Part shown: positions 1 to 64,000 of the stretch, piece after piece
Layout of the letters: every line of letters begins with the position of its first letter
Numbering within the stretch: position 1 is the first letter of the stretch
Source of the DNA: Saccharothrix deserti
GTDB taxonomy: Bacteria; Actinomycetota; Actinomycetes; Mycobacteriales; Pseudonocardiaceae
Length of the DNA stretch: 64,000 nt
Direction: 5' to 3'
NCBI RefSeq assembly: GCF_009769385.1
Contig: NZ_VKAB01000011.1
Location: 248,001 to 312,000 of the forward strand
Notes under the pieces: generated by a model
Told to the model about the DNA's origin: nothing
Database searches by the model: none
What the model saw: the letters and a program-made list of their open reading frames with translations, nothing else
Position numbers and translations under genes: made by a program

Positions 1-2
1 TG

Positions 3-392
3 GTCGGCACGATCGCGGCGGCGGGCGTGCGGGTGCACACGCGGGTCGAGGGCGAGCCGCGTCGGCTGGCGGCCAGTGTCGACCTCGCCGCGTACCGGGT
101 GGTGCAGGAGGCGTTGACGAACGTGACCAAGCACGTCGGGCCGGGCGCGGAGGTGGACGTCCGGCTGGCGTGGGCGGATTTCGAGTTGACCGTCCAGGTC
201 ACCGACGACGGGCGCGGGCGGCGGGCGGAACGCGCGCTGTCCACCAACCACGGTCTGCTGGGGCTGCGTGAACGGCTGGCGATCGTGGGCGGGCGGTTGG
301 AGGCGGATCCGTTGCCGGCCGGTGGTTTCCGGGTGACGGCCGTGCTGCCGGTCGCCGCTCCGGTGGGCGAGGTTGTCGGGGAGCGTCTGTGA
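3..392 (+). CDS. sensor histidine kinase, C-terminal part (NarL/DesK type), cut by window edge
   Basis: Only the last ~130 residues lie in the window; the open frame runs in from the left edge. It holds the HATPase ATP-binding region: an N box (VVQEALTNVTKH), a DDGRG G1 box and a GLLGLRERLAIVGG stretch typical of HisKA_3 kinases. The kinase should phosphorylate the regulator that follows, whose GTG start overlaps the kinase stop by 4 bp (GTGA), so the two are translationally coupled. The sensor domain and the histidine lie outside the window, so the signal is unknown. Confidence 0.9.
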   Translation, partial: VGTIAAAGVRVHTRVEGEPRRLAASVDLAAYRVVQEALTNVTKHVGPGAEVDVRLAWADFELTVQVTDDGRGRRAERALSTNHGLLGLRERLAIVGGRLEADPLPAGGFRVTAVLPVAAPVGEVVGERL

Positions 393-1090
393 TCCGGGTG
401 ATGCTGGTGGACGACCAGCCGTTGGTGCGGGCGGGTCTCGCCATGCTGCTGGACGCCGAGCCGGACATCGAGGTGGTGGCGGAGGCGGACGAGGGCGCCG
501 GTGCGGTGGCGCGTGCCGGCGAGCTGCACCCCGACGTGGTGCTGATGGACGTGCGGATGCCGGGCGTGGACGGGGTGGAGGCCACCCGGCGGATCATCGA
601 CGCCGACCCGGCGGGCGAGGACCACGCCACCAAGATCATCATCCTGACGACGTACAACGTGGACGAGGCCGTGTACGCGGCGCTGCGGGCCGGTGCGTCG
701 GGATTCCTGCTGAAGGACGCGGTGCCGCGTGAGCTGGTCGACGCGGTGCGCACGGTCGCGTCCGGCGAGGCGTGGCTGGATCCGACCGTCGCGAAAGGAC
801 TGATCCGGGAGTTCGCCGCCCGGCCGCGCAACCAGATGCCGACGTCGGCGGAGCTGCGTGAGCTGACCGCGCGGGAACGTGAGGTGCTGGTGCTCGTGGC
901 GCACGGGTTGTCGAACTCGGAGATCGCCGCGCACCTCGTGGTCGGCGAGGCGACGGTGAAGACGCACCTGGGGCGGATCCTGATGAAGCTCGGGCTGCGC
1001 GACCGTTCCCAGGCCATCGCCGCCGCGTACCACAGCGGTCTGGTCGCGCCGGGCAGTTGCCCGCCGCCGCCGGCCGGGCGAACCTCGTGA
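389..1090 (+). CDS. response regulator, NarL/LuxR family
   Basis: A 233-residue transcription factor and partner of the upstream kinase. The receiver domain (about 1-120) has the acidic pair at residues 8-9 and the phospho-acceptor Asp54 in VLMDVRMPG. The C-terminal LuxR helix-turn-helix (about 160-215) reads LTAREREVLVLVAHGLS, then the recognition helix TVKTHLGRILMKLG. The length is normal. The GTG start overlaps the kinase stop. The regulon cannot be deduced; no target site is evident. Confidence 0.93.
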   Translation: MIRVMLVDDQPLVRAGLAMLLDAEPDIEVVAEADEGAGAVARAGELHPDVVLMDVRMPGVDGVEATRRIIDADPAGEDHATKIIILTTYNVDEAVYAALRAGASGFLLKDAVPRELVDAVRTVASGEAWLDPTVAKGLIREFAARPRNQMPTSAELRELTAREREVLVLVAHGLSNSEIAAHLVVGEATVKTHLGRILMKLGLRDRSQAIAAAYHSGLVAPGSCPPPPAGRTS

Positions 1091-1131
1091 ATCGCTCTCG
1101 TGAACGGCGGGTCGACGCGCTACCGTGAGTC

Positions 1132-1638
1132 GTGCGCATTCGTCCGCGCATTCGTCCGCGCATTCGTCCGCGCAGTGGACAGCGCCGTGCCGCAGCGACG
1201 AGCGTGAGGCTCGACCCGGCCACGGCGGAACTCATGCGGCTGGGTGCGTTGCTGGAGGTCGTGGTCCAGGCCGTGGCGTTGCAGGAGCGGGCCGAGGCGA
1301 TCATCGTCGGCTGCGCGCAACCGGGCGACACGTCGTGGGAGATCGCCCGTAGCGGCCGTGTCGTCGCGGGCCAGTACAGCACGCTGTGCGGCTGGGCGGC
1401 GGACCTCGTGTGGCCGACCGACCGTCCCCCGCCGCCACAGCGGATCGTCGAACTCCTCCGCTACCACCTCGGCATGCTCGACACGGCCCTGAAACTGGCG
1501 TTCCCCCAATACCGCTCGGACCGCCTGGAACGCCGCCGCCTCTCAATGACCGGCCTGGGCGCCCCGGCCAATGAACTCCGCGAACTCGAAACCACCCTCC
1601 GCACCCGCATAACCGCCCTAGGCGGCACCCCCACCTAA
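1132..1638 (+). CDS. hypothetical protein, 168 aa
   Basis: Not recognised. It is a soluble, mostly helical-looking protein without signal peptide or membrane segment. The first 15 residues are a threefold RIRP repeat coded by three 12-bp direct repeats (about 1135-1173). A TACCGT -10-like hexamer at 1121-1126 lies just before the GTG at 1132, so leaderless translation from there is plausible. An in-frame GTG at 1204 (start MRLDPATAELM) would remove the odd Arg-rich tail. The 22-bp array begins just after the stop codon. Confidence 0.6.
   Translation: MRIRPRIRPRIRPRSGQRRAAATSVRLDPATAELMRLGALLEVVVQAVALQERAEAIIVGCAQPGDTSWEIARSGRVVAGQYSTLCGWAADLVWPTDRPPPPQRIVELLRYHLGMLDTALKLAFPQYRSDRLERRRLSMTGLGAPANELRELETTLRTRITALGGTPT
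1135..1173 (+). repeat. three 12-bp direct repeats (RIRP coding repeat)
   Basis: The unit CGCATTCGTCCG is repeated perfectly three times in frame, giving Arg-Ile-Arg-Pro three times at the N-terminus of the hypothetical protein, if its GTG at 1132 is used. Confidence 0.8.
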
Positions 1639-1648
1639 CCACCAGCCC

Positions 1649-1860
1649 CGTGTGTCCTACATCCAGAACGCGTGTGTCCTACGTTGGGAACGCGTGTGTC
1701 CTACGTTCGGAACGCGAGAGTCCTACGTTCGCGACCCCTGAATTCAACGCTCAGGTCCCGGCGCCCGGACGCGAACGTTGAACTCAGGGGTTCTGAACGT
1801 AGGACACACCTGTTCTGGAGGTAGGACACACGGGGTCTGGAGGTAGGACACTCGCGGGAG
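1649..1860. repeat. convergent array of 22-bp tandem repeats around an inverted-repeat core
   Basis: Four units in one orientation carry TCCTAC ending at 1660, 1682, 1704 and 1726. Three units in the opposite orientation carry GTAGGA starting at 1799, 1821 and 1843. The period is exactly 22 bp on both sides. The middle holds a near-perfect 15-bp inverted repeat (CCCCTGAATTCAACG at 1735-1749 and CGTTGAACTCAGGGG at 1776-1790, one mismatch) around a 26-nt GC-rich loop. The unit consensus in one strand begins GTTCTGAAGGTAGGACAC followed by four variable bases. It lies between two genes on the same strand. There are no unique spacers, so this is not CRISPR. A half copy recurs at 56610-56712. Confidence 0.9.
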
Positions 1861-1873
1861 GTGGGGGGATGGG

Positions 1874-1879
1874 TAGGAT
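1874..1879 (+). promoter_or_regulatory. -10 element TAGGAT for a leaderless transcript
   Basis: TAGGAT sits 6 nt before the GTG at 1886, the spacing expected when the transcript begins at the start codon. There is no Shine-Dalgarno sequence before this gene. Confidence 0.5.
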
Positions 1880-1885
1880 CTGGTG

Positions 1886-2299
1886 GTGACGATCATCATT
1901 CCCGGCTTTGGCGAGCTGACGCCGGTGGACCACACGCCCGAGGGCGTGGCCTGCTGGAACACGACCGCCGCCGGGACGTCGGTCAGCGTGCTGGTGGAGG
2001 ATCCCGCCACGCGCGACGACCTCGACCTCCTGTTCATCGGCTCCGTCCTCGAAGACCGCGAACGGCTGCTGACCAGCGCCCACCAGGCCGTGGCCGACCA
2101 TCTGCGCGAGCACCCCGGTTACGGTCCGGACGCGGTTGGCGACCCCGAGTTCACCTTCCACCCGGGCCGCGACTGGCTGGTCCGGTTCGCCGACTGCCGC
2201 GTCCCCGGCCTCACCGAGTTGGGGATCGTGGTCGTGTTCAACGGCGCCGACGTGGTCGGGGTGGACGACCTGGCGGACGTCGACCTCGCGGACGACTGA
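1886..2299 (+). CDS. hypothetical protein, 137 aa
   Basis: Not recognised with confidence. It is an acidic, beta-rich-looking cytosolic protein (VTIIIPGFGELTPVDHT near the N-terminus, an acidic tail DDLADVDLADD) with no membrane segment. It recalls small DUF or immunity-like proteins, but I cannot assign a family. A start at GTG 1886 is favoured because a -10 element lies at leaderless spacing; GTG 1883 is one codon upstream. It follows the 22-bp array directly and is 68 bp ahead of the GntR gene. Confidence 0.6.
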   Translation: MTIIIPGFGELTPVDHTPEGVACWNTTAAGTSVSVLVEDPATRDDLDLLFIGSVLEDRERLLTSAHQAVADHLREHPGYGPDAVGDPEFTFHPGRDWLVRFADCRVPGLTELGIVVVFNGADVVGVDDLADVDLADD

Positions 2300-2367
2300 G
2301 ACCGGACCGTCGACACCGGGCCATCGTCGACGGGTGCCCCTTGCGGCGTGCCCGTAGCCTCTGCGGC

Positions 2368-3087
2368 ATGCCGGGACCGAGAAGGCGATCCGCGCTGATC
2401 GCGAGGCTGGTCAGCGACCACCCGGGCAGCTCTCAGGGTGCGATCCTGGCCGAGTTGCGGCGGTGCCTGCTGGACGGTGGGGTGCCGCCGGGGTCGCCCA
2501 TCCCGTTGGACGAGGTCGCGGCCGCGTTCGGGGTGAGCGTGATCCCGGTGCGGGAGGCGTTGAAGACGCTCATCGGTGAAGGACTGGTGGAGCACCGGCC
2601 GAACGCCGGCTACCGGGTCGCCATGCTGACCGCCCACGAGCTGCGCGAGATGTACCTCGTGCGCGGTGTGCTGGAGACGGCGGCGCTGAACGCCGCGGTG
2701 GCGTCCGCGACCCCTGAAGACGACGACAACGCGCGTGCGGCACACCGTGCGCTCGAAGACGCCGTGACGGCCGGTGACGCGCGGGCGTACCACCGCGAGA
2801 GCAGGCGGTTCCACATGGCGCTGGTGCGGCCGTGCGGGATGCGCCGGCTGCTCGGTATGTTCGAGTCCGCCTGGAACATCACCGAGCCGTTGCAGCCGAT
2901 GGCGCACGTCGCCGCGACCGACCGCGCCCGGCTGCACCTGGACCACGGCGTGATGCTGGCGGCGTTCCTGGCCAGGGACGCGGACGCCCTGGTCGCCGCC
3001 GCACGCGCGCACCACGGCGTGCTGCAATCCTCACTGGAGGCGTTGCCGCTGGACACCGGTCTTTTCGCGGATCCCGGAAATATATGA
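2368..3087 (+). CDS. GntR-family regulator with FCD domain (FadR subfamily)
   Basis: A 239-residue one-component regulator. The N-terminal winged helix (about 20-85) contains the GntR signature: VIPVREALKTLIGEGLVEHRPNAG. The C-terminal all-helical FCD ligand domain has REMYLVRGVLETAA and the metal/ligand His positions (ESRRFHMAL, LDHGVML). The ATG at 2368 lies 8 nt after a TAGCCT -10-like element, so it may be leaderless. It precedes the nucleobase/hydantoin permease and racemase on the same strand and is the obvious candidate to control them. The ligand is unknown. Confidence 0.88.
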   Translation: MPGPRRRSALIARLVSDHPGSSQGAILAELRRCLLDGGVPPGSPIPLDEVAAAFGVSVIPVREALKTLIGEGLVEHRPNAGYRVAMLTAHELREMYLVRGVLETAALNAAVASATPEDDDNARAAHRALEDAVTAGDARAYHRESRRFHMALVRPCGMRRLLGMFESAWNITEPLQPMAHVAATDRARLHLDHGVMLAAFLARDADALVAAARAHHGVLQSSLEALPLDTGLFADPGNI

Positions 3088-3178
3088 TCGGCGTGACTGC
3101 GGCGTAACAGCCCCCTCCTACTTTTGCCTGAACAGCCAGACGGGCCGGATAGCCCGACCAGGCCAAGTCAGGAGCACC

Positions 3179-4684
3179 ATGACCGAAACGCTGCCGGTCG
3201 CGGCCACAACCGAGCCGACGACGACCAAGCCGGGGTACGACCCGCGCCTCACCAACGACGACCTCGCTCCGCTCACCGAGCAGAAGTGGGGCGCGTACAA
3301 CATCTTCGCGTTCTGGATGTCCGATGTGCACAGCGTCGGCGGGTACGTCACGGCGGGCAGCCTGTTCATGCTGGGGATGAGCAGCTGGCAGGTCCTGGTG
3401 GCGTTGCTCGTCGGCATCGGGATCGTCCAGCTGTTCTGCAACCTCGTCGCCAAGCCCAGCCAGGTCACCGGCGTGCCCTACCCGGTCATCTGCCGCAGCG
3501 TGTTCGGCGTGAAGGGCGCGAACGTCCCGGCGGTCATCCGCGGGCTGATCGCGGTCGCCTGGTACGGCATCCAGACCTACCTGGCGTCGGCCGCGTTGAA
3601 CATCGTGCTGCTCAAGCTGTTCTCCGGCCTGACGCCGTACGCGGACGTGCAGCAGTACGGCTTCCTCGGGCTGTCCGCGCTCGGCTGGTTCTCCTTCGCC
3701 GTGCTGTGGGTCGTGCAGGCCGCCGTGTTCTGGACCGGCATGGAGAGCATCCGGCGGTTCATCGACTTCTGCGGGCCCGCCGTGTACGTGGTGATGTTCG
3801 TGCTCGCCGGCTACCTGATCTACCGGGCGGGCTGGGGCGCGATCGACCTGACGCTCGGTGACGTGAAGTACACCGGGTTCGCGTCCGTGCCGGTGATGCT
3901 CGGCGCGATCGCGCTGGTCGTGTCGTACTTCTCCGGGCCGATGCTCAACTTCGGCGACTTCTCCCGCTACGGCAAGTCGTTCGCCGCGGTCAAGCGGGGC
4001 AACCTGCTCGGGCTGCCGGTGAACTTCCTGGTGTTCTCGCTGCTGGTGGTGATCACCGCGTCGCTGACCGTGCCGGTATTCGGCGAGCTGATCACGGACC
4101 CGGTCTCGACGGTCGCCCGGATCGACACGACGTTCGCCATCGTGCTCGGCGCGTTGACCTTCACCATCGCCACCATCGGCATCAACATCGTGGCGAACTT
4201 CATCTCGCCCGCGTTCGACTTCTCCAACGTGAGCCCGCAGCGGATCAGCTGGCGCGCGGGCGGCATGATCGCGGCGGTCGGCTCGGTGCTGATCACCCCG
4301 TGGAACCTCTACAACAGCCCGGAGATCATCCACTACACGCTGGAGGTGCTGGGCGCGTTCATCGGGCCGCTGTTCGGCGTGCTCATCGCCGGGCACTACC
4401 TGGTGGCGAAGCAGAAGGTGACGGTGGACGACCTGTTCACCATGTCCACCAGCGGCCGGTACTGGTTCCGCAACGGCTACAACCCGGCCGCGATCGTGGC
4501 CACGGCGGCCGGCGCGGTCGTCGCGGTGATCCCGGTGCTGTGGAGCGATGGACCGGGGATGAAGGCCACGGCCCAGTACAGCTGGTTCATCGGCATGGCG
4601 GTCGGCCTCGTGCTCTACACCGTCCTCGCGCCGAGGGCCGCCCGCACGTCCGAGGACGCCGAGACGTCGGCCGAGACGTCGTGA
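3179..4684 (+). CDS. NCS1-family nucleobase/hydantoin/allantoin:cation symporter
   Basis: A 501-residue inner-membrane permease with about 12 hydrophobic helices. The N-terminal NCS1 hallmark is present: LTNDDLAPLTEQKWGAYNIF, then FWMSDVHSVGGY, and YPVICRSVFGVKGANVPAVIR. The family imports uracil, allantoin, hydantoins, cytosine or thiamine with H+ or Na+. The coupled racemase suggests a 5-substituted hydantoin or allantoin, but this is inference from context. The ATG has a weak AGGAG upstream (GTCAGGAGCACC). The stop is 7 nt from the next start. Confidence 0.92.
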   Translation: MTETLPVAATTEPTTTKPGYDPRLTNDDLAPLTEQKWGAYNIFAFWMSDVHSVGGYVTAGSLFMLGMSSWQVLVALLVGIGIVQLFCNLVAKPSQVTGVPYPVICRSVFGVKGANVPAVIRGLIAVAWYGIQTYLASAALNIVLLKLFSGLTPYADVQQYGFLGLSALGWFSFAVLWVVQAAVFWTGMESIRRFIDFCGPAVYVVMFVLAGYLIYRAGWGAIDLTLGDVKYTGFASVPVMLGAIALVVSYFSGPMLNFGDFSRYGKSFAAVKRGNLLGLPVNFLVFSLLVVITASLTVPVFGELITDPVSTVARIDTTFAIVLGALTFTIATIGINIVANFISPAFDFSNVSPQRISWRAGGMIAAVGSVLITPWNLYNSPEIIHYTLEVLGAFIGPLFGVLIAGHYLVAKQKVTVDDLFTMSTSGRYWFRNGYNPAAIVATAAGAVVAVIPVLWSDGPGMKATAQYSWFIGMAVGLVLYTVLAPRAARTSEDAETSAETS

Positions 4685-4691
4685 GGATGCC

Positions 4692-5420
4692 GTGAAGATC
4701 AAGCTCGTCAACCCCAACACCAGTGCGGAGATGACTGCGGCGATCGGCCTGGCCGCACGGGAGGTCGCCGCGCCGACCACGGTGGTCGACGCGGTGAACC
4801 CCGCCATGGGGCCCGCGTCGGTGGAGAGCCACTACGACGAGGCGTTGAGCGTGCCGGGCCTGCTCGCCGAGATCGCCGCCGGCGAGCGGGCCGGGTTCGA
4901 CGGGTACGTCATCGCCTGCTTCGGCGACCCGGGCCTGGACGCCGCGCGCGAACTGGCCCGGGGACCGGTGGTCGGTATCGCGGAGGCCGCCATGCGCACG
5001 GCCACCCACCTCGGGCGGGGCTTCAGCGTCGTCACCACGCTCGCCCGCACCCGCGGGCGGGCGTGGGACCTGGTGGAGCGCTACGGCGTCACCCGGTTCT
5101 GCCGGAGCGTGCACGCGTGCGACATCCCGCCGCTCGACCTCCACGGCGACGCCGCGACCAAGACGATCATCGAGGCCTGTCACGCCGCCGCGGCGGAGGA
5201 CGGGGTCGACGCGATCGTGCTGGGCTGTGCCGGGATGGCGGACCTGCGTGCCGCCGTCTTGGCGGAGGTCGGGTTGCCGGTGGTCGACGGCGTGCAGGCG
5301 GCGACCCTGCTGGTGGAGTCGTTGGTGACGATGGGGCTGCGCACCGGGGACCGGTCGGAGTTCGCGCCGCCGCCACCGAAACCGTTCACCGGGATGCTCC
5401 GGGACTTCGGCACGGGGTGA
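4692..5420 (+). CDS. Asp/Glu/hydantoin racemase family protein
   Basis: A 242-residue cytosolic enzyme. It starts KIKLVNPNTSAEMT, as hydantoin and allantoin racemases do, and carries the two catalytic cysteines of this fold at Cys76 (IACFGDPG) and Cys179 (LGCAGM). It should interconvert enantiomers of a hydantoin-like ring so that a stereospecific hydrolase can act. No hydantoinase or carbamoylase gene is in the window. It is cotranscribed with the NCS1 permease (7-nt gap). Arylmalonate decarboxylase-like functions share the fold but usually retain one Cys. Confidence 0.87.
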   Translation: MKIKLVNPNTSAEMTAAIGLAAREVAAPTTVVDAVNPAMGPASVESHYDEALSVPGLLAEIAAGERAGFDGYVIACFGDPGLDAARELARGPVVGIAEAAMRTATHLGRGFSVVTTLARTRGRAWDLVERYGVTRFCRSVHACDIPPLDLHGDAATKTIIEACHAAAAEDGVDAIVLGCAGMADLRAAVLAEVGLPVVDGVQAATLLVESLVTMGLRTGDRSEFAPPPPKPFTGMLRDFGTG

Positions 5421-5487
5421 GCGCGGCTGCGTGCGCCGCATTGCCAGGCGGGCGGTGGCTGTGCTGTCATCGGGGTCACCGCCGCGT

Positions 5488-5501
5488 GGAAAGCGTTTTC
5501 C
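5488..5501. promoter_or_regulatory. 14-bp imperfect palindrome, LacI-type operator-like
   Basis: GGAAAGCGTTTTCC is palindromic except for one base pair and resembles LacI/CcpA-family operators. It lies 18 bp before the start of the small secreted protein. No LacI regulator is encoded in the window. Confidence 0.35.
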
Positions 5502-5518
5502 GCGAAAGGGAGAACCCG

Positions 5519-5773
5519 ATGCGCGCACTGGTCCTGGCGACCCTGCTGCTCCTGGCCGCCGCACCCGCACAAGCAGCACGAGCCGCCCAAGCCGCTCCCG
5601 CACAGGCCGCATCCACTCAGGCAGCGGCGATGGACTACTGGCAGTACATGGCCACCTACGCGACCGAGGAGGAGTGCGAGGCGGAGGGCGCGAAGATCCC
5701 GGAGGGCGTCGACTACTACGTCTGCTGGCCGAACGACGGCGCCTGGGACTTCTACTGGGTCTTCCTGACCTGA
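5519..5773 (+). CDS. small secreted protein, 84 aa, two cysteines
   Basis: A Sec signal peptide (MRALVLATLLLLAAAPAQA) is followed by an Ala/Gln-rich linker and a ~45-residue acidic, aromatic mature domain (MDYWQYMATYAT to WDFYWVFLT). Two cysteines, Cys53 and Cys69, could form one disulfide. A good ribosome site (AAGGGAGAA) precedes the ATG. No family recognised. Its last 22 bp overlap the 3' end of the convergent flavin oxidase gene. Confidence 0.75.
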   Translation: MRALVLATLLLLAAAPAQAARAAQAAPAQAASTQAAAMDYWQYMATYATEEECEAEGAKIPEGVDYYVCWPNDGAWDFYWVFLT

Positions 5774-7140
5774 GCGCTCTCGAGCCCGGGGATGGATTGG
5801 GCGAACCGGAACACGTCGTCCGGGTCGTAGCGCGACTTGACGGCGCGTAAGCGGTCCGCGTTGGACCCGTAGTAAGCGGTCAGCCAGTCGGCCTGGGCCG
5901 GGTCGGGGAAGTTCGGGTACCCCCGACCCGTGCCCCAGGGGTGCGGGATGGCCCACGCCGCCGCGAGCCGGGCCAGCACCTCCGGGCCGCGTCGGGCCGC
6001 GCCGTTCGGGCCGACCAGGACCGTGTGCTTGACCAGGAACGCCTGGTCACGGTGGGCGAACGCGGTGGCGTCCGACGGCACCCGCCCGTACGCGCCGCGC
6101 CACGGCGTGAACGCGATCTCCCGCAGCTCGCCGTGCTCCCGGCCCGCCACGAAGTGCGCCAGCAGCGCCGACACCACGTCGTCCGGCAGCGGCTGGTCGA
6201 AGAACTCGGTCTTCGCGGTGGACATCCCGGGCCGTTCGTGGACGAGCGGGATGCTCACCGGATCGCGTGCGACGGCCGAGTGCGGGGTGGCGTGCAGCAG
6301 TGCGGCGTCGGCGGCGGACACGTCGACCACCTCGGCGGACGCCGGCGGGACGGGTGCGGAGGCGATCATCGAGTCCACCGCGTCACGGTCGGGGACGGCG
6401 CCTACCAGCATCGCCACCGGCTCCTCGTCCGGGAACTCCGGGCAGAGCAGGATCAACTCGACGGACACCGCGTCCGGCGCGTCGGGCGCCCACCTCTGCC
6501 ACCACCCGACCAGTGCGGCGGCGTGGCTGAAGTCCCAGGTCAACCGCAGGTGGGTGCGGGGCCGGGCGGGCACCGTGCGGAACGTCGCGCGGGTCACCAC
6601 CCCGAAGTTGCCGCCGCCCGCGCCGCGCAGCGCCCAGAACAGGTCGGCCTCCCGGTCCTCGGACGCCTCCACGACGTCCCCGGACGCCAGCACGACCTCG
6701 GCCGTGGTCAGGGAGTCGCACGTCAGGCCGTGCAGGCGGCCGTGACTGCCGAACCCGCCGCCGAGCGCCGCGCCGACGACCCCGACGGACGGGCACGAAC
6801 CGACCGGGACCAGGCGGTCCTGTGCCGCCAAGATCTCCGACAGCCGTCCGATCCGGACACCGCCACCCACCGTGACCAGGTCGCCGTCGACGGAGATCTC
6901 GTCCGACGGCGTCAGGTCCAGCAGGAGGCCGGTGGTGCTGGAGTGGCCGGCATTGCTGTGCCCGCCACCCCGGACGGCGAACGGCCACTCGCGCTCGCGG
7001 GCACGCCCGAGAGCCGCGATCACGTCGGCGGCGGAGGAGCAGCGGGCGACCTCGCGCGGCAGCACCTCGTGGGGCCGTCCGATGAACTGGCTGCGGGACA
7101 GTGCGTACCGGGGATCTTCGCGGCCCACCAGCTCAAGCAT
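5752..7140 (-). CDS. FAD-linked oxidase, BBE-like, predicted bicovalent flavin
   Basis: A 462-residue oxidoreductase of the berberine-bridge/PCMH superfamily. The FAD domain carries His61 in RGGGHSNAGH (8-alpha-histidyl attachment) and Cys141 in LHGLTCDSL (6-S-cysteinyl attachment), so a doubly tethered flavin is predicted. GAALGGGFG and LFWALRGAGGGNFGVVT are standard. The C-terminal BBE motif (YPNFPDPAQADWLTAYYG) is intact. The ATG at 7140 overlaps the exporter stop by 8 bp, placing it as last gene of the lanthipeptide operon. Such enzymes often tailor natural products; the substrate here is unknown. A longer in-frame start at 7188 exists but has no support. Confidence 0.88.
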   Translation of the reverse strand: MLELVGREDPRYALSRSQFIGRPHEVLPREVARCSSAADVIAALGRAREREWPFAVRGGGHSNAGHSSTTGLLLDLTPSDEISVDGDLVTVGGGVRIGRLSEILAAQDRLVPVGSCPSVGVVGAALGGGFGSHGRLHGLTCDSLTTAEVVLASGDVVEASEDREADLFWALRGAGGGNFGVVTRATFRTVPARPRTHLRLTWDFSHAAALVGWWQRWAPDAPDAVSVELILLCPEFPDEEPVAMLVGAVPDRDAVDSMIASAPVPPASAEVVDVSAADAALLHATPHSAVARDPVSIPLVHERPGMSTAKTEFFDQPLPDDVVSALLAHFVAGREHGELREIAFTPWRGAYGRVPSDATAFAHRDQAFLVKHTVLVGPNGAARRGPEVLARLAAAWAIPHPWGTGRGYPNFPDPAQADWLTAYYGSNADRLRAVKSRYDPDDVFRFAQSIPGLESAQVRKTQ

Positions 7141-9022
7141 CGGCGTACATCCGGCTCTGCAACTCGTACAGGTCCGCGTACCGGCCACCGAGGGCCAGCA
7201 GTTCGGCGTGCGTGCCCTGTTCGGTCAGTTGTCCTTCGTGCAGCAGGAGGATCCGGTCGGCGTGCCGGACGCTGGCCAGCCGGTGCGTGATGAGCACGAC
7301 CGTCCGGTCCTCGGCCAGCGCGCGCAGCGACTCGTACACCGCGAACTCGGCTTTGGCGTCCAACGGCGCGGTCGGCTCGTCCCAGATGAGGAGGGGCGCG
7401 TCCCGGTAGAGCCCGCGGGCCACGGCGAGCCGCTGCCACTGGCCGCCGGACAGCTCAACCCCGCCCCGGAACTGCTTGGACAGCAACGTGTGCCAGCCGT
7501 CCGGGAGCTGGTCGACCACCTCGTCCGCGCCCGCCTGGGTCGCCGCGTCCAGCATCGCCAGCCCTTCCGGGTCCGGGCGGTCGTACCTGCCGACGCGGAC
7601 GTTCACCCGTGCCGTGTGCGGCCACCGGACCGGGTCCTGGAGGACCATCATCACCCGGTCGGCCACCCGGCCGCGGTCCACGAGCGCGATGTCGTGCCCG
7701 CCCCAGCCGACCACGCCGGACGTCGGCGTGTAGAGACCGGCGATGAGCTTCGCCAACGTGGTCTTGCCCGAGCCGTTCTCACCGACCAGCGCGATCGTCT
7801 CGCCGGGTTCGATGGTCAGCGAGACGTCCCGGATCGCGGGCCGGGTGCTGCCGGGGTAGTGGAACGTGACGCGGTCCAGGGTCACCCGGCTGGGGTCGAT
7901 CGGGGCGTCGACGCCGTCGCGTTGCGCCGACCGTGCGGCGGAGGCCAGGAACTCCTGGTAGTCGGCCACGTACATGCCCTGTTCCACGAGCTGGTTGGCG
8001 GCCAGCACCAGCCGGTTCAACGCGGTCGTGGCGACCCGGATCGCGATCGCGGCGGTACCGGCGACGGCCAGCGGCACCCAGCCGTAGCGCACCAGCCCGC
8101 CGAGGACGACGTAGGTGACGGCGAGGCCGAGCCCGGCGAGCGCCCGGCCGATGCCCCGAACCCGCGCCTGGGCGGTGGCGAGCCGGACGTCCTCGTCCCG
8201 CAACGGGTCCGCGGCCACCCGGTACTCGTGCAGGACGAACGGTTCCGCCTGGTAGGCGCGGATCTCGGCGGCGGGCTCGCGTTCGGTGGCGAGGTCGGAC
8301 ACCATCTGCACGCGCCGGTCCAGCGCCACGGTCCGGCCGACGCTGGCGTAGGCGAGCTTCGCGGCCCGCTGCACCGCCCACCCGTCCGGGAGCACGGCCA
8401 GCAGCAGCACCGGCACCAGGATCGGGTGGAGCACGGCGAGGCTGCCGGTGGCGGCGACGATGCCGAGCACGGCCCCGATCAGTTCGACCAGGTTGTCCGC
8501 CGCCCGTTCGAGGAAGAAGAGGCCCCGGTCGCGGGCCCGGTGCATCCGGTCGTGGAACCGTGCGTCGTCGAACGCGGCCAGGTCCGCGGCGAGGCCGGCC
8601 GCGTAGAGCCGTTCCTCGGCCAGCCGCCGCACGGCCGGCGTGATCCGGGCGTGCGCGAGGGAGACGCCGACGTCCATCGCACCGCGCAACCCGAACGCCG
8701 CGCCGACGAGCAGCAGGTCCGGCAGCGCGGCCAGCACCCGTTCGGTGCTCGGACCGCTCGCCAGCAGTTCGGTCAACACCCCGGTCGTGGCGAACAGCCC
8801 GAACGCCGCCGCGAGCCCGGACACCACCTGCATCACGACGACCGCCGCCGCGGGCACGGGTGCCGCTTGGCGGATCATCTTGAGGACGGGCCACGTGGCC
8901 GAAGGCAGGCCGCGCAGCACACGGCGGGGTGCGGTCGCGGCGGTGTCGTCCAGTTGCCAGTGCGGGGTGACCAGGGCTCCGTCGCGCGGGTCCGGTTCGG
9001 TGGTCACGGCTGGGCCGGTCAC
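7133..9022 (-). CDS. ABC exporter (membrane domain fused to ATPase), lanthipeptide cluster
   Basis: A 629-residue half-transporter: an N-terminal exporter membrane domain (about 50-350), then an ATPase with Walker A GENGSGKTT (about 411), LQDP Q-loop, LSGGQWQRLAVARG signature and LLIWDEPTAPLD Walker B. It lacks the N-terminal C39 peptidase of LanT proteins, so it should export without cutting the leader. Start GTG 9022 overlaps the LanM stop by 4 bp (GTGA). The longer open frame to 9385 runs antisense-like through lanM and is not coding. Probable homodimer in the membrane. Confidence 0.88.
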   Translation of the reverse strand: MTGPAVTTEPDPRDGALVTPHWQLDDTAATAPRRVLRGLPSATWPVLKMIRQAAPVPAAAVVVMQVVSGLAAAFGLFATTGVLTELLASGPSTERVLAALPDLLLVGAAFGLRGAMDVGVSLAHARITPAVRRLAEERLYAAGLAADLAAFDDARFHDRMHRARDRGLFFLERAADNLVELIGAVLGIVAATGSLAVLHPILVPVLLLAVLPDGWAVQRAAKLAYASVGRTVALDRRVQMVSDLATEREPAAEIRAYQAEPFVLHEYRVAADPLRDEDVRLATAQARVRGIGRALAGLGLAVTYVVLGGLVRYGWVPLAVAGTAAIAIRVATTALNRLVLAANQLVEQGMYVADYQEFLASAARSAQRDGVDAPIDPSRVTLDRVTFHYPGSTRPAIRDVSLTIEPGETIALVGENGSGKTTLAKLIAGLYTPTSGVVGWGGHDIALVDRGRVADRVMMVLQDPVRWPHTARVNVRVGRYDRPDPEGLAMLDAATQAGADEVVDQLPDGWHTLLSKQFRGGVELSGGQWQRLAVARGLYRDAPLLIWDEPTAPLDAKAEFAVYESLRALAEDRTVVLITHRLASVRHADRILLLHEGQLTEQGTHAELLALGGRYADLYELQSRMYADA

Positions 9023-11841
9023 GACGGGCCGTCGCCGAGGAGGAGCACCGACGGCAGGTCGCAGTCCGGGTGCATCCGGAGCAGTTGGTAGGCGATGCCG
9101 CCCGACCCGGACATGATGCTCGGCGAGTACACCTCGCGGGCCAGGCCGGTGGTCGGGCCGTTGGCTTCCAGGCTGCCGATCGTCATCGCGTCCAACGTCG
9201 GCCGGTCGAGCCCTTCGGGGGCCACGCCGGCGTCCAGTGCGGTCGTCAGCAGCTCCCACGTGCCCATGTCGCCGTGGCACAGGGTGTGGGTCCAGCCGAT
9301 GCCGTCGCGCAGCGCCGAAGCCGCCGCCCGGCGCAGCACGTCCGGGTCTTCCGCGGCCAAGCCGACACCGATCGCGCCATGACACCAGGCGGCGGCGATC
9401 GTGTCCGGTTCACGTGGGTCCATCCACGCTTCCCGCACCGGGTTGTACCAAGTCTCCTCGAACGCCGCCGCGCCCTCGGCCAGCGCGGAGAACCGGCGGT
9501 CGTCGGTGACCGCCGCCAGCTTGGCCAACGCCCAGCCGATACCGGTGGCACCGTGGGCGAAGCCGCCGATGCCGTCCGGCCAGTTCGGCGCGGCCCACCG
9601 GACCAGGCCGCCGTCGGCGCGCGCGTCGTCGGCCAGCCGCCGGCCCGCGTCCACCGCCAGATCCACCCACCGCGCCCGACCGGTCCGCTCGGCCAGCATC
9701 AGCAGCGGCACGATGGCGCCCGCCGTGCCGACGACCAGGTCCGGTCCCTCACTGGCCGCGAGCGCGGCGGGCATCTGCTCGGCCAGGAACTCCGCGTCGT
9801 CCAGGCATTCGAGGCCCAGCCGGTGCAGGGTCAGCCAGGACCAGATCTGCGAGCCCAGGCCGATGTACCCGCCGACGGGATCCGGCCTGCGACGGGTGTG
9901 CTCGGCCTGCGCGGCCCACCACCGCTGGGTCAGCGCGGCCGTCCGCACGGTCGCGTCCAGCAGCTCCGACACACCGTCGACGGCGTCGGCGCGCCCCGCC
10001 GCCACCTCCCGGCGGTAGGCCGCGAGCAGCACGGCGACCCCCAGCGTCCCGCCGTACAGGTCGGGTGTCAGGGGAGTGGTCTGCCACCCGGACCGGTCCA
10101 GGATCGGCGCGAACCACGTGGCCGTGCCGTCACTGCCGCGTACCGCCTCGGCGGCGAGTTCACGCATCAGCTTCGCGGCCAGTGCTCGTCGGCGTTCGTC
10201 CAAGGAGGACAAATCGGGTGGCGGTGCGTCCATCCGGCGGAGATCGGGTTCCGCGCCCTGGTTCAGGTAGGCGCTGACGAGGGCGGCTTGCGTGACGCGG
10301 CGTTCCAGCGCGAGGTCGGCGGTGCGCCAGTTGTGCAGCGCCAACTCCACCTGGTCGACCCGAGGCCCGCAGACCAGGCCACCGGGTGTGTGCAGCCAGC
10401 CTTCGGCGGGGGTCGTGGTGAACACCGGGATGTCGCCGTCGAGCAGCTCGGCCACCTCGGCGGCGTGCACGTCCGGGTCACCCGGTCCGCGCGTGTTCAT
10501 CGAGTGCCGGGCGAGCAACGCCCTGGCCTTGCGTTCCGCCGCGTCCTGGTCGTGCAGGCCCGCCGGGTGCCACAGCATCCGGGCCAGTTCGGTGTACGAC
10601 TCGGTGTCGCGCACGATCACCCGCACCACGCAGTCGGCGAACGTCGCGAGCAACGGCGCCAACTCGCCCGCCCGGTCCAGCCGCGTGATCCGCGAGGCCA
10701 TCTCGTCGAACCCGGCGACCACCCGGGGCCAGTGGTGCGCCAGCCGGGGCTGCGGGCTCGGCAGGTTCCGGGTCGGCGGCAGTTGCTGCGGCACGATGGC
10801 GACCCGTGCGGTGTCCGTGCCCGCGCCCACCAGGTCCGGCAACCCGATGTCGGGCTGTTCGCCGGGCAGCCCGCCCATCGCCGAACCGTCCACGCCGCGC
10901 CACCCCAGGCCGGCCCCGCGTCCGGGCAGGAGACCGGTCCGCAGCACGGTCCCGTTCAGCTGTTCGGCGATCCGGTCGGTCGCCTCGCCCGCGCCCGTCG
11001 GCGGGTGCGGCGGACGTGGCGTGAACACGCTTTCGCAGTCCACCACCACCGGCACCGGTCCGCAGGCGATGATGTTCTCCGCGTGCAGGTCCGTCCCGGC
11101 CACCAGCCGCATCACCGCGAGCCAGTGACCCAGGTTGCGGTAGAAGACGTCCAGTTCCGCGTCGGTCTCGCAGTACCGGTGGGCCACGTGTTCGGCCCAG
11201 CCGTAGTCGTCGGCGACGATCGCGCGCGGCACCCGGATGCCCGAGGCGTCACCGGCGGTCAGCACGGCCAGGAAGTCCGCCAGCCGCTGGTCCACCCGCA
11301 TGGGACGCGGTTTGTAGACCACCGTGCCGCCGGTGCAGTGCAGCAGCGTGACGGTGTGGCCGCCGCGGTGGCTGTCGCCCGCGCCGAACTCGACTTTGCG
11401 CAGCTCACCGGCGTCGGCGCCGAGCAGGTCGCGTAGCCGGGGCCGGTCGGCGGCGAAGCGCGACGCCATCGTGTGCACCGCGTCGACCCGGTTGGCCACG
11501 ACCGTGCGCAGCCGGGTCACGAGGTGCGGGTAGTGCCGGGTCAGGTCCTCCCAGAACGCGGGCTCGGCGGCCCGCGCCAGGAACTCCGCCCAACGGCCCG
11601 CCGGGTCGTCGGCGACGAGCCTGCCGGTCACGCGCGCCGCGTTCAGCTCCAGCACGATGACGCGGATGACCTTCCGCCGCACGGTGTCCAGCAACGCGTC
11701 GCGGGCGGCGTCGAGCACGGCGTCCGCCTCGGCGGCGCCGAGGTCGGCGACCTCGGCCAAACAGCGGGCCGACCGGTCGAGTGCCGGACCGATCAGCCAA
11801 TCCAGGGTTCGGTCGAGTTCGCCGACCTCGTCGGGTGCCAT
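9019..11841 (-). CDS. lanM: class II lanthipeptide synthetase LanM
   Basis: A 940-residue bifunctional enzyme that dehydrates Ser/Thr and cyclises Cys onto them. The N-terminal kinase-like dehydratase (DUF4135, about 80-500) shows VVYKPRPMRVDQRL, GTDLHAENIIA and PVVVDCESVF. The C-terminal LanC-like cyclase (about 570-940) keeps the zinc ligands Cys820 (WCHG), Cys855 and His856 (CHGDMG) and the GFAHGATGIGWAL motif. Length is typical of LanM. Its ATG is 3 nt after the precursor stop. It partners the peptide at 11845-12036 and the exporter downstream. Confidence 0.95.
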   Translation of the reverse strand: MAPDEVGELDRTLDWLIGPALDRSARCLAEVADLGAAEADAVLDAARDALLDTVRRKVIRVIVLELNAARVTGRLVADDPAGRWAEFLARAAEPAFWEDLTRHYPHLVTRLRTVVANRVDAVHTMASRFAADRPRLRDLLGADAGELRKVEFGAGDSHRGGHTVTLLHCTGGTVVYKPRPMRVDQRLADFLAVLTAGDASGIRVPRAIVADDYGWAEHVAHRYCETDAELDVFYRNLGHWLAVMRLVAGTDLHAENIIACGPVPVVVDCESVFTPRPPHPPTGAGEATDRIAEQLNGTVLRTGLLPGRGAGLGWRGVDGSAMGGLPGEQPDIGLPDLVGAGTDTARVAIVPQQLPPTRNLPSPQPRLAHHWPRVVAGFDEMASRITRLDRAGELAPLLATFADCVVRVIVRDTESYTELARMLWHPAGLHDQDAAERKARALLARHSMNTRGPGDPDVHAAEVAELLDGDIPVFTTTPAEGWLHTPGGLVCGPRVDQVELALHNWRTADLALERRVTQAALVSAYLNQGAEPDLRRMDAPPPDLSSLDERRRALAAKLMRELAAEAVRGSDGTATWFAPILDRSGWQTTPLTPDLYGGTLGVAVLLAAYRREVAAGRADAVDGVSELLDATVRTAALTQRWWAAQAEHTRRRPDPVGGYIGLGSQIWSWLTLHRLGLECLDDAEFLAEQMPAALAASEGPDLVVGTAGAIVPLLMLAERTGRARWVDLAVDAGRRLADDARADGGLVRWAAPNWPDGIGGFAHGATGIGWALAKLAAVTDDRRFSALAEGAAAFEETWYNPVREAWMDPREPDTIAAAWCHGAIGVGLAAEDPDVLRRAAASALRDGIGWTHTLCHGDMGTWELLTTALDAGVAPEGLDRPTLDAMTIGSLEANGPTTGLAREVYSPSIMSGSGGIAYQLLRMHPDCDLPSVLLLGDGPS

Positions 11842-11844
11842 CGG

Positions 11845-12036
11845 TCAGCAGCAGTACACCGGTCGGGACGCGGTGCACGACGAACAACGGCTGCCCGGCG
11901 GGTTGCACGCCACGATGTCGCCCTCGGCGAACTCGCCGTTGGCGAACAGCGGGCCGGCCGGGTTGTCCCACTCGTCGAGACCGGCGCGCCAGCGCGCCAC
12001 CAGTTCCTCGGCGTCGAGCAGCATTGCGGTGGTCAT
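11845..12036 (-). CDS. lanA: class II lanthipeptide precursor, 63 aa, five-Cys core
   Basis: The ATG at 12036 has a strong AAGGGAG ribosome site. Residues 1 to about 42 form a helical acidic leader (EELVARWRAGLDEWDNPAGP, then GEFAEGDI). The core has Cys at 44, 51, 54, 62, 63 and Ser/Thr at 49, 52, 53, 55, 57, with NPPG near its start and a terminal Tyr-Cys-Cys. No Gly-Gly or Gly-Ala processing motif is visible, matching the absence of a C39 peptidase. Immediate proximity to lanM (3 nt) identifies it. A longer open frame from 12099 lacks a ribosome site. I do not recognise the core as a known lantibiotic. Confidence 0.9.
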   Translation of the reverse strand: MTTAMLLDAEELVARWRAGLDEWDNPAGPLFANGEFAEGDIVACNPPGSRCSSCTASRPVYCC

Positions 12037-12119
12037 TCTTGCTCCCTTCCTGGGCGGGAGCGAGGAGTGTAAAAATGCCGTGCACACGGGCGCGCACACA
12101 AAAAGTGGCGTTCCGCCGT
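12037..12119 (-). promoter_or_regulatory. lanA upstream region with direct repeats (possible SARP box)
   Basis: Between the SARP gene and lanA lies an 83-bp gap. GCACAC occurs at 12082-12087 and 12094-12099 (read on the minus strand as GTGTGC twice, 12 bp apart), followed by an AT-rich TTTTTACAC that could serve as -10. SARP activators bind direct repeats near -35 with about one-turn spacing. The assignment is inference. Confidence 0.35.
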
Positions 12120-12887
12120 TCAGTTGTGCCCACCCAATTCCGGGGTGGCGGTGTCATTGCGCCGAACGGCCTCGTACAACTCGTTGGTCGCCGCACTCGG
12201 CGCCACGCCCAGCTCCGCGTCCAGCACCCTGACCAGCCGTTGGTAGACCGCGACGGCTTCGGTGCGGCGTCCCGCAGCGGCCAGCGCGGCGACGAGGTGC
12301 CGCCAGAGCCGTTCCCGCAGCGGGTATTCGACCACCAGCCCGGCCAACGCGGGCACCAACTCGTCGTGGAAACCGAGCGCGAGGCGCACACCGACGAGAT
12401 CTTCGATGGCGCTGATCCGCTGCTCGTCCAACACCGTCACGTCCGGACGGACCGCCTCGGGCACCGGCACACCGGCCATCACCGGCCCCCGCCACAGGCC
12501 CACCGCGCGGGCCAGGGAACGCGCCGCCGCGACGTGCGCGCCGTGGCCGCGCGACTCGTGCCCCTCGGCCACGAGCCGTTGGAACAGCGTCACGTCCACC
12601 CCGTCAGGCGGCGCGACCAACACGTACCCGTCCCGTGAGGCCACGATGCCGGGCTGACCGGCTGCGTGTAACAGCTTCCGCAATTCGGCCACATGCGTGC
12701 GCACGTTCGCGGCGGCCGACGGCGGCGGTTTACCCGACCACAGCGCCTCGATGATCCACTCCAGCGGCAACGCCCGGTTGGCGCGCAACGCCAACACACC
12801 GAGCAGCACCCGCGCCATCCGCCGCGCCGGGTGGCGCAGCACCCCACCGGTCCGCACCACGGGCCGTCCCAGCACCAAGACCGCCAT
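12120..12887 (-). CDS. SARP-family (AfsR/DnrI type) pathway activator
   Basis: A 255-residue regulator with an OmpR-like winged helix (about 1-90: RMARVLLGVLALRANRALPLEWI, then PPPSAAANVRTHVAELRKLL) and a bacterial transcriptional activator domain (about 95-240, ending AVAVYQRLVRVLDAELGVAPS). These activate antibiotic clusters in actinomycetes. The start ATG 12887 (MAVLVLGRP) has a GGGGTGGTG ribosome site; the open frame extends to 13010 without better signals. It sits 83 bp before lanA on the same strand, so it is the likely cluster-specific activator. Confidence 0.88.
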   Translation of the reverse strand: MAVLVLGRPVVRTGGVLRHPARRMARVLLGVLALRANRALPLEWIIEALWSGKPPPSAAANVRTHVAELRKLLHAAGQPGIVASRDGYVLVAPPDGVDVTLFQRLVAEGHESRGHGAHVAAARSLARAVGLWRGPVMAGVPVPEAVRPDVTVLDEQRISAIEDLVGVRLALGFHDELVPALAGLVVEYPLRERLWRHLVAALAAAGRRTEAVAVYQRLVRVLDAELGVAPSAATNELYEAVRRNDTATPELGGHN

Positions 12888-13067
12888 CCGGCACCACCCC
12901 TTCACGGGCGAGACCTCCCGATATACAGGCAGTACCGACCGCGGGGCACCGGCGTCGCGGCACGTTCGCACGTCCGGCGCTGCGGTCCGGCGAAGGCCGC
13001 CCATCGACAACGCGAATGCCCGAACTGGCGAACGCGGTCCTCAGGGGCCGTGTAGTTGACTGTGGAC

Positions 13068-14747
13068 ATGACGACACCTCAGGTCGCGAGGCCCTCGATC
13101 CTGACCGTGGACGACGACCCGGGTGTGTCCCGGTCCGTGGCGCGCGACCTGCGCCGCAAGTACGGCGAGCGCTACCGGATCGTGCGGGCCGAGTCGGGGG
13201 CGCAGGCGCTCGACGCGTTGCGCGAGATCAAGCTGCGCGGCGAGGAGGTGGCGGTGCTGCTGGCCGACTACCGGATGCCGGGCATGAGCGGCATCGAGTT
13301 CCTGGAAGCCGCGATGGACCTGTTCCCGGCGGCACGGCGGGTGCTGCTGACCGCCTACGCCGACACCGACGCGGCGATCCGCGCGATCAACGTCGTGGAC
13401 CTCGACCACTACCTGCTCAAACCGTGGGACCCGCCGGAGGAGAAGCTGTACCCGGTGCTGGACGACCTGCTGAGCGCCTGGTCGGCGGCCGACCGGAGCC
13501 CGGTGCGGCAGGTCCGCGTCATCGGCCACCGCTGGTCGTCGCGGTCCTTCGAGGTGCGCGACTTCCTGGCGCGCAACTCCGTCCCGTTCCGCTGGCACGC
13601 GCTGGACGACGGCGACACCGAGGCCGACCGGCTGCTCGCAGCGTCCGGCCAGGACGGCGACCGGCTGCCCGTGGTCATCACCGCGGACGGCGAGCCGCTG
13701 GTCCAGCCCTCGGACGCGGAACTGGCCGCGCGGGTCGGGCTGACCACGCGGCCGTCCACCGACTTCTACGACCTGATCGTGGTCGGCGGCGGTCCCGCCG
13801 GTCTGGGCGCGGCCGTCTACGGCGGTTCCGAGGGACTGCGGACGGTGCTGGTGGAACGCCGTGCGACGGGCGGCCAGGCGGGCACGAGCAGCCGGATCGA
13901 GAACTACCTGGGCTTCCCCGACGGCGTGTCCGGCGAGCAGCTGACCGACCGCGCCCGCAGACAGGCGCTGAAGTTCGACGTCGAAGTGCTGACCGCGTGC
14001 GACGTGGTCGGGTTGGAGGCACGCGGCGCGGCACGCGTGGTGCGGCTCGGCGACGGCACCGAGCTGGCCGCGCACACCGTCATCCTCGCCACCGGCGTGT
14101 CCTACCGGATGCTGGACGCGCCCGGCCTCGGCGGGCTGACCGGCCAGGGCGTGTTCTACGGCGCGGCGACCACCGAGGGCCCCAGCTGCGCGGACCAGGA
14201 CGTCTACCTGGTCGGCGGCGCGAACTCGGCGGGCCAGGCGGCGCTGTACTTCGCCGCGCACGCCCGCCGCGTCGTGCTGGTGGTGCGCGGCGACTCGCTG
14301 GAGCGGTCGATGTCGCACTACCTGATCGAACAGCTCGCCCGCGTCGACAACATCGAGGTGCGCACGTGCACCGAGGTCGTCGGCGGGGTGGGGGAGCAGC
14401 ACCTGGAGGCGTTGACGTTGCGGCACAACAAGACCGGCGAGACGACGACCGTGCCCACGTCGTGGCTGTTCGCGTTCATCGGCGCCGCACCGCACACCGA
14501 CTGGCTCGCCGGCACGCTCGCCCGCGACGAGCGCGGTTTCGTGCTCGCCGGACCGGACCTGGTCGGCGACGGCCGCCTGCCCGAGGGCTGGGACCTCGAC
14601 CGGCCGCCGTACCACCTGGAGACCAGCCTGCCCGGCGTGTTCGTGGCCGGTGACGTGCGCGCGGAGTCGGTGAAGCGGGTCGCGTCGGCCGTCGGTGACG
14701 GCGCGATGGCCGTGTCACTGGTCCACCGCTACCTGGAAAGGTCTTGA
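13068..14747 (+). CDS. response-regulator receiver fused to thioredoxin-reductase-like flavoprotein
   Basis: A 559-residue fusion. Receiver (about 10-130): acidic residues 15-17, phospho-Asp67 in LLADYRMPGMSG, Lys in YLLKPWDPP. A short linker/thioredoxin-like segment (about 145-235) follows, then a TrxR-type FAD/NAD domain (LIVVGGGPAGLGAAVYGGSEGL; ATGGQAGTSSRIENYLGFPDGVSG; VYLVGGANSAGQAAL; GVFVAGDVRAESVKRVASAVGDGA). The redox-active CXXC of thioredoxin reductases is missing: only one Cys remains at that site (GPSCADQD). It overlaps the histidine kinase start by 4 bp, so phosphorylation probably controls an NAD(P)H-flavin activity. Alternative starts TTG 13056 and GTG 13062. Confidence 0.9.
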   Translation: MTTPQVARPSILTVDDDPGVSRSVARDLRRKYGERYRIVRAESGAQALDALREIKLRGEEVAVLLADYRMPGMSGIEFLEAAMDLFPAARRVLLTAYADTDAAIRAINVVDLDHYLLKPWDPPEEKLYPVLDDLLSAWSAADRSPVRQVRVIGHRWSSRSFEVRDFLARNSVPFRWHALDDGDTEADRLLAASGQDGDRLPVVITADGEPLVQPSDAELAARVGLTTRPSTDFYDLIVVGGGPAGLGAAVYGGSEGLRTVLVERRATGGQAGTSSRIENYLGFPDGVSGEQLTDRARRQALKFDVEVLTACDVVGLEARGAARVVRLGDGTELAAHTVILATGVSYRMLDAPGLGGLTGQGVFYGAATTEGPSCADQDVYLVGGANSAGQAALYFAAHARRVVLVVRGDSLERSMSHYLIEQLARVDNIEVRTCTEVVGGVGEQHLEALTLRHNKTGETTTVPTSWLFAFIGAAPHTDWLAGTLARDERGFVLAGPDLVGDGRLPEGWDLDRPPYHLETSLPGVFVAGDVRAESVKRVASAVGDGAMAVSLVHRYLERS

Positions 14748-16207
14748 TCGGCGTGGAGAAGTTGACGGTCGACGACCTGCGCGGGCTGTTCCTGTTCGAG
14801 CACCTGTCCGAGGAGCAGTTGGCGTGGCTCCTCGCGCACGGCGAGGTGGAGAGGCACCGGGCGGGCACGCAGGTGTTGCGCGAGGGGCAGCCCGCGACCT
14901 GCTTCTTCGTGCTGCTGGACGGCACGGTCGCGCTCAGCCGGGTGATCGGCGGCCAGCGCGTGGAGACCAACCGCACCGACCACCGCGGCGCGTACTTCGG
15001 GGCCGGCCAGGCGTACCTGAGCCCGGACGCGGAGACCGCGGCCGTCTACCAGATGACCGCGGACGCGGTGACCGACGTGCGGCTGTACCAGTTGCCCGCG
15101 ACCGACTTCGGCGCGGTGTTCCGCGAGTGGTTCCCGATGGCCGTGCACCTGCTGGAAGGGCTGTTCTTCGGGTTGCGGAACACCCAGCGGATCGTGGGCC
15201 AGCGGGAACGGCTGCTCGCGCTGGGCTCGCTGTCGGCCGGGCTGACCCACGAGCTGAACAACCCGGCCGCCGCCGCGGTGCGGGCGACGGGGGCGTTGCG
15301 CGGGCGGATCGCCGGGATGCGGCACAAGCTGGCCCTGCTGGCGAGCGGTTCGCTCGACCCGGCCACCCTGCCGGTGCTGGTGAAGTTGCAGGAGAGCGCG
15401 GTCGAGCGGGTCGCGAAGGCGCCCAAGCTGGGCCCGATGGAGACCGCCGACCTGGAGGACGAGGTCGCCGACTGGCTGGACGCGCACGGCGTGTCGGGCG
15501 GCTGGGAGCTGGCCCCGGTGCTCGTCGCGGGCGGGCTGGACATCGACTGGCTCGACCGGGCGGCGGCCGTGTGCCCGGTGACGGCGACCGAGGCCGCCGT
15601 GCGCTGGCTGGCCTACACGGTCGAGACCGAGACCCTGATGAACGAGATCGAGGACGCCACCACCAGGGTGTCCACGCTGGTGGGCGCGGCCAAGCAGTAC
15701 TCGCAGGTCGACCGCGCGCCGTTCCAGGTGGTCGACGTGCACGAACTGCTCGACTCGACGTTGGTCATGCTCGGCGGCAAGATCGGCGACGGCGTGCGCG
15801 TGGTCAAGGAGTACGACCGGTCGCTGCCGCCACTGCCCGCCTACGCCGCCGACCTCAACCAGGTGTGGACGAACCTGATCGACAACGCCGTGGCAGCGAT
15901 GAACCGGCGCGGGACGTTGACAGTGCGAACGTCCCGCGCCGGTGATGACCTGGTGGTGGAGATCGCCGACACCGGTGCCGGCATCCCGGCCGAGGTGAAG
16001 GGCCGGATCTTCGAGCCCTTCTTCACGACCAAGGCTGTCGGCGAGGGCACCGGGCTCGGCCTGGACATCTCCTGGCGGATCGTGGTCGACCGCCACAACG
16101 GAGACATCCGGGTCGAGTCCGCGCCCGGCGACACCCGCTTCCAGGTCCTTCTGCCGCTGACCGCGTCTGCGCAGCCGTCAGCAGGTCCTGCGGAGGATGG
16201 ATCCTGA
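14744..16207 (+). CDS. cyclic-nucleotide-binding-domain histidine kinase
   Basis: A 487-residue cytosolic kinase. A cNMP-binding/CRP-like domain (about 10-130; [24 protein letters not shown]) precedes a HisKA H-box with His169 ([12 protein letters not shown]), a long helical insertion, and an HATPase domain ([43 protein letters not shown]). It probably phosphorylates the receiver/TrxR fusion with which it overlaps (TTGA at 14744-14747). GTG 14753 is an alternative start. Its 3' end overlaps the convergent glycosidase gene by 30 bp. The input could be a nucleotide or redox signal. Confidence 0.9.
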
Positions 16208-17533
16208 GGTGCCCGGCAGCGAGACGGAGGTGACCGTCGCGCCGCGCTCGTCCGTGTGCCCGCCGTCCACCCGCACGGTGACCGCACCGGTGTCGGTCGG
16301 GTTCGCGTTGACCACCACCGTGCCGCACGCGAAGTCGCGCTGGAACACGTTCTTCGCCACCGAGCGGTACGGGCCGGCGGGCGTGCCGAGGTCCCAGTCG
16401 TACTCGGCGCGCCACGGCGACGCGTCGTCGTACCGGTCCCTCTGCTCGATGTCCGAGATCGCGGCCCGCTCGCCCGCCGCCATGAGGTAGCTGGCCAGCG
16501 CGTACCGGAACGGCCGGTCCTGGCCGGCGCTGTAGTGCGGCTGGACCCAGGTGATCTTGCCACGGGCCTCGTTCGCGGCGATCTCGGCGACCTGCCTGCT
16601 CCAGCCCTCGGCGTACTCGGGCAGCAGGTTGGTGTCGTCGAACGTCAGCCACCACTCGTCGAAGCCGCCGTCGAGGTGCTCGGTGTAGGCGTCCCACGCG
16701 CCGGCGTGCAGGCGTGCGTTGGACAGGTTCGCGACCGTCTTCAACCCGGCCGCGACGAATTCGTCCCGGGTGTTGGCCAACATCGACTTGTACGCGTCCT
16801 GCAGCGCCGCGTCGGTGGGGTACTTCGCCGGGCAGACGCCGTCGTGATACGCGTCGCACGGGAAGAGGGCGTTGTCCATGAACACGCCGTCGAATCCGGA
16901 CGCCTTGCCGCTGGAGATCACATTGGCCGCCCACGCGTCCTGATAAGCGGTGTTGCCGACATCCATCTGCCAATGGCCCGAATATCCGCTGTACTCGAAG
17001 CGTCGCCCATTCGGGTCGAGGAGGAACCAGTCCGGGTGATCGCGTTCCGCCTGGCAGTACCCGATCCCGGTGGGCAGCTCCTTGTCGTCCACGCCGTCGC
17101 GGCACGCGTAGGAGCGGGTCGACGACAGGTCCTTGTAGACGAACACCTGGACCGCCGGGTTCGCCGCCTTGAGCTTGGGGATCAACGCGCCTTCCCAGGC
17201 GTTGAGCACGATGTACGCACGGCGTTTCGCCTCGGTGGCCAGCTGGGCGTCCGTGACCGGCGTGGAGTTCATGTGCAGCCAGAACGATCTCACGCGTCCA
17301 CTCCCCGCGGTCGCCGGCGCGGTCGGCTCGGAGGTCGGTTCCGCGGTCGGCTCGGCGGCCACCGGCTCCGACGTCGCCGGAGCGGGGGCGCTCGGCTCCG
17401 CGGCTCCCGGCTCCGAGGGGGTGGTCAAGGCGGCCATGCCCGTGACACCGGCCATGAGGGTCATCAATACCCGACCGCGTACGCGGCGGGCAAGCCCGTT
17501 GATGGCGCGTTCGAGCCACGTGTGCAGGGACAT
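16178..17533 (-). CDS. secreted GH15-like (GHL15) putative glycoside hydrolase
   Basis: A 451-residue exported protein. A positively charged N-terminus and hydrophobic core ([15 protein letters not shown]) form a signal peptide or anchor, followed by an Ala/Pro/Glu/Thr-rich linker (to about residue 80). The catalytic part is a TIM-barrel of the hypothetical glycosyl hydrolase family 15: [56 protein letters not shown] and [12 protein letters not shown]. The C-terminal ~60 residues look like a small beta-domain. The substrate is unknown, likely an extracellular polysaccharide. Start ATG 17533 has GGGAG upstream; 17560 is an alternative. Confidence 0.82.
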
Positions 17534-17622
17534 GCGGAAACTCCCAGCGGCAGGCGGCACCCACCGTCGGACCTGTCGGATAGCCCGTGGCGGCAGGGGA
17601 ACAATGGGCGCGCCGTGCCCTC

Positions 17623-17649
17623 GTGATTGTGTCGTGATCGCGCTGTGAT
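17623..17649. promoter_or_regulatory. three GTGAT direct repeats at exact 11-bp spacing
   Basis: GTGAT begins at 17623, 17634 and 17645. Eleven-bp direct repeats are the layout bound by OmpR/PhoP- and SARP-type regulators. The site is 90-115 bp upstream of the GHL15 gene, in a promoter-like position. The regulator is unknown. Confidence 0.4.
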
Positions 17650-17770
17650 CACCCTGGCGGGTGGCCCGCTGAACGCGTCACCGCAGTTAAACCGCTACTC
17701 GCGGGCAGGTCAAGTAGTGCGCGTCACACCACGTGTGGATTTCTGGTCGGGTATTGATCGTCTATTCCGG

Positions 17771-17932
17771 TCAGCGGATGAAAAGATCACGGCCGGATGG
17801 CGCGCACGTCTTCCCGCGACGCAGGCGCTCGTCGGCGCAGCCGACGAGCGCGATGCCGGCCAGCAGTGGCAGGACCATCCCCCCGGCGACCGCGAGGGCG
17901 CACGTGAGTGCGGTCCACAGCAGCAGTCTCAT
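17771..17932 (-). CDS. small membrane protein, 53 aa (tentative)
   Basis: A hydrophobic N-terminal half (LLLWTALTCALAVAGG, LPLLAGIALVGC) suggests one or two membrane helices and a basic tail. No strong ribosome site is visible and the family is not recognised. It lies within the 577-bp gap between the glycosidase and the DUF4132 operon. The rest of the gap shows only the 11-bp repeats and no other coding signal. Confidence 0.35.
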   Translation of the reverse strand: MRLLLWTALTCALAVAGGMVLPLLAGIALVGCADERLRRGKTCAPSGRDLFIR

Positions 17933-18110
17933 GGCCCTGAGGTTAGAGAGATCCCGGTCACAATCGCACCTGATTTGGGCAAGACTTGAGGTAAAGGCCA
18001 CCGCTCTCATGGTCACGGCGTGGCGACGAACCCGTCGAGCTGATCGTTTTGTCGGACCCCGTCGCTAGCCTCCTGCCCCACACCGTCGTGAACGACTCGC
18101 AGGAGGAACC

Positions 18111-18995
18111 GTGGGCTGGCTCGATGCCCAACATCTCTCGGGGCGCGCTTCCGGGTACCAGGTGCGGCTCGGGGAGAACGGGCGCGTCCAGTGCCGCAAC
18201 GGCAAGGGCAAGCTCCTCTCCTCGGTGCCCGCGTCGATCAAGGACGACCCCCAGGTCGTCCAGTTACGGCAGCTCGCCGAGTGGCTGTCGCGCCACGAGG
18301 CGGAGTGCCTGTCCACCGTGGACGGCTGGATGGTGCGCTCCCTGCCCGTGCCGACGGCGCTGATCTGCGAGGTCTGGGCGGACGCCGCCTGGGCCGACGC
18401 GCTGCGCGACCTCGTCGTCACGGCCGACGACGGTGGCGGCGCCGCGGTCGGGTTCCTGCGCGACGCCGACCCCCGGATCGGTCTGGGCGTGGTCACCCTC
18501 GACGGCGACAGCCTCCGGGCGAGACCCGAGTCGGTGCGCATCCCGCACCCCGTGCTGCTGGACGACTTGGACGAACTGCGCGAGTTCGGCGCCGAACTGG
18601 GGATCGAGCAGAAGGTGCAGCAGCTGTTCCGGCAGACGTTCGTCCGCCCCGCCGCGTTCCCCGCCGGCAAGACGGCCGTGGACGACTACTCCGGCGGCAA
18701 GTTCGAGCAGCTGAACCACGCGCTGGGCCGGTGCCGCACGCTCGGCTACCCGGTGCGCGGCGGCGACGCGGTCTACTCCGCGTTCGAGGACGGCCGGGTC
18801 GTGGAGGCCCGCTACTGGCTCGGCTCGGACTACCCCGAGGGCGAGACCTGGACCGGCGAACTGCGGTGGGCGCTGGAGGACGGAACCGCGTTGGCGCCGG
18901 CCGACGTCGGACCGGTCGCGTGGTCGGAGGGGATGCGCATGGCGGCGGCGATCCACGCCGGTCGCGTCGTGGAGGAAGCGGTGGTGGCCCCGTGA
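18111..18995 (+). CDS. DUF4132-domain protein (MolR C-terminal-like)
   Basis: A 294-residue cytosolic protein resembling the C-terminal region of E. coli MolR/YehI: VQQLFRQTFVRPAAFPAGKTAV, and a final segment on reading frames of the type YWLGSDYPEGETW. GTG 18111 has an excellent AGGAGG site. It is first in a five-gene operon whose members all overlap (GTGA at 18992-18995). Biochemical function is unknown; in the family it accompanies MoxR ATPases and VWA proteins. Confidence 0.78.
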   Translation: MGWLDAQHLSGRASGYQVRLGENGRVQCRNGKGKLLSSVPASIKDDPQVVQLRQLAEWLSRHEAECLSTVDGWMVRSLPVPTALICEVWADAAWADALRDLVVTADDGGGAAVGFLRDADPRIGLGVVTLDGDSLRARPESVRIPHPVLLDDLDELREFGAELGIEQKVQQLFRQTFVRPAAFPAGKTAVDDYSGGKFEQLNHALGRCRTLGYPVRGGDAVYSAFEDGRVVEARYWLGSDYPEGETWTGELRWALEDGTALAPADVGPVAWSEGMRMAAAIHAGRVVEEAVVAP

Positions 18996-21900
18996 ACGCC
19001 CTGATCTCGGCTGGGGCCGTGCTGCCCGGCACCGACGACGTCGGCGAGGACCGCGACACCATCACCGCCCGCCACTACACCCACCCCGCGCTGGACGACC
19101 GCGTGGTGGTGCGGCTGGTGCCCGCCGTGCTCGGCCGCGCCGAAGACCTGACCTGCGAGTACCTCGGTTTCGACGCGCCCGCCCGCATCACCGACGTCGG
19201 CACCGGCAGGCGCAGCGCGCTCGGCTTCCCCGCGTGGGCGCTGGTGCACGACCCGGCGAACGCCCACCACGCGCTCAACCTGGTCAAGGACGTCGAACGG
19301 CTGGCCCGCACCGCCAAGTCGCGGGCGGGCGCGGCGAAGGACGGGTTCACCGCGCTGGGCGACATGCTCGGCCGGTCCGCGCCGCACTTCCTGCCCACGT
19401 TCTACGAACAGGCCGGGCGGATCTTCCTCCAGCACGGCAACACCGCGTACGCGGCGAGCATGTTCGGCAAGGCGCGTGAGGCGGAGGAGGTGCACGACCT
19501 GGCGGTGGACCCGGAACGCACGCGTGAGGTGTTCCTGGAGTTCGCGTTCGCCGGCGCGTTGACCGCCAAGGCACTGTCCGCGCACGCCAAGGGCTTGGCG
19601 CGCAAGCACGATCCGGACGCGGCCTACGAGCTGTTCTTGACCTTGTGCGTCGAACGCACGCGTGGCGGCCTGCCCCCGTACACCGGGATGCCGGAGGACC
19701 TGCGGCGGTTGGCCAAGGCCGCGAAGCGCGATCTGGCCGTCGAGGACGGTCGGTTGCTGCGCGCGATCCTGGACAGCTCGGCGATCAGCCGGGCGAGCGG
19801 CGCGTTCTGGAAGGCCTACCGCGCTCCGCTGGTGGCGTTGGCGAAGGACGACGTGGAGGTGCGCGGTCGGCTGCTGGCGTTCGTGCCCGATTCGTCGGCG
19901 GCGCTCGACACGTGGCTGGACATCCTGACGGCGTGCGGCGCGACCCGTGCCCTCGTCGGGCCCGACGAGGTGGAGGCGAACCCGGCCGAGTGGCTGTCGT
20001 CGGTGCTGGCGGTGCGCTTGTCGGGCTGGCGGCGCACCGGGCGGTCGCTCAAGCTGCTGGAGCTGGTCGAGGCGATGGCCGATCGGCTGGCCGCCGACGG
20101 TGTGCCGGTCCGGGCGTTGCGGTACTGGCGTCAGGGTGAGCTGGACGTGCTGGACCTGTTGGTGTCGCGCGGGGTGCCGATCGCGCCCGCCGACCAGGAC
20201 CAGCAGCTCGACGTGGCCGAGTGGCTGGGCGACGGGGAGCCGGGGCGTCGTGACCTGGCCGCGTTGGCCGCGTCCGAACGGTTCGCCGGCGCGCTGGGCA
20301 ACGGGTTCGTCGCGCACGCCCACGCCACTGCCCGTACGGCGACGGTCGGCCTGGACGTGCTGTCGTCGGCGATGGCGGTGCCGGGTCTGCGCAGTGCGCT
20401 GCGCTCGTGGATCACTTCCCGTGCCGCGCGCATCGCCGCCACCGGGCTGCCCGACCTCGCCGAGCACCTGGACAAACTGGCCGTGGTGCGGGTCCCCGAG
20501 GCGTTCGTGGACGTCCCGGAGGCGGCCGAGTCGATCGCCGGCACCGATGTCGCCGCCGCCCTGCACCGGACGTTGCGCGCCGGCCTGCTGGACGAGTTGG
20601 GGTGGCCCGCGCTGGAGGAGGCGGTCGGCCGACTGCTGTCGGGCGGTGCTCCCCGGGCCGAGAGCGTGGTGGTGTGCGGCGAAGGGTGGCCCGCGCTCGT
20701 GCTGCGCCGCGGTGAGACGTTCGTCGTGGTCGGGCCGGACGGTGTGCTCGCCGAACACGTTTCCCGCATTCCGGCCGACGCCCGGGCCCGCTGGGGGTTC
20801 GTGCCGGCCGCGTCCTGGTTCGACGGGGTGCTGCTGGTGCGCTGGTACGGGCCGGACGGCGAGTCGGCGTACTGGAGTGACGCGCCCGACCGCATCTTCC
20901 CGATCGGTGCCGGCCGGTACTACTACCGGAACGACCTGCCGACGGCGTCGATCGCGCTGCCCGGTGGCGGTCGCTTCGCCGGCGGGCGGGCCGTGCACCC
21001 CGGCGACACAGTGGTGCCGCTGCCGCAGCAGGCGCACGGTGACGGCACCACCGTGTGGACCGGGGCGTACCAGGAGCAGGCTTGGCGCTGGTACGAGGTC
21101 GACCCGGCCACCGGCGGGCGTGGTCGGGCGAGTCTGCCGCGGTTCGTGGAGGATTTCGCCGCCGACGGCGCCGCACTGGTCCTCGGCGACTGCGACCTGA
21201 GGCCCGCGCTGCCGGAGACCGAGGGCAGCCCGCTCGGCGCGTCCGACGGCCTGCACGGGTGGCGGGTGCGTCGTGAGGCCGACGGCTCGTGGGTCGGTGA
21301 GGGCGTCGACGGCCGACGGGTCCGGCTTTCCAGTGATCTTCAGCGTCCGGTGGGTGTGTTGCGGCTGCCCGGCGCGACCGAGGTGACGTTGGCGGGTGGG
21401 CGCGAGACGATGGTGCTGCTCGACACCGACGGCGTCACGGTGGCCACGGTGTCCGCGAACGCGCAGCACCCGCTGTACGCGACGGGAACACCGTTCGTGC
21501 CGCCGCTGGACTGGTGGCACCTCCTCAGGCCGCGTGACGAGGCCGGTTCCGCCGCGCTGCGCGGCGTGACGAGGGAGGCCGTGGACAGGATGCTCGCCGC
21601 CGCACTGGCGGAACCGCGGGAGAAGCGCACGATCCGGGAGCGGCTGGCGGCGTTGGCGCGCGGTGAGCGCGGCGGGCTCGACGGCGCCGTCACCGCCGCC
21701 CTGCCCGGCCTCACCCATCCCGCGTTGATCGTCGGCGTGGTCGGCGTGGTGAGCCGCGCCGCCGACCTGCTGCGTTCCTACCGGGAGTACGCCACGATCG
21801 CGGCGGCGGCCCGCGAAGTCGACCCCGTCCTCGCGCCCACCGGCCCGGAGGCCACCGAGGAAGAGATCAACGCCGCACTCGGCTGGTTCGGCGCGTACCG

Positions 21901-23794
21901 CTCCCACAACTCGCGTGGCACCGTGCCGACCGGCCTGCCCGCGTTGATCGCGGCCCTCGGTGAGAGCACCGCGCGGCCGGAGGGGCGTTCGCTGCCCGAG
22001 TCGGGCAGCCCAGGCTGGTTCTGGGCGCTGCCCCACCTGGCCGCGCTGGCCCACCGCGCCGCGTCACCGCTCACCCCGGACGAGCAGCGCGACGCGTTGG
22101 TGTTGGTGCTGCGGTCCGTCGCGGACAGCGGCCTGGCGGACGGCGCGGGGCACTGGCGCACCGTCGGCGTGGTCGTGCACGCGGGACAGGCGAGCCCGAA
22201 GGACCGGGTCGTGCCGGTGGGCGACGGGTTCATCGCCCTGTTCGAAACCCAATGGCGCAACGAGCCGGGCAGCCGGTTCGACGGCGTGCAGTACACCCGT
22301 ACGCCCGGCGTGTTCGACCTGCCGAAGGACTGGCGGATCGAGACGGCCGAGGAGGTGCGAGCGCCGTTCGGGCGTGAGCGAATCGCCCGGTTCCTCGACG
22401 TGCTCGCCTCGCGTGGTCCCGCGCCGTGGTTCCCGGAGGCCGTGCCCGCGCTCGTGGAGCGGACCGGTCTGGGCAGCGCCGAGGCGACCTTGCTGCTGGC
22501 CGGGATGCCGGGCATCGACCGGTGGGACGCGAACTTCCTCGGCACCGCCGAACGGCACCTGCTCGGGTTGTCCGCGGGCGGGGCGAAGGCCGCCAGGCAA
22601 CGGCTCCGGCGGCTGAGCGCCGCTTACCGCCGTCGGCTGATCGCCGCCGCCGTGCCCGCCGATCCGGCCGACCTGTGGACGCGCGGGCCCGATGTGGACG
22701 CCGTCGCCGAGGTGTGGATCGCCGAGCACGGGCAGCTCTCGCCGGTGCCGGACGACGTGCTGGTGGACGCCGCGAAGCTGCTCTACCTCCCCCGTGACGG
22801 CGAGTACGTGACGGGCGTGGTCAACCCGGACCGCACGTCGTGGCTCACCACGGACGCCGATTTCCGGTTCAACGGCTCGTCGTTGGAGGCTCGTCACGGC
22901 GACGGGTTCGACCGGTCGGCGCTGCGGGCGGTGCCGCAGGTGTTGGCGTGGCTGGCGCAGCGGCTCCCGGTCGGCTCGCCGCTGCGGGCGCGGTTGCCGG
23001 AGGCATTGGCGCTGGCCAGGCAAAGGGTTGAGCACCCGGGCTTCGCCGTCGAACTCAGCGGGTGGACCTCGTCGGAGAACCTGCGCGCCCTGCTGGGCAT
23101 CGACCTGCCTGCCGAGGGTGCCGTCCACCGGCACCGCGACTGGCTGGAGGTGGCGGGCGTCAACCAGCACTCCTGCCGCTTGGTGGCGCGGCCGGGTCTG
23201 ATCGGACCGCAGGACCGTGACCTGTTGGTGGCGCTCGTGGAGGCCACCGGTGCGCACGACGTGCTGTGGTCGTTGACCCGGCTCGCGGACGACGGTCTCA
23301 CCGCCGCGTGCGCGGTCACGGCGCCCGAGGGCGTCGATCCGGCCGCCTACCACCAGGACCCGACGGTGTCGGTGCCGCACCTGGTGGCCGAGGTGTCCGG
23401 GAAGTTCGACCTGACCGAGGACGCGGCGGTGCTGTACCTGCAACTGCTGGCCCTGCCCGATCCCACGGACGCCAACGTGGCCCGGTGGACCGGGTGGAAG
23501 CCCGCCAGGCTGCGCAAGGCCCGCACCGCCCTCGCCGAGACCGACCTGGTGCTCACCGCGAAACGGGCGCGGGCCGGGCGGTCGCTGTTCCTGCCCGGTG
23601 GCTGGCTGGCCCTGGCCGCACCCCACCTGCCGCTGGAGTCGTGGAAGGCGCCGATGTTCGGCTCCACCCCGGGCGGCCACGAGGTGATCGTGCCGTTCGA
23701 GCCGATCGCCGTCCTGTTCGAGCGCGCGTGGCGCCGCGTTCTCGACGGTGACGCGCCCGCCTATGAAGAGCTGAAGACCGGAGGACGCAGGTGA
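18992..23794 (+). CDS. very large conserved protein of the MoxR-VWA-SWIM operon, 1600 aa
   Basis: A single uninterrupted frame from GTG 18992, overlapping the DUF4132 gene. There are no membrane segments or signal peptide. The N-terminal ~350 residues are helical and repeat-like (HFLPTFYEQAGRIFLQHGNTAYAASMFGKA resembles a TPR-like unit). The centre has a beta-rich stretch (about 560-800; WFDGVLLVRWYGPDGESAYW). The C-terminal part (about 1300-1580) ends with a winged-helix-like segment (FDLTEDAAVLYLQLLALPDPTD). I do not recognise a catalytic motif. Homologues next to MoxR genes are usually annotated only as hypothetical or DNA-binding. The gene ends 4 bp inside the MoxR start (GTGA). Confidence 0.8.
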   Translation: MNALISAGAVLPGTDDVGEDRDTITARHYTHPALDDRVVVRLVPAVLGRAEDLTCEYLGFDAPARITDVGTGRRSALGFPAWALVHDPANAHHALNLVKDVERLARTAKSRAGAAKDGFTALGDMLGRSAPHFLPTFYEQAGRIFLQHGNTAYAASMFGKAREAEEVHDLAVDPERTREVFLEFAFAGALTAKALSAHAKGLARKHDPDAAYELFLTLCVERTRGGLPPYTGMPEDLRRLAKAAKRDLAVEDGRLLRAILDSSAISRASGAFWKAYRAPLVALAKDDVEVRGRLLAFVPDSSAALDTWLDILTACGATRALVGPDEVEANPAEWLSSVLAVRLSGWRRTGRSLKLLELVEAMADRLAADGVPVRALRYWRQGELDVLDLLVSRGVPIAPADQDQQLDVAEWLGDGEPGRRDLAALAASERFAGALGNGFVAHAHATARTATVGLDVLSSAMAVPGLRSALRSWITSRAARIAATGLPDLAEHLDKLAVVRVPEAFVDVPEAAESIAGTDVAAALHRTLRAGLLDELGWPALEEAVGRLLSGGAPRAESVVVCGEGWPALVLRRGETFVVVGPDGVLAEHVSRIPADARARWGFVPAASWFDGVLLVRWYGPDGESAYWSDAPDRIFPIGAGRYYYRNDLPTASIALPGGGRFAGGRAVHPGDTVVPLPQQAHGDGTTVWTGAYQEQAWRWYEVDPATGGRGRASLPRFVEDFAADGAALVLGDCDLRPALPETEGSPLGASDGLHGWRVRREADGSWVGEGVDGRRVRLSSDLQRPVGVLRLPGATEVTLAGGRETMVLLDTDGVTVATVSANAQHPLYATGTPFVPPLDWWHLLRPRDEAGSAALRGVTREAVDRMLAAALAEPREKRTIRERLAALARGERGGLDGAVTAALPGLTHPALIVGVVGVVSRAADLLRSYREYATIAAAAREVDPVLAPTGPEATEEEINAALGWFGAYRSHNSRGTVPTGLPALIAALGESTARPEGRSLPESGSPGWFWALPHLAALAHRAASPLTPDEQRDALVLVLRSVADSGLADGAGHWRTVGVVVHAGQASPKDRVVPVGDGFIALFETQWRNEPGSRFDGVQYTRTPGVFDLPKDWRIETAEEVRAPFGRERIARFLDVLASRGPAPWFPEAVPALVERTGLGSAEATLLLAGMPGIDRWDANFLGTAERHLLGLSAGGAKAARQRLRRLSAAYRRRLIAAAVPADPADLWTRGPDVDAVAEVWIAEHGQLSPVPDDVLVDAAKLLYLPRDGEYVTGVVNPDRTSWLTTDADFRFNGSSLEARHGDGFDRSALRAVPQVLAWLAQRLPVGSPLRARLPEALALARQRVEHPGFAVELSGWTSSENLRALLGIDLPAEGAVHRHRDWLEVAGVNQHSCRLVARPGLIGPQDRDLLVALVEATGAHDVLWSLTRLADDGLTAACAVTAPEGVDPAAYHQDPTVSVPHLVAEVSGKFDLTEDAAVLYLQLLALPDPTDANVARWTGWKPARLRKARTALAETDLVLTAKRARAGRSLFLPGGWLALAAPHLPLESWKAPMFGSTPGGHEVIVPFEPIAVLFERAWRRVLDGDAPAYEELKTGGRR

Positions 23795-24951
23795 CCGCTC
23801 CCAGGCAGGTCGAACCGGCCGAGGACGCCTACCGCGAAGAATTGGCGTTCCTCGCGGCGTACGACAGTGGTCCTCGGCCGCCGGGGTGGCGGCTCACACC
23901 GCGTGCCGTGGTCACGTTCGTGATGGGCAGCGGCGACGTCCTGGTGCTGCCCAAGGGTGTCTCGGTGGACGGTGTGCCGTCCCGGCTCGTGATCAGCACC
24001 AAGTTCGTCGGTGAACGCGCCCTGGTCGAGCGGGCCGTGGTGACGCTCGCGGGTGAGCGGGGGCTGTTGTTGGTCGGCGAACCCGGCACGGCCAAGTCGA
24101 TGCTGTCCGAACTGCTGGCCGCCGCCGTTTCCGGCAGCAGCCAGCTCGTCGTCCAAGGCACGGCGGGCACGACCGAAGACCAGCTGCGCTACGGCTGGAA
24201 CTACGCGCTCCTGCTCGCCGAAGGGCCGAGTCCGCGTGCGCTGGTGCCGTCACCGGTTCTCACCGCGATGCGCGGCGGCGGTGTGGTGCGGGTCGAGGAG
24301 GTCACCCGGTGCCTGCCCGAGGTGCAGGACGCGTTGGTGTCCATCCTGTCGGACCGGCGCATCGCGGTGCCCGAGTTGTCCGCGCCCGAATTGTCCGGCC
24401 CCGACGGTGCGACCGTGCACGCCGCGCCCGGCTTCACCGTGATCGCCACCGCGAACCTGCGTGACCGGGGCGTCTCGGAGATGTCGGCGGCGTTGAAGCG
24501 GCGGTTCAACTTCGAGGCCGTCGGGCCCATCGGCGACCTGGCCGCCGAGACGGCGTTGGTGCGACGGCAGGCGAGCGCCGCGCTGGAACGGGTGAGCGCG
24601 CCGTTCGCGGTGGACGACGTGGTGCTGGAAGTGCTGGTCACCGCGTTCCGCGACCTGCGCAACGGCATCTCGGAGGAGGGCTGGGCGGTCGAGCGGCCGT
24701 CTACGGTGATGAGCACGGCGGAGGCGGTGTCGGTCGCCACCTCGCTCGGGCTGGCCGACGCCTACTTCCCCGGCGACCGCGACCCGCTGTCGTTGCTGCC
24801 CGGACACCTGCTCGGCGTGGTCCGCAAGGACGACCCCGGCGACGCGGCCCGGCTGCTCGGCTACTGGGACGGCGCGGTGCGGCGGCGGGCGGAGTCCGGT
24901 GCGCGCACCTGGCGACGGCTGTGGGAACTCCGTGACGTCCTCGACGCGTGA
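23791..24951 (+). CDS. MoxR-family AAA+ ATPase (YehL-like)
   Basis: A 386-residue AAA+ chaperone-type ATPase. Walker A GEPGTAKS at 96-103, Walker B-like VVRVEEVTR, sensor-1 VIATANLRDRG, arginine finger region ALKRRFNFE, and the MoxR helical lid. MoxR proteins work with VWA-domain partners to remodel or activate target proteins; here the VWA partner is the next gene. The start overlaps the giant protein (GTGA). This set of genes corresponds to E. coli yehI-yehL-yehM-yehP-yehQ. Confidence 0.92.
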   Translation: MTAPRQVEPAEDAYREELAFLAAYDSGPRPPGWRLTPRAVVTFVMGSGDVLVLPKGVSVDGVPSRLVISTKFVGERALVERAVVTLAGERGLLLVGEPGTAKSMLSELLAAAVSGSSQLVVQGTAGTTEDQLRYGWNYALLLAEGPSPRALVPSPVLTAMRGGGVVRVEEVTRCLPEVQDALVSILSDRRIAVPELSAPELSGPDGATVHAAPGFTVIATANLRDRGVSEMSAALKRRFNFEAVGPIGDLAAETALVRRQASAALERVSAPFAVDDVVLEVLVTAFRDLRNGISEEGWAVERPSTVMSTAEAVSVATSLGLADAYFPGDRDPLSLLPGHLLGVVRKDDPGDAARLLGYWDGAVRRRAESGARTWRRLWELRDVLDA

Positions 24952-27900
24952 CCTCGTCGACCGGCTGGCCGAGCACGACACCCCGCACCTGATCGGGGTG
25001 CGGCACCACTCGCCCGCGCTGGCGGCGGTGGTGCCCACCCTGCTGGAGGCGTTCGCGCCGGAGGTCCTGCTGGTCGAGCTGCCCGAGGAGTCGGGGCGGT
25101 GGCTGCCGTTCCTGGCCGATCCGGACCTGGTCGCGCCGGTCGCCCTGTCCGGCGCCTCCCCCGACGGTGACCTGGCGTTCTACCCGTTCGCGGACTTCTC
25201 GCCCGAGTTGGCCGCGATCCGCTGGGCGCACCGCAACGGCGTGGAGGTCCGCCCGTGCGACCTGCCGCTCGCCGTGCGCGGTGACGGGCGCCGGGGCGAA
25301 CGGCAGGGTGCGTCACCGCTGACGGACGCGTTGCGCCGCGCCACCACCGGCCGTGACGGTGACGACCTGTGGGACCGGTTGGTGGAGGCCGCCGCGCCCG
25401 GCCAGACCGCCGAGGCGGTGCGGCGGGCGGCGTTGCTGGTCGGCTGGGCGTTGCGGCAGGACGCCGAGGGCGCCGGGGTGGACCCGTTCGACCTGCGCCG
25501 GGAGGCGTGGATGCGGCGCGCGGTGCGGCGGACGGACGGGCGGAGAACGGCGGCGGTGATCGGGTCGTTCCACGCGGCGGCGTTGCTGGACGGGCCGGTG
25601 GACGATTCATCGCCCGGTGACACGGACGTCGTGACGTCGTTGGTGCCGTACGGGTTCGCGTTGCTGGACGAGCGTTCCGGCTACCCGGCGGGCATCCGCG
25701 ATCCGGAGTGGCAGCAGGCGGTGCTGGAGGCGGCGGGCGATCCGGGCGCGGTGGAGGCCGCCGCCGCGTCGGTGATCGTGCGGATCTGCGCGCGGGTCCG
25801 GGAACTCGGCCACCCGGCCGGTCCGGGTGAGGCGCGGGAGGCGTTGCGGCTGGCCGTCGACCTGGCCCGGTTGCGCGGCCTGCCCGCGCCCGGACGGGGC
25901 GAGGTGGTGGAGGCGGTGCAGACCGTGCTGACGCACGCCGAGCCGTTGGGCCGCGGGCGGGTCGTGGCACGGGCCGCCGGCGACGTGTTGGTGGGCCACC
26001 GAACCGGGGTGCTCGCACCCGGCACGCCACGGTCGGGTCTGGCTCCGGCGGTGGAGGCGTTGCTCGCCTCGCTGCGGCTGCCCGGTCCCGACTCGCGGGA
26101 GCGGGAGCCGGTGTCGTTGCGGCTGGACCCGTTGCGGTCGGAGTTGGACACGTGGCGTGAGGTCGCGTTGCGGCGGTTGGCCGTGCTCGGGGTGACGTAC
26201 GCCGAGGAGACGGCGACCACCGGTGTCGGCGGTGGCGACGCGCTCACCACCCGGTGGACGGTGGCGTGGACCCCGGCGACGGCGGCCACGTTGCCGGTGG
26301 CCGGGTTGTGGGGCGCGACGCTGGAGCTGGCCGCGTCCGGACGGTTGCGCGCACGGCGTGCCGAACGCGAACAGAAGGGCGGGCACACGCCCACGGCGGT
26401 GTTGGCGGACCTCGTCGACGCGGCGCTGTGCGGGTTGCCCGAGTCGGTCGACACGTTGTTGGCCGACGCGGCGACCGTGCTGCCGTCGGCCGGGACGTTG
26501 CGGGAGTTGTTGTCCGCGTTGGACCTGCTCGACCGGTTGCGCGCCGGCCACCTGCCCGGGACACCCGGTGACGTCCTCGACGGGCACCCGACGCTCGCGC
26601 GGGAACTGGAGACTGCGGCGGTGGCCCAGTTGGACGGGCTCGCCGGGTCGGAGGACGTCGCGGACGCGCGGGCGTTGGTGGAGCTGGTCCAGCGGCACGA
26701 GGTGCACGGGCTGCGACTTGAGGCTTGTCTGCGACGGTTGGCCGACGAGGGTGCGCCGCTGATCGCCGGAGCCGCCGGTGCGGCGCGCGTCCTCCTCGGG
26801 TCGGTGCCGCCTTCGGCGTTGGGGGAGCGGGTGGCGTCGTGGGTGGACGGCGCCGGCACCCCCGAGCGGAGGGACGTGCTGCGGCGCGGGCTGACCGGTG
26901 TGCTCGCGGCGGCGGGGCCGTTGCTGGAGACGCCGGAAGCGCTGTCGCCGTTGCTGGACCGGGTGGAGGGGTTGGCGGACCGGGATTTCCTCGACCGGCT
27001 GCCCGCGTTGCGCGGGGCGTTCACGTCGGTCGGCCCGGCGGCTCGGGCACGGGTGCTGGCGGTGGTGGAGCAGCGCACGGGCGAACGGGTGGACGGTCAC
27101 GGCACCCCTGATCCCGAACTGCTGGCGGTGTGGTTGGACGCCGAACGAGCGGGTGTGGATGCCTTGCGCGCCCACGGGTTGCTGACCGAGCGTCCTGCTC
27201 GGTCAGTCGGGAAAATGCCGGAGTCTCCGGTGGCTGCGGTGTCCGTGTCGGGCGCGTTGCCGGTCGGGGTCCGGTGGCGGCTGGTGCTCGGCTTGTACGG
27301 CGAACGTCCGGCCGGTGCGGCACGCTATGCCGCTGCGTTGGACGAGCTGTACGGGCGTGATCGCGGTGAAGGGGCGTTGCGCGGTGATCTCGGGGCCGAC
27401 CGCTCCAGCCCGTTCCCGGACGTGCGCGAGTGGTCGGAGGAGCTGCGGGACCTGTTCGGCGACCACGTCCGGGAGGAGGTCCTGGCCGCCGCGGCGGAAG
27501 GGGGACGGCTGGAGGCGGCGCTGGAGATCGACCCCGGTTCGGTGCGGCCGTCGGTGGAGTTGCTGCGGAACGTCCTGTCGTTGGCGGGCGGGTTGTCGGA
27601 GTCGGCGTTGGCCCGGCTGCGGCCACTGGTGGCACGGCTGGTGCGGGAGCTGACCGCACAGCTGGCCAACCGCGTTCGGCCCGCGTTGACGGGGATGCAG
27701 CTGCCGATGCCGACCCGCCGACCGGGTGGTCGGCTTGACCTGCCGCGCACCTTGCGCGCCAACCTGGCGACCGCGCGCCGTGACGCAGACGGCCGGGTGG
27801 TGGTCGTGCCGGAACGTCCGGTGTTCCGGACGCGGGGGCGGCGTGCGAGCGACTGGCGGTTGGTGTTGGTGGTGGACGTGTCCGGGTCGATGGAGGCGTC

Positions 27901-28348
27901 CACGGTGTGGTCGGCGCTGACCGCGTCCGTGTTCGCCGGGGTGCCCGCGCTGTCGACGCACTTCCTGGCGTTCTCGACCGAGGTCGTCGACCTGACCGAG
28001 CGGGTGGCGGACCCGTTGTCGCTGCTGCTGGAGGTGCGGGTCGGCGGCGGCACGCACATCGCGGGGGCGTTGCGACACGCCCGTTCCCTGGTGGCCGTGC
28101 CGGAGAGGACGATGGTGGTGTTGGTCAGCGATTTCGAGGAGGGCGGTCCGGTCGGGCCGCTCGTCGGGCAGGTCCGGGAACTGGTCGCCTCCGGCGTGAC
28201 GGTGCTCGGCTGCGCGAGCCTCGACGACCGCGGCGTCGCCCGCTACTCCACGTCGGTAGCGGGCGCGCTGGTCGCGGCCGGGATGCCGGTCGCCGCCCTG
28301 AGCCCGCAGGCGTTGGCCCGCTGGGTGGGGGAGAAGGTGCGCGGATGA
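24932..28348 (+). CDS. DUF5682 protein fused to C-terminal VWA domain (YehM-YehP-like)
   Basis: A 1138-residue protein. The N-terminal DUF5682 region begins HLIGVRHHSPALAAVVPTLL, the family hallmark, and continues through a long helical body. The C-terminal VWA domain (about 970-1138) has a MIDAS starting at Asp982 (VVDVSGSMEAS) with the later Thr (GGGTHIAGAL) and Asp (LVSDFEEGG) ligands. E. coli encodes these two parts as separate YehM and YehP proteins. GTG 24932 overlaps the MoxR gene by 20 bp; 24899 is an alternative start without support. It should be the metal-dependent adaptor for the MoxR ATPase. Confidence 0.88.
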   Translation: MTSSTRDLVDRLAEHDTPHLIGVRHHSPALAAVVPTLLEAFAPEVLLVELPEESGRWLPFLADPDLVAPVALSGASPDGDLAFYPFADFSPELAAIRWAHRNGVEVRPCDLPLAVRGDGRRGERQGASPLTDALRRATTGRDGDDLWDRLVEAAAPGQTAEAVRRAALLVGWALRQDAEGAGVDPFDLRREAWMRRAVRRTDGRRTAAVIGSFHAAALLDGPVDDSSPGDTDVVTSLVPYGFALLDERSGYPAGIRDPEWQQAVLEAAGDPGAVEAAAASVIVRICARVRELGHPAGPGEAREALRLAVDLARLRGLPAPGRGEVVEAVQTVLTHAEPLGRGRVVARAAGDVLVGHRTGVLAPGTPRSGLAPAVEALLASLRLPGPDSREREPVSLRLDPLRSELDTWREVALRRLAVLGVTYAEETATTGVGGGDALTTRWTVAWTPATAATLPVAGLWGATLELAASGRLRARRAEREQKGGHTPTAVLADLVDAALCGLPESVDTLLADAATVLPSAGTLRELLSALDLLDRLRAGHLPGTPGDVLDGHPTLARELETAAVAQLDGLAGSEDVADARALVELVQRHEVHGLRLEACLRRLADEGAPLIAGAAGAARVLLGSVPPSALGERVASWVDGAGTPERRDVLRRGLTGVLAAAGPLLETPEALSPLLDRVEGLADRDFLDRLPALRGAFTSVGPAARARVLAVVEQRTGERVDGHGTPDPELLAVWLDAERAGVDALRAHGLLTERPARSVGKMPESPVAAVSVSGALPVGVRWRLVLGLYGERPAGAARYAAALDELYGRDRGEGALRGDLGADRSSPFPDVREWSEELRDLFGDHVREEVLAAAAEGGRLEAALEIDPGSVRPSVELLRNVLSLAGGLSESALARLRPLVARLVRELTAQLANRVRPALTGMQLPMPTRRPGGRLDLPRTLRANLATARRDADGRVVVVPERPVFRTRGRRASDWRLVLVVDVSGSMEASTVWSALTASVFAGVPALSTHFLAFSTEVVDLTERVADPLSLLLEVRVGGGTHIAGALRHARSLVAVPERTMVVLVSDFEEGGPVGPLVGQVRELVASGVTVLGCASLDDRGVARYSTSVAGALVAAGMPVAALSPQALARWVGEKVRG

Positions 28349-30075
28349 GCGTGCCCCCGGTGTCCCCGGCGGTGGTGGCCGATGTGCTCGACGGGTTGCC
28401 GCCCCGGCTGCGGAAGCGGGTCGACGCGGCTCTGGTGCGTGTTGCCGAGTGGACGGTGACGGCTGACGCCGACACGGCGCACGCCACGCTCGACTCCGAG
28501 ACGGCGCTGACGTGGACGTTGCGCCAAGGCGTGCTCACTGCGGCCGACGATCTGGTGTGCAGCTGTCTGCTCGCGCCGAAGTGCCTGCACCGGGGTATCG
28601 CGGTCGCGGCGGCCGACACCGCCGCCGACACCGCCGCTCCGGCCACCGTTCCCGAGGTCGTACCGGACGACGTGGACGCAGAGACCGCGTCGGACAGCGA
28701 ACGTGCCGCCGCGAGCGCCCTCTGGGAGGCGTGCGCGACGGTGCTGCGGGCTGGTGCGACGGGCAGTGGTGCGGTGGTCCGGGCCGAACTGCTGCGTGCC
28801 GTGCACACCGCACGCGTCGCGGGCCTGCACCGGGCTGCCGCGAACGGCCTGCGCATTGCCGCCGCCCTGGCCGCCGCACGTGCCGGTGACTCGTCGTTCG
28901 ACCGCGAACTGCTCACCGCCGAACTGGTCGAGCTGATGCTCCTGTGCCACGACCTGCGCACCGACATCGGCCCGACCACCGAACTGCGCGGCACGGCCAG
29001 GCGCGAGTACCGCCCCATCGGCGCTCTGCGCCTGTACGGCCTGTGCACTGAGGCGATCATCAGCACCTCCGGCTACGCCGGCGTCGTCACGCACCTCGTG
29101 GACGACGCCGGCGTGCTGTGGACGGTCCCCGCGATCATGCCGGGTGGCGCGGAACGCGTCGCTGCCGCCGCGAGCGGGCCGGTGGCGGTCGGCGAGTCCG
29201 GGCTCAGCCAGCACGAATTGGGGCGTGGCGGCGTGCTGCTGTCCGGCGGCACGGCGTCGCCCGACCACCGCCTGGGTGCGGGCAAGAGCGTTCGTGCGGT
29301 GGCCGCGTCCGCCGCGTCCTGGAACGAGCCGCCGCTCACCGACCTGTGGGCACAACCGTTGCCGGATCAGGTGTTGCGCGCCTTCCAGGCCGAAACCCGT
29401 CCCGAGGCCTACCGCCCGGCTGGCGCGAACCTGCTGTTCCTGGACGGCACCGTGCTCGGCGCGGCCGGCGGCGCGTTGCGACTGGCGACCTCCGCGGCTC
29501 ACCTGGACCTCGTCGGCGAGGGCGAGTGGGCGCGGGAGAACCTGCGCGTGCTCGCGGGCGCCGCAGGCCTCCGGCTGCGCGTCGTCGCCCGCCCGCTGCC
29601 CGACCGACCCGGCACGGCCGTCGCGCTGGCGGTCTCCGGCGAACTGGACCTGCCCGCCGACCTCCGGCACCACGTCGACCTGGGCCTGGACCGAATCCAA
29701 CGCTCCCACGTCGCCGGGGACGGCACCCGTGAGCTCCCACCCCGCCCGGAACCGTCCGAACGCGTGCCCCGGCCGGTGCGTCCGCTGGAGAACGTGCTGC
29801 ACCGGGTGGCATCGGGCGGACGTGCCGTGGCGGCCGTCGCATCGGCCGACCGTGACGTGGCCGCCCTGACCCGAACCGGTCTCGCCACCACCGCCGACCT
29901 GCTGGCCGACCTCGCCGCCGCGTCACGCGACCGTGGCCGCGATGCGTTCGGCCGGGTGGTGCGTGACGTCGGGGACGATTTCCCGTTCGCGTGGCTGCGC
30001 GCCGGGCTGCACGTCCGCGAGTTCACCCGTGCCGCCGCTCGGCGCGCGTGGCTGGCGGCGGTGGGCCACGGCTGA
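28345..30075 (+). CDS. SWIM zinc-finger protein (YehQ-like)
   Basis: A 576-residue protein. The SWIM motif CXCX5CXH is at Cys72, Cys74, Cys80, His82 (VCSCLLAPKCLH). The rest is helical with a beta-rich centre and no recognisable enzyme motif. SWIM fingers bind DNA or protein. ATGA overlap with the VWA gene. It completes the five-gene operon. The following 270 bp carry the attenuator of the MFS gene. Confidence 0.87.
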   Translation: MSVPPVSPAVVADVLDGLPPRLRKRVDAALVRVAEWTVTADADTAHATLDSETALTWTLRQGVLTAADDLVCSCLLAPKCLHRGIAVAAADTAADTAAPATVPEVVPDDVDAETASDSERAAASALWEACATVLRAGATGSGAVVRAELLRAVHTARVAGLHRAAANGLRIAAALAAARAGDSSFDRELLTAELVELMLLCHDLRTDIGPTTELRGTARREYRPIGALRLYGLCTEAIISTSGYAGVVTHLVDDAGVLWTVPAIMPGGAERVAAAASGPVAVGESGLSQHELGRGGVLLSGGTASPDHRLGAGKSVRAVAASAASWNEPPLTDLWAQPLPDQVLRAFQAETRPEAYRPAGANLLFLDGTVLGAAGGALRLATSAAHLDLVGEGEWARENLRVLAGAAGLRLRVVARPLPDRPGTAVALAVSGELDLPADLRHHVDLGLDRIQRSHVAGDGTRELPPRPEPSERVPRPVRPLENVLHRVASGGRAVAAVASADRDVAALTRTGLATTADLLADLAAASRDRGRDAFGRVVRDVGDDFPFAWLRAGLHVREFTRAAARRAWLAAVGHG

Positions 30076-30090
30076 GGGCGCGTAACCCGG

Positions 30091-30119
30091 TTGATGGCTC
30101 GTGGGGCCGTGACTAAGGT
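30091..30119 (+). promoter_or_regulatory. promoter TTGATG-N17-TAAGGT for the attenuated MFS transcript
   Basis: A -35-like TTGATG (30091-30096) and -10-like TAAGGT (30114-30119) are separated by 17 nt. The predicted start of transcription is within a base or two of the leader GTG at 30127. Confidence 0.6.
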
Positions 30120-30126
30120 CCGTCGG

Positions 30127-30192
30127 GTGATGAGCCCCGAGTCGGACAGAGCGGAGCCGCCGGTCGTCGGCGGCGGGTTGTCCGACCGGTAG
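30127..30192 (+). CDS. leader peptide, 21 aa, probably leaderless
   Basis: GTG-ATG start seven nt after the -10 element, reading MMSPESDRAEPPVVGGGLSD then Arg and TAG. It spans pairing segments 1 and 2 of the attenuator below, as expected of a regulatory leader peptide. It is too short to judge by codon usage. Confidence 0.5.
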   Translation: MMSPESDRAEPPVVGGGLSDR

Positions 30193-30257
30193 TCGACCGG
30201 TCTTGATCGATCTCCCTTCCGGCGGCCGGACACGTGCTCCGCGTGTCTGTCCGTTTT
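30141..30257 (+). promoter_or_regulatory. ribosome-mediated transcription attenuator (segments 1-4 plus U-run)
   Basis: Segment 1 GTCGGACA (30141-30148) pairs perfectly with segment 2 TGTCCGAC (30179-30186), with an inner stem CCGCCG/CGGCGG (30157-30162 and 30168-30173). Segment 2 can instead pair with segment 3 CGGACA (30227-30232). Segment 3 GACACG (30229-30234) pairs with segment 4 CGTGTC (30242-30247), extendable to TGTCCG, directly followed by TTTT (30254-30257). So 1:2 with 3:4 terminates, while 2:3 antiterminates. A ribosome stalled early in the leader peptide would cover segment 1 and favour read-through. Mechanism is inferred; the pairings are visible. Confidence 0.6.
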
Positions 30258-30345
30258 CGGCTCTCGCCCCAATCCTGGGTGACGCGGCTCTACGGCCTGG
30301 CACGCGGATTTCCTGACCGCGTATGCCAACGCTGGAGTCGATCCC

Positions 30346-31485
30346 TTGCCTGTGTTCGTCTACGTCCTCGGCCTTGCCGTCTTCGCGCAAGGAACCTCCG
30401 AGTTCATGTTGTCCGGTCTCGTACCCGGCATCGCCCGTGACCTGTCCGTGTCGGTGGGCGCGGCGGCGAGCCTGACGTCCGCGTACGCCATCGGGATGAT
30501 CGTCGGTGCGCCGGTGATGGCCGTGCTGAGCGCGCGCTGGCCACGCCGTCGCGCACTGGCGAGTTTCCTGACCGCGTTCGTCGCCGTCCACGTCATCGGT
30601 GCGGTCACGACGAATTTCCTCGTGTTGTTCGGAACCCGGATCGTCGCCGCGATCGTCAACGCCGGTTTCCTCGCGGTCGCGATGTCCGTCGCGACGGCCC
30701 TGGTGGTCCCGGCGAAGCAGGCCAGGGCCACTGCCGTCTTGTTGTCGGGGGTGACGCTGTCGTGCGTCGCGGGCGTGCCGGCGGGCGCCCTGCTGGGGGA
30801 CTGGTCCGGTTGGCGATCGGCCTTCTGGGCGATCGCCGCCCTGTGCGTGCCCGCACTGGCGCTCGTGTTCCGGTCCGCGCCGGCCGACCCGTCCGCTAGG
30901 CGAGAGGTGTCGATCAGGCGGGAAGCACGGGCGTTGAGGTCACGGCCGGTGCGGTTGGCGCTGGTGCTCGCGGCTCTGGTCAACGGGGCCACCTTCGCGA
31001 CCTTCGCCTACCTCGCCGTCATCGCCACGGACGTCACCCACCTGCCCGACGGTGCGGTTCCCGGGCTGCTCGCCGCGTTCGGCGTGGGCGCGTTCATCGG
31101 AGTGACCTTGGCCGGACGCCTGGGCGGCGGCCGGTTCGGGCCGGGCCTGATCCTCGCGATGTGCGCTCTGCCCGCCGGGTGGGCGGCACTGGCCGTGGCC
31201 GGCGCTCACCCGGCACCGCTGTTCACCCTGGCGGTCGTCCAGGGCGGGCTGTCGTTCGGTGTCGGATCGGCACTCGTCAGCCGCGTCATGCACCTCGCGT
31301 CCGACGCCCCCTCACTCAGCGGGGCGTTCGCCACCGTCGCGTTGAACGTCGGCGCGTTCCTGGGTCCGCTGTTCGCCGGCATCACAACCGAGACCACGAA
31401 CGATTACCTGGGCGCCACGTGGGTCAGCGTCGCTCTGGCCACAACGGCGATCGCCGTCATCGCCGTGGACGACTCGCGGAGCTAG
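30346..31485 (+). CDS. MFS drug exporter, chloramphenicol-resistance (Cml/Cmx) type
   Basis: A 379-residue inner-membrane drug:H+ antiporter with about 12 helices. The N-terminus PVFVYVLGLAVFAQGTSEFM and LSGLVPGIARDLSVSVGAA match the CmlR/Cmx/AraJ subgroup. Motif-C-like AGVPAGALLGDWSGWRSAFW is present. TTG 30346 has GGAG at 8 nt; GTG 30352 is an alternative. It is preceded by an attenuator, suggesting induction by ribosome-inhibiting antibiotics such as phenicols. Substrate specificity is inference. Its stop codon shares CTAG with the convergent regulator gene. Confidence 0.88.
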   Translation: MPVFVYVLGLAVFAQGTSEFMLSGLVPGIARDLSVSVGAAASLTSAYAIGMIVGAPVMAVLSARWPRRRALASFLTAFVAVHVIGAVTTNFLVLFGTRIVAAIVNAGFLAVAMSVATALVVPAKQARATAVLLSGVTLSCVAGVPAGALLGDWSGWRSAFWAIAALCVPALALVFRSAPADPSARREVSIRREARALRSRPVRLALVLAALVNGATFATFAYLAVIATDVTHLPDGAVPGLLAAFGVGAFIGVTLAGRLGGGRFGPGLILAMCALPAGWAALAVAGAHPAPLFTLAVVQGGLSFGVGSALVSRVMHLASDAPSLSGAFATVALNVGAFLGPLFAGITTETTNDYLGATWVSVALATTAIAVIAVDDSRS

Positions 31486-32279
31486 TGCGGGGTGGTGAGG
31501 TGCTCGTAGGCGAGGTTCGTTCCGGTCACGGCACGTTCCGCCGTGATCACGGTGTTGTCGCCGACGAGCAGCGCGCGGTCGTCCACGAGAGGGGTGCCGT
31601 CCTCACCTCGGCTCAGGCGGCAGCTGAGCAGGGCGGGCGAACCGGGATCGCGCTGGAGCACCCCGGCCTGCTCGGCGGTCAGCGCGACCGCCTGGATGGT
31701 CTCGCTCGCCTGCCGCACCGGCGTTCCCAGGTCCTCCAGGAGGCGGTAGAGGGACTGGTGGCGCAGGGGCTCCGCACCGATCCGCGACCCGATCCCCTCC
31801 GGCAGGTACGACGTCTGCAACAACAACGGGACCGGCCCACCGGTGGTGCGGGTGCTGCGCAGCCGTTCGACTGCCAGCACCCGACCACCCGCCGGGACGC
31901 CCAGCCGTGCGCTCACATCGGCCGGCGGCACGACCAGCCCGGCGTCCAGCACCTCGGTCTCCAGCTCGATGCCCTGCTCGACCAAGTCCTGCGACAGGCT
32001 GCGCAACCCGGTGAGGCCGTACGAGAACGCGGGCCGGCGCACGAACGTGCCGACCCCGTGCCGGGTCTCCAGCAGCCCGTCCGCCTCCAGCGCCTGGATC
32101 GCCTGCCGCACGGTCATCAGCGAGACGTCGAACTCCTCGACCAACTCCCGTTGGGCGGGCAGCGGCGCGTCGGCCGGGTAGCGCCCGTCGGCGATCCGGT
32201 CGGCCAGCACCCGGTAGATCGCGAGGTACTTGGGCACGCGCGTCTCGTACTCGCGGCCAGTGCGCCGCCCGTCGTCCAC
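31482..32279 (-). CDS. GntR-family regulator with UTRA domain (HutC subfamily)
   Basis: A 265-residue regulator. The winged helix (about 15-80) reads RELVEEFDVSLMTVRQAIQALE, then TRHGVGTFVRR; the UTRA ligand domain (about 95-250) reads VLAVERLRSTRTTGGPVPLLLQ and LPEGIGSRI. GTG 32279 is chosen because GGGGAG precedes it. It follows trpA by 19 bp on the same strand, so it is probably the last gene of the trpBA transcript and may repress it. The effector is unknown. Confidence 0.86.
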   Translation of the reverse strand: MDDGRRTGREYETRVPKYLAIYRVLADRIADGRYPADAPLPAQRELVEEFDVSLMTVRQAIQALEADGLLETRHGVGTFVRRPAFSYGLTGLRSLSQDLVEQGIELETEVLDAGLVVPPADVSARLGVPAGGRVLAVERLRSTRTTGGPVPLLLQTSYLPEGIGSRIGAEPLRHQSLYRLLEDLGTPVRQASETIQAVALTAEQAGVLQRDPGSPALLSCRLSRGEDGTPLVDDRALLVGDNTVITAERAVTGTNLAYEHLTTPH

Positions 32280-32298
32280 CTGTGGAAACTCCCCGCTC

Positions 32299-33105
32299 TC
32301 AACCTCCGACCGAGGATAGCGCCCGGCGGAACGCGGCCACCGCGTCCACGACCTCGGCGACCGGCGCGCCGTCGACCAGCATCCGCATGAGCGCCGAGCC
32401 GACCACGACGCCGTCGGCGTCCACACAGGCCTCCACCGCGTGCTCCACAGTGGAGATGCCGAAACCGGTCACCACGGGCAGGTCCGTCATCCCCTTGAGC
32501 CGCCGAGCGGTCTCACGGGCGGTTGTGGCGAGGGCGTCCCGTTCACCGGTCGTGCGCATCGAACTCATGCAGTACACGAACCCGGACGACGCCCGCGCGA
32601 TCTCACGGCACCGGTCGTCACCGCACGAGGGCGCGGCCAGCAGCACCGCCGCGACCTCGGCCTCCGCCGCACGCGCCAGGTACTCCGCCGACTCGTCCAA
32701 CGGCAGGTCCGGCACGATGACCCCGCGCACGCCCACCGCCGCGAGGTGGTCGAGGAACCCGCCCACGCCACGCTCGGGCGTCAAGGTCATCGCCACGTTC
32801 GCATAGGTCATCACGACCAGCGGCACGTCGACGTCCAGCCCGGCCAGTTCGTCCAGCAGCGACCGAGGACGTCCGCCACGACCGGTCGCGAGGGCGGCGG
32901 CCTGCTGCACGGTGGGTCCGTCCAGCATCGGGTCGGAGAACGGCAACCCGATCTCGACCGCGTCAGCACCGGCCTCCGCCGCGCCCCGGACCAGGTCCAA
33001 CCAGTCCGGCACGACACCCGCCATGACGTACGGGATCAGCAGCCGGCGCCCGTCGGCGCGGGCGGCCCGCAAGTGGTGTTCCAACGTGGCGACCGCGACG
33101 CTCAT
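32299..33105 (-). CDS. trpA: tryptophan synthase alpha chain
   Basis: A 268-residue TIM-barrel enzyme that splits indole-3-glycerol phosphate into indole and glyceraldehyde 3-phosphate. Catalytic Glu51 and Asp62 lie in VEIGLPFSDPMLDGP; the phosphate site has GFGIS and GVVVGSALM. It forms the alpha2-beta2 complex with the TrpB encoded just upstream (ATGA overlap). Length is normal. No trpC, trpD or trpE is nearby, so this may be a second, specialised trpBA copy. Confidence 0.94.
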   Translation of the reverse strand: MSVAVATLEHHLRAARADGRRLLIPYVMAGVVPDWLDLVRGAAEAGADAVEIGLPFSDPMLDGPTVQQAAALATGRGGRPRSLLDELAGLDVDVPLVVMTYANVAMTLTPERGVGGFLDHLAAVGVRGVIVPDLPLDESAEYLARAAEAEVAAVLLAAPSCGDDRCREIARASSGFVYCMSSMRTTGERDALATTARETARRLKGMTDLPVVTGFGISTVEHAVEACVDADGVVVGSALMRMLVDGAPVAEVVDAVAAFRRALSSVGG

Positions 33106-34301
33106 CGGAGGTGCTCCCTGACCTGTTGGATATCCTTGTCACCGCGTCCGGACAGCGTGACCAGCACCGTCGACCCGGCCGCCAGCTCACCGGTCGCGGC
33201 GGCGTCGACCACCCACGCCAGGGCGTGCGCGGATTCGAGCGCGGGGAGGATGCCCTCGGTCCTGGTCACCAGCTTCAACGCCCGCACGGCCTGGTCGTCG
33301 GTGACGCTCGTGTAGTGCACGCGCCCGGTTTCGGCGAGGTGCACGTGTTCCGGGCCGACGCCCGGGTAGTCCAGCCCCGCCGAGATCGAGTGCGCTTCGA
33401 GGACCTGGCTGTCGTCGTCCTGCAGGAAGTGCGACATGAACCCGTGCAGCACGCCGAGCTTGCCCTTCTCCACCGCGCTGCCGCCGGCCGCTTCGACGCC
33501 GACCAGCCGGGCCGGGGTGTCCACGAACCCGGCGAACGTGCCCGCCGCGTTCGACCCGCCGCCGACGCAGGCCACCACGACGTCCGGCACGGCGGTCGGC
33601 AGCCGGTCGGCGCACTGGGCGCGGGCTTCCTCGCCGATGACTCGCTGGAACTCGCGCACCATCCACGGGTACGGGTGCGGGCCCATGGTGGAGCCGACGC
33701 AGTAGTGCGCGTCCTCGGTCTCGTTCACCCACGCGCGCAGCGCGCCGTTGGTGGCCTCCTTCAGCGTGCCGACGCCGTTCGCCGACGTGACCGGCACGAC
33801 CTCGGCGCCGAGCAGTTCCATCCGGAAGACGTTCATCTCCTGCCGCCGGACATCGGTCTGTCCCATATAGACGGTGCAGGTCAGGCCGAGGAGGGCGGCG
33901 GCGGTCGCGGTGGCCACGCCGTGCTGCCCGGCGCCGGTCTCGGCGATCAGCTTTCGCTTGCCCATGCGCCGCGCGAGCAGCGCCTGGCCGAGCACGTTGT
34001 TGATCTTGTGTGACCCGGTGTGCGCCAGGTCTTCCCGTTTGAGCAGCACCCGCACGCCCAACGCCTCGGACAGCCGCGCGCACTCCGTCAACGGCGTCGG
34101 CCTGCCCACGTAGGTGGCGAGCAGCCGCCGGTACTCCGTCGTGAACGCGGCGTCGGCCCACGCCTCGCGGAACGCCGTCTCCACTGCCTGGGCTGCGGGT
34201 ATGAGTGCTTCCGGCAGGTAGCGCCCGCCGAACCTTCCGAACCGACCGGCGGCGTCGGGTGCGCGCATCGCGCCGGTGCTGACGACCTCTTCGACTGACA
34301 C
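33102..34301 (-). CDS. trpB: tryptophan synthase beta chain
   Basis: A 399-residue PLP enzyme that condenses indole with serine to tryptophan. The PLP lysine is Lys99 in HTGSHKINN; the catalytic ETGAGQHG and the phosphate-binding CVGGGSNAAG motifs are intact, and the type is TrpB1 (needs TrpA). GTG 34301 is chosen as start; ATG 34268 is an alternative, and the longer frame to 34427 crosses the promoter region. First gene of the trpB-trpA-gntR unit. Confidence 0.94.
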   Translation of the reverse strand: MSVEEVVSTGAMRAPDAAGRFGRFGGRYLPEALIPAAQAVETAFREAWADAAFTTEYRRLLATYVGRPTPLTECARLSEALGVRVLLKREDLAHTGSHKINNVLGQALLARRMGKRKLIAETGAGQHGVATATAAALLGLTCTVYMGQTDVRRQEMNVFRMELLGAEVVPVTSANGVGTLKEATNGALRAWVNETEDAHYCVGSTMGPHPYPWMVREFQRVIGEEARAQCADRLPTAVPDVVVACVGGGSNAAGTFAGFVDTPARLVGVEAAGGSAVEKGKLGVLHGFMSHFLQDDDSQVLEAHSISAGLDYPGVGPEHVHLAETGRVHYTSVTDDQAVRALKLVTRTEGILPALESAHALAWVVDAAATGELAAGSTVLVTLSGRGDKDIQQVREHLR

Positions 34302-34302
34302 A

Positions 34303-34320
34303 TCTAGAACTCTAGAACTC
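34303..34320. promoter_or_regulatory. tandem TCTAGAAC repeat, possible operator of the trpBA unit
   Basis: TCTAGAAC occurs twice in direct tandem (34303-34310 and 34311-34318), each centred on the palindrome TCTAGA. It abuts the trpB start codon and lies in the 119-bp divergent promoter region shared with the SDR gene. HutC-type GntR proteins often bind CTAGA-containing palindromes, so the gntR gene at the end of the operon is the natural candidate. Inference. Confidence 0.4.
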
Positions 34321-34420
34321 TTTGACCGTGCTCGGCAAGTCTCGGGCTGTCGACCGTCCACATGTGCCGGCAGTCTGTGCGGGCACACCGTCGAACGCCT
34401 TTGTGATCCCGAGGAGTCGT

Positions 34421-35278
34421 ATGCCATCGCGTGTCGTCGTCACCGGCGGGAGCGGCAAGCTCGGCCGCGCGGTCGTGGCCGATCTCGTCGCCACCGGCTG
34501 GGACGTGGTCGTGGTCGACCGCGTCCTCCCGGCCACGCAACTCGCCCCGACGACCCTGCTCGACCTCACCGACTACGGGCAGGTGGTCGAGGCGTTCACC
34601 GCGATCGACGACCGCTATGCTGGCGTCGACGCGGTCGTGCACCTGGCCGCGATCCCCGGACCGGGCGTCGCCACCAACGCCACGATCTTCCACAACAACG
34701 TCACCAGCACGTACAACGTCTTCGCCGCCGCCAGGCAGGCCGGCATCCGCAACGTGGTGTGGGCGTCCAGCGAGACCCTGCTGGGCCTCCCGTTCGACAC
34801 GCCGCCGCCGTACCTGCCGGTCGACGAGGACTACCCGGCCCGGCCGGAGACCTCCTACGCCCTGGCGAAGCACCTGGAGGAGACCATGGCGGCCGAGTTC
34901 TGCCGCTGGGTGCCGGACCTCAAGGCGACCGGCCTGCGCTTCTCCAACGTGATGGAACCCGGCGACTACGCGGCCTTCCCGTCGTTCGACGCCGACCCCG
35001 GCCTGCGGTCGTGGAACCTGTGGGGCTACATCGACGCCCGTGACGGCGCCCAGGCCGTTCGCCGGGCCCTGGAGCGCGAGGGCGTCGGCCTGGAGGTGTT
35101 CATCATCGCCAACGCCGACACGGTCATGTCCAAGCCCACCGCCGACCTGGTCGCCGAGCGGCTTCCCGACGTCCCGCTGCGACGGCCGGTGGAGGGCAAC
35201 GAGACGCTGCTGTCGATCGACAAAGCCCGCAGGCTGCTCGGCTACGAACCCCGCTACAGCTGGCGCGACCAGGTGTGA
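34421..35278 (+). CDS. NAD-dependent epimerase/dehydratase (extended SDR)
   Basis: A 285-residue Rossmann enzyme. Nucleotide-binding TGGSGKLGRAV near the N-terminus; catalytic Ser (WASSETLLG) and YXXXK (SYALAKHLEE); conserved Asn (LRFSNVMEPGDY). The family acts on nucleotide sugars or other hydroxy/keto substrates; the substrate is unknown. ATG 34421 has GAGGAG upstream; the frame extends to 34322 but lacks a ribosome site. Divergent from trpB. Confidence 0.87.
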   Translation: MPSRVVVTGGSGKLGRAVVADLVATGWDVVVVDRVLPATQLAPTTLLDLTDYGQVVEAFTAIDDRYAGVDAVVHLAAIPGPGVATNATIFHNNVTSTYNVFAAARQAGIRNVVWASSETLLGLPFDTPPPYLPVDEDYPARPETSYALAKHLEETMAAEFCRWVPDLKATGLRFSNVMEPGDYAAFPSFDADPGLRSWNLWGYIDARDGAQAVRRALEREGVGLEVFIIANADTVMSKPTADLVAERLPDVPLRRPVEGNETLLSIDKARRLLGYEPRYSWRDQV

Positions 35279-35285
35279 CCCGTGC

Positions 35286-35687
35286 TCAGACCGGCGGCAT
35301 CCGCTCGACCGGCTTCCTCGGCGCGGACACCCGGTAGCTCTCGGTCAGCAGCTCGGCGACCTCGTCCCAGTCCGTGTCGTCGTCCAGGACCAGGCCCACG
35401 ACGTTGGCCGCCCACACCGGCTTGAAGAACGGGTGGGCGGCGTGGCTCAGCGCGGCCAGCTCCGGGCCCGCCGAGCGGAACGTCAGCACCGGCCCGTCGG
35501 TGCCCGCCGCCTGGGCGTACGACGGCGGGTTGCCGTCCTCGACCTCCAGCACGTGCGCGAACGCCCGCTGCCGGATCCGCCACCGCGTGCCCCGCCAGGC
35601 CCGTTCCTCCACGACCTCCGGGAACGCCAGGCACACCGCCCGCAGCCGTTCGACGATCTCGTCCGGTACCTCCGCCGGTTCACCCAT
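35286..35687 (-). CDS. MmcQ/YjbR-family protein
   Basis: A 133-residue protein of the double-wing DNA-binding-like MmcQ/YjbR family: LAFPEVVEERAW, then WRIRQRAFAHVLEV, and a C-terminal DTDWDEVAELLTESYRVSAP. Its molecular role is unclear across the family. ATG 35687 lies 6 nt after a GATAAT -10 element and has no ribosome site, so leaderless translation is likely. Confidence 0.85.
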   Translation of the reverse strand: MGEPAEVPDEIVERLRAVCLAFPEVVEERAWRGTRWRIRQRAFAHVLEVEDGNPPSYAQAAGTDGPVLTFRSAGPELAALSHAAHPFFKPVWAANVVGLVLDDDTDWDEVAELLTESYRVSAPRKPVERMPPV

Positions 35688-35693
35688 CCGTGA

Positions 35694-35699
35694 ATTATC
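35694..35699 (-). promoter_or_regulatory. -10 element GATAAT, leaderless promoter of the MmcQ/YjbR gene
   Basis: On the minus strand GATAAT is followed by six nt and the ATG at 35687, so transcription would start at the initiation codon. Confidence 0.55.
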
Positions 35700-35773
35700 G
35701 GATGAACGCGGGAGGGGGTTGACCCCGGCCGCGGGCTCGGAACCCCCGGATCGGGGCCGCCCGGGTCCGGGGT

Positions 35774-35779
35774 TACCTT
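35774..35779 (+). promoter_or_regulatory. -10 element TACCTT, leaderless promoter of the GNAT gene
   Basis: TACCTT precedes GTG 35786 by six nt. No Shine-Dalgarno is seen. It diverges from the promoter at 35694-35699 about 80 bp away. Confidence 0.5.
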
Positions 35780-35785
35780 GCACTG

Positions 35786-36301
35786 GTGGAGATCCGTCGT
35801 GGCGACCTGGCCGACCTGCCCGCGATCATGGAGATGCTGGACAGCGCCGTGTCGTGGCTGGACGCCGTCGGCCGGACCGGGCAGTGGGGGAGCGAGCCGT
35901 TCACCGAGCACCCCGAGCGGATCGAGGGCATCGTGGAGAAGATCCGCGAAGGCACGGCGTGGATCGCCGAGGTCGACGGTGTGCCGGCGGGCGCCATGAC
36001 CCTCGCGCCCAGACCGCCCGGTTACGTCGCTCCGGCCGACGAGCCGGAGATCTACGTGACGTTGTTGGTGACGTCCCGGTCGTTCGCCGGGCTCGGCGTC
36101 GGCAGCGCGTTGCTGGCGCACGCCCGCGAGGAGACGCGGCGCGCGGGCGTGGAGTTGCTGCGGGTGGACTGCTACGCGGGCTCGGACGGCCGGTTGGTCG
36201 ACTACTACCGCAGCAACGGCTTCGAACCGGTCGAGCGGTTCACCGTCGGCTCGTGGCCGGGACAGGTGCTCGCCCAGCGGGTGGAGCGCTCCGACACCTG
36301 A
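35786..36301 (+). CDS. GNAT-family N-acetyltransferase
   Basis: A 171-residue acetyl-CoA-dependent transferase. Motif A with the pyrophosphate loop is SRSFAGLGVGSALLAHAREE; motif B is VDYYRSNGFEPVERF. The substrate is unknown. GTG start is supported by a leaderless promoter. The following 168 bp before the amine oxidase gene contain no other coding signal. Confidence 0.86.
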   Translation: MEIRRGDLADLPAIMEMLDSAVSWLDAVGRTGQWGSEPFTEHPERIEGIVEKIREGTAWIAEVDGVPAGAMTLAPRPPGYVAPADEPEIYVTLLVTSRSFAGLGVGSALLAHAREETRRAGVELLRVDCYAGSDGRLVDYYRSNGFEPVERFTVGSWPGQVLAQRVERSDT

Positions 36302-36469
36302 CGCTCCGCCACCCGACCGGGGGACGCGCGACCCCGTTCGGCCGCGGCGCGGCGATCCGCGGAACCGCACTTCTGCGTTGTGGCCGGGCATTTTGAGTCG
36401 TGCGGATGAAAATGAACCCGACCCTTCGGGTAGTTGGCCGCCTGTTTTCGGACCAGTACGGTCGGATTC

Positions 36470-37912
36470 ATGTCGCTGGACGTTCTCGATCTGCTCAGAG
36501 CAGGATTGCCGGAGAGTGCCGCGCCACGGCGGCGGATCGTCGTGGTCGGCGCCGGAATGGCCGGGTTGACCGCGGCCATGCTGTTGAAGGAAGCCGGCCA
36601 CGAGGTGACGATCCTCGAAGGCCAGAACCGGCTGGGCGGGCGCATCCTCACCTATCGGGGATTCGCCGGCGATATGTACGGCGAGTTCGGCGCGATGCGG
36701 TTCCCGCTCCAGCACCCGTTGGTGCAGTGGCTGATCGAGGACAAGTTCAAGCTCGCCACGAAACCGTTTCCCATGTACGACGAGGACACGTTCGTGTACC
36801 TCCAGGGAAAGGGTGTGCGGCGGCGGGATTTCAGCGCCGACCAGTTCACCTTCGACCTGTCGCGCGGTGAGGCCGACAAAGCGCCGCACGACCTGCTGCG
36901 GCACACCGTGCAGCCGCTCGTGGACATCATGGAGCAGGAGGACGACGCGAAGGCGTGGCACCGGCTGCTGACCGACTACGACGGGTACACGCTGCTCGGG
37001 TACCTCAAGGAGCGCGGTCTCAGCGACGGCGCCCTGTCGATGCTCGGGCCGTTGTTCAACCTGGAGGGCCGGTACCACTTCTCGCTGGTCGAGTGGTTCT
37101 CGCACTACTACGAGGACGTGTTCGGCCGGCTGGTCTACATCGTGGACGGCGCGGATTCGTTGCCCAGGGCGTTCGAGCCGTTCCTGATGGACGACATCAG
37201 GCTCGGCGCGCAGGTCCACGCCGTCGACCAGACGGACGGTGAAGTGCGAGTCCACTTCCGGGCCGGGCGCAAGACACACACGATCACGGCGGACGAGTGC
37301 ATCGTGACGGTGCCGTTCGCGAGCCTGCGGCACATGGAGATCCAGGGGCTCGACCCGGACAAGTGGTACGCGATCCGCAATACCTACTACGGGCGGGCGC
37401 ACAAGCTGTTCATGCAGTTCAGCGAACGGTGGTGGGAAAGCTCGTACGGCATCACGCACGGGCTCACCGTGACCGACCTGGCGATCCGCAACATCGTGTA
37501 CCCGCCGGCGGGGCAGGACACCCGCTTCCGCAAGGGCGTGATGATCGCGTCGTATTGCTGGGAGCAGGACAGCATGCCCTACACGCCGTTGGCGGGGGAG
37601 GAGAGCGTGGCCCAGGCGTTGGAGGACCTGGTGAAGATCCACCCGGAGGCGCGGGACACGTTCGAGTTCGGCGTGTACAAGGACTGGGCGCTCGACTGGT
37701 TCGCGTGCGGTATCGGCCCCCTGTTCCGGGCGTTCGAGATGAGCGAGGCGTTCTACGAGGACGTGATCCGACCGGTGAACCGGGTCTGGTTCGCGAACGA
37801 CGCGTGCGACCGCCGTCACCGGCGGTGGGTGGAGGGCGCGCTCAAGGCGGCGGTGAAGAACGCCTACGCGATCCACGAGGGGCTGCGCGACGAGATGCCC
37901 TGGAAGGACTGA
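36470..37912 (+). CDS. flavin amine oxidase family protein (L-amino-acid/monoamine oxidase type)
   Basis: A 480-residue FAD enzyme. The dinucleotide fold VVGAGMAGLTAAMLLKEAGH with downstream GGRILT is the amine-oxidase signature; a C-terminal motif near WFANDACDRRHRRWVEGAL closes the FAD domain. It would oxidise an amine or amino acid to an imine with H2O2 release. Starting at ATG 36470 avoids a spurious 12-residue extension. Bacterial tryptophan oxidases belong here, and trpBA lies 2 kb away, but any link is speculative. The tail of the gene faces the MarR-like gene. Confidence 0.87.
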   Translation: MSLDVLDLLRAGLPESAAPRRRIVVVGAGMAGLTAAMLLKEAGHEVTILEGQNRLGGRILTYRGFAGDMYGEFGAMRFPLQHPLVQWLIEDKFKLATKPFPMYDEDTFVYLQGKGVRRRDFSADQFTFDLSRGEADKAPHDLLRHTVQPLVDIMEQEDDAKAWHRLLTDYDGYTLLGYLKERGLSDGALSMLGPLFNLEGRYHFSLVEWFSHYYEDVFGRLVYIVDGADSLPRAFEPFLMDDIRLGAQVHAVDQTDGEVRVHFRAGRKTHTITADECIVTVPFASLRHMEIQGLDPDKWYAIRNTYYGRAHKLFMQFSERWWESSYGITHGLTVTDLAIRNIVYPPAGQDTRFRKGVMIASYCWEQDSMPYTPLAGEESVAQALEDLVKIHPEARDTFEFGVYKDWALDWFACGIGPLFRAFEMSEAFYEDVIRPVNRVWFANDACDRRHRRWVEGALKAAVKNAYAIHEGLRDEMPWKD

Positions 37913-37921
37913 GCGCGCCGG

Positions 37922-38743
37922 CTACCGGGTGAGTAGCTCGGCGTCGTGGAGGGCGGCGGCGACCCGGTCCGGTGGCCAGCCCAGCTCGGTGGCGAGCCGG
38001 TCCGCGCTGTCCGGGGTGACGGCGCGGACCAGTGCCGCGAGCATGGTGACGACGTCGCCGGTGGCCGTGCCGGGACCACCGGACATGTCGTCGCTGAGCT
38101 GCGCGAAGAACCGGCGCATGTGGTCCAGGCGGGCACCGGCCGGTGTGGTGGGGTCGAAGACGTCGACGCCGCGCTGGGCGGTGGCCGCCAGCATCGCGTT
38201 CGTCCGGGCACTCGTCAGCCACGTCCGGAGCCACACGTCGTCGTCGATGAAGTACCGCTCCCGCCGGGAGTCGCGTTCGCGGCGGACCAGTTCCAGGCCT
38301 TCCAGGTAGCCGACGGCCTTCGACACCGACGCGGGGCTGACCCGCAGCCTGCCGACCAGTTCCGCGGCCGTCAGGGCGCCCGCGTCCGTCGTGACCAGGC
38401 TCGCCAGCACGCGGGCCGCCATGCGCGGCAGTCCCGTCTGGACCATCAGCGCGGCGAACTCCTCCGCGAACGCGAGCACCGCCGCCGGATCGCGGCCGGG
38501 TGCGCCGACGTCGGCCGGTGGTTCGTGGGGCGTGGCGGTCCTGCGTCGGCGGGCGCGTCGGCGGGTGGCCAGGTGGGCGCGGTCGGCGCGGTAGTCGCGC
38601 GGGCCGCCGTTGCGGCTCACCTCGCGGGTGATGGTGGACGTCGGCCTGTCCAGCCGCCGCGCGATCTCGGCGTACCCGAGGCCCTCGGTCAGACCGGACG
38701 CGATGTCGCGGCGGTCCTCGTCGGTCAGCCTGCCTCCCGGCAT
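37922..38743 (-). CDS. MarR/GbsR-like regulator with N-terminal HTH_38-type helix-turn-helix
   Basis: A 273-residue regulator with two DNA-binding modules: an N-terminal IS30/resolvase-like HTH (LTDEDRRDIASGLTEGLGYA, then RPTSTITREVSRNGG) and a MarR/GbsR winged helix (about 110-190; LTAAELVGRLRVSPASVSKA). The C-terminal half is helical. ATG 38743 has GGAGGTG upstream. It is divergent from an ABC-2 exporter with several TTGCA boxes between them, so it is the probable repressor of that exporter. Confidence 0.85.
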   Translation of the reverse strand: MPGGRLTDEDRRDIASGLTEGLGYAEIARRLDRPTSTITREVSRNGGPRDYRADRAHLATRRRARRRRTATPHEPPADVGAPGRDPAAVLAFAEEFAALMVQTGLPRMAARVLASLVTTDAGALTAAELVGRLRVSPASVSKAVGYLEGLELVRRERDSRRERYFIDDDVWLRTWLTSARTNAMLAATAQRGVDVFDPTTPAGARLDHMRRFFAQLSDDMSGGPGTATGDVVTMLAALVRAVTPDSADRLATELGWPPDRVAAALHDAELLTR

Positions 38744-38796
38744 CGCCGGCCCACCTCCTGCTCGTCGGTCCGCCCAGTGTGCATTCACGACCAGCA

Positions 38797-38858
38797 CATT
38801 GCAACGGACTGGTCTTGGGAATTGCATTCGTCGGCAACGTCATTGCAATGATTTGCAC
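38797..38858. promoter_or_regulatory. cluster of TTGCA palindromic boxes (MarR-like operator region)
   Basis: CATTGCAACG (38797-38806), GAATTGCATT (38819-38828), the perfect palindrome CATTGCAATG (38841-38850) and ATTTGCAC (38851-38858) share a TGCA core. Their centres are 23, 21 and 10 bp apart, near whole helical turns. They lie between the divergent regulator and ABC exporter genes. The rest of this 225-bp gap shows nothing else. Confidence 0.55.
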
Positions 38859-38968
38859 GGCATCTACCAGGGTAAATGCGGATACAGGGCACGGCTTCGC
38901 GTTGTAGCTCTGTGAAACGCAACGTAGCGTTCGCTCCCTTCTGAAGATCAGTTGACGAAGGGGGAGGT

Positions 38969-39865
38969 ATGGCGAGCGAGCAAGTCGTGCTCGACGTCGA
39001 AGGCCTGCGCATGCGCTACGGCACGACCGACGTCCTGCACGACGTCACGTTCCAGGCCCGGCACGGCGAGGTGCTGGCCCTGCTCGGCCCGAACGGCGCG
39101 GGCAAGACGACGACCATCGAGATCCTGGAAGGTTTCCGGATGCGCTCGGCCGGCCGGGTCTCGGTGCTCGGCGTCGACCCGGCGCACGCCGACGAACGGT
39201 GGCGCGCCCGCGTCGGCGTCGTCCTGCAGTCCTGGCGCGACCACGGCAAGTGGCGGGTCCGCGAACTCCTCGCGCACCTCGGCACCTACTACACCTGCTA
39301 CGCCACCGAGCAGATCACGCGACCGTGGGACGCGGACGACCTGGTAGCGGCCGTCGGCCTCACCGCCCAGGCGCACAAGAAGGTCAGGACGCTGTCCGGC
39401 GGGCAGCGGCGCAGGCTGGACGTCGCCGTGGGCATCGTCGGCCGACCCGAGCTGCTGTTCCTCGACGAGCCGACCACCGGCTTCGACCCGGTGGCCCGGC
39501 GCGAGTTCCACGAACTCGTGCACCGGCTCGCGAGCCAGGACGAGACCACCATCCTGCTCACCACGCACGACCTGGACGAGGCTGAGAAGCTCGCCGACCG
39601 CATCGTCGTCCTCGACGGCGGCCGGATCGTCGCGGACGGCACGGCGGAGGAGCTGTCGCAGCGGATCGCGGGCGAGGACGAGGTCCGCTGGACCCACGCC
39701 GGGCAGCGGCACGTGCGGTCGACCAAGGAGTCCACCAGGTTCGTCCACGACCTGTTCCGCCGGTACGGCGACGAGATCACCGACCTCGAGGTCCGCCGGG
39801 CCTCACTGGAGGACACCTACCTGTCGCTGGTGCGCCGGGTCGAGGCGGAAGGAGCGGCCCGGTGA
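38969..39865 (+). CDS. ABC-2 type exporter, ATP-binding subunit
   Basis: A 298-residue ATPase. Walker A GPNGAGKTTT, Q-loop VVLQSWRDHG, signature LSGGQRRRLDVA, Walker B LLFLDEPTTGFDP, switch His in LTTHDLDEAE. The DrrA-like C-terminal extension is present. It energises export by the permease encoded next (GTGA overlap at 39862-39865). GGGGGAGGT precedes the ATG. Drug or lipid export is likely; the cargo is unknown. Confidence 0.93.
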   Translation: MASEQVVLDVEGLRMRYGTTDVLHDVTFQARHGEVLALLGPNGAGKTTTIEILEGFRMRSAGRVSVLGVDPAHADERWRARVGVVLQSWRDHGKWRVRELLAHLGTYYTCYATEQITRPWDADDLVAAVGLTAQAHKKVRTLSGGQRRRLDVAVGIVGRPELLFLDEPTTGFDPVARREFHELVHRLASQDETTILLTTHDLDEAEKLADRIVVLDGGRIVADGTAEELSQRIAGEDEVRWTHAGQRHVRSTKESTRFVHDLFRRYGDEITDLEVRRASLEDTYLSLVRRVEAEGAAR

Positions 39866-40710
39866 ACCCGACCGCGACCGCGTTGCGCGCCGGCTGGAGG
39901 CGCGGCCTGATCGAGCTGCGGCAGTCGCTCACCAACGGCGCGGACCTGTGGAACCACGCGTTCTGGCCCGTGCTGATGCTGGTCGTCACGTACTTCCTGC
40001 GTGACGTGTCGTTCGGGCAGAGCGGGTTCTCCGTCGGCGCCCTCGCGTTGCCGGGCATCCTCGGCATGAACGCCGCGATGGCCATGGTCACCATGAGCCA
40101 ACTGCTCACCGCCGAACGCGAGGACGGCACCCTGCTGCGCGCGAAGGCGACACCGAACGGGATGCTCGGCTACCTGGTCGGCAAGATCGTGTCCGTGGCC
40201 GGCGGCCTCATCGTGGACCTGGCCATCTTCCTGGTCCCCGGCGTGCTCCTCGTCTCCGGCCTGGTGACCGGGAGCCCGGACTCCTGGCTGACCCTGGCGT
40301 GGGTGCTGGCGCTCGGCATGGTCGCCGCCCTGCCCATCGGCGCGGTGCTGGGCTCGGTGTTCTCCAGCGCACGCGGCCAGGGCCTGCTCATCCTGCCGAT
40401 CCTCGGCATGATCGCGATCTCCGGCATCTTCTACCCGATCACGTCACTGCCCGTCTGGCTGCAGTGGGTCGCCCAGGTCTTCCCGGTCTACTGGCTCGGC
40501 CTCGGCATGCGTTCGGCGCTGCTGCCGGACGCGGCGGTCGCCGTGGAGATCGGCGAGTCGTGGCGGCACCTGGAAATCGTCGGCGTGCTCACCGCGTGGG
40601 CCGTCCTGGGCCTGGTCCTGGCGCCGATCGTGCTGCGCCGGATGGCCCGCCGGGAATCCGGGTCGAGTGTCGCCCAACGGCGGGAGAAGTCCCTCCAACG
40701 AGTCGGATAG
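39862..40710 (+). CDS. ABC-2 type exporter, membrane subunit
   Basis: A 282-residue protein with six predicted membrane helices and the ABC-2 signature region (ISGIFYPITSLPVWLQWVAQVFP cut by helices 5-6). GTG start overlaps the ATPase stop. The pair resembles DrrAB-type drug exporters. Probably regulated by the divergent MarR-like protein. Confidence 0.91.
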   Translation: MNPTATALRAGWRRGLIELRQSLTNGADLWNHAFWPVLMLVVTYFLRDVSFGQSGFSVGALALPGILGMNAAMAMVTMSQLLTAEREDGTLLRAKATPNGMLGYLVGKIVSVAGGLIVDLAIFLVPGVLLVSGLVTGSPDSWLTLAWVLALGMVAALPIGAVLGSVFSSARGQGLLILPILGMIAISGIFYPITSLPVWLQWVAQVFPVYWLGLGMRSALLPDAAVAVEIGESWRHLEIVGVLTAWAVLGLVLAPIVLRRMARRESGSSVAQRREKSLQRVG

Positions 40711-40805
40711 GTGACGGACCCTCGACCGACCGCAACGAAAGAGGGCTTCCGCACGACCAATCAGGTGAGTGCCGAAGTGACGTGCCCGTACCGGAGGGCG
40801 TGACC

Positions 40806-42317
40806 ATGACCATCTTCGTCAGCTACACCCGGGCCGACGAGACCCTGGTGCGCGCCCTTCGGGACGACCTCGGCCGGATGGGGCAGCAGGTCTGGCTGGA
40901 CCACGAGATCCGCGGCGGCGAGCTGTGGTGGCGGGAGATCCTCGAGACCATCCGGTCCGCGCGGGTCTTCGTGTTCGCGCTGTCCAAGGCGTCCTGGAAG
41001 TCGCTGCCCTGCCACGCGGAGTTCGACTACGCGCAGCAGTTGGGTCTGCCCGTGCTCCCCGTGCAGGTCGGCCCGCTGGACAACCTCCGCATCCCGATCA
41101 TGGAACGGCAGATCGTCGACTACCGGGAACGCAGCGCCGACGCGATCGTGTCGTTGGCCGGCGCGCTCGCCGAGCTGACCGCCCGTCCGCTGGTGCTGCC
41201 GAACCCACTGCCCCCGCCGCCGAAGGTGCCGTTCGAATACCTCTACCGCATCGCCGAACTCCTCGGTCCGCGGCCCATCACGCCGGAGCGGCAGGAGATC
41301 ATCATCGGGCAGTTGCGGCGGCACCTGAGGACGGAACAGGACGAGGTGGCCCGCGCGGACATCATCAAGCTGCTGCGCGAGTTCCGGGAACGCGGCGAGA
41401 TCACCAACATGAACTCGCGCGAGATAGACGAGATCCTGTCGAAGGTAGAGCAGGGAGAGGTCGAGGTCGCCGCCGGCGCCACCTGGCTCCCGGCGGCCGA
41501 CTACTGGCGCCAGGCCCAAGCCGCAGCCGGTCCGCAATCCGCTCCGGAGCAGGCCGACTCGGAGCAGGCCGAGTCGGAGTGGGGGCAGCCGCAGCAGGTC
41601 GAGCGTGAACAGGCCGAGCCGCAGCAGGTCGCGCCGAAAGAGCCGGAAGAGCCGGGAGAGGCCGAACGAGCGTTGGGCCAGCCTGAACGGGCCGAACCGA
41701 CGCCGGTCGCCAAGACAGTCCAGCCGGGCCGGGAGACGCCGCCGCGTGCCCGGGGGGCGATGCCTCCGCCCGCACGCTCCACCAACACGGGCCCCGGCCC
41801 CGGCCCCGGAACGGCACCGCTCTGGCTGCGGCGCGTGATGGCGGACGCAGGTCAGCCGACCGTCGAAAAGCCGAATGTGGTCCCGCCCACCACGCGGCTA
41901 CCCGCCACGCCGTCAGCCGGCTCGCGACCGTCCACCGGGCCGTCGTCGAGTTCGGGGCCACCACCCACCTCGCCGTCGACCTCGCCGTGGTGGCAGGGCA
42001 GCAAGCCCGAGCCGGAAAAGCCCGAGCCGGAAAGGCCCGTGCCGCACCCTCCGCCATCCGACAAGCGCCCGTTGGCGTTCGTGGCCGCGGTCCTCGGTGC
42101 GACCGGCATCCCGTTCCTGCTGCTGTCGATGATCGACATCCCCGACACCCCCGAGGTCGTCGGGATCACCGCCACGACGGGGTTGGCGGCCCTTGTCGGC
42201 CTGGTCCTCGGCGTCGTGGCCGCCAGGAGGGACGAGCCCCGATCCCGTCACGCCGTGGTGATCGCGTCGATCGGTCTGCTCGGTGTGATCATCTGCGTGG
42301 CGGCCTTGAGCGGCTAG
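40806..42317 (+). CDS. TIR-domain protein with C-terminal membrane helices
   Basis: A 503-residue protein. The N-terminal TIR domain (1 to about 130) begins TIFVSYTRADETLVRALRDD and contains Cys69 and Glu72 in LPCHAEFDYA; that Glu aligns with the catalytic Glu of NAD+-cleaving TIRs. Next come a helical region, a Gln/Glu/Pro-rich linker (about 240-415) and three hydrophobic segments (about 425-500). ATG 40806 has GGAGGG at good spacing; GTG 40800 is two codons upstream. It is convergent with and shares CTAG with the kinase gene of the TerY-type operon. A signalling or abortive-infection role is plausible. Confidence 0.85.
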   Translation: MTIFVSYTRADETLVRALRDDLGRMGQQVWLDHEIRGGELWWREILETIRSARVFVFALSKASWKSLPCHAEFDYAQQLGLPVLPVQVGPLDNLRIPIMERQIVDYRERSADAIVSLAGALAELTARPLVLPNPLPPPPKVPFEYLYRIAELLGPRPITPERQEIIIGQLRRHLRTEQDEVARADIIKLLREFRERGEITNMNSREIDEILSKVEQGEVEVAAGATWLPAADYWRQAQAAAGPQSAPEQADSEQAESEWGQPQQVEREQAEPQQVAPKEPEEPGEAERALGQPERAEPTPVAKTVQPGRETPPRARGAMPPPARSTNTGPGPGPGTAPLWLRRVMADAGQPTVEKPNVVPPTTRLPATPSAGSRPSTGPSSSSGPPPTSPSTSPWWQGSKPEPEKPEPERPVPHPPPSDKRPLAFVAAVLGATGIPFLLLSMIDIPDTPEVVGITATTGLAALVGLVLGVVAARRDEPRSRHAVVIASIGLLGVIICVAALSG

Positions 42318-43582
42318 TCCGGCCGATTGCGCCGCATCAGCCCGATCACGAACGTGAACAGGGCCGCCACAACACCCAGCAGTACCGCCGGGACAGGTTC
42401 CGCCTCGGACGCGGCGAGAAGGCCGAGAAACAGGCCGATGACAGCGGCGACCACGAACACGCTCGTGAGCGTCGGCCGCTTGGCCTCAGGCTCCTCCGCC
42501 GGAACGGGCAGGTTCCGCATCGCCGGATCGACCGCGGTCCACCAGTCGCCGCGTCGCGGCTGCGGTGCGACGAACGGTGGAGGTGGAGGCGGAGGCCGGA
42601 GCGGCGGGCGAGGCGCCTGAACGGGCGCGGGCACCCGCATCCGTTCCGGCACGACCGCCGTCGGCGTGCGCTCCCACCAGGGTTGGACCTGGGGCGCGAG
42701 CATGTCGTCCAACCCCGCGTCGGCGATCCACCCCGGCGCGCAGCACTGCTTGAGCCGCCGGGCCAGCTCGTCCAACCGCGCGTCGCCGATCCCCGCCAGG
42801 TGCGCCCACACGGGCGTGTCGAACGGCGACCGGAAGTCCTCCCGCCGGAACAGCAGGTTCTCGCCGTTGTACAACGTGCGCCAGCCGGCCGGGCTCTTCG
42901 CCAACGCCAGCAACGACAGGTAGATGACCAGCGCCGAGAACGTGTCCATCCACCGACCCCACGGCCGGTTCTCCGGCTGGTAGTTGCGGTGCCCGGTCTC
43001 GCTCGGCGCGAGCGACCCGGAGAACCGGGCGATCCACGAGCAGTCGAAGTCGACCAGCCGCAGGTCACCGCGCTGGTCCACCAGGACGTTGCCGTGTTGC
43101 AGGTCGCCGTGCGCGAACTCGGCCCGCTGCATCCGGCTCACCAGGTCACGCCACGACTGCGCCAACGCGGACAACGACGTGGTGTCCGCGCGCTCCACCA
43201 GCCCGTCCACGTGCCGGTTCAGCGTGTGGCCCTCCACCCACTGCATCCGCACCACGGGCCACGTGGCGCCGTTGACCCGGATCCCGTCGTCGATCCACCG
43301 GGGCAGGGCGACCGCGCTCACCAGGCCGCTCGACGTGAAGTGCTCGTGCAGCGCGCCGTAACGCGCACTGCTGGACACGTCGTGCCTGGTGAAGAACCGC
43401 AGCGCCTGCGCCTCGCCGCCGGCCATCGCCTTGAACACCACGGCGCTCGTGCCCGCCGCCGGCATGGGTATCCCGTACAGCGGGTGCACGACGAGTTCCA
43501 GTCCGCGCAGTTCGTCCACGAGGAAGGACTCGGGGTGCTGCACCGCCTTCATGTACTCGTCGGGAGTCGGGTACCGGTTCAC
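42314..43582 (-). CDS. membrane-anchored protein kinase-like protein (TerY-triad kinase)
   Basis: A 422-residue protein. The kinase fold (about 30-250) has a Lys in VVFKAM, the catalytic loop HGDLQHGN (158-165) and DFD at 178-180 in place of DFG. A Pro-rich linker (about 300-345) leads to two C-terminal membrane helices. GTG 43582 overlaps the PP2C stop (GTGA). VWA, PP2C and kinase in a row is the TerY-P triad described near tellurite-resistance (Ter) systems. Lipopolysaccharide-kinase-like folds are an alternative relation. Last gene of the operon. Confidence 0.85.
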   Translation of the reverse strand: MNRYPTPDEYMKAVQHPESFLVDELRGLELVVHPLYGIPMPAAGTSAVVFKAMAGGEAQALRFFTRHDVSSSARYGALHEHFTSSGLVSAVALPRWIDDGIRVNGATWPVVRMQWVEGHTLNRHVDGLVERADTTSLSALAQSWRDLVSRMQRAEFAHGDLQHGNVLVDQRGDLRLVDFDCSWIARFSGSLAPSETGHRNYQPENRPWGRWMDTFSALVIYLSLLALAKSPAGWRTLYNGENLLFRREDFRSPFDTPVWAHLAGIGDARLDELARRLKQCCAPGWIADAGLDDMLAPQVQPWWERTPTAVVPERMRVPAPVQAPRPPLRPPPPPPPFVAPQPRRGDWWTAVDPAMRNLPVPAEEPEAKRPTLTSVFVVAAVIGLFLGLLAASEAEPVPAVLLGVVAALFTFVIGLMRRNRPD

Positions 43583-44376
43583 AGGCACACCACCAGGTAC
43601 GCGGCCTGCGCGCGGTCGATCCAGACCCGCATCAGGGTGACGTCGTCGTTGGTCATCTCCCGTGCCGCGCGCTGGTCGGCGACGAGCCTGCGGAACGTGT
43701 CGGGGTGGTCCAGGCCCGCCAACGTCGTCCACAACGCGTGCCGGTCGCGCAGGTCGGTCGCCGCGATCCACTGGGCGAACGCGTCCGTGGCGAAGTAGAG
43801 CTGGTCGCCGGCCACGAGGTCGCCCCGGGCGAACGACGCCCGGCCGATCATGTCGGCCAGCGTGGCGGACCCGGTGGGCAGACCGTCCGGGTTGGACCCG
43901 AACCCGTCGGCCGGTATCGGCGGGAACTGGGTGACCACGGTGCGGTCGCGCACGTGGAACAGCACCGCGTCGCCCAACGCGACCGCCGCCCAGTGCGGTC
44001 GCGGTCCGGCGAGGTCGCGGAGTTCGCAGCCGAGGAACGTGGCGAACGAACCGACGTTGGCCTGCTTGATCCGCTGCAGGTCCGTCGCACCGGCCAGGCG
44101 CGGGTCGTCGCGCCAGCGGTCCTGCATGTCCAGCACCCAGTGGTACAGCGCGTTCGCGGTCAGGTCCGGCGCCGCGCCCTGGTCCCCGACGAAGCCCGCG
44201 ACCAGCTGCTGGGCCCAGCGGGCGGAGCCGAAGCCCTGCGTGGCGCCGTCCGCGACCGCGAACCGCGGGCCGTGACCGTTCGCGTCGGCCGGCGCCGCCG
44301 CCGCGCCGTCTTCCCACTCGGCCTCGGTGTTGCCGTGCTTGGACGCGTAGAAGACGACCTGTCGGCTGTGGATCAC
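43579..44376 (-). CDS. PP2C-family protein phosphatase-like protein (TerY-triad)
   Basis: A 265-residue cytosolic protein. PP2C metal-site motifs are recognisable but divergent: FAVADGATQGFGSARWAQQL (motif DG), WAAVALGDAVLFHVRD, DQLYFATDAFAQW and TNDDVTLMRVWI (motif DD). It should remove phosphates placed by the neighbouring kinase. GTG 44376 has GGAGGTG upstream. It lies between VWA and kinase genes in one operon. Confidence 0.83.
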   Translation of the reverse strand: MIHSRQVVFYASKHGNTEAEWEDGAAAAPADANGHGPRFAVADGATQGFGSARWAQQLVAGFVGDQGAAPDLTANALYHWVLDMQDRWRDDPRLAGATDLQRIKQANVGSFATFLGCELRDLAGPRPHWAAVALGDAVLFHVRDRTVVTQFPPIPADGFGSNPDGLPTGSATLADMIGRASFARGDLVAGDQLYFATDAFAQWIAATDLRDRHALWTTLAGLDHPDTFRRLVADQRAAREMTNDDVTLMRVWIDRAQAAYLVVCL

Positions 44377-44384
44377 GACACCTC

Positions 44385-45245
44385 CTACCGCGGCCGATCC
44401 GGGACTCTCGTGCCGATCTGCAACACCCGGAGCAGGGTCGAGCGGCCGACGTTGAGCGCCAGGCCACGCGCGCCCGGCTGGACGTCGTAGCCGTCGACCC
44501 TGGCGTTGTCGATCATCGGCTGGGGCAGCGGGCTGCTCAGCTCGAACAGGTCCGGTCCGGGCGCCGGCAGGCCGGTCGGATCGGACGGGAAGACGATCTC
44601 GGCGACCTCGAAGGGGGACAGGAAGATGTTGAAGAACAGCGTCGCCCCGTCGTTGGTCTCGATCGACGTCAGCCGCTTCACCCAGTCGTGGAGGGAGGCG
44701 CCGTCGTGCGGGCTGTCGGTCACCATGCCGTCGGTGATGTTGATGACGATCGGCGGGAACGAGTTGGGGTGCCCGGCGGCCCAGTCGAACACGTGCGCGC
44801 CGGCGACCTCGATCGCCTGGCACATGGGCGTGCGGTAGCCGTGCACCGGGTCGACCCACACCGGCATCCGCGCGCTCACCGGCATCAGGTCGATGGACGG
44901 CTCCTCGCGCACCGCCATCGGGTGCTCGGCCAACTCGGGCAGCGGCACCAGACCGCGCCCGGCCAGCACACCGCCGAACGCCGACTCGACACCCTCGCCG
45001 GGTGTGTTGACGCGGGCGCCGTAGCTGAAGATGCCGACGTCGAAGTAGTGCCGCACGGGTGCGTTGACCTCGGTGGTCGCCTTGATGCACATGTCCAGCA
45101 GGATGTTGTTGACCGCCAACGCCGCGCCGACCGCGAGCGAGGCGCCGGTGCGGCCCCAGGCGAGCTTCATCGAGTCCGAGCGGTCCAGCAGGATCACCAC
45201 GCACCCCGGCTCGGACCGCGACACGGACTGTCGATACCTGTCCAC
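44385..45245 (-). CDS. VWA-domain protein (TerY-like)
   Basis: A 286-residue protein. The von Willebrand A domain has a DXSXS MIDAS at Asp21-Ser25 (LLDRSDSM) and a later metal Asp (INITDGMVTD). TerY-like proteins act as metal-dependent scaffolds for the PP2C and kinase of the triad. It is 8 nt upstream of the PP2C gene. GTG start. Confidence 0.86.
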   Translation of the reverse strand: MDRYRQSVSRSEPGCVVILLDRSDSMKLAWGRTGASLAVGAALAVNNILLDMCIKATTEVNAPVRHYFDVGIFSYGARVNTPGEGVESAFGGVLAGRGLVPLPELAEHPMAVREEPSIDLMPVSARMPVWVDPVHGYRTPMCQAIEVAGAHVFDWAAGHPNSFPPIVINITDGMVTDSPHDGASLHDWVKRLTSIETNDGATLFFNIFLSPFEVAEIVFPSDPTGLPAPGPDLFELSSPLPQPMIDNARVDGYDVQPGARGLALNVGRSTLLRVLQIGTRVPDRPR

Positions 45246-45280
45246 GCTGCACCGCCTCTTCGTCGTTCTCGGCCGTCACG

Positions 45281-45895
45281 TCATCCGGTGAGGTTGCGGC
45301 GGACCACCGTCGTCGGCCACGGCGCGCCCGCGCTCCACTCCCACCGGTGGCCGCAGTTGGGGTTGCGGCAGTGGAAGGCGTACGCGTCGCCGTGCTGCTC
45401 CACGTCCAGTCGGAAATCGCCGCAGTGCGGGCACTGCGCCACCACCGCGCGGTTGGCGTCGTAGCTCGTCAGCGGTGTCGCGGCGGCCGGCTGTTCGGTT
45501 CGGACGGCCGCCGGTCGACCGGGCGTCTCGGTCCACCACGGGCGGTTGTTGCCGGATCGGGCCGGTTCGGGCGACGGGGTCGGGTGGACGAACACCGGTG
45601 ACAGGGACGTGTCGTCCGTCGGGTGCTCGAAAACGGGCGGCGACACGGGTGCGGCTCCGGTTCCGGTCTCGGGTTCGCGTTCGGTTTCGGGTTCGGTTTC
45701 GGGTTCGGCCTTGGGGACCGAGCGCCTCTCGGTGGTCAACAGCCCGATGGCCACGGCGAAACCGAGGAGCGCGCTGACCGCCACCAGGACCACCGACTGC
45801 GACGTGTCCAGGTACCGGAGCCGACTGCCGAGCAGCCCGCCCGCCGTGGCACACACGACGGTCAGGGACACGACCACCACACTCTTCGTGGTCAT
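45281..45895 (-). CDS. membrane protein with C-terminal zinc ribbon
   Basis: A 204-residue protein: two N-terminal membrane helices (VVVVSLTVVCATAGGLLG; SVVLVAVSALLGFAVAIGLL), a linker with a PETE repeat, and a C-terminal zinc ribbon of two CXXC-type knuckles (QCPHCGDFRL and HCRNPNCGHRWEW). TerY-type VWA proteins often carry such a ribbon (TerY-C) themselves; here it is on a separate membrane protein. ATGA overlap with the upstream gene. Confidence 0.75.
   Translation of the reverse strand: MTTKSVVVVSLTVVCATAGGLLGSRLRYLDTSQSVVLVAVSALLGFAVAIGLLTTERRSVPKAEPETEPETEREPETGTGAAPVSPPVFEHPTDDTSLSPVFVHPTPSPEPARSGNNRPWWTETPGRPAAVRTEQPAAATPLTSYDANRAVVAQCPHCGDFRLDVEQHGDAYAFHCRNPNCGHRWEWSAGAPWPTTVVRRNLTG
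45655..45717 (-). repeat. short coding repeat (PETE repeats)
   Basis: Imperfect 12-bp repeats of the type GGTTTCGGGTTC on the plus strand encode Pro-Glu-Thr-Glu repeats in the linker of the zinc-ribbon membrane protein. Confidence 0.6.
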
Positions 45896-46377
45896 GACGT
45901 CGGCCTGTTCACGAGGAGTTCGATCCGCCTGTCGCCGCCGACGACCTTCGGGACGCGCTCCGCCCAACAGGTGAACTCGCCGCGTTTCGTCGTGCCCGGA
46001 GCCGACCACTCGCGGGGGAGCTCGGCGCAGACCGTCAGCGACTCGCCCGACATGACGTCCTCGACCTTGCCGTCCGCACCGACCTCGAAGCCCGATCCGC
46101 GTCCGACGAGAACCGTCACCTCGGCGATGTCCGGTCCGGTGACGGGCACCGGCGTCGTGCCGCCTTGCTCGTCCTTCGTCGTCACGAACTGGAGGTCCAC
46201 CGTGGGCTCCTCGCCGGCCGGTGGGGTCGTCGCGGGCTCGCTCACCACCGCCCCGAGCAGCAGGACCGAGAGGAACGAGATCACCAGCGCGTACACCGGC
46301 GCCAGCCAGCGGCTGCGCAGGCCGTCGGGTGTCACGGCCCGGTTCGGGGTATCGGCAGACCCGCCCGACAGGTGCAC
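45892..46377 (-). CDS. single-pass membrane protein of the TerY-type operon
   Basis: A 161-residue protein with one membrane helix (APVYALVISFLSVLLLGAVV) near the N-terminus and an extracytoplasmic beta-rich domain with two cysteines (TVCAELPREW, FTCWAERV). No family recognised. GTG 46377 has GGAGGT upstream and is the first gene of the five-gene minus-strand operon. It may be a surface sensor for the kinase/phosphatase pair; that is inference. Confidence 0.7.
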   Translation of the reverse strand: MHLSGGSADTPNRAVTPDGLRSRWLAPVYALVISFLSVLLLGAVVSEPATTPPAGEEPTVDLQFVTTKDEQGGTTPVPVTGPDIAEVTVLVGRGSGFEVGADGKVEDVMSGESLTVCAELPREWSAPGTTKRGEFTCWAERVPKVVGGDRRIELLVNRPTS

Positions 46378-46487
46378 CTGGACCTCCGCGCGGAGTGTTT
46401 CGGCGTGTACTCCTGGTATCGCGGAGGATCTCGCAGTCGTGTCGCCGTGTCCCCCGGATGGGCGAACGGCCGCTGGTCAGAAAGGGG

Positions 46488-47282
46488 TCACGGCAGCGCA
46501 CCCGTGGTGGCCAGGAGCAGGGCCACGGCGGGCAGGAAGTTGTTCACCTGGTGGGCGACGACACTGGCCAGCAGGTTGCCGGTGAACAGCCGGGCCAGGC
46601 CGATCGGGATCGACAGCACCAGCAGCAGCGGTGTGCGCAGCAGTTCGAGGTGCGCGAAGGAGAACGCCAGGCTGGTCACCGCGAACACGACCCAGCGGTT
46701 CCAGCGCCAGTGCTCCAGCGCCCGCCACAACACGCCCCGGAACAGCACCTCCTCGCCGAGCGGGGCGACCAGCCACACCACGAGGAACGTGACCGCGGCC
46801 GCCACCGGCCCCAACTCGCGCCCGGCGAACACGTCACCGACCGCCGACGTGGCCTGCTCGTCACCCACCCAGGCGGCCCACAACGCCGCCGCGGGCAGCG
46901 TGAGCACCAACCCGCCCAGCCCGAACGCCACACCGATGCCGATGTCCCGGCCGTTCCAGCGGACCGCCAGCTCACGCCGCGCCCGCCCGGCCTTCGGTCC
47001 GCTGCCCAGCCGGGCCACGCCCAGCACCGCCACGACCGCGCCCACCGAGGTCGGCACGACCAGCAACGCGAGCAGCAGACCGTCCTCCAGCAACGCCGGA
47101 TCCCCGGTGCCGAACGCGAGCAGCACCACCACCGACGCGGCCACCATCACCAGCTGCGCGGCGAGGAACACCGCCACCAACGTCAGCCCGGCCCGCCGTT
47201 CCCTCGCCGGGGCGTCGACGGACGGCCACGGCGCGGGTGCGCGGTCGTCCAGGGGGACCGGCTCGTTCTGCTCATCGCTCAC
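46488..47282 (-). CDS. CPBP-family intramembrane glutamic endopeptidase
   Basis: A 264-residue membrane protein with about eight helices. The Abi/CAAX motifs are intact: EEVLFRG with Glu177, Glu178 and Arg182; FSFAHLE with His211; and VVAHQVNN with His244 and Asn248. Such proteases may process prenylated or bacteriocin-type peptides. The GTG start overlaps the stop of a small upstream frame (GTGA). It is 110 bp upstream of the TerY-type operon on the same strand. Confidence 0.9.
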   Translation of the reverse strand: MSDEQNEPVPLDDRAPAPWPSVDAPARERRAGLTLVAVFLAAQLVMVAASVVVLLAFGTGDPALLEDGLLLALLVVPTSVGAVVAVLGVARLGSGPKAGRARRELAVRWNGRDIGIGVAFGLGGLVLTLPAAALWAAWVGDEQATSAVGDVFAGRELGPVAAAVTFLVVWLVAPLGEEVLFRGVLWRALEHWRWNRWVVFAVTSLAFSFAHLELLRTPLLLVLSIPIGLARLFTGNLLASVVAHQVNNFLPAVALLLATTGALP

Positions 47283-47461
47283 AATCGTGAATAACCCGCG
47301 CAGACGGCCAGGTCAACTGTGTTGGTGGCCGCCGCTCCGCAGACGGCGGCGCGGTCGCCTGGGAGGGTCGCGCGGAGCAACAGCCTGAACACCCCCGGTA
47401 CACCCGCCGGGCTGTAGACCGGGAAGAACACCTCGACCGCACCACCCGGGAACAGGTTCAC
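47279..47461 (-). pseudogene. 60-codon frame between GNAT and CPBP genes, possible gene remnant
   Basis: Reads VNLFPGGAVEVFFPVYSPAG, then a beta-like stretch and a Cys-containing tail, ending in a GTGA overlap with the CPBP start. It looks like the C-terminal piece of a secreted or beta-rich protein rather than a complete gene, and has no convincing start signal. Could also be a genuine short gene. Confidence 0.3.
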
Positions 47462-47480
47462 CGAGAGTGCGGAATTCGCG

Positions 47481-48077
47481 CTATATCGAATTTCCGGGAA
47501 TCTTCTTGTTCGCCGGGTGGAACCGCCACCGTTGTTCGCCGTCGTCGCGGAACTCCCCGGTGGCACGCATGCCGATGCGGCGCGCGACCGCCTCACTGGC
47601 CGCGTGTTCGGGCGCGATGTGGGCGTGCACGTCACGTGCGCCGCGTTCGACCAGCCAACCGACTACCGCCGCGGCGGCCTCGGTGGCGTACCCGTGGCCC
47701 TGGAACGGCACCCCGATCACCCATGCCAATTCCGCGACCAGCCCATTCACCGTGACCGTCGTGGTCGCCTGCACGGTGCCGACGGCGACATCGTCCGCGT
47801 CCCGCACGGCGATCCAGTTCAACCAGCCTGCACTCCCGTCATCGGACGTCGGCCGTTCCCAACGCCTGTAGCGCAGCGCGAGTTCGGCGACGCTCGGCGG
47901 GGCGCCACCGATGATCGAGTACAGCGCGGGATCGCCCAGTACCTTCGCCATCTCCTCCGCGTGCGCGACCCGCACCGGCACGACCCGCAACCGCGCCGTC
48001 CGCACCACGGCGTCCTGCGGCCACCGCGCGGGCACCACCATCGCGTCACCCAGGGCTGGTTCGGTGCGTGGGTTCAT
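47481..48077 (-). CDS. GNAT-family acetyltransferase (RimJ/RimL-like)
   Basis: A 198-residue enzyme. VRTARLRVVPVRVAHAEEMA at the N-terminus and the acetyl-CoA loop VIGVPFQGHGYATEAAAAVV, with APEHAASEAVARRIGM, are typical of ribosomal-protein or small-molecule GNATs. ATG 48077 has GGGGGAC upstream. It is divergent from the Nit1C cluster across a 286-bp gap that holds a GlnR-like pair of half sites. Confidence 0.85.
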   Translation of the reverse strand: MNPRTEPALGDAMVVPARWPQDAVVRTARLRVVPVRVAHAEEMAKVLGDPALYSIIGGAPPSVAELALRYRRWERPTSDDGSAGWLNWIAVRDADDVAVGTVQATTTVTVNGLVAELAWVIGVPFQGHGYATEAAAAVVGWLVERGARDVHAHIAPEHAASEAVARRIGMRATGEFRDDGEQRWRFHPANKKIPGNSI

Positions 48078-48216
48078 GTCGGCGGTCCCCCTGGACGATC
48101 GCGGCTGCGGCGGGTCGGCAGCCGGGTAGGCCCGGTCGCCACGGTCACTCTCCTGTATCGGCACCTCCGAGAGGAAGCCGGTTTCCCAACCTGTGAACAC
48201 GCTCAGTGAGCACAAG

Positions 48217-48243
48217 GTAACTGTGCGGCGTTCCGGATGAAAC
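48217..48243 (+). promoter_or_regulatory. GlnR-like half sites upstream of the Nit1C cluster
   Basis: GTAAC (48217-48221) and GAAAC (48239-48243) start exactly 22 bp apart, two 11-bp steps of the GlnR consensus (GTnAC and GnAAC half sites). The intervening step is a poor match. It is 120 bp before the first Nit1C gene. The remaining gap shows nothing else. Confidence 0.3.
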
Positions 48244-48363
48244 ACGTTCGACATCACCCGTCGCTGTACTTCAACCGTCGAATCGCATCCCGCCGACGCG
48301 GTGCGGACTCTTCGAAAACCCTGGCCCGACGCGGAATCCCGCGCTGTCCGAAGGGATCGAACC

Positions 48364-49698
48364 GTGGTCGAGCACGACGAGTTGGACGGCGCGCACCTGC
48401 CCGTGGTGGTCGTGGGCGGTGGGCAGGCCGGGCTGTCGATGAGCCACCGGCTGGGCGAACGCGGCGTCGAGCACGTGGTGCTGGAGAAGGACCAGGCGGG
48501 CGGCGAGTGGGCCGCCCGGCGGTGGGACTCGTTCTGCCTCGTCACGCCCAACTGGCAGTGCCGGCTGCCAGGCTTCCCGTACTCCGGCGACGACCCGGAC
48601 GGGTTCATGGGGCGCGACGAGATCGTCGCCTACATCCGTGACTACATCCGCTCGTTCGGACCACCGCTGCGCGAAGGCGTCGCTGTCACCCGCCTGAGGC
48701 GCACCGACAAAGGATTCCGGCTCACCACGACGAACGGCGTGCTCACGGCCGACCAGGTCGTCCTCGCCACCGGCCCGTACCAGGTGCCACGCATCCCACG
48801 CCCGGCCGAACGGCTGCCCGAAGCCATCACGCAAGTGCACTCCTCGACCTACCGCAACCCGGAACAGCTGCCCGACGGCGAGGTGCTGGTCGTGGGCAGC
48901 GGGCAGTCCGGCAGCCAGATCGCCGAGGACCTGCACCTCGCCGGTCGCCGGGTGCACCTCGCGGTCGGCACGGCGCCGCGCGTCGCCCGCTCCTACCGGG
49001 GCCGGGACGTGGTCGCGTGGTTGGACGGGATGGGCTACTACCGGCGCGGCATCGAGGAGTTCGACGACGCCGACGCGGTGCGGTTCCGGGTCAACCACTA
49101 CGTCACCGGACGGGACGGCGGGCGCGACATCGACCTGCGGGCGTTCGCGCGGGACGGGATGCGGCTGCACGGCAGGCTCACCGGGATCAGCGAAGGCGTG
49201 CTGCGGTTCGCCGACGACCTGAAGGCCAACCTCGACCACGCCGACGCGGTGTCCGAGGGCATCAAGGACTCCATCGACGCCCACATAGCCCGACAGGGCA
49301 TCGACGCTCCACAAGAGACTCGTTACACACCGGTGTGGACGCCACCCGATGGCCCCGGAGAAGTGGACGCGGCAACGCTTTCCGCCGTCGTGTGGGCCAC
49401 CGGGTTCGGCACCGATCGGCGGTGGATCGAGGTCCCGGTGTTCGACGGCCGGGGCTACCCGACGCACGTGCGCGGTGTGACCAGCTGCCCCGGCCTGTAC
49501 TTCCTCGGCCTGCCCTGGCAGCACACGTGGGGCTCGGGCCGGTTCTGCGGTGTCGCCGACGACGCCGAACACCTGGCCCGCGAGATCACCCGGCCACGCG
49601 CGGCGCCGTCACCCGCCGAGGTCCGCTGGATCGCGGGCACCCGCACCGACACCTGGCCCCGTGACGACGACTGGACCGCGCCGCGCACCGTGGCCTGA
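48364..49698 (+). CDS. flavin-dependent oxidoreductase, MSMEG_0569 family (Nit1C cluster)
   Basis: A 444-residue FMO-like FAD/NADP enzyme. FAD fold VVVVGGGQAGLSMSHRLGER, a second Rossmann motif VLVVGSGQSGSQIAEDL, and WATGFGTD near the C-terminus. Start GTG 48364 is chosen for AAGGGA upstream. This family is a regular member of the Nit1C nitrilase cluster. Its substrate has not been established as far as I know. First gene of the cluster here. Confidence 0.86.
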   Translation: MVEHDELDGAHLPVVVVGGGQAGLSMSHRLGERGVEHVVLEKDQAGGEWAARRWDSFCLVTPNWQCRLPGFPYSGDDPDGFMGRDEIVAYIRDYIRSFGPPLREGVAVTRLRRTDKGFRLTTTNGVLTADQVVLATGPYQVPRIPRPAERLPEAITQVHSSTYRNPEQLPDGEVLVVGSGQSGSQIAEDLHLAGRRVHLAVGTAPRVARSYRGRDVVAWLDGMGYYRRGIEEFDDADAVRFRVNHYVTGRDGGRDIDLRAFARDGMRLHGRLTGISEGVLRFADDLKANLDHADAVSEGIKDSIDAHIARQGIDAPQETRYTPVWTPPDGPGEVDAATLSAVVWATGFGTDRRWIEVPVFDGRGYPTHVRGVTSCPGLYFLGLPWQHTWGSGRFCGVADDAEHLAREITRPRAAPSPAEVRWIAGTRTDTWPRDDDWTAPRTVA

Positions 49699-49714
49699 CC
49701 ACCCGGAGGTGACC

Positions 49715-50536
49715 ATGGGCACCGTCTACGACGCGCACCGACACCTCGGCGTGCTGCCCGCCCACCCGTTCTACGGCGGCCCCGCCGTGAACCCCGACCG
49801 AAACGCCCGCGCCACCATCCGTGAACTGATCGCCGACCTCGACGCCGAGGGCACCGAACGCGCGCTCGTGATACCCAACTACGGCGTGCCCGACCCGGCG
49901 CTCGCGTTCTCCTTCAACGAGTTGTGCGTGGAGGCGGCGAGCACCGACGACCGGATCCGGGCCGGGCTGTGGGTGTCACCGCTGGCCCGTGACGCGGACC
50001 GCACCGAGGCGGCGCTGCGCCTGGCGGGCGAGCCGGGTGTGCGGGCGCTGAAGCTCAGCTTCCTGCTCGGCGGCAGACCGACCGACCCGGCGTGCCGCCC
50101 CGGCCTCGACCGGATCTTCGCGGTGGCGGCCGAACACCACCTGGTGGTGCACGTGCACACCTCGCCCGGAGCCGCGTCCGACATCGACGAGGTCGGTCAC
50201 CTCGTCGACTGGTACGGCGACCACGTCGCGGTGCACCTCGTGCACTTCGGCGGCGGTATGAGCGGGCACATCAAGCTGGTCGGCTCGCGCTTCTTCGACT
50301 GGATCGACCGGGGCAAGCGCGTCTACACCGACCTGTCGTGGGCGATCGGCTTCGCGCCGCGCTGGCTCGCCGACGAGATCGACAAGCGCGGCACGGGGCA
50401 CGACCGCGTGCTGTTCGCCAGCGACGAGCCGTGGGGCGACCACCCCGGCGAGTGCGCCCGCCTGCGTGCGGCGGTCGGGGACGGCGAGCTCGCCGACCTC
50501 GTCTTCCGCGCCACGTTCGAAGAACTCTACGGCTGA
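49715..50536 (+). CDS. amidohydrolase family protein in the Nit1C cluster
   Basis: A 273-residue metal-dependent hydrolase of the amidohydrolase/TIM-barrel superfamily. HXH is at His8 and His10 (YDAHRHLGV); later ligands include the His pair in VVHVHTSPG, HLVHFGGG and Asp in FASDEPWGDHP. The ATG has CGGAGGTG and follows the flavoprotein by 16 bp, so it belongs to the operon although it is not one of the core seven Nit1C genes. Substrate unknown; an amide or formyl product of nitrile metabolism is one idea. Confidence 0.83.
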   Translation: MGTVYDAHRHLGVLPAHPFYGGPAVNPDRNARATIRELIADLDAEGTERALVIPNYGVPDPALAFSFNELCVEAASTDDRIRAGLWVSPLARDADRTEAALRLAGEPGVRALKLSFLLGGRPTDPACRPGLDRIFAVAAEHHLVVHVHTSPGAASDIDEVGHLVDWYGDHVAVHLVHFGGGMSGHIKLVGSRFFDWIDRGKRVYTDLSWAIGFAPRWLADEIDKRGTGHDRVLFASDEPWGDHPGECARLRAAVGDGELADLVFRATFEELYG

Positions 50537-50569
50537 CCCCAAGTGCTCAAGAGATGACAAGGAGTCGAG

Positions 50570-51082
50570 ATGGCCGACCTGACCGAACTCGAGAAGCAGA
50601 GCCTGGACGAGATCCCGCACCCGTCGCTGCCCGAGGGCTCGTCCCTCTACGGCGGGACCAAGGTGTTCCCCGACTACCAGGCCGAGGCGGGCGAAACGTA
50701 CTTCACCCTGGTCCACGGCATCGCGCACGAGTCGTCGGTGAGCTTCGTGGCGATCCTCCAGGCGACCCGCGCGCTGCGGAAGGGCTTCGAGTCGGCGATC
50801 TACTTCTACGGTCCCGGTTCGCTGAACTGCCTGGCCACCAGGGGGTTCCCGACGACGGGCAACGCCGCGTTCCCCGGTGAGATGAACATCAACGACCAGC
50901 TCAAGACGTTCATCGCCGAGGGCGGCAAGGTGTTCTGCTGCCGGTTCGGCCTGTCGCTGCACGGCGCGCGGGAGGAAGACCTCATCGAGGGCGTCATCCC
51001 CACGCACCCGTTGGACGTGCAGGACGCGTTGATCCACTACGCGCGCAAGGGCGCGATCATCAACTCCACCTACATGTTCTAG
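50570..51082 (+). CDS. MSMEG_0572/Sll0783-family nitrogen-starvation response protein
   Basis: A 170-residue soluble protein, probably DsrE-like fold (SAIYFYGPGSLNCLATRGFP, then KTFIAEGGKVFCCRFGLSLH). It belongs to the Sll0783/MSMEG_0572 family induced by nitrogen starvation in cyanobacteria and mycobacteria. The conserved Cys pair and lone Cys suggest sulfur or redox chemistry, but its role is undefined. It precedes the radical SAM gene by 9 bp. Confidence 0.86.
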   Translation: MADLTELEKQSLDEIPHPSLPEGSSLYGGTKVFPDYQAEAGETYFTLVHGIAHESSVSFVAILQATRALRKGFESAIYFYGPGSLNCLATRGFPTTGNAAFPGEMNINDQLKTFIAEGGKVFCCRFGLSLHGAREEDLIEGVIPTHPLDVQDALIHYARKGAIINSTYMF

Positions 51083-51091
51083 GGGGTCGTC

Positions 51092-52177
51092 GTGCGCGTT
51101 GGCACCGAGAACGACGTGATCGCGGCGAGAGTCGGCATCGCCGTGCAAGGGGTGCGCGTGGACGCGCCCGTGCGACGGCCGCAGGGCGCGGGGCCCAGCG
51201 ACGACGGGCACGTCCTGGTCGACGGTGCCAACGCGGCACTACCCCGCAACCCCGACAGTCCCTACGAGGTGCGGGACGGGAGGATCTTCCACGGCGCGGT
51301 GGACACCGGGCTGTCGTTGACGGTCGTGCGGCGACCCAGGTTCTACGACCTGGTGACCGCGGACGGCGTGCCGTACGAGCAGATCGCCCGGTTGCACGGC
51401 AAGGACGTGCTGGCGACGACGGTCGTGCAGACGTGCATACGGTATGGAGAAGACCAGCGGTGCCGGTTCTGCACGATCGAGGAGTCGTTGCGGGCCGGGG
51501 CCACGGTCGCGGCCAAGACGCCCGCGCAGTTGGCCGAGGTCGCGTCGGCGGCCGTTCGGCTGGACGGCGTCCGGCAGATGGTGATGACGACCGGGACGAC
51601 CGCCGGTCCCGATCGCGGTGCGCGGAACCTGGTGCGGAGCGTGCGGGCGGTGCTGGAGGCCGTGCCGGGGTTGCCGATCCAGGTGCAGATCGAGCCGCCG
51701 GGTGATCCGGGTGTGCTCGCCGAGCTGCGTGCGGCGGGTGCGACGGCGATCGGCATCCACGTCGAGTCGTTGGACGACGAGGTGCGGCGGAGGTGGATGC
51801 CGGGGAAGTCGACCGTGCCGTTGGCCGAGTACTGGGCGGCGTGGGACGAGGCGGTGCGGGTGTTCGGGTGGAACAAGGTGTCCACCTACCTGTTGATCGG
51901 CCTCGGTGAGGACGCCGAGTCGGAGGCGGATTCGATCGTGGCGGGTGCGGCTTCGCTGATCGAGCGCGGCGTGTACCCGTTCGCGGTGCCGTTCCGGCCG
52001 ATGGCGGGCACGTTGGCGCGGCGGGACGGGGTGGCGGGGCCGTCGGTGGAACTGGTGGCCTCGGTGACGTCGCGGATCGCCGAGCTGCTGCGTGCGGCCG
52101 GGATGACCGGTGCGGGGCAGGAGGCCGGGTGCGCGGCTTGCGGTGCGTGCGGCGCGTTGCAGGCGGCGGGCGGATGA
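51092..52177 (+). CDS. radical SAM protein, MSMEG_0568 family
   Basis: A 361-residue enzyme. The presumed [4Fe-4S] cysteines are Cys115, Cys124 and Cys127, a CX8CX2C spacing instead of CX3CX2C. SAM-site features follow (MVMTTGTTAG; IQVQIEPPG; IGIHVESLDDEVRRRWMPGK). A Cys-rich C-terminus (CAACGACG) could hold a second cluster or metal. Core Nit1C member. ATGA overlap with the next gene. The reaction is unknown. Confidence 0.86.
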   Translation: MRVGTENDVIAARVGIAVQGVRVDAPVRRPQGAGPSDDGHVLVDGANAALPRNPDSPYEVRDGRIFHGAVDTGLSLTVVRRPRFYDLVTADGVPYEQIARLHGKDVLATTVVQTCIRYGEDQRCRFCTIEESLRAGATVAAKTPAQLAEVASAAVRLDGVRQMVMTTGTTAGPDRGARNLVRSVRAVLEAVPGLPIQVQIEPPGDPGVLAELRAAGATAIGIHVESLDDEVRRRWMPGKSTVPLAEYWAAWDEAVRVFGWNKVSTYLLIGLGEDAESEADSIVAGAASLIERGVYPFAVPFRPMAGTLARRDGVAGPSVELVASVTSRIAELLRAAGMTGAGQEAGCAACGACGALQAAGG

Positions 52178-53865
52178 TCGCCTTCGACGGCCCGCTCCGG
52201 GCGACGGCGTCGGAGGTCGTGGCGCTGCTGGGTGAACGGCCGGTGCGACCGGGGTTCCGGATCGAGCCGGCGGACGACGTCGCGGCGTACCGGGAGCTGC
52301 GGCGGCGCGTGTTCGTGGAGGAGCAGGGGCTGTTCTCCGGGACCGACTTGGACGAGCACGACGACGATCCGCGCACGGTCGTGCTGGTGGCGCGGGACGA
52401 GCACGGGCAGCTGCTGGGCGGGGTTCGCCTGCACCCGGCGCGGGTCGACGGCCCGGACATCGGCTGGTGGCAGGGCGGGCGGCTGGTGGTCGACCCGGCC
52501 AGTCGCGGCACGCGCGGCGGCGGCGGCAGGCGCGGCGGCGGCGGCAGGCGCGGCGGCGGCGGCGGCAGGCGCGGCAGCGGCACGGATAGTGCCGGTGGTG
52601 CCGGCGGCTCTCATGGTGCGGGTGGAGTCGCTGATTCGGACCGAGTCCGTGGCGGTGGCGGCTCCGGTGGTGACGACGGCGGTGGTTGGTCGCGGTCCTC
52701 GTTGTTTCAACCGACGTTTCAACCTGGCGATAACGCTGTTTTCTTTAGGTCCTCAGGCCATGATCACTCGATCGGGTTTGGTTCGGGTGGTGTCGGTGGG
52801 GTCGGGCCGGCTCTGGTGCGGGCGGCGTGCGCTTACGTCGAGGGTGCCGGGGCGTTGCGGTTCGACGCAACCGTGCAGGCGCGTAACGAGGTGCTGTTCA
52901 CCCGGTTGGGGTGGACACGGGTCCGGGACGTCGTCGTGGCCGGGCAGCCGCACGTGTTGATGCGGTGGCCGATCGGTCGCATCGCGGCTTTGGTCGCCGC
53001 CACCAAGCGCGACCTCGGGCGTCTGCTGCACGGGCTGAACCCCGGCGGCGCCGGCTTCGTCGGTGACGACGGCGCGCCCGTGCCCGGCAGCGATCTCGTG
53101 GCGGCGTGTGACGCGATCGTGCCCTCGATGGTGGAGCGCTCACCAGAGTGGGCCGGGTGGTGTTCGGTCCTGGTCAACCTGAACGACCTGGCCGCGATGG
53201 GCGCGGAACCGGTCGGGCTATTGGATGCAATAGGCGCGCGGGACGTGTCGTTCGCGTCCAGAGTCCTCAGTGGACTTCGTATGGCGTGTACTGCATACGA
53301 TGTGCCGGTTCTTGGTGGGCACACGCAGCTCGGTGTGCCGGCCGCGCTGTCGGTCACGGCGCTGGGGCGGACCGCGCATCCCGTGCCGGCCGGTGGTGGG
53401 AAGCCGGGACATCACGTCAGGCTCACCGCCGATCTGGGCGGTGGGTGGCGGACGGGCTACCAGGGACGTCAGTGGGACTCGACGTCCACCCGCCGCACGC
53501 CCGAACTGCGCGCGATGCTCGGCTCGGTGGCCGTCGCGCGACCGAAAGCCGCCAAGGACGTGTCCATGGCCGGTGTCGTCGGCACGCTCGGGATGCTCGC
53601 CGAGGCCAGTGGCTGCGCCGCCGTGCTCGACGTGGCCGCGGCGCCACGGCCACGTGAGGCGAGCGCGGGCGACTGGCTCACCTGCTTCCCCGGCTTCGCC
53701 ATGCTCACCGCCGACGAACCGGGCACCCCGGCCCCGCCCGCCGGCCCGGCCGAGAGCGCGGTGTGCGGTGAGCTGGTCGCCGGGCGCGGTGTAGTGCTGC
53801 GCTGGCCGGACGGAGACGTCACCGAAGCTGTCACGGGCGCCGTGACGGGAATGGGGATCGCATGA
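52174..53865 (+). CDS. MSMEG_0567/sll0787-family protein: GNAT plus AIR-synthase-like domains, with insertion
   Basis: A 563-residue fusion. The N-terminal GNAT domain (about 28-270) starts FRIEPADDVAAYRELRRRVF and is interrupted: after RLVVDPASRGTRGG come about 91 Gly/Arg/Ser-rich residues, then GVGPALVRAACAYVEGAGAL resumes the acetyl-CoA loop. The C-terminal PurM-like domain (about 275-563) has GDDGAPVPGSDLV, LVNLNDLAAMGAEPVG and AKDVSMAGVVGTLGML. ATGA overlaps on both ends tie it into the operon. Without the insertion its length would match the family. Whether the GNAT half is active is doubtful. Confidence 0.85.
   Translation: MIAFDGPLRATASEVVALLGERPVRPGFRIEPADDVAAYRELRRRVFVEEQGLFSGTDLDEHDDDPRTVVLVARDEHGQLLGGVRLHPARVDGPDIGWWQGGRLVVDPASRGTRGGGGRRGGGGRRGGGGGRRGSGTDSAGGAGGSHGAGGVADSDRVRGGGGSGGDDGGGWSRSSLFQPTFQPGDNAVFFRSSGHDHSIGFGSGGVGGVGPALVRAACAYVEGAGALRFDATVQARNEVLFTRLGWTRVRDVVVAGQPHVLMRWPIGRIAALVAATKRDLGRLLHGLNPGGAGFVGDDGAPVPGSDLVAACDAIVPSMVERSPEWAGWCSVLVNLNDLAAMGAEPVGLLDAIGARDVSFASRVLSGLRMACTAYDVPVLGGHTQLGVPAALSVTALGRTAHPVPAGGGKPGHHVRLTADLGGGWRTGYQGRQWDSTSTRRTPELRAMLGSVAVARPKAAKDVSMAGVVGTLGMLAEASGCAAVLDVAAAPRPREASAGDWLTCFPGFAMLTADEPGTPAPPAGPAESAVCGELVAGRGVVLRWPDGDVTEAVTGAVTGMGIA
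52521..52794 (+). repeat. in-frame low-complexity insertion within the GNAT domain
   Basis: About 274 bp. It opens with 18-bp GC-only repeats (GGCGGCGGCGGCAGGCGC type, with a one-codon expansion), then passes into a less GC-rich stretch (52700-52790) containing the direct repeat GTTTCAACC. In the CDS frame third positions are often T or A (TTT, CAA, GAT, GCT), unlike the rest of the gene; GC is higher at third positions in the +1-shifted frame. Confidence 0.7.
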
Positions 53866-54707
53866 GCGTCCTGCGCGTGGCCGCCGCGGCGGCGCCGTTC
53901 GACCGCGACCTGGAAGCCGATTTCGCCCGGGTGGCCGACCTGATCGAGGGCGCGAAGGCGGCCGGGGTCGGTCTGCTCGCGCTGCCCGAGGCCTGTCTCG
54001 GCGGCTATCTGTCCACTCTGGACGGCAGTGCGGACGGTCCGCCCGCGCTGGCGCTGGACGGTCCCGAGATCGGCAGGCTGGCGGCACTCGCGGGCGACCT
54101 GGTCGTCACCGCCGGGTACTGCGAGCTGGCCGACGGCGTGCGCTACAACAGCGTCGTCTGCGTGACCGGTGACGGCGTGCTCGGCAACCACCGCAAGGTG
54201 CACCAGCCGTTGAACGAGAACGCCAGCTACGGCGCGGGCGACGGTTTCGCCGCGTTCGACACGCCGGTCGGCCGGCTCGGCATGATGATCTGCTACGACA
54301 AGGCGTTCCCCGAATCGGCCCGCGCGCTGGCACTGGACGGCGCCGAGATCGTGGTGTGCGCGTCGGCGTGGCCGGGCAGCCGCACGAACGCCGCCGCCGA
54401 CCTGGCCGAGGACCGGTGGACCCGCCGGTTCGACCTGTTCGACCGGGCGCGGGCGTTGGAGAACCAGGTCGTGTGGGTGTCGGCGAACCAGTCCGGCGAG
54501 TTCGGCTCGCTGCGGTTCGTGGCCAGCGCCAAGGTGGTCGACCCCGGCGGTGACGTGCTCGCCACCACCGGTGTCGCGGCGGGCGTGGCGGTGGCGGAGA
54601 TCGACGTGACGGCGGCGTTGGAGGCGGCCCGCCGGTCGATGGGCCACCTGCGGGACCGCCGACCGGAGGCCTACCAGCCGGTGGACGGCGACCTCGCACG
54701 GGCATGA
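53862..54707 (+). CDS. Nit1C-type nitrilase (catalytic copy)
   Basis: A 281-residue carbon-nitrogen hydrolase. The triad is complete: Glu43 (LPEACLGGY), Lys112 (HRKVHQP), Cys144 (MMICYDKAFPE). This group (with Synechocystis Nit6803) hydrolyses nitriles, and Nit1C nitrilases have been linked to bacterial cyanide assimilation. ATG overlaps the previous gene (ATGA). The next gene, 7 bp on, is a paralogue lacking two of the three residues. Confidence 0.93.
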   Translation: MSVLRVAAAAAPFDRDLEADFARVADLIEGAKAAGVGLLALPEACLGGYLSTLDGSADGPPALALDGPEIGRLAALAGDLVVTAGYCELADGVRYNSVVCVTGDGVLGNHRKVHQPLNENASYGAGDGFAAFDTPVGRLGMMICYDKAFPESARALALDGAEIVVCASAWPGSRTNAAADLAEDRWTRRFDLFDRARALENQVVWVSANQSGEFGSLRFVASAKVVDPGGDVLATTGVAAGVAVAEIDVTAALEAARRSMGHLRDRRPEAYQPVDGDLARA

Positions 54708-54714
54708 TGCACTC

Positions 54715-55539
54715 GTGAGCACCCTTCGCATCGGGGCCGCGGCGGCGGCGTTCGGCCGCGACCTCGACTTCGACCTGCGCCGCATCGGCACCCTCGTCGA
54801 CCACGCCCGGCGGTCCGGTGTCGGACTGCTGGTGCTGCCCGACGCCGCGCTCGGCGGCTACCTCGCCGACCTGCGGCACCCCGACCCCGACGCGTTGCCG
54901 CCCGCGTTGGAACCGGACGGTCCGCTCATCAGGGAGGTCGCGCGGATGGCGGCGGAGATGGTGGTGTGCGTGGGGTACTGCGAGGCCGACGGCGACGACC
55001 GGTACAACAGCGCGGTGTGCGTCAACGGCGACGGCGTGCTCGGCAGGCACCGCAAGGTGCACCAGCCCGCGGGCGAGTCCATCGCCTACCGGGCGGGCGA
55101 CGAGTTCACCGCGTTCGACACGCCCGTGGGTCGGCTGGGCATGCTCATCGACTACGACAAGACGTTCCCGGAGGCCGCCCGGTCGTTGGCACTGGACGGG
55201 GCGGAGATCCTGGCGTGCCTGTCCGCGTGGCCGACCAGCATCACCAACCGCGCGCCGCGGATGGCGCAGGACCGGCAGTCCCGGCTGTTCGACCTGTACG
55301 ACTGCGCGCGGGCGGCCGAGAACCAGGTCGTGCTGGCGTCGTCCAACCAGACCGGCGCGTTGGGCGGGATGAAGTTCCTCGGGCAGGCCAAGGTGGTCGG
55401 TCCGGGTGGCGAGGTGCTGGCGCGCACGTGGTCCAAGGCCGGGATCGCGGTGGCGGAGGTCGATCCGCCGGTCGAGATCGCCAAGGCGCGCCGGGTGCTC
55501 AGCCACCTGGCCGAGCGGAAACCGGCGGCGTACGCGTGA
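54715..55539 (+). CDS. nitrilase paralogue lacking catalytic Glu and Cys (pseudo-enzyme)
   Basis: A 274-residue protein, colinear with and clearly related to the preceding nitrilase (RRVLSHLAERKPAAYA end; HRKVHQP shared). At the catalytic sites it has Asp43 for Glu (LPDAALGGY) and Asp146 for Cys (MLIDYDKTFPE); Lys114 is kept. The frame is intact and codon use is normal, so it is a maintained gene, not a decaying copy. It may pair with the active nitrilase or bind a ligand. GTG start; GTGA overlap with the glycosyltransferase. Confidence 0.9.
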   Translation: MSTLRIGAAAAAFGRDLDFDLRRIGTLVDHARRSGVGLLVLPDAALGGYLADLRHPDPDALPPALEPDGPLIREVARMAAEMVVCVGYCEADGDDRYNSAVCVNGDGVLGRHRKVHQPAGESIAYRAGDEFTAFDTPVGRLGMLIDYDKTFPEAARSLALDGAEILACLSAWPTSITNRAPRMAQDRQSRLFDLYDCARAAENQVVLASSNQTGALGGMKFLGQAKVVGPGGEVLARTWSKAGIAVAEVDPPVEIAKARRVLSHLAERKPAAYA

Positions 55540-56651
55540 GGGTCGCGCTGCTGACGTACTCGTCCAAGCCGCGTGGCGGGGTGGTGCACACGTTGGCGTT
55601 GGCGGAGGCGTTGGCTGCTGCGGGTGCTTCCGTGACGGTGTGGACGTTGGGGCGGGGTGGGGACACCGGGTTCTTCCGGCCGGTGGACCGGCGGGTGGCG
55701 TTGCGGGTGGTGCCGTTCCCGGAGGTGGAGGGCGAGGAGGTCGGGGCGCGGATCCTGCGGTCGATCGCCGTGCTGCGGGAGGCGTTCGACCCGTCCGGGT
55801 TCGACGTCGTGCACGCGCAGGACTGCATCAGCGCCAACGCGGTGGACGTGTGCGTGCGGACGGTGCACCACATCGACCACTTCACCACGCCGGAGTTGGC
55901 GGCTTGTCATGAGCGCGCGCTGACGTCGCCGGTCGCGCACGTGTGCGTGTCTTCGGCGGTGGCGGGGGAGTTGCGGGACGGGTGGGGGATCGCGGCCGAG
56001 GTGATACCCAACGGGGTGGATGCGGCGCGGTTCGCTCGTGCTGGGCGGCGCGGGTGGGAGCACTTGGGGCGGTACGTGCTCGCGGTGGGTGGGATCGAGC
56101 CGCGTAAGGGGTCTCTCGAGCTGCTGGAGGCGTATGCCTTGTTGCGGGCTCGGCATCCTGATGTGCGGTTGGTGATGGCGGGCGGGGAGACGTTGTTCGA
56201 CTACCGGGACTACCGGGCTCGGTGGGAGGAGCGGGCTCGGGAGTCGGGGGTGGAGCCGGTCGTGCTCGGGCCGGTGGACCACGACGCGTTGCCGTCGTTG
56301 GTGGCGTCGGCGGCGGTGTTCGCGTTCCCGTCCACGAAGGAGGGGTTCGGGCTGGCGGCCATGGAGGCGTTGGCGGCCGGTGTGCCGTTGGTGGCGCGTG
56401 ACCTGCCGGTGTTGCGGGAGGTGTTCGACGGTGCTGCGCGTTTTGCCGTCACTCCGTCGGAGTTCGCGGAGGCGTTGGCCGATGCCTTGGCCGACGGTGG
56501 GGCGTTCGCCGAGGTGGGTAGGGCGTTGGCGGACCGTCACACGTGGGCGGAGGCGGCCCAACGCCACCTCACGTTCTACCGCTCTCTGCTCGACCGGGGT
56601 GTTCTGAGTGTTGAACTCGGGGGTCCTGAAGGTAGGACACGCGCGTTCTGA
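55536..56651 (+). CDS. glycosyltransferase, MSMEG_0565 family (GT4 type)
   Basis: A 371-residue GT-B enzyme. N-terminal VALLTYSSKPRGGVVHTLAL; donor-binding half with GGIEPRKGSLELLEAY and the GT4 EX7E-like FPSTKEGFGLAAMEALAAG. Last core gene of the Nit1C cluster; acceptor unknown. The final ~16 residues (from VLSVELGG) are encoded by the beginning of the 22-bp repeat element, so the natural stop has been replaced or extended by the repeat. Confidence 0.88.
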   Translation: MRVALLTYSSKPRGGVVHTLALAEALAAAGASVTVWTLGRGGDTGFFRPVDRRVALRVVPFPEVEGEEVGARILRSIAVLREAFDPSGFDVVHAQDCISANAVDVCVRTVHHIDHFTTPELAACHERALTSPVAHVCVSSAVAGELRDGWGIAAEVIPNGVDAARFARAGRRGWEHLGRYVLAVGGIEPRKGSLELLEAYALLRARHPDVRLVMAGGETLFDYRDYRARWEERARESGVEPVVLGPVDHDALPSLVASAAVFAFPSTKEGFGLAAMEALAAGVPLVARDLPVLREVFDGAARFAVTPSEFAEALADALADGGAFAEVGRALADRHTWAEAAQRHLTFYRSLLDRGVLSVELGGPEGRTRAF

Positions 56652-56712
56652 AGGTAGGACACACCTGTTCTGAAGGTAGGACACACGGGGGCTGGGGGTA
56701 GGACACACGCGG
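56610..56712. repeat. second 22-bp tandem-repeat element (half copy)
   Basis: TTGAACTCGGGGG (56611) is followed by four 22-bp units with GTAGGA at 56632, 56654, 56676 and 56698. The distance from TTGAACTC to the first GTAGGA is 21 bp, exactly as at the 1649-1860 locus (1778 to 1799). Only one arm is present here. The element overlaps the end of the glycosyltransferase gene and is followed by a gene remnant. Confidence 0.9.
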
Positions 56713-56719
56713 TGGTTAG

Positions 56720-56872
56720 GGGTGTTCGGAGTGGACGTGGGTGCGGGAGACGTCGATCGCCCTGGGCGGTGACGGCGGCACGCCGGCGCGGGACGTGGCG
56801 CGGGCCTACGTCGAGTGCGTGGAAGGCGACATCACCGGGCGGAACTGCGAGTGCTACCACAAAGATCGGTAG
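56720..56872 (+). pseudogene. 3' fragment of an SDR/epimerase-like gene
   Basis: Fifty codons open from an in-frame TAG at 56717 read SEWTWVRETSIALGGDGG, then TPARDVARAYVECVEGDITG and end at TAG 56872. The DVARAYVECVEGDITG stretch matches the C-terminal region of NAD-dependent epimerases/SDRs. No start or Rossmann domain is present. It overlaps the end of the convergent ATPase gene. Confidence 0.45.
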
Positions 56873-57753
56873 TGGTCCAGCACCCTCTGCACCCCGACCT
56901 CCGGCGGCTCGACCGCGGAATCAACCACGAGGTCCGGGTCGTCCCAGTTCTCCCACCGCTCCTTCATCCGCAGCACGTGTTCCCACGACACCGTCTGGTG
57001 CCAGCCGGGGATCCCGCGCGCCCGGCCCTCGACGCGGCTGCGCTGCAACACCTCGTCCGAGCACACGCACTCCACGCCCACGAACACGCCACCCAGGCGC
57101 TCGGTCACCGATCGCCACCGCCGCCGGGTCTCCCGGCGGTGCCCGGTCGCGTCCACGATCACGTCGAGACCGAGTTGCAGTTGCCGCGCCACCGACGCGG
57201 TCAGGTTCACCTCCGCCAAGTGCGCGGTGTTGTCCGACCGCAGGGCGCCGAACGGCACCAGCGCGCCCAGTTGCCAGTCCATGGAGAACACCGGCGCGGT
57301 GAGCCGCCAGGCGAGGGCTTCCGCCAACGTGCTCTTACCCGTCCCCGGCACACCCGCGAGCAGGATCGTCCGAGGCCGCCGCACGGCGTCCGGGCGTGGA
57401 ATCGGCCGCAGCTTCTCGTACTCCGCGTGCGCCCGGTCCGCCATCAGTGCCTGCAACTCCTCGCGCACGACGTCCAGCCCCGGAACACCCGGCGGCCGGA
57501 CACCGCCCTCCTCGACCGCGCGCACCCAACCCAGCACCAGGTGCTCGGGACGCACGAACACGTCACCCAGCCGTTCGGCCTCCAACGACGCCGCGCTCAC
57601 CAGCACCGCGCGTTCGACCGTGCCGACGCCGAAACCAGGCACGTCGAGCCGGGCCACCAGTTCCGCCGCGATCCCACCCGCGCCGGGGTCGGAGAGCCGG
57701 GAGAGGTCGGCGAGCAGGTCACCGGCTGACGGGTGCACCGGAAGATCGACCAC
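56854..57753 (-). CDS. P-loop ATPase/kinase with Clp-N-like N-terminal domain
   Basis: A 299-residue protein. Residues ~10-85 resemble a Clp N-terminal repeat (ERAVLVSAASLEAERLGDVF, then RPEHLVLGWVRAV). The C-terminal P-loop kinase-like domain has Walker A GVPGTGKS at 134-141 and VIVDATGHRRETRRRW. AAA_33-type kinases include polynucleotide- and small-molecule kinases. GTG 57753 is preceded by GGAG at short spacing; the open frame extends to 57948 without a good start. It lies alone between two gene fragments. Confidence 0.7.
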   Translation of the reverse strand: MVDLPVHPSAGDLLADLSRLSDPGAGGIAAELVARLDVPGFGVGTVERAVLVSAASLEAERLGDVFVRPEHLVLGWVRAVEEGGVRPPGVPGLDVVREELQALMADRAHAEYEKLRPIPRPDAVRRPRTILLAGVPGTGKSTLAEALAWRLTAPVFSMDWQLGALVPFGALRSDNTAHLAEVNLTASVARQLQLGLDVIVDATGHRRETRRRWRSVTERLGGVFVGVECVCSDEVLQRSRVEGRARGIPGWHQTVSWEHVLRMKERWENWDDPDLVVDSAVEPPEVGVQRVLDHYRSLW

Positions 57754-57853
57754 GAGGCTCCAATCGGCAATTCCCTTGGTGCTGACCAGGCTGGCCGGCA
57801 GTACGTGTCGTGATCGTGAACCGTACTGAACCCGTCGACCGGAGCGCCGGCCG

Positions 57854-57976
57854 TTGCTTGCCGGAGAACCGGTACGACTGCGTCCCCCGGACGTGTCCGA
57901 CGCCGAGGCCCGCTGGCGCTGGCGCTGGAACAGCGATCCCGGGGTCACGCGGTGGATGTCGACCGGCTATCCGAAT
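57854..57976 (+). pseudogene. 5' fragment of a GNAT acetyltransferase gene
   Basis: The frame reads LLAGEPVRLRPPDVSDAEAR, then RWRWNSDPGVTRWMSTGYP, which is the N-terminal beta-strand/helix region of a GNAT. After about 41 codons similarity stops where the sequence becomes the 3' end of the convergent acyltransferase fusion gene. No acetyl-CoA loop follows. It appears to be a truncation left by recombination. Confidence 0.5.
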
Positions 57977-60414
57977 GGGCCTGCTGGAGGGCGAGCTCCG
58001 GAGCTGAGCTGGAACGCCCGGCGGGACCAGCGGATCACGGTGCGCTCGTACCGGCCGACCACCCGCCACGCGACGATGCCCGCCGCCAGGCTCGACACCA
58101 CGACGAGCGAGCGCGGCAGGTGGTCGAGCAGCGCCGGGAACACCGCGTAGTGCGTCAGGTAGATGTAGAGCGACGCGCTGGCCACGAGTGTCACCGCCGC
58201 CACCGCCGCCCTGGGCAGCCACACCCGCGCCACCACGACCAGCAGCACCAAGCCCACCACCACGACCGCTTCCCGTGCCCGGTCGTCGAACGTGCCTGGG
58301 ATCAACGCGAACGCCAGGACCAGCACGACCACCTTCTGCCACCGCGTCTCCGCCCGCTGCACGAGCCAGCCGAGCACGAAGAACCACACCGCGCCCAACG
58401 TGGTCATGTTGCGTTCGGCGAAGGAGCTCGACGCGTCGAAACCGACGCGCAGCAGCAGAGCCAGACCGAGGAACAGCAGCGCGGTGACGAACCCGTGCGC
58501 GCGTTCGACCCGCCGCACCACGGGCACCGCGAACAGCACCGCGAACGCCACCAGCACGTGCACCACGACTTCCACGAACCAGTAACCGACCGCGCCCGTG
58601 CCGACGAAGTTGTTCACCAGCAACACGTTCACGACCGTCACGTCGTCCGTGGCCGCCACCCGGTACGCGAGCCACAGCACGGCCGGTGCCGCGATCAACG
58701 CCGCACTGCGCAGCATCCGAGCGGGCTCGGGCAGCACGAACCGGGCGAAGTTCCACCCCGCGATGACGAGCAGCAGGTGCGCCCCGCCCGTGATGTCGAA
58801 GAACTCGATGTGCGACCCGACCACCAGCACGATCGCGAACGCCCGCAACACGATGTTCGTCTCGACCGAAGGCGTCCGCGACACCGGCGCACGCCGCCGT
58901 TCGAGCTCCGCCACCGGTGTGGTCGGCCAGTCCTCCGGCAACGGGCCGAGCACCCGTTCCAGCGCGACCGACGTCCGGACGTAGCTCAACGAGTCACCGC
59001 CGAGGTCGACGAACGTCGCGTCGTCCGGCACGTCCGAAACCCCGAGCGCGGAAGCGAACACCTGCCTGACCGAACCGCCACCGGCACCCGCCGCCCGGCC
59101 CAGCCCGGCCACCGCCGCGTAGTCGACCTTCCCGTTCGCCAGCCGGGGGACGACGCGGGCACGGACAACGCGCACGCTCGCACCGGGCAGGCCGAACCTC
59201 GCCCGCACGAGCTGGTCCACCCGCCGGACCGAACCCCGCACCGCGACCACGAGCACGTCATCGGTCCCCGCGCACGCCGCCTCGAAGCCCTCCTCGGCCA
59301 GCACCCGTTCGACCCGGTCGAGGTCGATCCGCAACCCGAACAGCTTGAGGAACCGGTTCTTCCGCCCGATCACCTCGTACAGGCCCTCGGGCGTGCGCCG
59401 CCCCAGGTCACCGGTCCGCAGCTCACCGGTCGTGCGGCCGAGCGCGAGGTCGGCGCTGCTGGACGCGTAACCGAGCATCACGTTCGGACCGCGGTACACC
59501 AACTCACCGTCCGACGCGATGTCGAACTCACCGCCGGGGACGGGCACGCCGATCGCCGACGGGTGGGTGCGCGCCAGTTCGGGTGGCAGGTACGCCATCC
59601 GGGCCGTCGCCTCGGTCTGCCCGTACATGACGAACAGCCGCCAGCCGCGCTCCTCGCCGAGCCGCGCGAACCGGCTGACCGACTCGGGTGCGAGCCGCCC
59701 GCCCGCCTGCGTCACGTACCGCAGGCTCGGCAGGTCCATCCGCTCGAACCCGACGGTGTCGAGCAGGTCGAACGTGTGCGGCACGCCGTGCAGGCTGGTC
59801 ACGCCGTGCTCCCGGACCGAGGCCCAGAACGCCGGGTCGACCACCGACCGGTCCGTCAGCACGAGCCCCGCCCCGCGCAGCAGGTTGCTGTTCACCACGG
59901 ACAGCCCGTAGCAGTAGTGCATCGGCAACGATGTGATCGCGCGGTCCGTGGCGCGGATGTCCAGGTACTCGGCGATCGCCTCGGCGTTGGCCGCCAGGTT
60001 GTCCGCCGACAACCGCACCAACTTGGGCGATCCGGTCGAGCCCGACGTGGACAGCAGCAACGCGAGGTCGGGGTGCAACTCGTGCGCGGTGCCCGTCCGG
60101 TGCTCGGTCCACCGGCCGTCGACGACCACGTCCGGGTCGTAGGCGGACGACAGCGCGGACACCTGCGCGGGCGCGGCGAGCAGCACCGGGTGCCCGCCGC
60201 GCAACGCGGCCAGGTAGGTGACGAGCGAGTCGACGTCGTTGCGCACGGCCAGCAGCACCAGCCGGCGCACCGGGCCCAGCCGGTCCACGGCGGTGGAGAC
60301 CCGGTCGTCCAGTTCCCGGTAGCTGATCGCGGCGCCGTCCGGTGTCACGAGGGCGATCCGGTCACCGTGCGCGGCGAGCCCCGCCGCGAACCCGAGGTCG
60401 GCGGTGGCGGTCAT
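57967..60414 (-). CDS. adenylation-carrier protein-membrane acyltransferase fusion
   Basis: An 815-residue protein. Adenylation domain (1 to about 440): LLLSTSGSTGSPK, MYGQTEATARM, ELRTGDLGRR, and Lys429 in PRLANGKVDY. Carrier domain (about 447-510): Ser475 in DLGGDSLSYV for phosphopantetheine. The C-terminal part (about 515-815) is an acyltransferase-3/OafA-like membrane domain with about nine helices and His535 (VVGSHIEFF). It should activate an acid or amino acid, load it on the carrier and pass it to an acceptor at the membrane. ATGA overlap with the iron-type ABC ATPase gene puts it in that operon. Confidence 0.85.
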   Translation of the reverse strand: MTATADLGFAAGLAAHGDRIALVTPDGAAISYRELDDRVSTAVDRLGPVRRLVLLAVRNDVDSLVTYLAALRGGHPVLLAAPAQVSALSSAYDPDVVVDGRWTEHRTGTAHELHPDLALLLSTSGSTGSPKLVRLSADNLAANAEAIAEYLDIRATDRAITSLPMHYCYGLSVVNSNLLRGAGLVLTDRSVVDPAFWASVREHGVTSLHGVPHTFDLLDTVGFERMDLPSLRYVTQAGGRLAPESVSRFARLGEERGWRLFVMYGQTEATARMAYLPPELARTHPSAIGVPVPGGEFDIASDGELVYRGPNVMLGYASSSADLALGRTTGELRTGDLGRRTPEGLYEVIGRKNRFLKLFGLRIDLDRVERVLAEEGFEAACAGTDDVLVVAVRGSVRRVDQLVRARFGLPGASVRVVRARVVPRLANGKVDYAAVAGLGRAAGAGGGSVRQVFASALGVSDVPDDATFVDLGGDSLSYVRTSVALERVLGPLPEDWPTTPVAELERRRAPVSRTPSVETNIVLRAFAIVLVVGSHIEFFDITGGAHLLLVIAGWNFARFVLPEPARMLRSAALIAAPAVLWLAYRVAATDDVTVVNVLLVNNFVGTGAVGYWFVEVVVHVLVAFAVLFAVPVVRRVERAHGFVTALLFLGLALLLRVGFDASSSFAERNMTTLGAVWFFVLGWLVQRAETRWQKVVVLVLAFALIPGTFDDRAREAVVVVGLVLLVVVARVWLPRAAVAAVTLVASASLYIYLTHYAVFPALLDHLPRSLVVVSSLAAGIVAWRVVGRYERTVIRWSRRAFQLSSGARPPAGPFG

Positions 60415-61433
60415 GACGGGTGGCCGTCGAAGAACAGCGCCGAACCGGACACGCGCACCGCCGTGGCGTCACCGGGCCGCACCGGCGGCGGTCCCTGGAC
60501 GCGCGACCGCACCCGCGTGCCGTCGCCCAGCCGCAGCAGCACGGTCGCGTCGTGGCCGTGGAACAGCACGTCGTCCACGGTGGCCGCGACGCCGTCCGTG
60601 CCGACGTGCAGCTGCTCGGGCCGCACCAACACCGTGCCGGCACCGAGAGCCGTGTCGCGGACCGGCAGCCGGCCCAACGGCGTCTCGGCCACCCCGTCAC
60701 GCGCCGAACCGTCGAACGTCACCGCCTCGCCCACGAACAACGCCACCCCGAGATCGGCCGGTGACGTGTAGATCTGTTGCGGCGCACCGAGTTGCGCCAC
60801 CACGCCGTCACGCAGCACCGCGACCAGGTCGGCGACGCCCAGCGCTTCCTCCTGGTCGTGCGTCACCAACAAAGCGGTCGCGCCGAACGCGTGCAACGCC
60901 GCCCGCACGTCGACACGCAGTTCATCGCGCAGGCTGGCGTCCAGCGACGAGAACGGCTCGTCCATGAGCACCACACCCGGCCTCGGCGCCAACGCCCGCG
61001 CCAGCGCGACCCGCTGCTGCTGCCCGCCGGACAGCTGCGCGGGCATCCGCTTGCCGTACCCGGACAGCCCGACCAGCTCCAGCAACTCCTCGACCCGGCC
61101 GTCCCGCCGCTGCGCCCGCGTCAGCCCGAACCCGACGTTGCCCGCCACGGTCAGGTGCGGGAACAACGCGCCTTCCTGCGGCACGATCCCGATACCGCGC
61201 CGTTCCGGCGGCACGTGCGTGGACCGGTCCGCCAGCACCCGGTGACCGAGCCGGACCTCGCCCGACCGCACCGGGTGGAAGCCCGCGAGCACCCGCAGCA
61301 ACGTCGTCTTGCCGCACCCGGACGGCCCGAGCACGGCGAGCAGGCCGCCCTCGGGCACGGCGAGGTCCAGGCCGCGCAGCACCGGTTCGGGCCCGTAGCC
61401 CGCGACGAGTCCGCTGACGCGCAAGTCGCTCAT
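60411..61433 (-). CDS. iron(III)-type ABC transporter ATPase (FbpC-like)
   Basis: A 340-residue ATPase with TOBE-type C-terminal extension. Walker A GPSGCGKTT, Q-loop VPQEGALFPHLTV, signature LSGGQQQRVALARAL, Walker B VVLMDEPFSSLD, switch LVTHDQEEAL. FbpC, PotA and CysA families share this layout; the periplasmic partner below points to ferric iron. Overlaps the permease stop by 4 bp and the acyltransferase fusion start by 4 bp. Confidence 0.9.
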   Translation of the reverse strand: MSDLRVSGLVAGYGPEPVLRGLDLAVPEGGLLAVLGPSGCGKTTLLRVLAGFHPVRSGEVRLGHRVLADRSTHVPPERRGIGIVPQEGALFPHLTVAGNVGFGLTRAQRRDGRVEELLELVGLSGYGKRMPAQLSGGQQQRVALARALAPRPGVVLMDEPFSSLDASLRDELRVDVRAALHAFGATALLVTHDQEEALGVADLVAVLRDGVVAQLGAPQQIYTSPADLGVALFVGEAVTFDGSARDGVAETPLGRLPVRDTALGAGTVLVRPEQLHVGTDGVAATVDDVLFHGHDATVLLRLGDGTRVRSRVQGPPPVRPGDATAVRVSGSALFFDGHPS

Positions 61434-62887
61434 CGATCACCTCCACGCAGGAACCGGTCCAGCACCACGGCGGGTATCGCCGCGACCACCAACAACACCG
61501 CCGCGTACGGGGCCGCGGCGGCGTACGCGGCGACCTCCGTCTTGGTCCACAGCTCGGTCGCCAGCGTGTCGACGCCGGTCGGCCGCAGCAGCAGGGTCGC
61601 GGGCAACTCCTTGGCGCAGGTCAGGAAGACCAGCGCGGCGCCGGCGAGGATGCCCGGCGCGGCCAGCGGCACCGTCACCCGCAACCGCGTCGCGGTCCGG
61701 CCCTTGCCCAACGACCGCGACACGTCTTCGAGGACCGGCGGCGCGTGCGCGACGGCCGTGCGCACCGCGCCCACGGCGAGCGGCAGGAACAGCACCGCGT
61801 AGGCGAACGCCAGCATCGGCGTGGTCTGGTAGAGACCGGGCGCGAACCGGATGCCGAAGAACACCAGCGCCAGCCCGATCGTGATGCCCGGCAACGCGTG
61901 ACCGGCGAACCCGGCGAGCTCCACGCCCCGCACCAACGCACCGCGATGACGTGCCGCGAGCACCCCGACCGGCAGCGCCATCACGATCGTCAGCGCCGCG
62001 CCCAGAGCCGACACCGTCACCGTGTTCAAGGTCGTGGTCAGCAGGTCGTCGCCCATGGTGGACCGACCCGCGGCCAGCCACCAGCCGAGGCTGAACACCG
62101 GCACGCCCAGCGACACCACGACCAACGCGGCGGTGCCCACCAGCGCCGGGACACGGGCCCGACCCAACGGCACGGTGACCGCCCGGCGAGGGCCGCGGGT
62201 CGCGGCGGCGGCACCGCGCGCCCGGCGTTCACCGACCGTCAACGCGATCGCCAGCACCACCAGGACGCACCCCAGGATCGCGGCGGGCGTGCGGTCGAAC
62301 GTGGCCCGGTAGCTCGTGTAGATGCCGAGCGTGAACGCCTCGTAGCGCATCAACGACACCGCGCCGAAATCGCTCAACGCGTACAGCGCCACCAACAACC
62401 CGCCCGCCGTCGCCGCCGGCCGGATCTGGCGCAGCGTCACCGAGAAGAACGTCTGCGCGCTCGTCCGCCCGAGCGACCGCGCGACCTCCTCCACCGCCGG
62501 GTCGGCCGTGCGCAGGGCGGCGGCGACCGGCAGCAGCACGTACGGGAACGACACCAGCGTGAGCACCAGGAACGCGCCCGCGAACCCGGTCAGGTCCGGC
62601 AGCAGCGCCACCCAGGTGAACCCGGCCACGTAGGACGGCACGGCCAGCGGCAGCACCAGCAGCACGCCGGCGACGTGTCGGCCGACCAGGTCGCTGCGCA
62701 CCACCAGCCACGCGCCGAGCACGCCGATCACCACGCAGGCCACCGTCACCGCGCCCGCCAACGCGAGGCTGCGCACGGCCAGGTCGAGGGTGCGGGCACG
62801 CAGGAGCACCCGCCCGACCTCGCCCACACCGCGGTCGAAGGAGCGGACCGCGAGGTAGGCGAGGGGTGTCAGGGCGACCCCGGCCAC
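61430..62887 (-). CDS. iron(III)-type ABC transporter permease (FbpB-like)
   Basis: A ~485-residue membrane protein with duplicated halves. Both cytoplasmic EAA loops are visible (VEEVARSLGRTSAQTFFSVT and LEDVSRSLGKGRTATRLRVT). The start is uncertain: GTG 62887 lacks part of the first helix, whereas an in-frame CTG at 62938 would overlap the lipoprotein stop (CTGA) and keep the whole helix. The long open frame to 63589 overlaps the lipoprotein gene and is not coding. Couples FbpC-like ATPase to the lipoprotein. Confidence 0.85.
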   Translation of the reverse strand: MAGVALTPLAYLAVRSFDRGVGEVGRVLLRARTLDLAVRSLALAGAVTVACVVIGVLGAWLVVRSDLVGRHVAGVLLVLPLAVPSYVAGFTWVALLPDLTGFAGAFLVLTLVSFPYVLLPVAAALRTADPAVEEVARSLGRTSAQTFFSVTLRQIRPAATAGGLLVALYALSDFGAVSLMRYEAFTLGIYTSYRATFDRTPAAILGCVLVVLAIALTVGERRARGAAAATRGPRRAVTVPLGRARVPALVGTAALVVVSLGVPVFSLGWWLAAGRSTMGDDLLTTTLNTVTVSALGAALTIVMALPVGVLAARHRGALVRGVELAGFAGHALPGITIGLALVFFGIRFAPGLYQTTPMLAFAYAVLFLPLAVGAVRTAVAHAPPVLEDVSRSLGKGRTATRLRVTVPLAAPGILAGAALVFLTCAKELPATLLLRPTGVDTLATELWTKTEVAAYAAAAPYAAVLLVVAAIPAVVLDRFLRGGDR

Positions 62888-62934
62888 GACCAGGGCGAGT
62901 GCTGTGTTCGTCGGTGCGGCCCGCAGCGGACCGC

Positions 62935-63954
62935 TCAGGACAGCCCCGCTTCCTGCAACAGGGCCAGCGTCTGCTGGAGCGAGGACAGCTTGGACAGGTC
63001 GATGTCCGGCCCGTTCAGCTCGGTCAACGCCGGCAGCTGGTGCTTGCTCGACTTGACCGACGGGTTGGCCGGGTACTCGGCGGTCTCGTCGGCGAAGTAC
63101 CGCTGCGCCTGCTCGGACAGCAGGAACCGGACCGCCTTGACGGCGGCGTCGTTGCGGTCGTTGCCCGCGATCACGCCCGCGCCCGCCACGTTCACCAGAC
63201 CCAGCGGGTCGCCACCGCTCACGTGGTGCAGCTTCACCTTGACCGCGTCGGCGCCGTTCTCGGCGACCTTGGCGTACCAGTAGTAGTGGTTGATCAGCCC
63301 GGCGGGCAGCTGACCGTCGTCGACCGCGTTGAGGATCGCGATGTTGTTGTCGTAGCGCTTCGGCTCGTTCGCGGCGAACCGGCGCAGCCAGTCCTTGGCG
63401 AACTCCTCGCCCTTGAGCACGCGCACCGACGTGACGAACGCCTGCCACGACCCGTTGGTGGGCGCGTACCCGATCCGGCCCTTCCACTTCGGGTCGACCA
63501 CGTCGTCCAGGCTCTGCGGCAACTCGGCCTCGGTGACGACCCGCGGGTCGTAGGCGACCACCCGGGCACGGGCCGAGGTCGCCACCCACCGGCCGTCGTC
63601 CGCGCGGTACTCGGCGGGCACCAGGTCGAGCACGTCGGAGGGCAGCTCGGCGAGCCTGCCCTGTTCGGCGACCGCGCCCAGCGCGCCCGCGTCCTGCGAG
63701 AAGAACACGTCGGCCCGGGTGCCGTCGCCCTCCTCCAACAGCTGCGCCGCCATCTCGCCGCTGCTGCCGTAGCGGACCTCGACGTCGACGCCGGTGGCCT
63801 GCTCGAGTTGGTCGAGCACACCGCCCACGAGTCCCTCGTTGCGGCCGGAGTAGATCACCAGCGCGTCACCGCCGCCGGCACCGCTGCCGCACGCGACGAC
63901 CGGAACGGTCAGCAAAGCCATGATCAACGCGACAGCGCGTGCGCGACGGCTCAC
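62935..63954 (-). CDS. iron(III)-type ABC transporter substrate-binding lipoprotein (FbpA-like)
   Basis: A 339-residue lipoprotein. The signal peptide ends in a lipobox (TVPVVACGSG; acylated Cys22). DALVIYSGRNEGLV begins the mature type II binding fold; the Tyr cluster NHYYWYAK corresponds to iron-binding tyrosines of FbpA-like proteins. GTG 63954 has AGGAGG upstream. First gene of the operon; 46 bp of upstream sequence remain in the window with no clear promoter. Confidence 0.9.
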   Translation of the reverse strand: MSRRARAVALIMALLTVPVVACGSGAGGGDALVIYSGRNEGLVGGVLDQLEQATGVDVEVRYGSSGEMAAQLLEEGDGTRADVFFSQDAGALGAVAEQGRLAELPSDVLDLVPAEYRADDGRWVATSARARVVAYDPRVVTEAELPQSLDDVVDPKWKGRIGYAPTNGSWQAFVTSVRVLKGEEFAKDWLRRFAANEPKRYDNNIAILNAVDDGQLPAGLINHYYWYAKVAENGADAVKVKLHHVSGGDPLGLVNVAGAGVIAGNDRNDAAVKAVRFLLSEQAQRYFADETAEYPANPSVKSSKHQLPALTELNGPDIDLSKLSSLQQTLALLQEAGLS

Positions 63955-64000
63955 TGCGGGTCCTCCTAGAACTCACCCCCCAGGCGGCTCAGGCGGAGAC

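Follow-up and report, generated by a model that had tools for sequence, protein, structure and literature searches.

A conserved nitrilase-fold protein with aspartate in place of its catalytic Glu and Cys, beside an intact near-twin in an actinobacterial operon

Judging from their sequences, many soil actinobacteria keep a near-twin of an intact amidase-like enzyme in which both key catalytic residues have been swapped for aspartate. In Saccharothrix deserti, the intact enzyme (N1) and its altered twin (N2) are encoded in tandem within the 64,000-nucleotide stretch of DNA analysed here (the window; contig NZ_VKAB01000011.1, positions 248,001 to 312,000). Since N2 is strongly conserved, it probably performs a non-standard job and is not a broken copy. 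The operon has the following order:

48301..49698, + strand: MSMEG_0569-family flavin-dependent oxidoreductase (TIGR04046, 634.7 bits, cut-off 498.35)
49715..50536, + strand: Amidohydro_2-family protein (PF04909, 51.9 bits, cut-off 26.4)
50570..51082, + strand: MSMEG_0572/Sll0783-family nitrogen starvation response protein (TIGR04044, 253.7 bits, cut-off 109.85)
51092..52177, + strand: MSMEG_0568-family radical SAM protein (TIGR04043, 478.7 bits, cut-off 303.7)
52174..53865, + strand: MSMEG_0567-type fused GNAT and AIR-synthase-like protein (TIGR04050, 489.9 bits, cut-off 312.2; TIGR04045, 83.9 bits, cut-off 68.45)
53862..54707, + strand: N1, amidase-like CN-hydrolase (281 aa, ATG start, intact frame)
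54715..55539, + strand: N2, putative pseudo-amidase (274 aa, GTG start, intact frame)
55536..56651, + strand: MSMEG_0565-family glycosyltransferase (TIGR04047, 451.7 bits, cut-off 259.85; 4-base overlap with N2)

The true start of the MSMEG_0569-family gene may lie later, its profile match beginning at residue 34, and the start at 52174 is deduced from an ATGA overlap. The amidohydrolase gene is present in the operons of many relatives. By gene order in relatives, N1 takes the position of MSMEG_0571 and N2 that of MSMEG_0566.

The initial annotation had described a tandem pair whose second member carries Asp for both the catalytic Glu and Cys, with an intact frame and tight coupling to its neighbours, and residues, coordinates and spacing are all as it gave them. 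N1 has the full catalytic set E43-K112-E119-C144, in the motifs LPE43A, HRK112V and MMIC144YDK, for which N2 has D43-K114-E121-D146, in LPD43A, HRK114V and MLID146YDK. The second Glu of the superfamily, which that first reading had left out, is kept in both (E119 and E121). The proteins are 58% identical (159 of 272 aligned residues); 7 bases lie between the stop of N1 and the start of N2, whose own stop overlaps the following start codon in GTGA (55536-55539). N2 belongs to the CN-hydrolase superfamily by its PF00795 score, above the gathering cut-off (117.6 bits, against 138.9 for N1 and a cut-off of 23.2), and by its AlphaFold model, a full nitrilase fold with a pLDDT of 95.4. It lacks the catalytic Glu-Lys-(Glu)-Cys set of that family, whereas N1 has it.

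The set of related loci (the best 80 of 407 relatives, 34 titled Streptomyces) leans to close relatives. Distinct sequences were counted, since several genomes or contigs may repeat one organism, and two matches below 180 bits, a fragment of L089 and an unrelated CN-hydrolase (L222), were left out of the residue counts. Among 114 distinct N2 sequences, K114 and D146 are present in all and D43 in 112, the exceptions being His in L134 and Ala in L213. N1 is E-K-E-C in 131 of 133 distinct frames; the exceptions are L089, where it is split over two frames, and L208, where a contig end cuts it. E43 is found in 131/131 and C144 in 133/133. A conserved pseudo-hydrolase beside an intact enzyme, as first proposed, is therefore what the relatives display, with the Asp pair held in 112 of the 114. 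In one N2 clade (L215-L220 and L226, 7 rows) the second Glu has become V or L and IDYDK has become IDHDK, while in L188 the second Glu is Asp. Nine sites are fixed differently in the two groups (at least 93% in each), including E43D, C144D, W186Q and R189L. Aligned columns conserved to at least 97% number 108 in N2 and 73 in N1, a comparison that favours N2 because the N1 sequences come from operons that diverge more; in more closely matched sets (111 and 110 rows, one N1 row being a broken frame) 113 columns are invariant in N2 and 77 in N1. Against 11 related loci, simple pairwise dN/dS (NG86) is similar for N2 (0.08-0.25) and N1 (0.10-0.29), and by this measure purifying selection acts on N2 as it does on the neighbouring genes.

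With at most 6 candidates scored per genome, 33 of the 394 class genomes proved to have N2. Forty-nine had a match: 32 to both types (one match of each, assigned by identity), 16 to N1 only and one to N2 only; an N2-type match alone was found in G245, whose assembly is 84% complete. The phylum search gave 18 further genomes with 0572, and 4 of these have N2 as well. As estimated from alignment starts, N1 lies ahead of N2 within 300 bases in 118 of 130 pairs (median gap -1); the two are non-adjacent in the other 12, among which L106 may be an artefact, and they take separate positions in clusters from the order, as well as in Rhodococcus. A plasmid search gave 4 records, all from Rhodococcus. 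N1 stands without N2 in the 16 class genomes, in genome G283 (L227) and, within the operon itself, in G417 (L197), so that N1 does not always need N2. Conversely, G715 (L247) has an orphan N2 which keeps D-K-E-D without N1 or the radical SAM gene. In a midpoint-rooted tree, N2 groups as a clade with support 100/98 (26 rows) beside N1-type lineages joining in an unresolved fork; L197 is flagged as a long branch whose placement is uncertain, and the row labelled as the N2 of L188 is in fact its N1 frame a second time, the true L188 N2 having been read apart from the tree.

We favour, with about an even chance of being right, the reading of N2 as a conserved non-hydrolytic pseudo-amidase, a duplicate of N1 that acts as its partner and most likely as its non-catalytic subunit. 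The argument is that nucleophile and general base are both gone from N2, and that one clade lacks the second Glu as well; this last loss, with IDHDK, suits a protein freed from hydrolysis. The frequent pairing and adjacency of the two genes speak for the partnership, whereas the genomes with N1 alone, the orphan N2 and the 12 non-adjacent pairs speak against it. N2 would have arisen by duplication of the active amidase of the operon, N1, and would assemble with it through the usual dimer surface of the superfamily, stabilising N1 or tuning its access to substrate. Itself presumably unable to hydrolyse amides, N2 could have its old active site filled or re-charged by a salt-bridge cluster of D43, K114 and D146, and a cationic ligand might bind there. 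N2 would touch N1 physically and would have a role in a nitrogen-starvation pathway comprising the radical SAM protein, the flavoprotein, the acetyltransferase/AIR-like protein, the amidohydrolase and the glycosyltransferase. Co-assembly of N1 and N2 is plausible, and a heteromer or an allosteric subunit, both suggested at the outset, is possible. None of the 40 top covarying N1-N2 pairs falls on the presumed dimer helices, with 0.6 expected (97 pairs, about 27 effective sequences). The sorghum NIT4A/NIT4B heteromeric nitrilases offer a plant precedent, as reported in PMC5154151, for two paralogous superfamily members acting together, although they are plant nitrilases of another branch, and contact between N1 and N2 is putative.

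Two other accounts of N2 fare badly. The first, an ordinary amidase with its catalytic residues misassigned by alignment, would agree with a score well above the PF00795 cut-off and a confident full-length predicted fold; yet the flanking motifs are in register across N1, N2 and the solved amidases, and the Cys of PH0642 pairs with the D of N2, which makes this account very improbable. A decaying duplicate, which the loss of both catalytic residues might suggest, is hardly credible for a protein found across the class and in other 0572-bearing genomes with its Asp fixed and its dN/dS no higher than 0.25. The initial annotation would have been undone by a second copy confined to this genome and showing decay; both decay and a one-genome artefact are ruled out by this conservation.

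N2 might also be an enzyme with changed chemistry, in which Asp146 would serve as nucleophile or acid/base with Lys114 and Asp43 in the pathway of N1, for example as a hydratase, lyase or transferase. The place of the Cys is taken by Asp, never by Ala, Ser or Gly, and fixation of Asp at both places argues that a charged pair was selected; the greater number of conserved columns in N2 (with the more divergent N1 set in mind) and the motif kept by the orphan of L247 point the same way. Against this stand the loss of the second Glu in one clade, its replacement by Asp in L188, and the H43 and A43 of L134 and L213, and we consider such an enzyme rather unlikely. We know of no Asp nucleophile in the nitrilase fold, and literature titles and abstract openings, a scope with subscription papers mostly outside it, contained no description of an Asp form. 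It is doubtful that N2 is the first nitrilase-fold enzyme with Asp-Lys-Asp for Glu-Lys-Cys, converting a nitrogen-starvation pathway intermediate by a new reaction instead of serving as a silent subunit. Alternatively, N2 could bind or sense a ligand (an amine, ammonium or a pathway intermediate) on its own, without contact with N1. Its pocket gains two acidic residues around the kept lysine, and the separate gene positions and the G715 orphan fit independence; the tight spacing and order in 118 of 130 pairs, and the rarity of N2 lacking N1 (1 of 49 class genomes), make this unlikely.

The pair had been placed in the cyanide-linked Nit1C pathway. The Nit1C cluster (Podar et al. 2005, PMC1199592) also has the 0572/Sll0783, radical SAM, GNAT, AIR-like and flavoprotein families, and all five occur in one cluster here (0572/Sll0783 as ORF1), two of them fused. 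This part of the link stands. The Nit6803-type nitrilase (TIGR04048), which defines Nit1C, does not follow: none in this genome exceeds the cut-off of 502.6 bits (best 46.4; N1 41.0, N2 29.9), and a canonical Nit1C with NitC is rejected for it. Instead of a subfamily-1 (Nit6803/NitC) nitrilase, the window has the amidase-type N1 and N2, together with an added amidohydrolase and a glycosyltransferase, which in Nit1C occurs only in some betaproteobacteria. Among 396 genomes of the phylum, with at most 5 candidates each, none exceeds the cut-off either; the best reaches 484.3 bits (G457), and its neighbourhood (L206/L207) has none of the other operon genes. By size and place, Nit1C ORF6 (about 100 aa) would be of the MSMEG_0570 type, for which relaxed tblastn with one Rhodococcus 0570 protein gave no match in window positions 40001-64000; the same search matched 45 of 124 sequences in the database at E < 1e-3.

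N1 and N2 are nearest to N-carbamoylputrescine amidase and PH0642-type amidases. N2 is 26-29% identical to the three compared, the Pyrococcus PH0642-type amidase and N-carbamoylputrescine amidases, which have the catalytic Cys and Glu that N2 lacks. With these affinities and no Nit6803-type nitrilase, the cyanide link is not supported. Nor does the nitrilase spiral proposed at first find support: a longer C-terminus makes the spiral, solved cyanide-degrading enzymes and NIT4 measure 315-361 aa, and N1 and N2, at 281 and 274 aa, are short, as is the PH0642 amidase (262 aa), which argues against a helical assembly.

A close counterpart is the GlnR-dependent gpr operon of Mycolicibacterium smegmatis, MSMEG_0565-0572, described in PMC6039565 as the series 0572, C-N hydrolase, 0570, flavoprotein, radical SAM, 0567, 'aliphatic amidase' and glycosyltransferase. 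By gene content and order, the window operon corresponds to it: both have the 0572, 0569, 0568, 0567 and 0565 families with two C-N hydrolases, whereas the window has the extra amidohydrolase, N1 and N2 in tandem, and no 0570 found. If the correspondence holds, nitrogen starvation is known to induce this operon in a relative. The gpr order is reproduced in L189 and L250, and likewise in L190, with 0570 undetected there; in all three a D-K-D protein occupies the position of the 'aliphatic amidase', as the N2-position gene is called in published tables (PMC4222082, PMC4617892, PMC6039565). If synteny holds, on which, and not on M. smegmatis sequences, this equation with N2 rests, the 'aliphatic amidase' of the studied operon belongs to a family without catalytic Cys and Glu. 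An Asp-Lys-Asp pseudoenzyme family fixed across actinobacteria changes how that operon should be dissected. As there are also related operons that carry only N1 (for example L231-L246) to compare it with, the family lends itself naturally to testing why the active site of a nitrilase fold should be re-charged and not just disappear.

A scan with a simple 9-base GlnR box upstream of 72 operons gave 59 that reach 7/9 (controls: 24/72 coding, 534/1140 shuffles) and only 5 that reach 8/9 (0/72 and 47/1140); the best match of the window operon is 7/9.

Two carbon-nitrogen hydrolase genes lie side by side in the window:

53862-54707, plus strand: N1, intact CN-hydrolase (amidase-like)
54715-55539, plus strand: N2, pseudo-amidase with Asp replacements

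The frames, coordinates, spacing and motifs given for them in the initial annotation were all confirmed on the sequence. N1 displays E43-K112-E119-C144 and N2 D43-K114-E121-D146 (four-letter states below refer to these positions), with identity at 159 of 272 aligned residues. In profile searches both far exceed the PF00795 cut-off; the closest NCBIfam models, N-carbamoylputrescine amidase and archaeal-type nitrilase, all score below cut-off, and the Nit6803-type nitrilase model TIGR04048, which defines the Nit1C cluster, gives merely 41.0 bits (N1) and 29.9 bits (N2). Nit1C is defined with its nitrilase in second place (PMC1199592), and no TIGR04048 nitrilase passes the cut-off anywhere in the window's genome. 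Neither the cyanide link nor the nitrilase spiral initially evoked for the pair finds support.

The N1/N2 pair is of a known kind, in which a pseudoenzyme accompanies its active paralogue, and sits in an already known operon. The plus-strand order is MSMEG_0569-family flavoprotein, Amidohydro_2, MSMEG_0572/Sll0783, MSMEG_0568 radical SAM, MSMEG_0567 (a fused GNAT/AIR-like protein), N1, N2 and MSMEG_0565 glycosyltransferase; no small MSMEG_0570-type gene was found in 40001-64000. Four-base overlaps occur at 0567-N1 and N2-0565, and probably also at 0568-0567 if 0567 starts at 52174 as inferred, so that translation is probably coupled. In Mycolicibacterium smegmatis, MSMEG_0565-0572 (gpr) is reported as a single GlnR-dependent operon that nitrogen-starved cells require to resist peroxide and that increases NADPH relative to NADP; MSMEG_0566 is termed there a putative aliphatic amidase (PMC6039565). 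Tables of nitrogen-responsive genes give it the name aliphatic amidase, and MSMEG_0571 that of carbon-nitrogen hydrolase (PMC4222082, PMC4617892). The M. smegmatis numbering is matched by gene order in two related loci, L189 and L250, and going by this order the D-K-D protein takes the place of 0566. Titles and abstract openings of the literature searched hold no description of the Asp form. For MSMEG_0571, the gene at the N1 position, the gpr authors proposed that its UGA encodes selenocysteine, so that an 818-aa fusion with the flavoprotein results (PMC6039565). This would not suit L189 and L250, where a separate 0570 gene intervenes between the N1-position gene and the flavoprotein gene.

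Gene order was compared in 124 sequences (the window, the best 80 of 407 relatives found, 40 further genome regions and 3 plasmids). Exactly flavoprotein-amidohydrolase-0572-radical SAM-0567-N1-N2-glycosyltransferase occurs in 38, and the same order with 0570 in front in 37; the remainder are rearranged, shorter or ended by contig limits. At loci L235 and L249, the MSMEG_0569 flavoprotein is unmatched in the fetched region and a different gene comes after N1: another FAD-binding protein in L249 (PF01494, 50.4 bits), and in L235 a frame opening with an FAD-type glycine motif, with no Pfam match.

Both genes occur in 5 of 25 genomes searched in the genus. Of 297 genomes in the family, 72 match (E <= 1e-35), three of them singly: G216 (partial), G245 (N2 type by identity, in an assembly 84% complete) and G283 (N1 only, its region read as L227). 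The class search, at E <= 1e-45, gave matches in 49 of 394 genomes; 32 have two, by identity one of each type. The other 17 have a single match, and reading every one of these regions showed 16 of N1 type, E-K-E-C, and one of N2 type, D-K-E-D (L247 in genome G715). This orphan adjoins an aldose 1-epimerase gene, and neither N1 nor a radical SAM gene of the operon family was found in its genome. The 0572 gene is present in 19 of 396 phylum genomes, the window's included; regions read in the other 18 hold N1 and N2 in 4, N1 only in 1 and neither in 13, several on short contigs. In more distant Actinomycetota (L192, L193, L195, L196, L203-L205), 0572, amidohydrolase and radical SAM genes are present, with no N1, N2 or NitC match within the region read; the amidohydrolase may be part of an older core.

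Residues were tallied in 135 N2-type frames (114 distinct) and 152 N1-type frames (133 distinct), two low-scoring rows being dropped. Distinct N2 sequences are D-K-E-D in 104 cases and D-K-V-D in 6, with D-K-L-D, D-K-D-D, H-K-E-D and A-K-E-D once each; 131 distinct N1 sequences are E-K-E-C, the other two being broken or cut frames. The double Asp noticed at the catalytic places of N2 is real and conserved across N2 sequences. Nine positions are fixed differently between the groups (at least 93% in each), and 108 columns reach 97% conservation in N2 against 73 in N1, whose set is more diverse. Pairwise dN/dS of N2 against 11 loci is 0.08-0.25, close to the values for N1, for the glycosyltransferase and for the radical SAM protein. 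Genome G276 contains a further N2-type copy (L213, 9783-10583), in which D43 is replaced by A43 and D146 is retained; the 20 kb read around it include no other operon gene, the genome's second radical SAM gene being some 24 kb distant, and this copy is possibly degenerating.

Hydrolysis in this superfamily uses a nucleophile and a base. Since N2 has lost both, its sequence makes ordinary hydrolysis very unlikely; the Asp residues are fixed, not drifting, which argues for a positive role of these charges. That N2 frequently accompanies N1, together with their adjacency and gene order, suggests that the two are partners, and we give an even chance to N2 acting as a non-hydrolytic one. The bond would not be absolute, as N1-only operons and one orphan N2 exist. 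That N2 carries out a new Asp chemistry would also accommodate the fixed charges and seems to us rather unlikely. A stand-alone binder, which the orphan would suit and the usual company of N1 speaks against, appears slightly less probable still.

The N2 sequences group together with good support (100/98, 26 rows) in a tree of 74 rows; their clade branches from an unresolved fork of N1-type lineages, and other amidases of the genus fall outside. L197, an N1-type protein whose operon is devoid of N2, sits at the clade base (87/93) on a flagged long branch, its placement being unsure. From the tree, N2 looks like a duplicate of the active amidase, its Asp form fixed ahead of the divergence of the sampled lineages or of their exchange of the operon. 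Such transfer between lineages is possible, since the Rhodococcus operon is plasmid-borne with IS elements nearby. In loci L228 and L230 of this genus, large plasmids carry the entire operon, flanked on both sides by transposase genes of IS256 or IS3.

The GNAT half of the window's MSMEG_0567-type protein has an in-frame glycine/arginine-rich insertion (52500-52720), mostly missing in the near relative L059, and containing GCG-rich tandem repeats.
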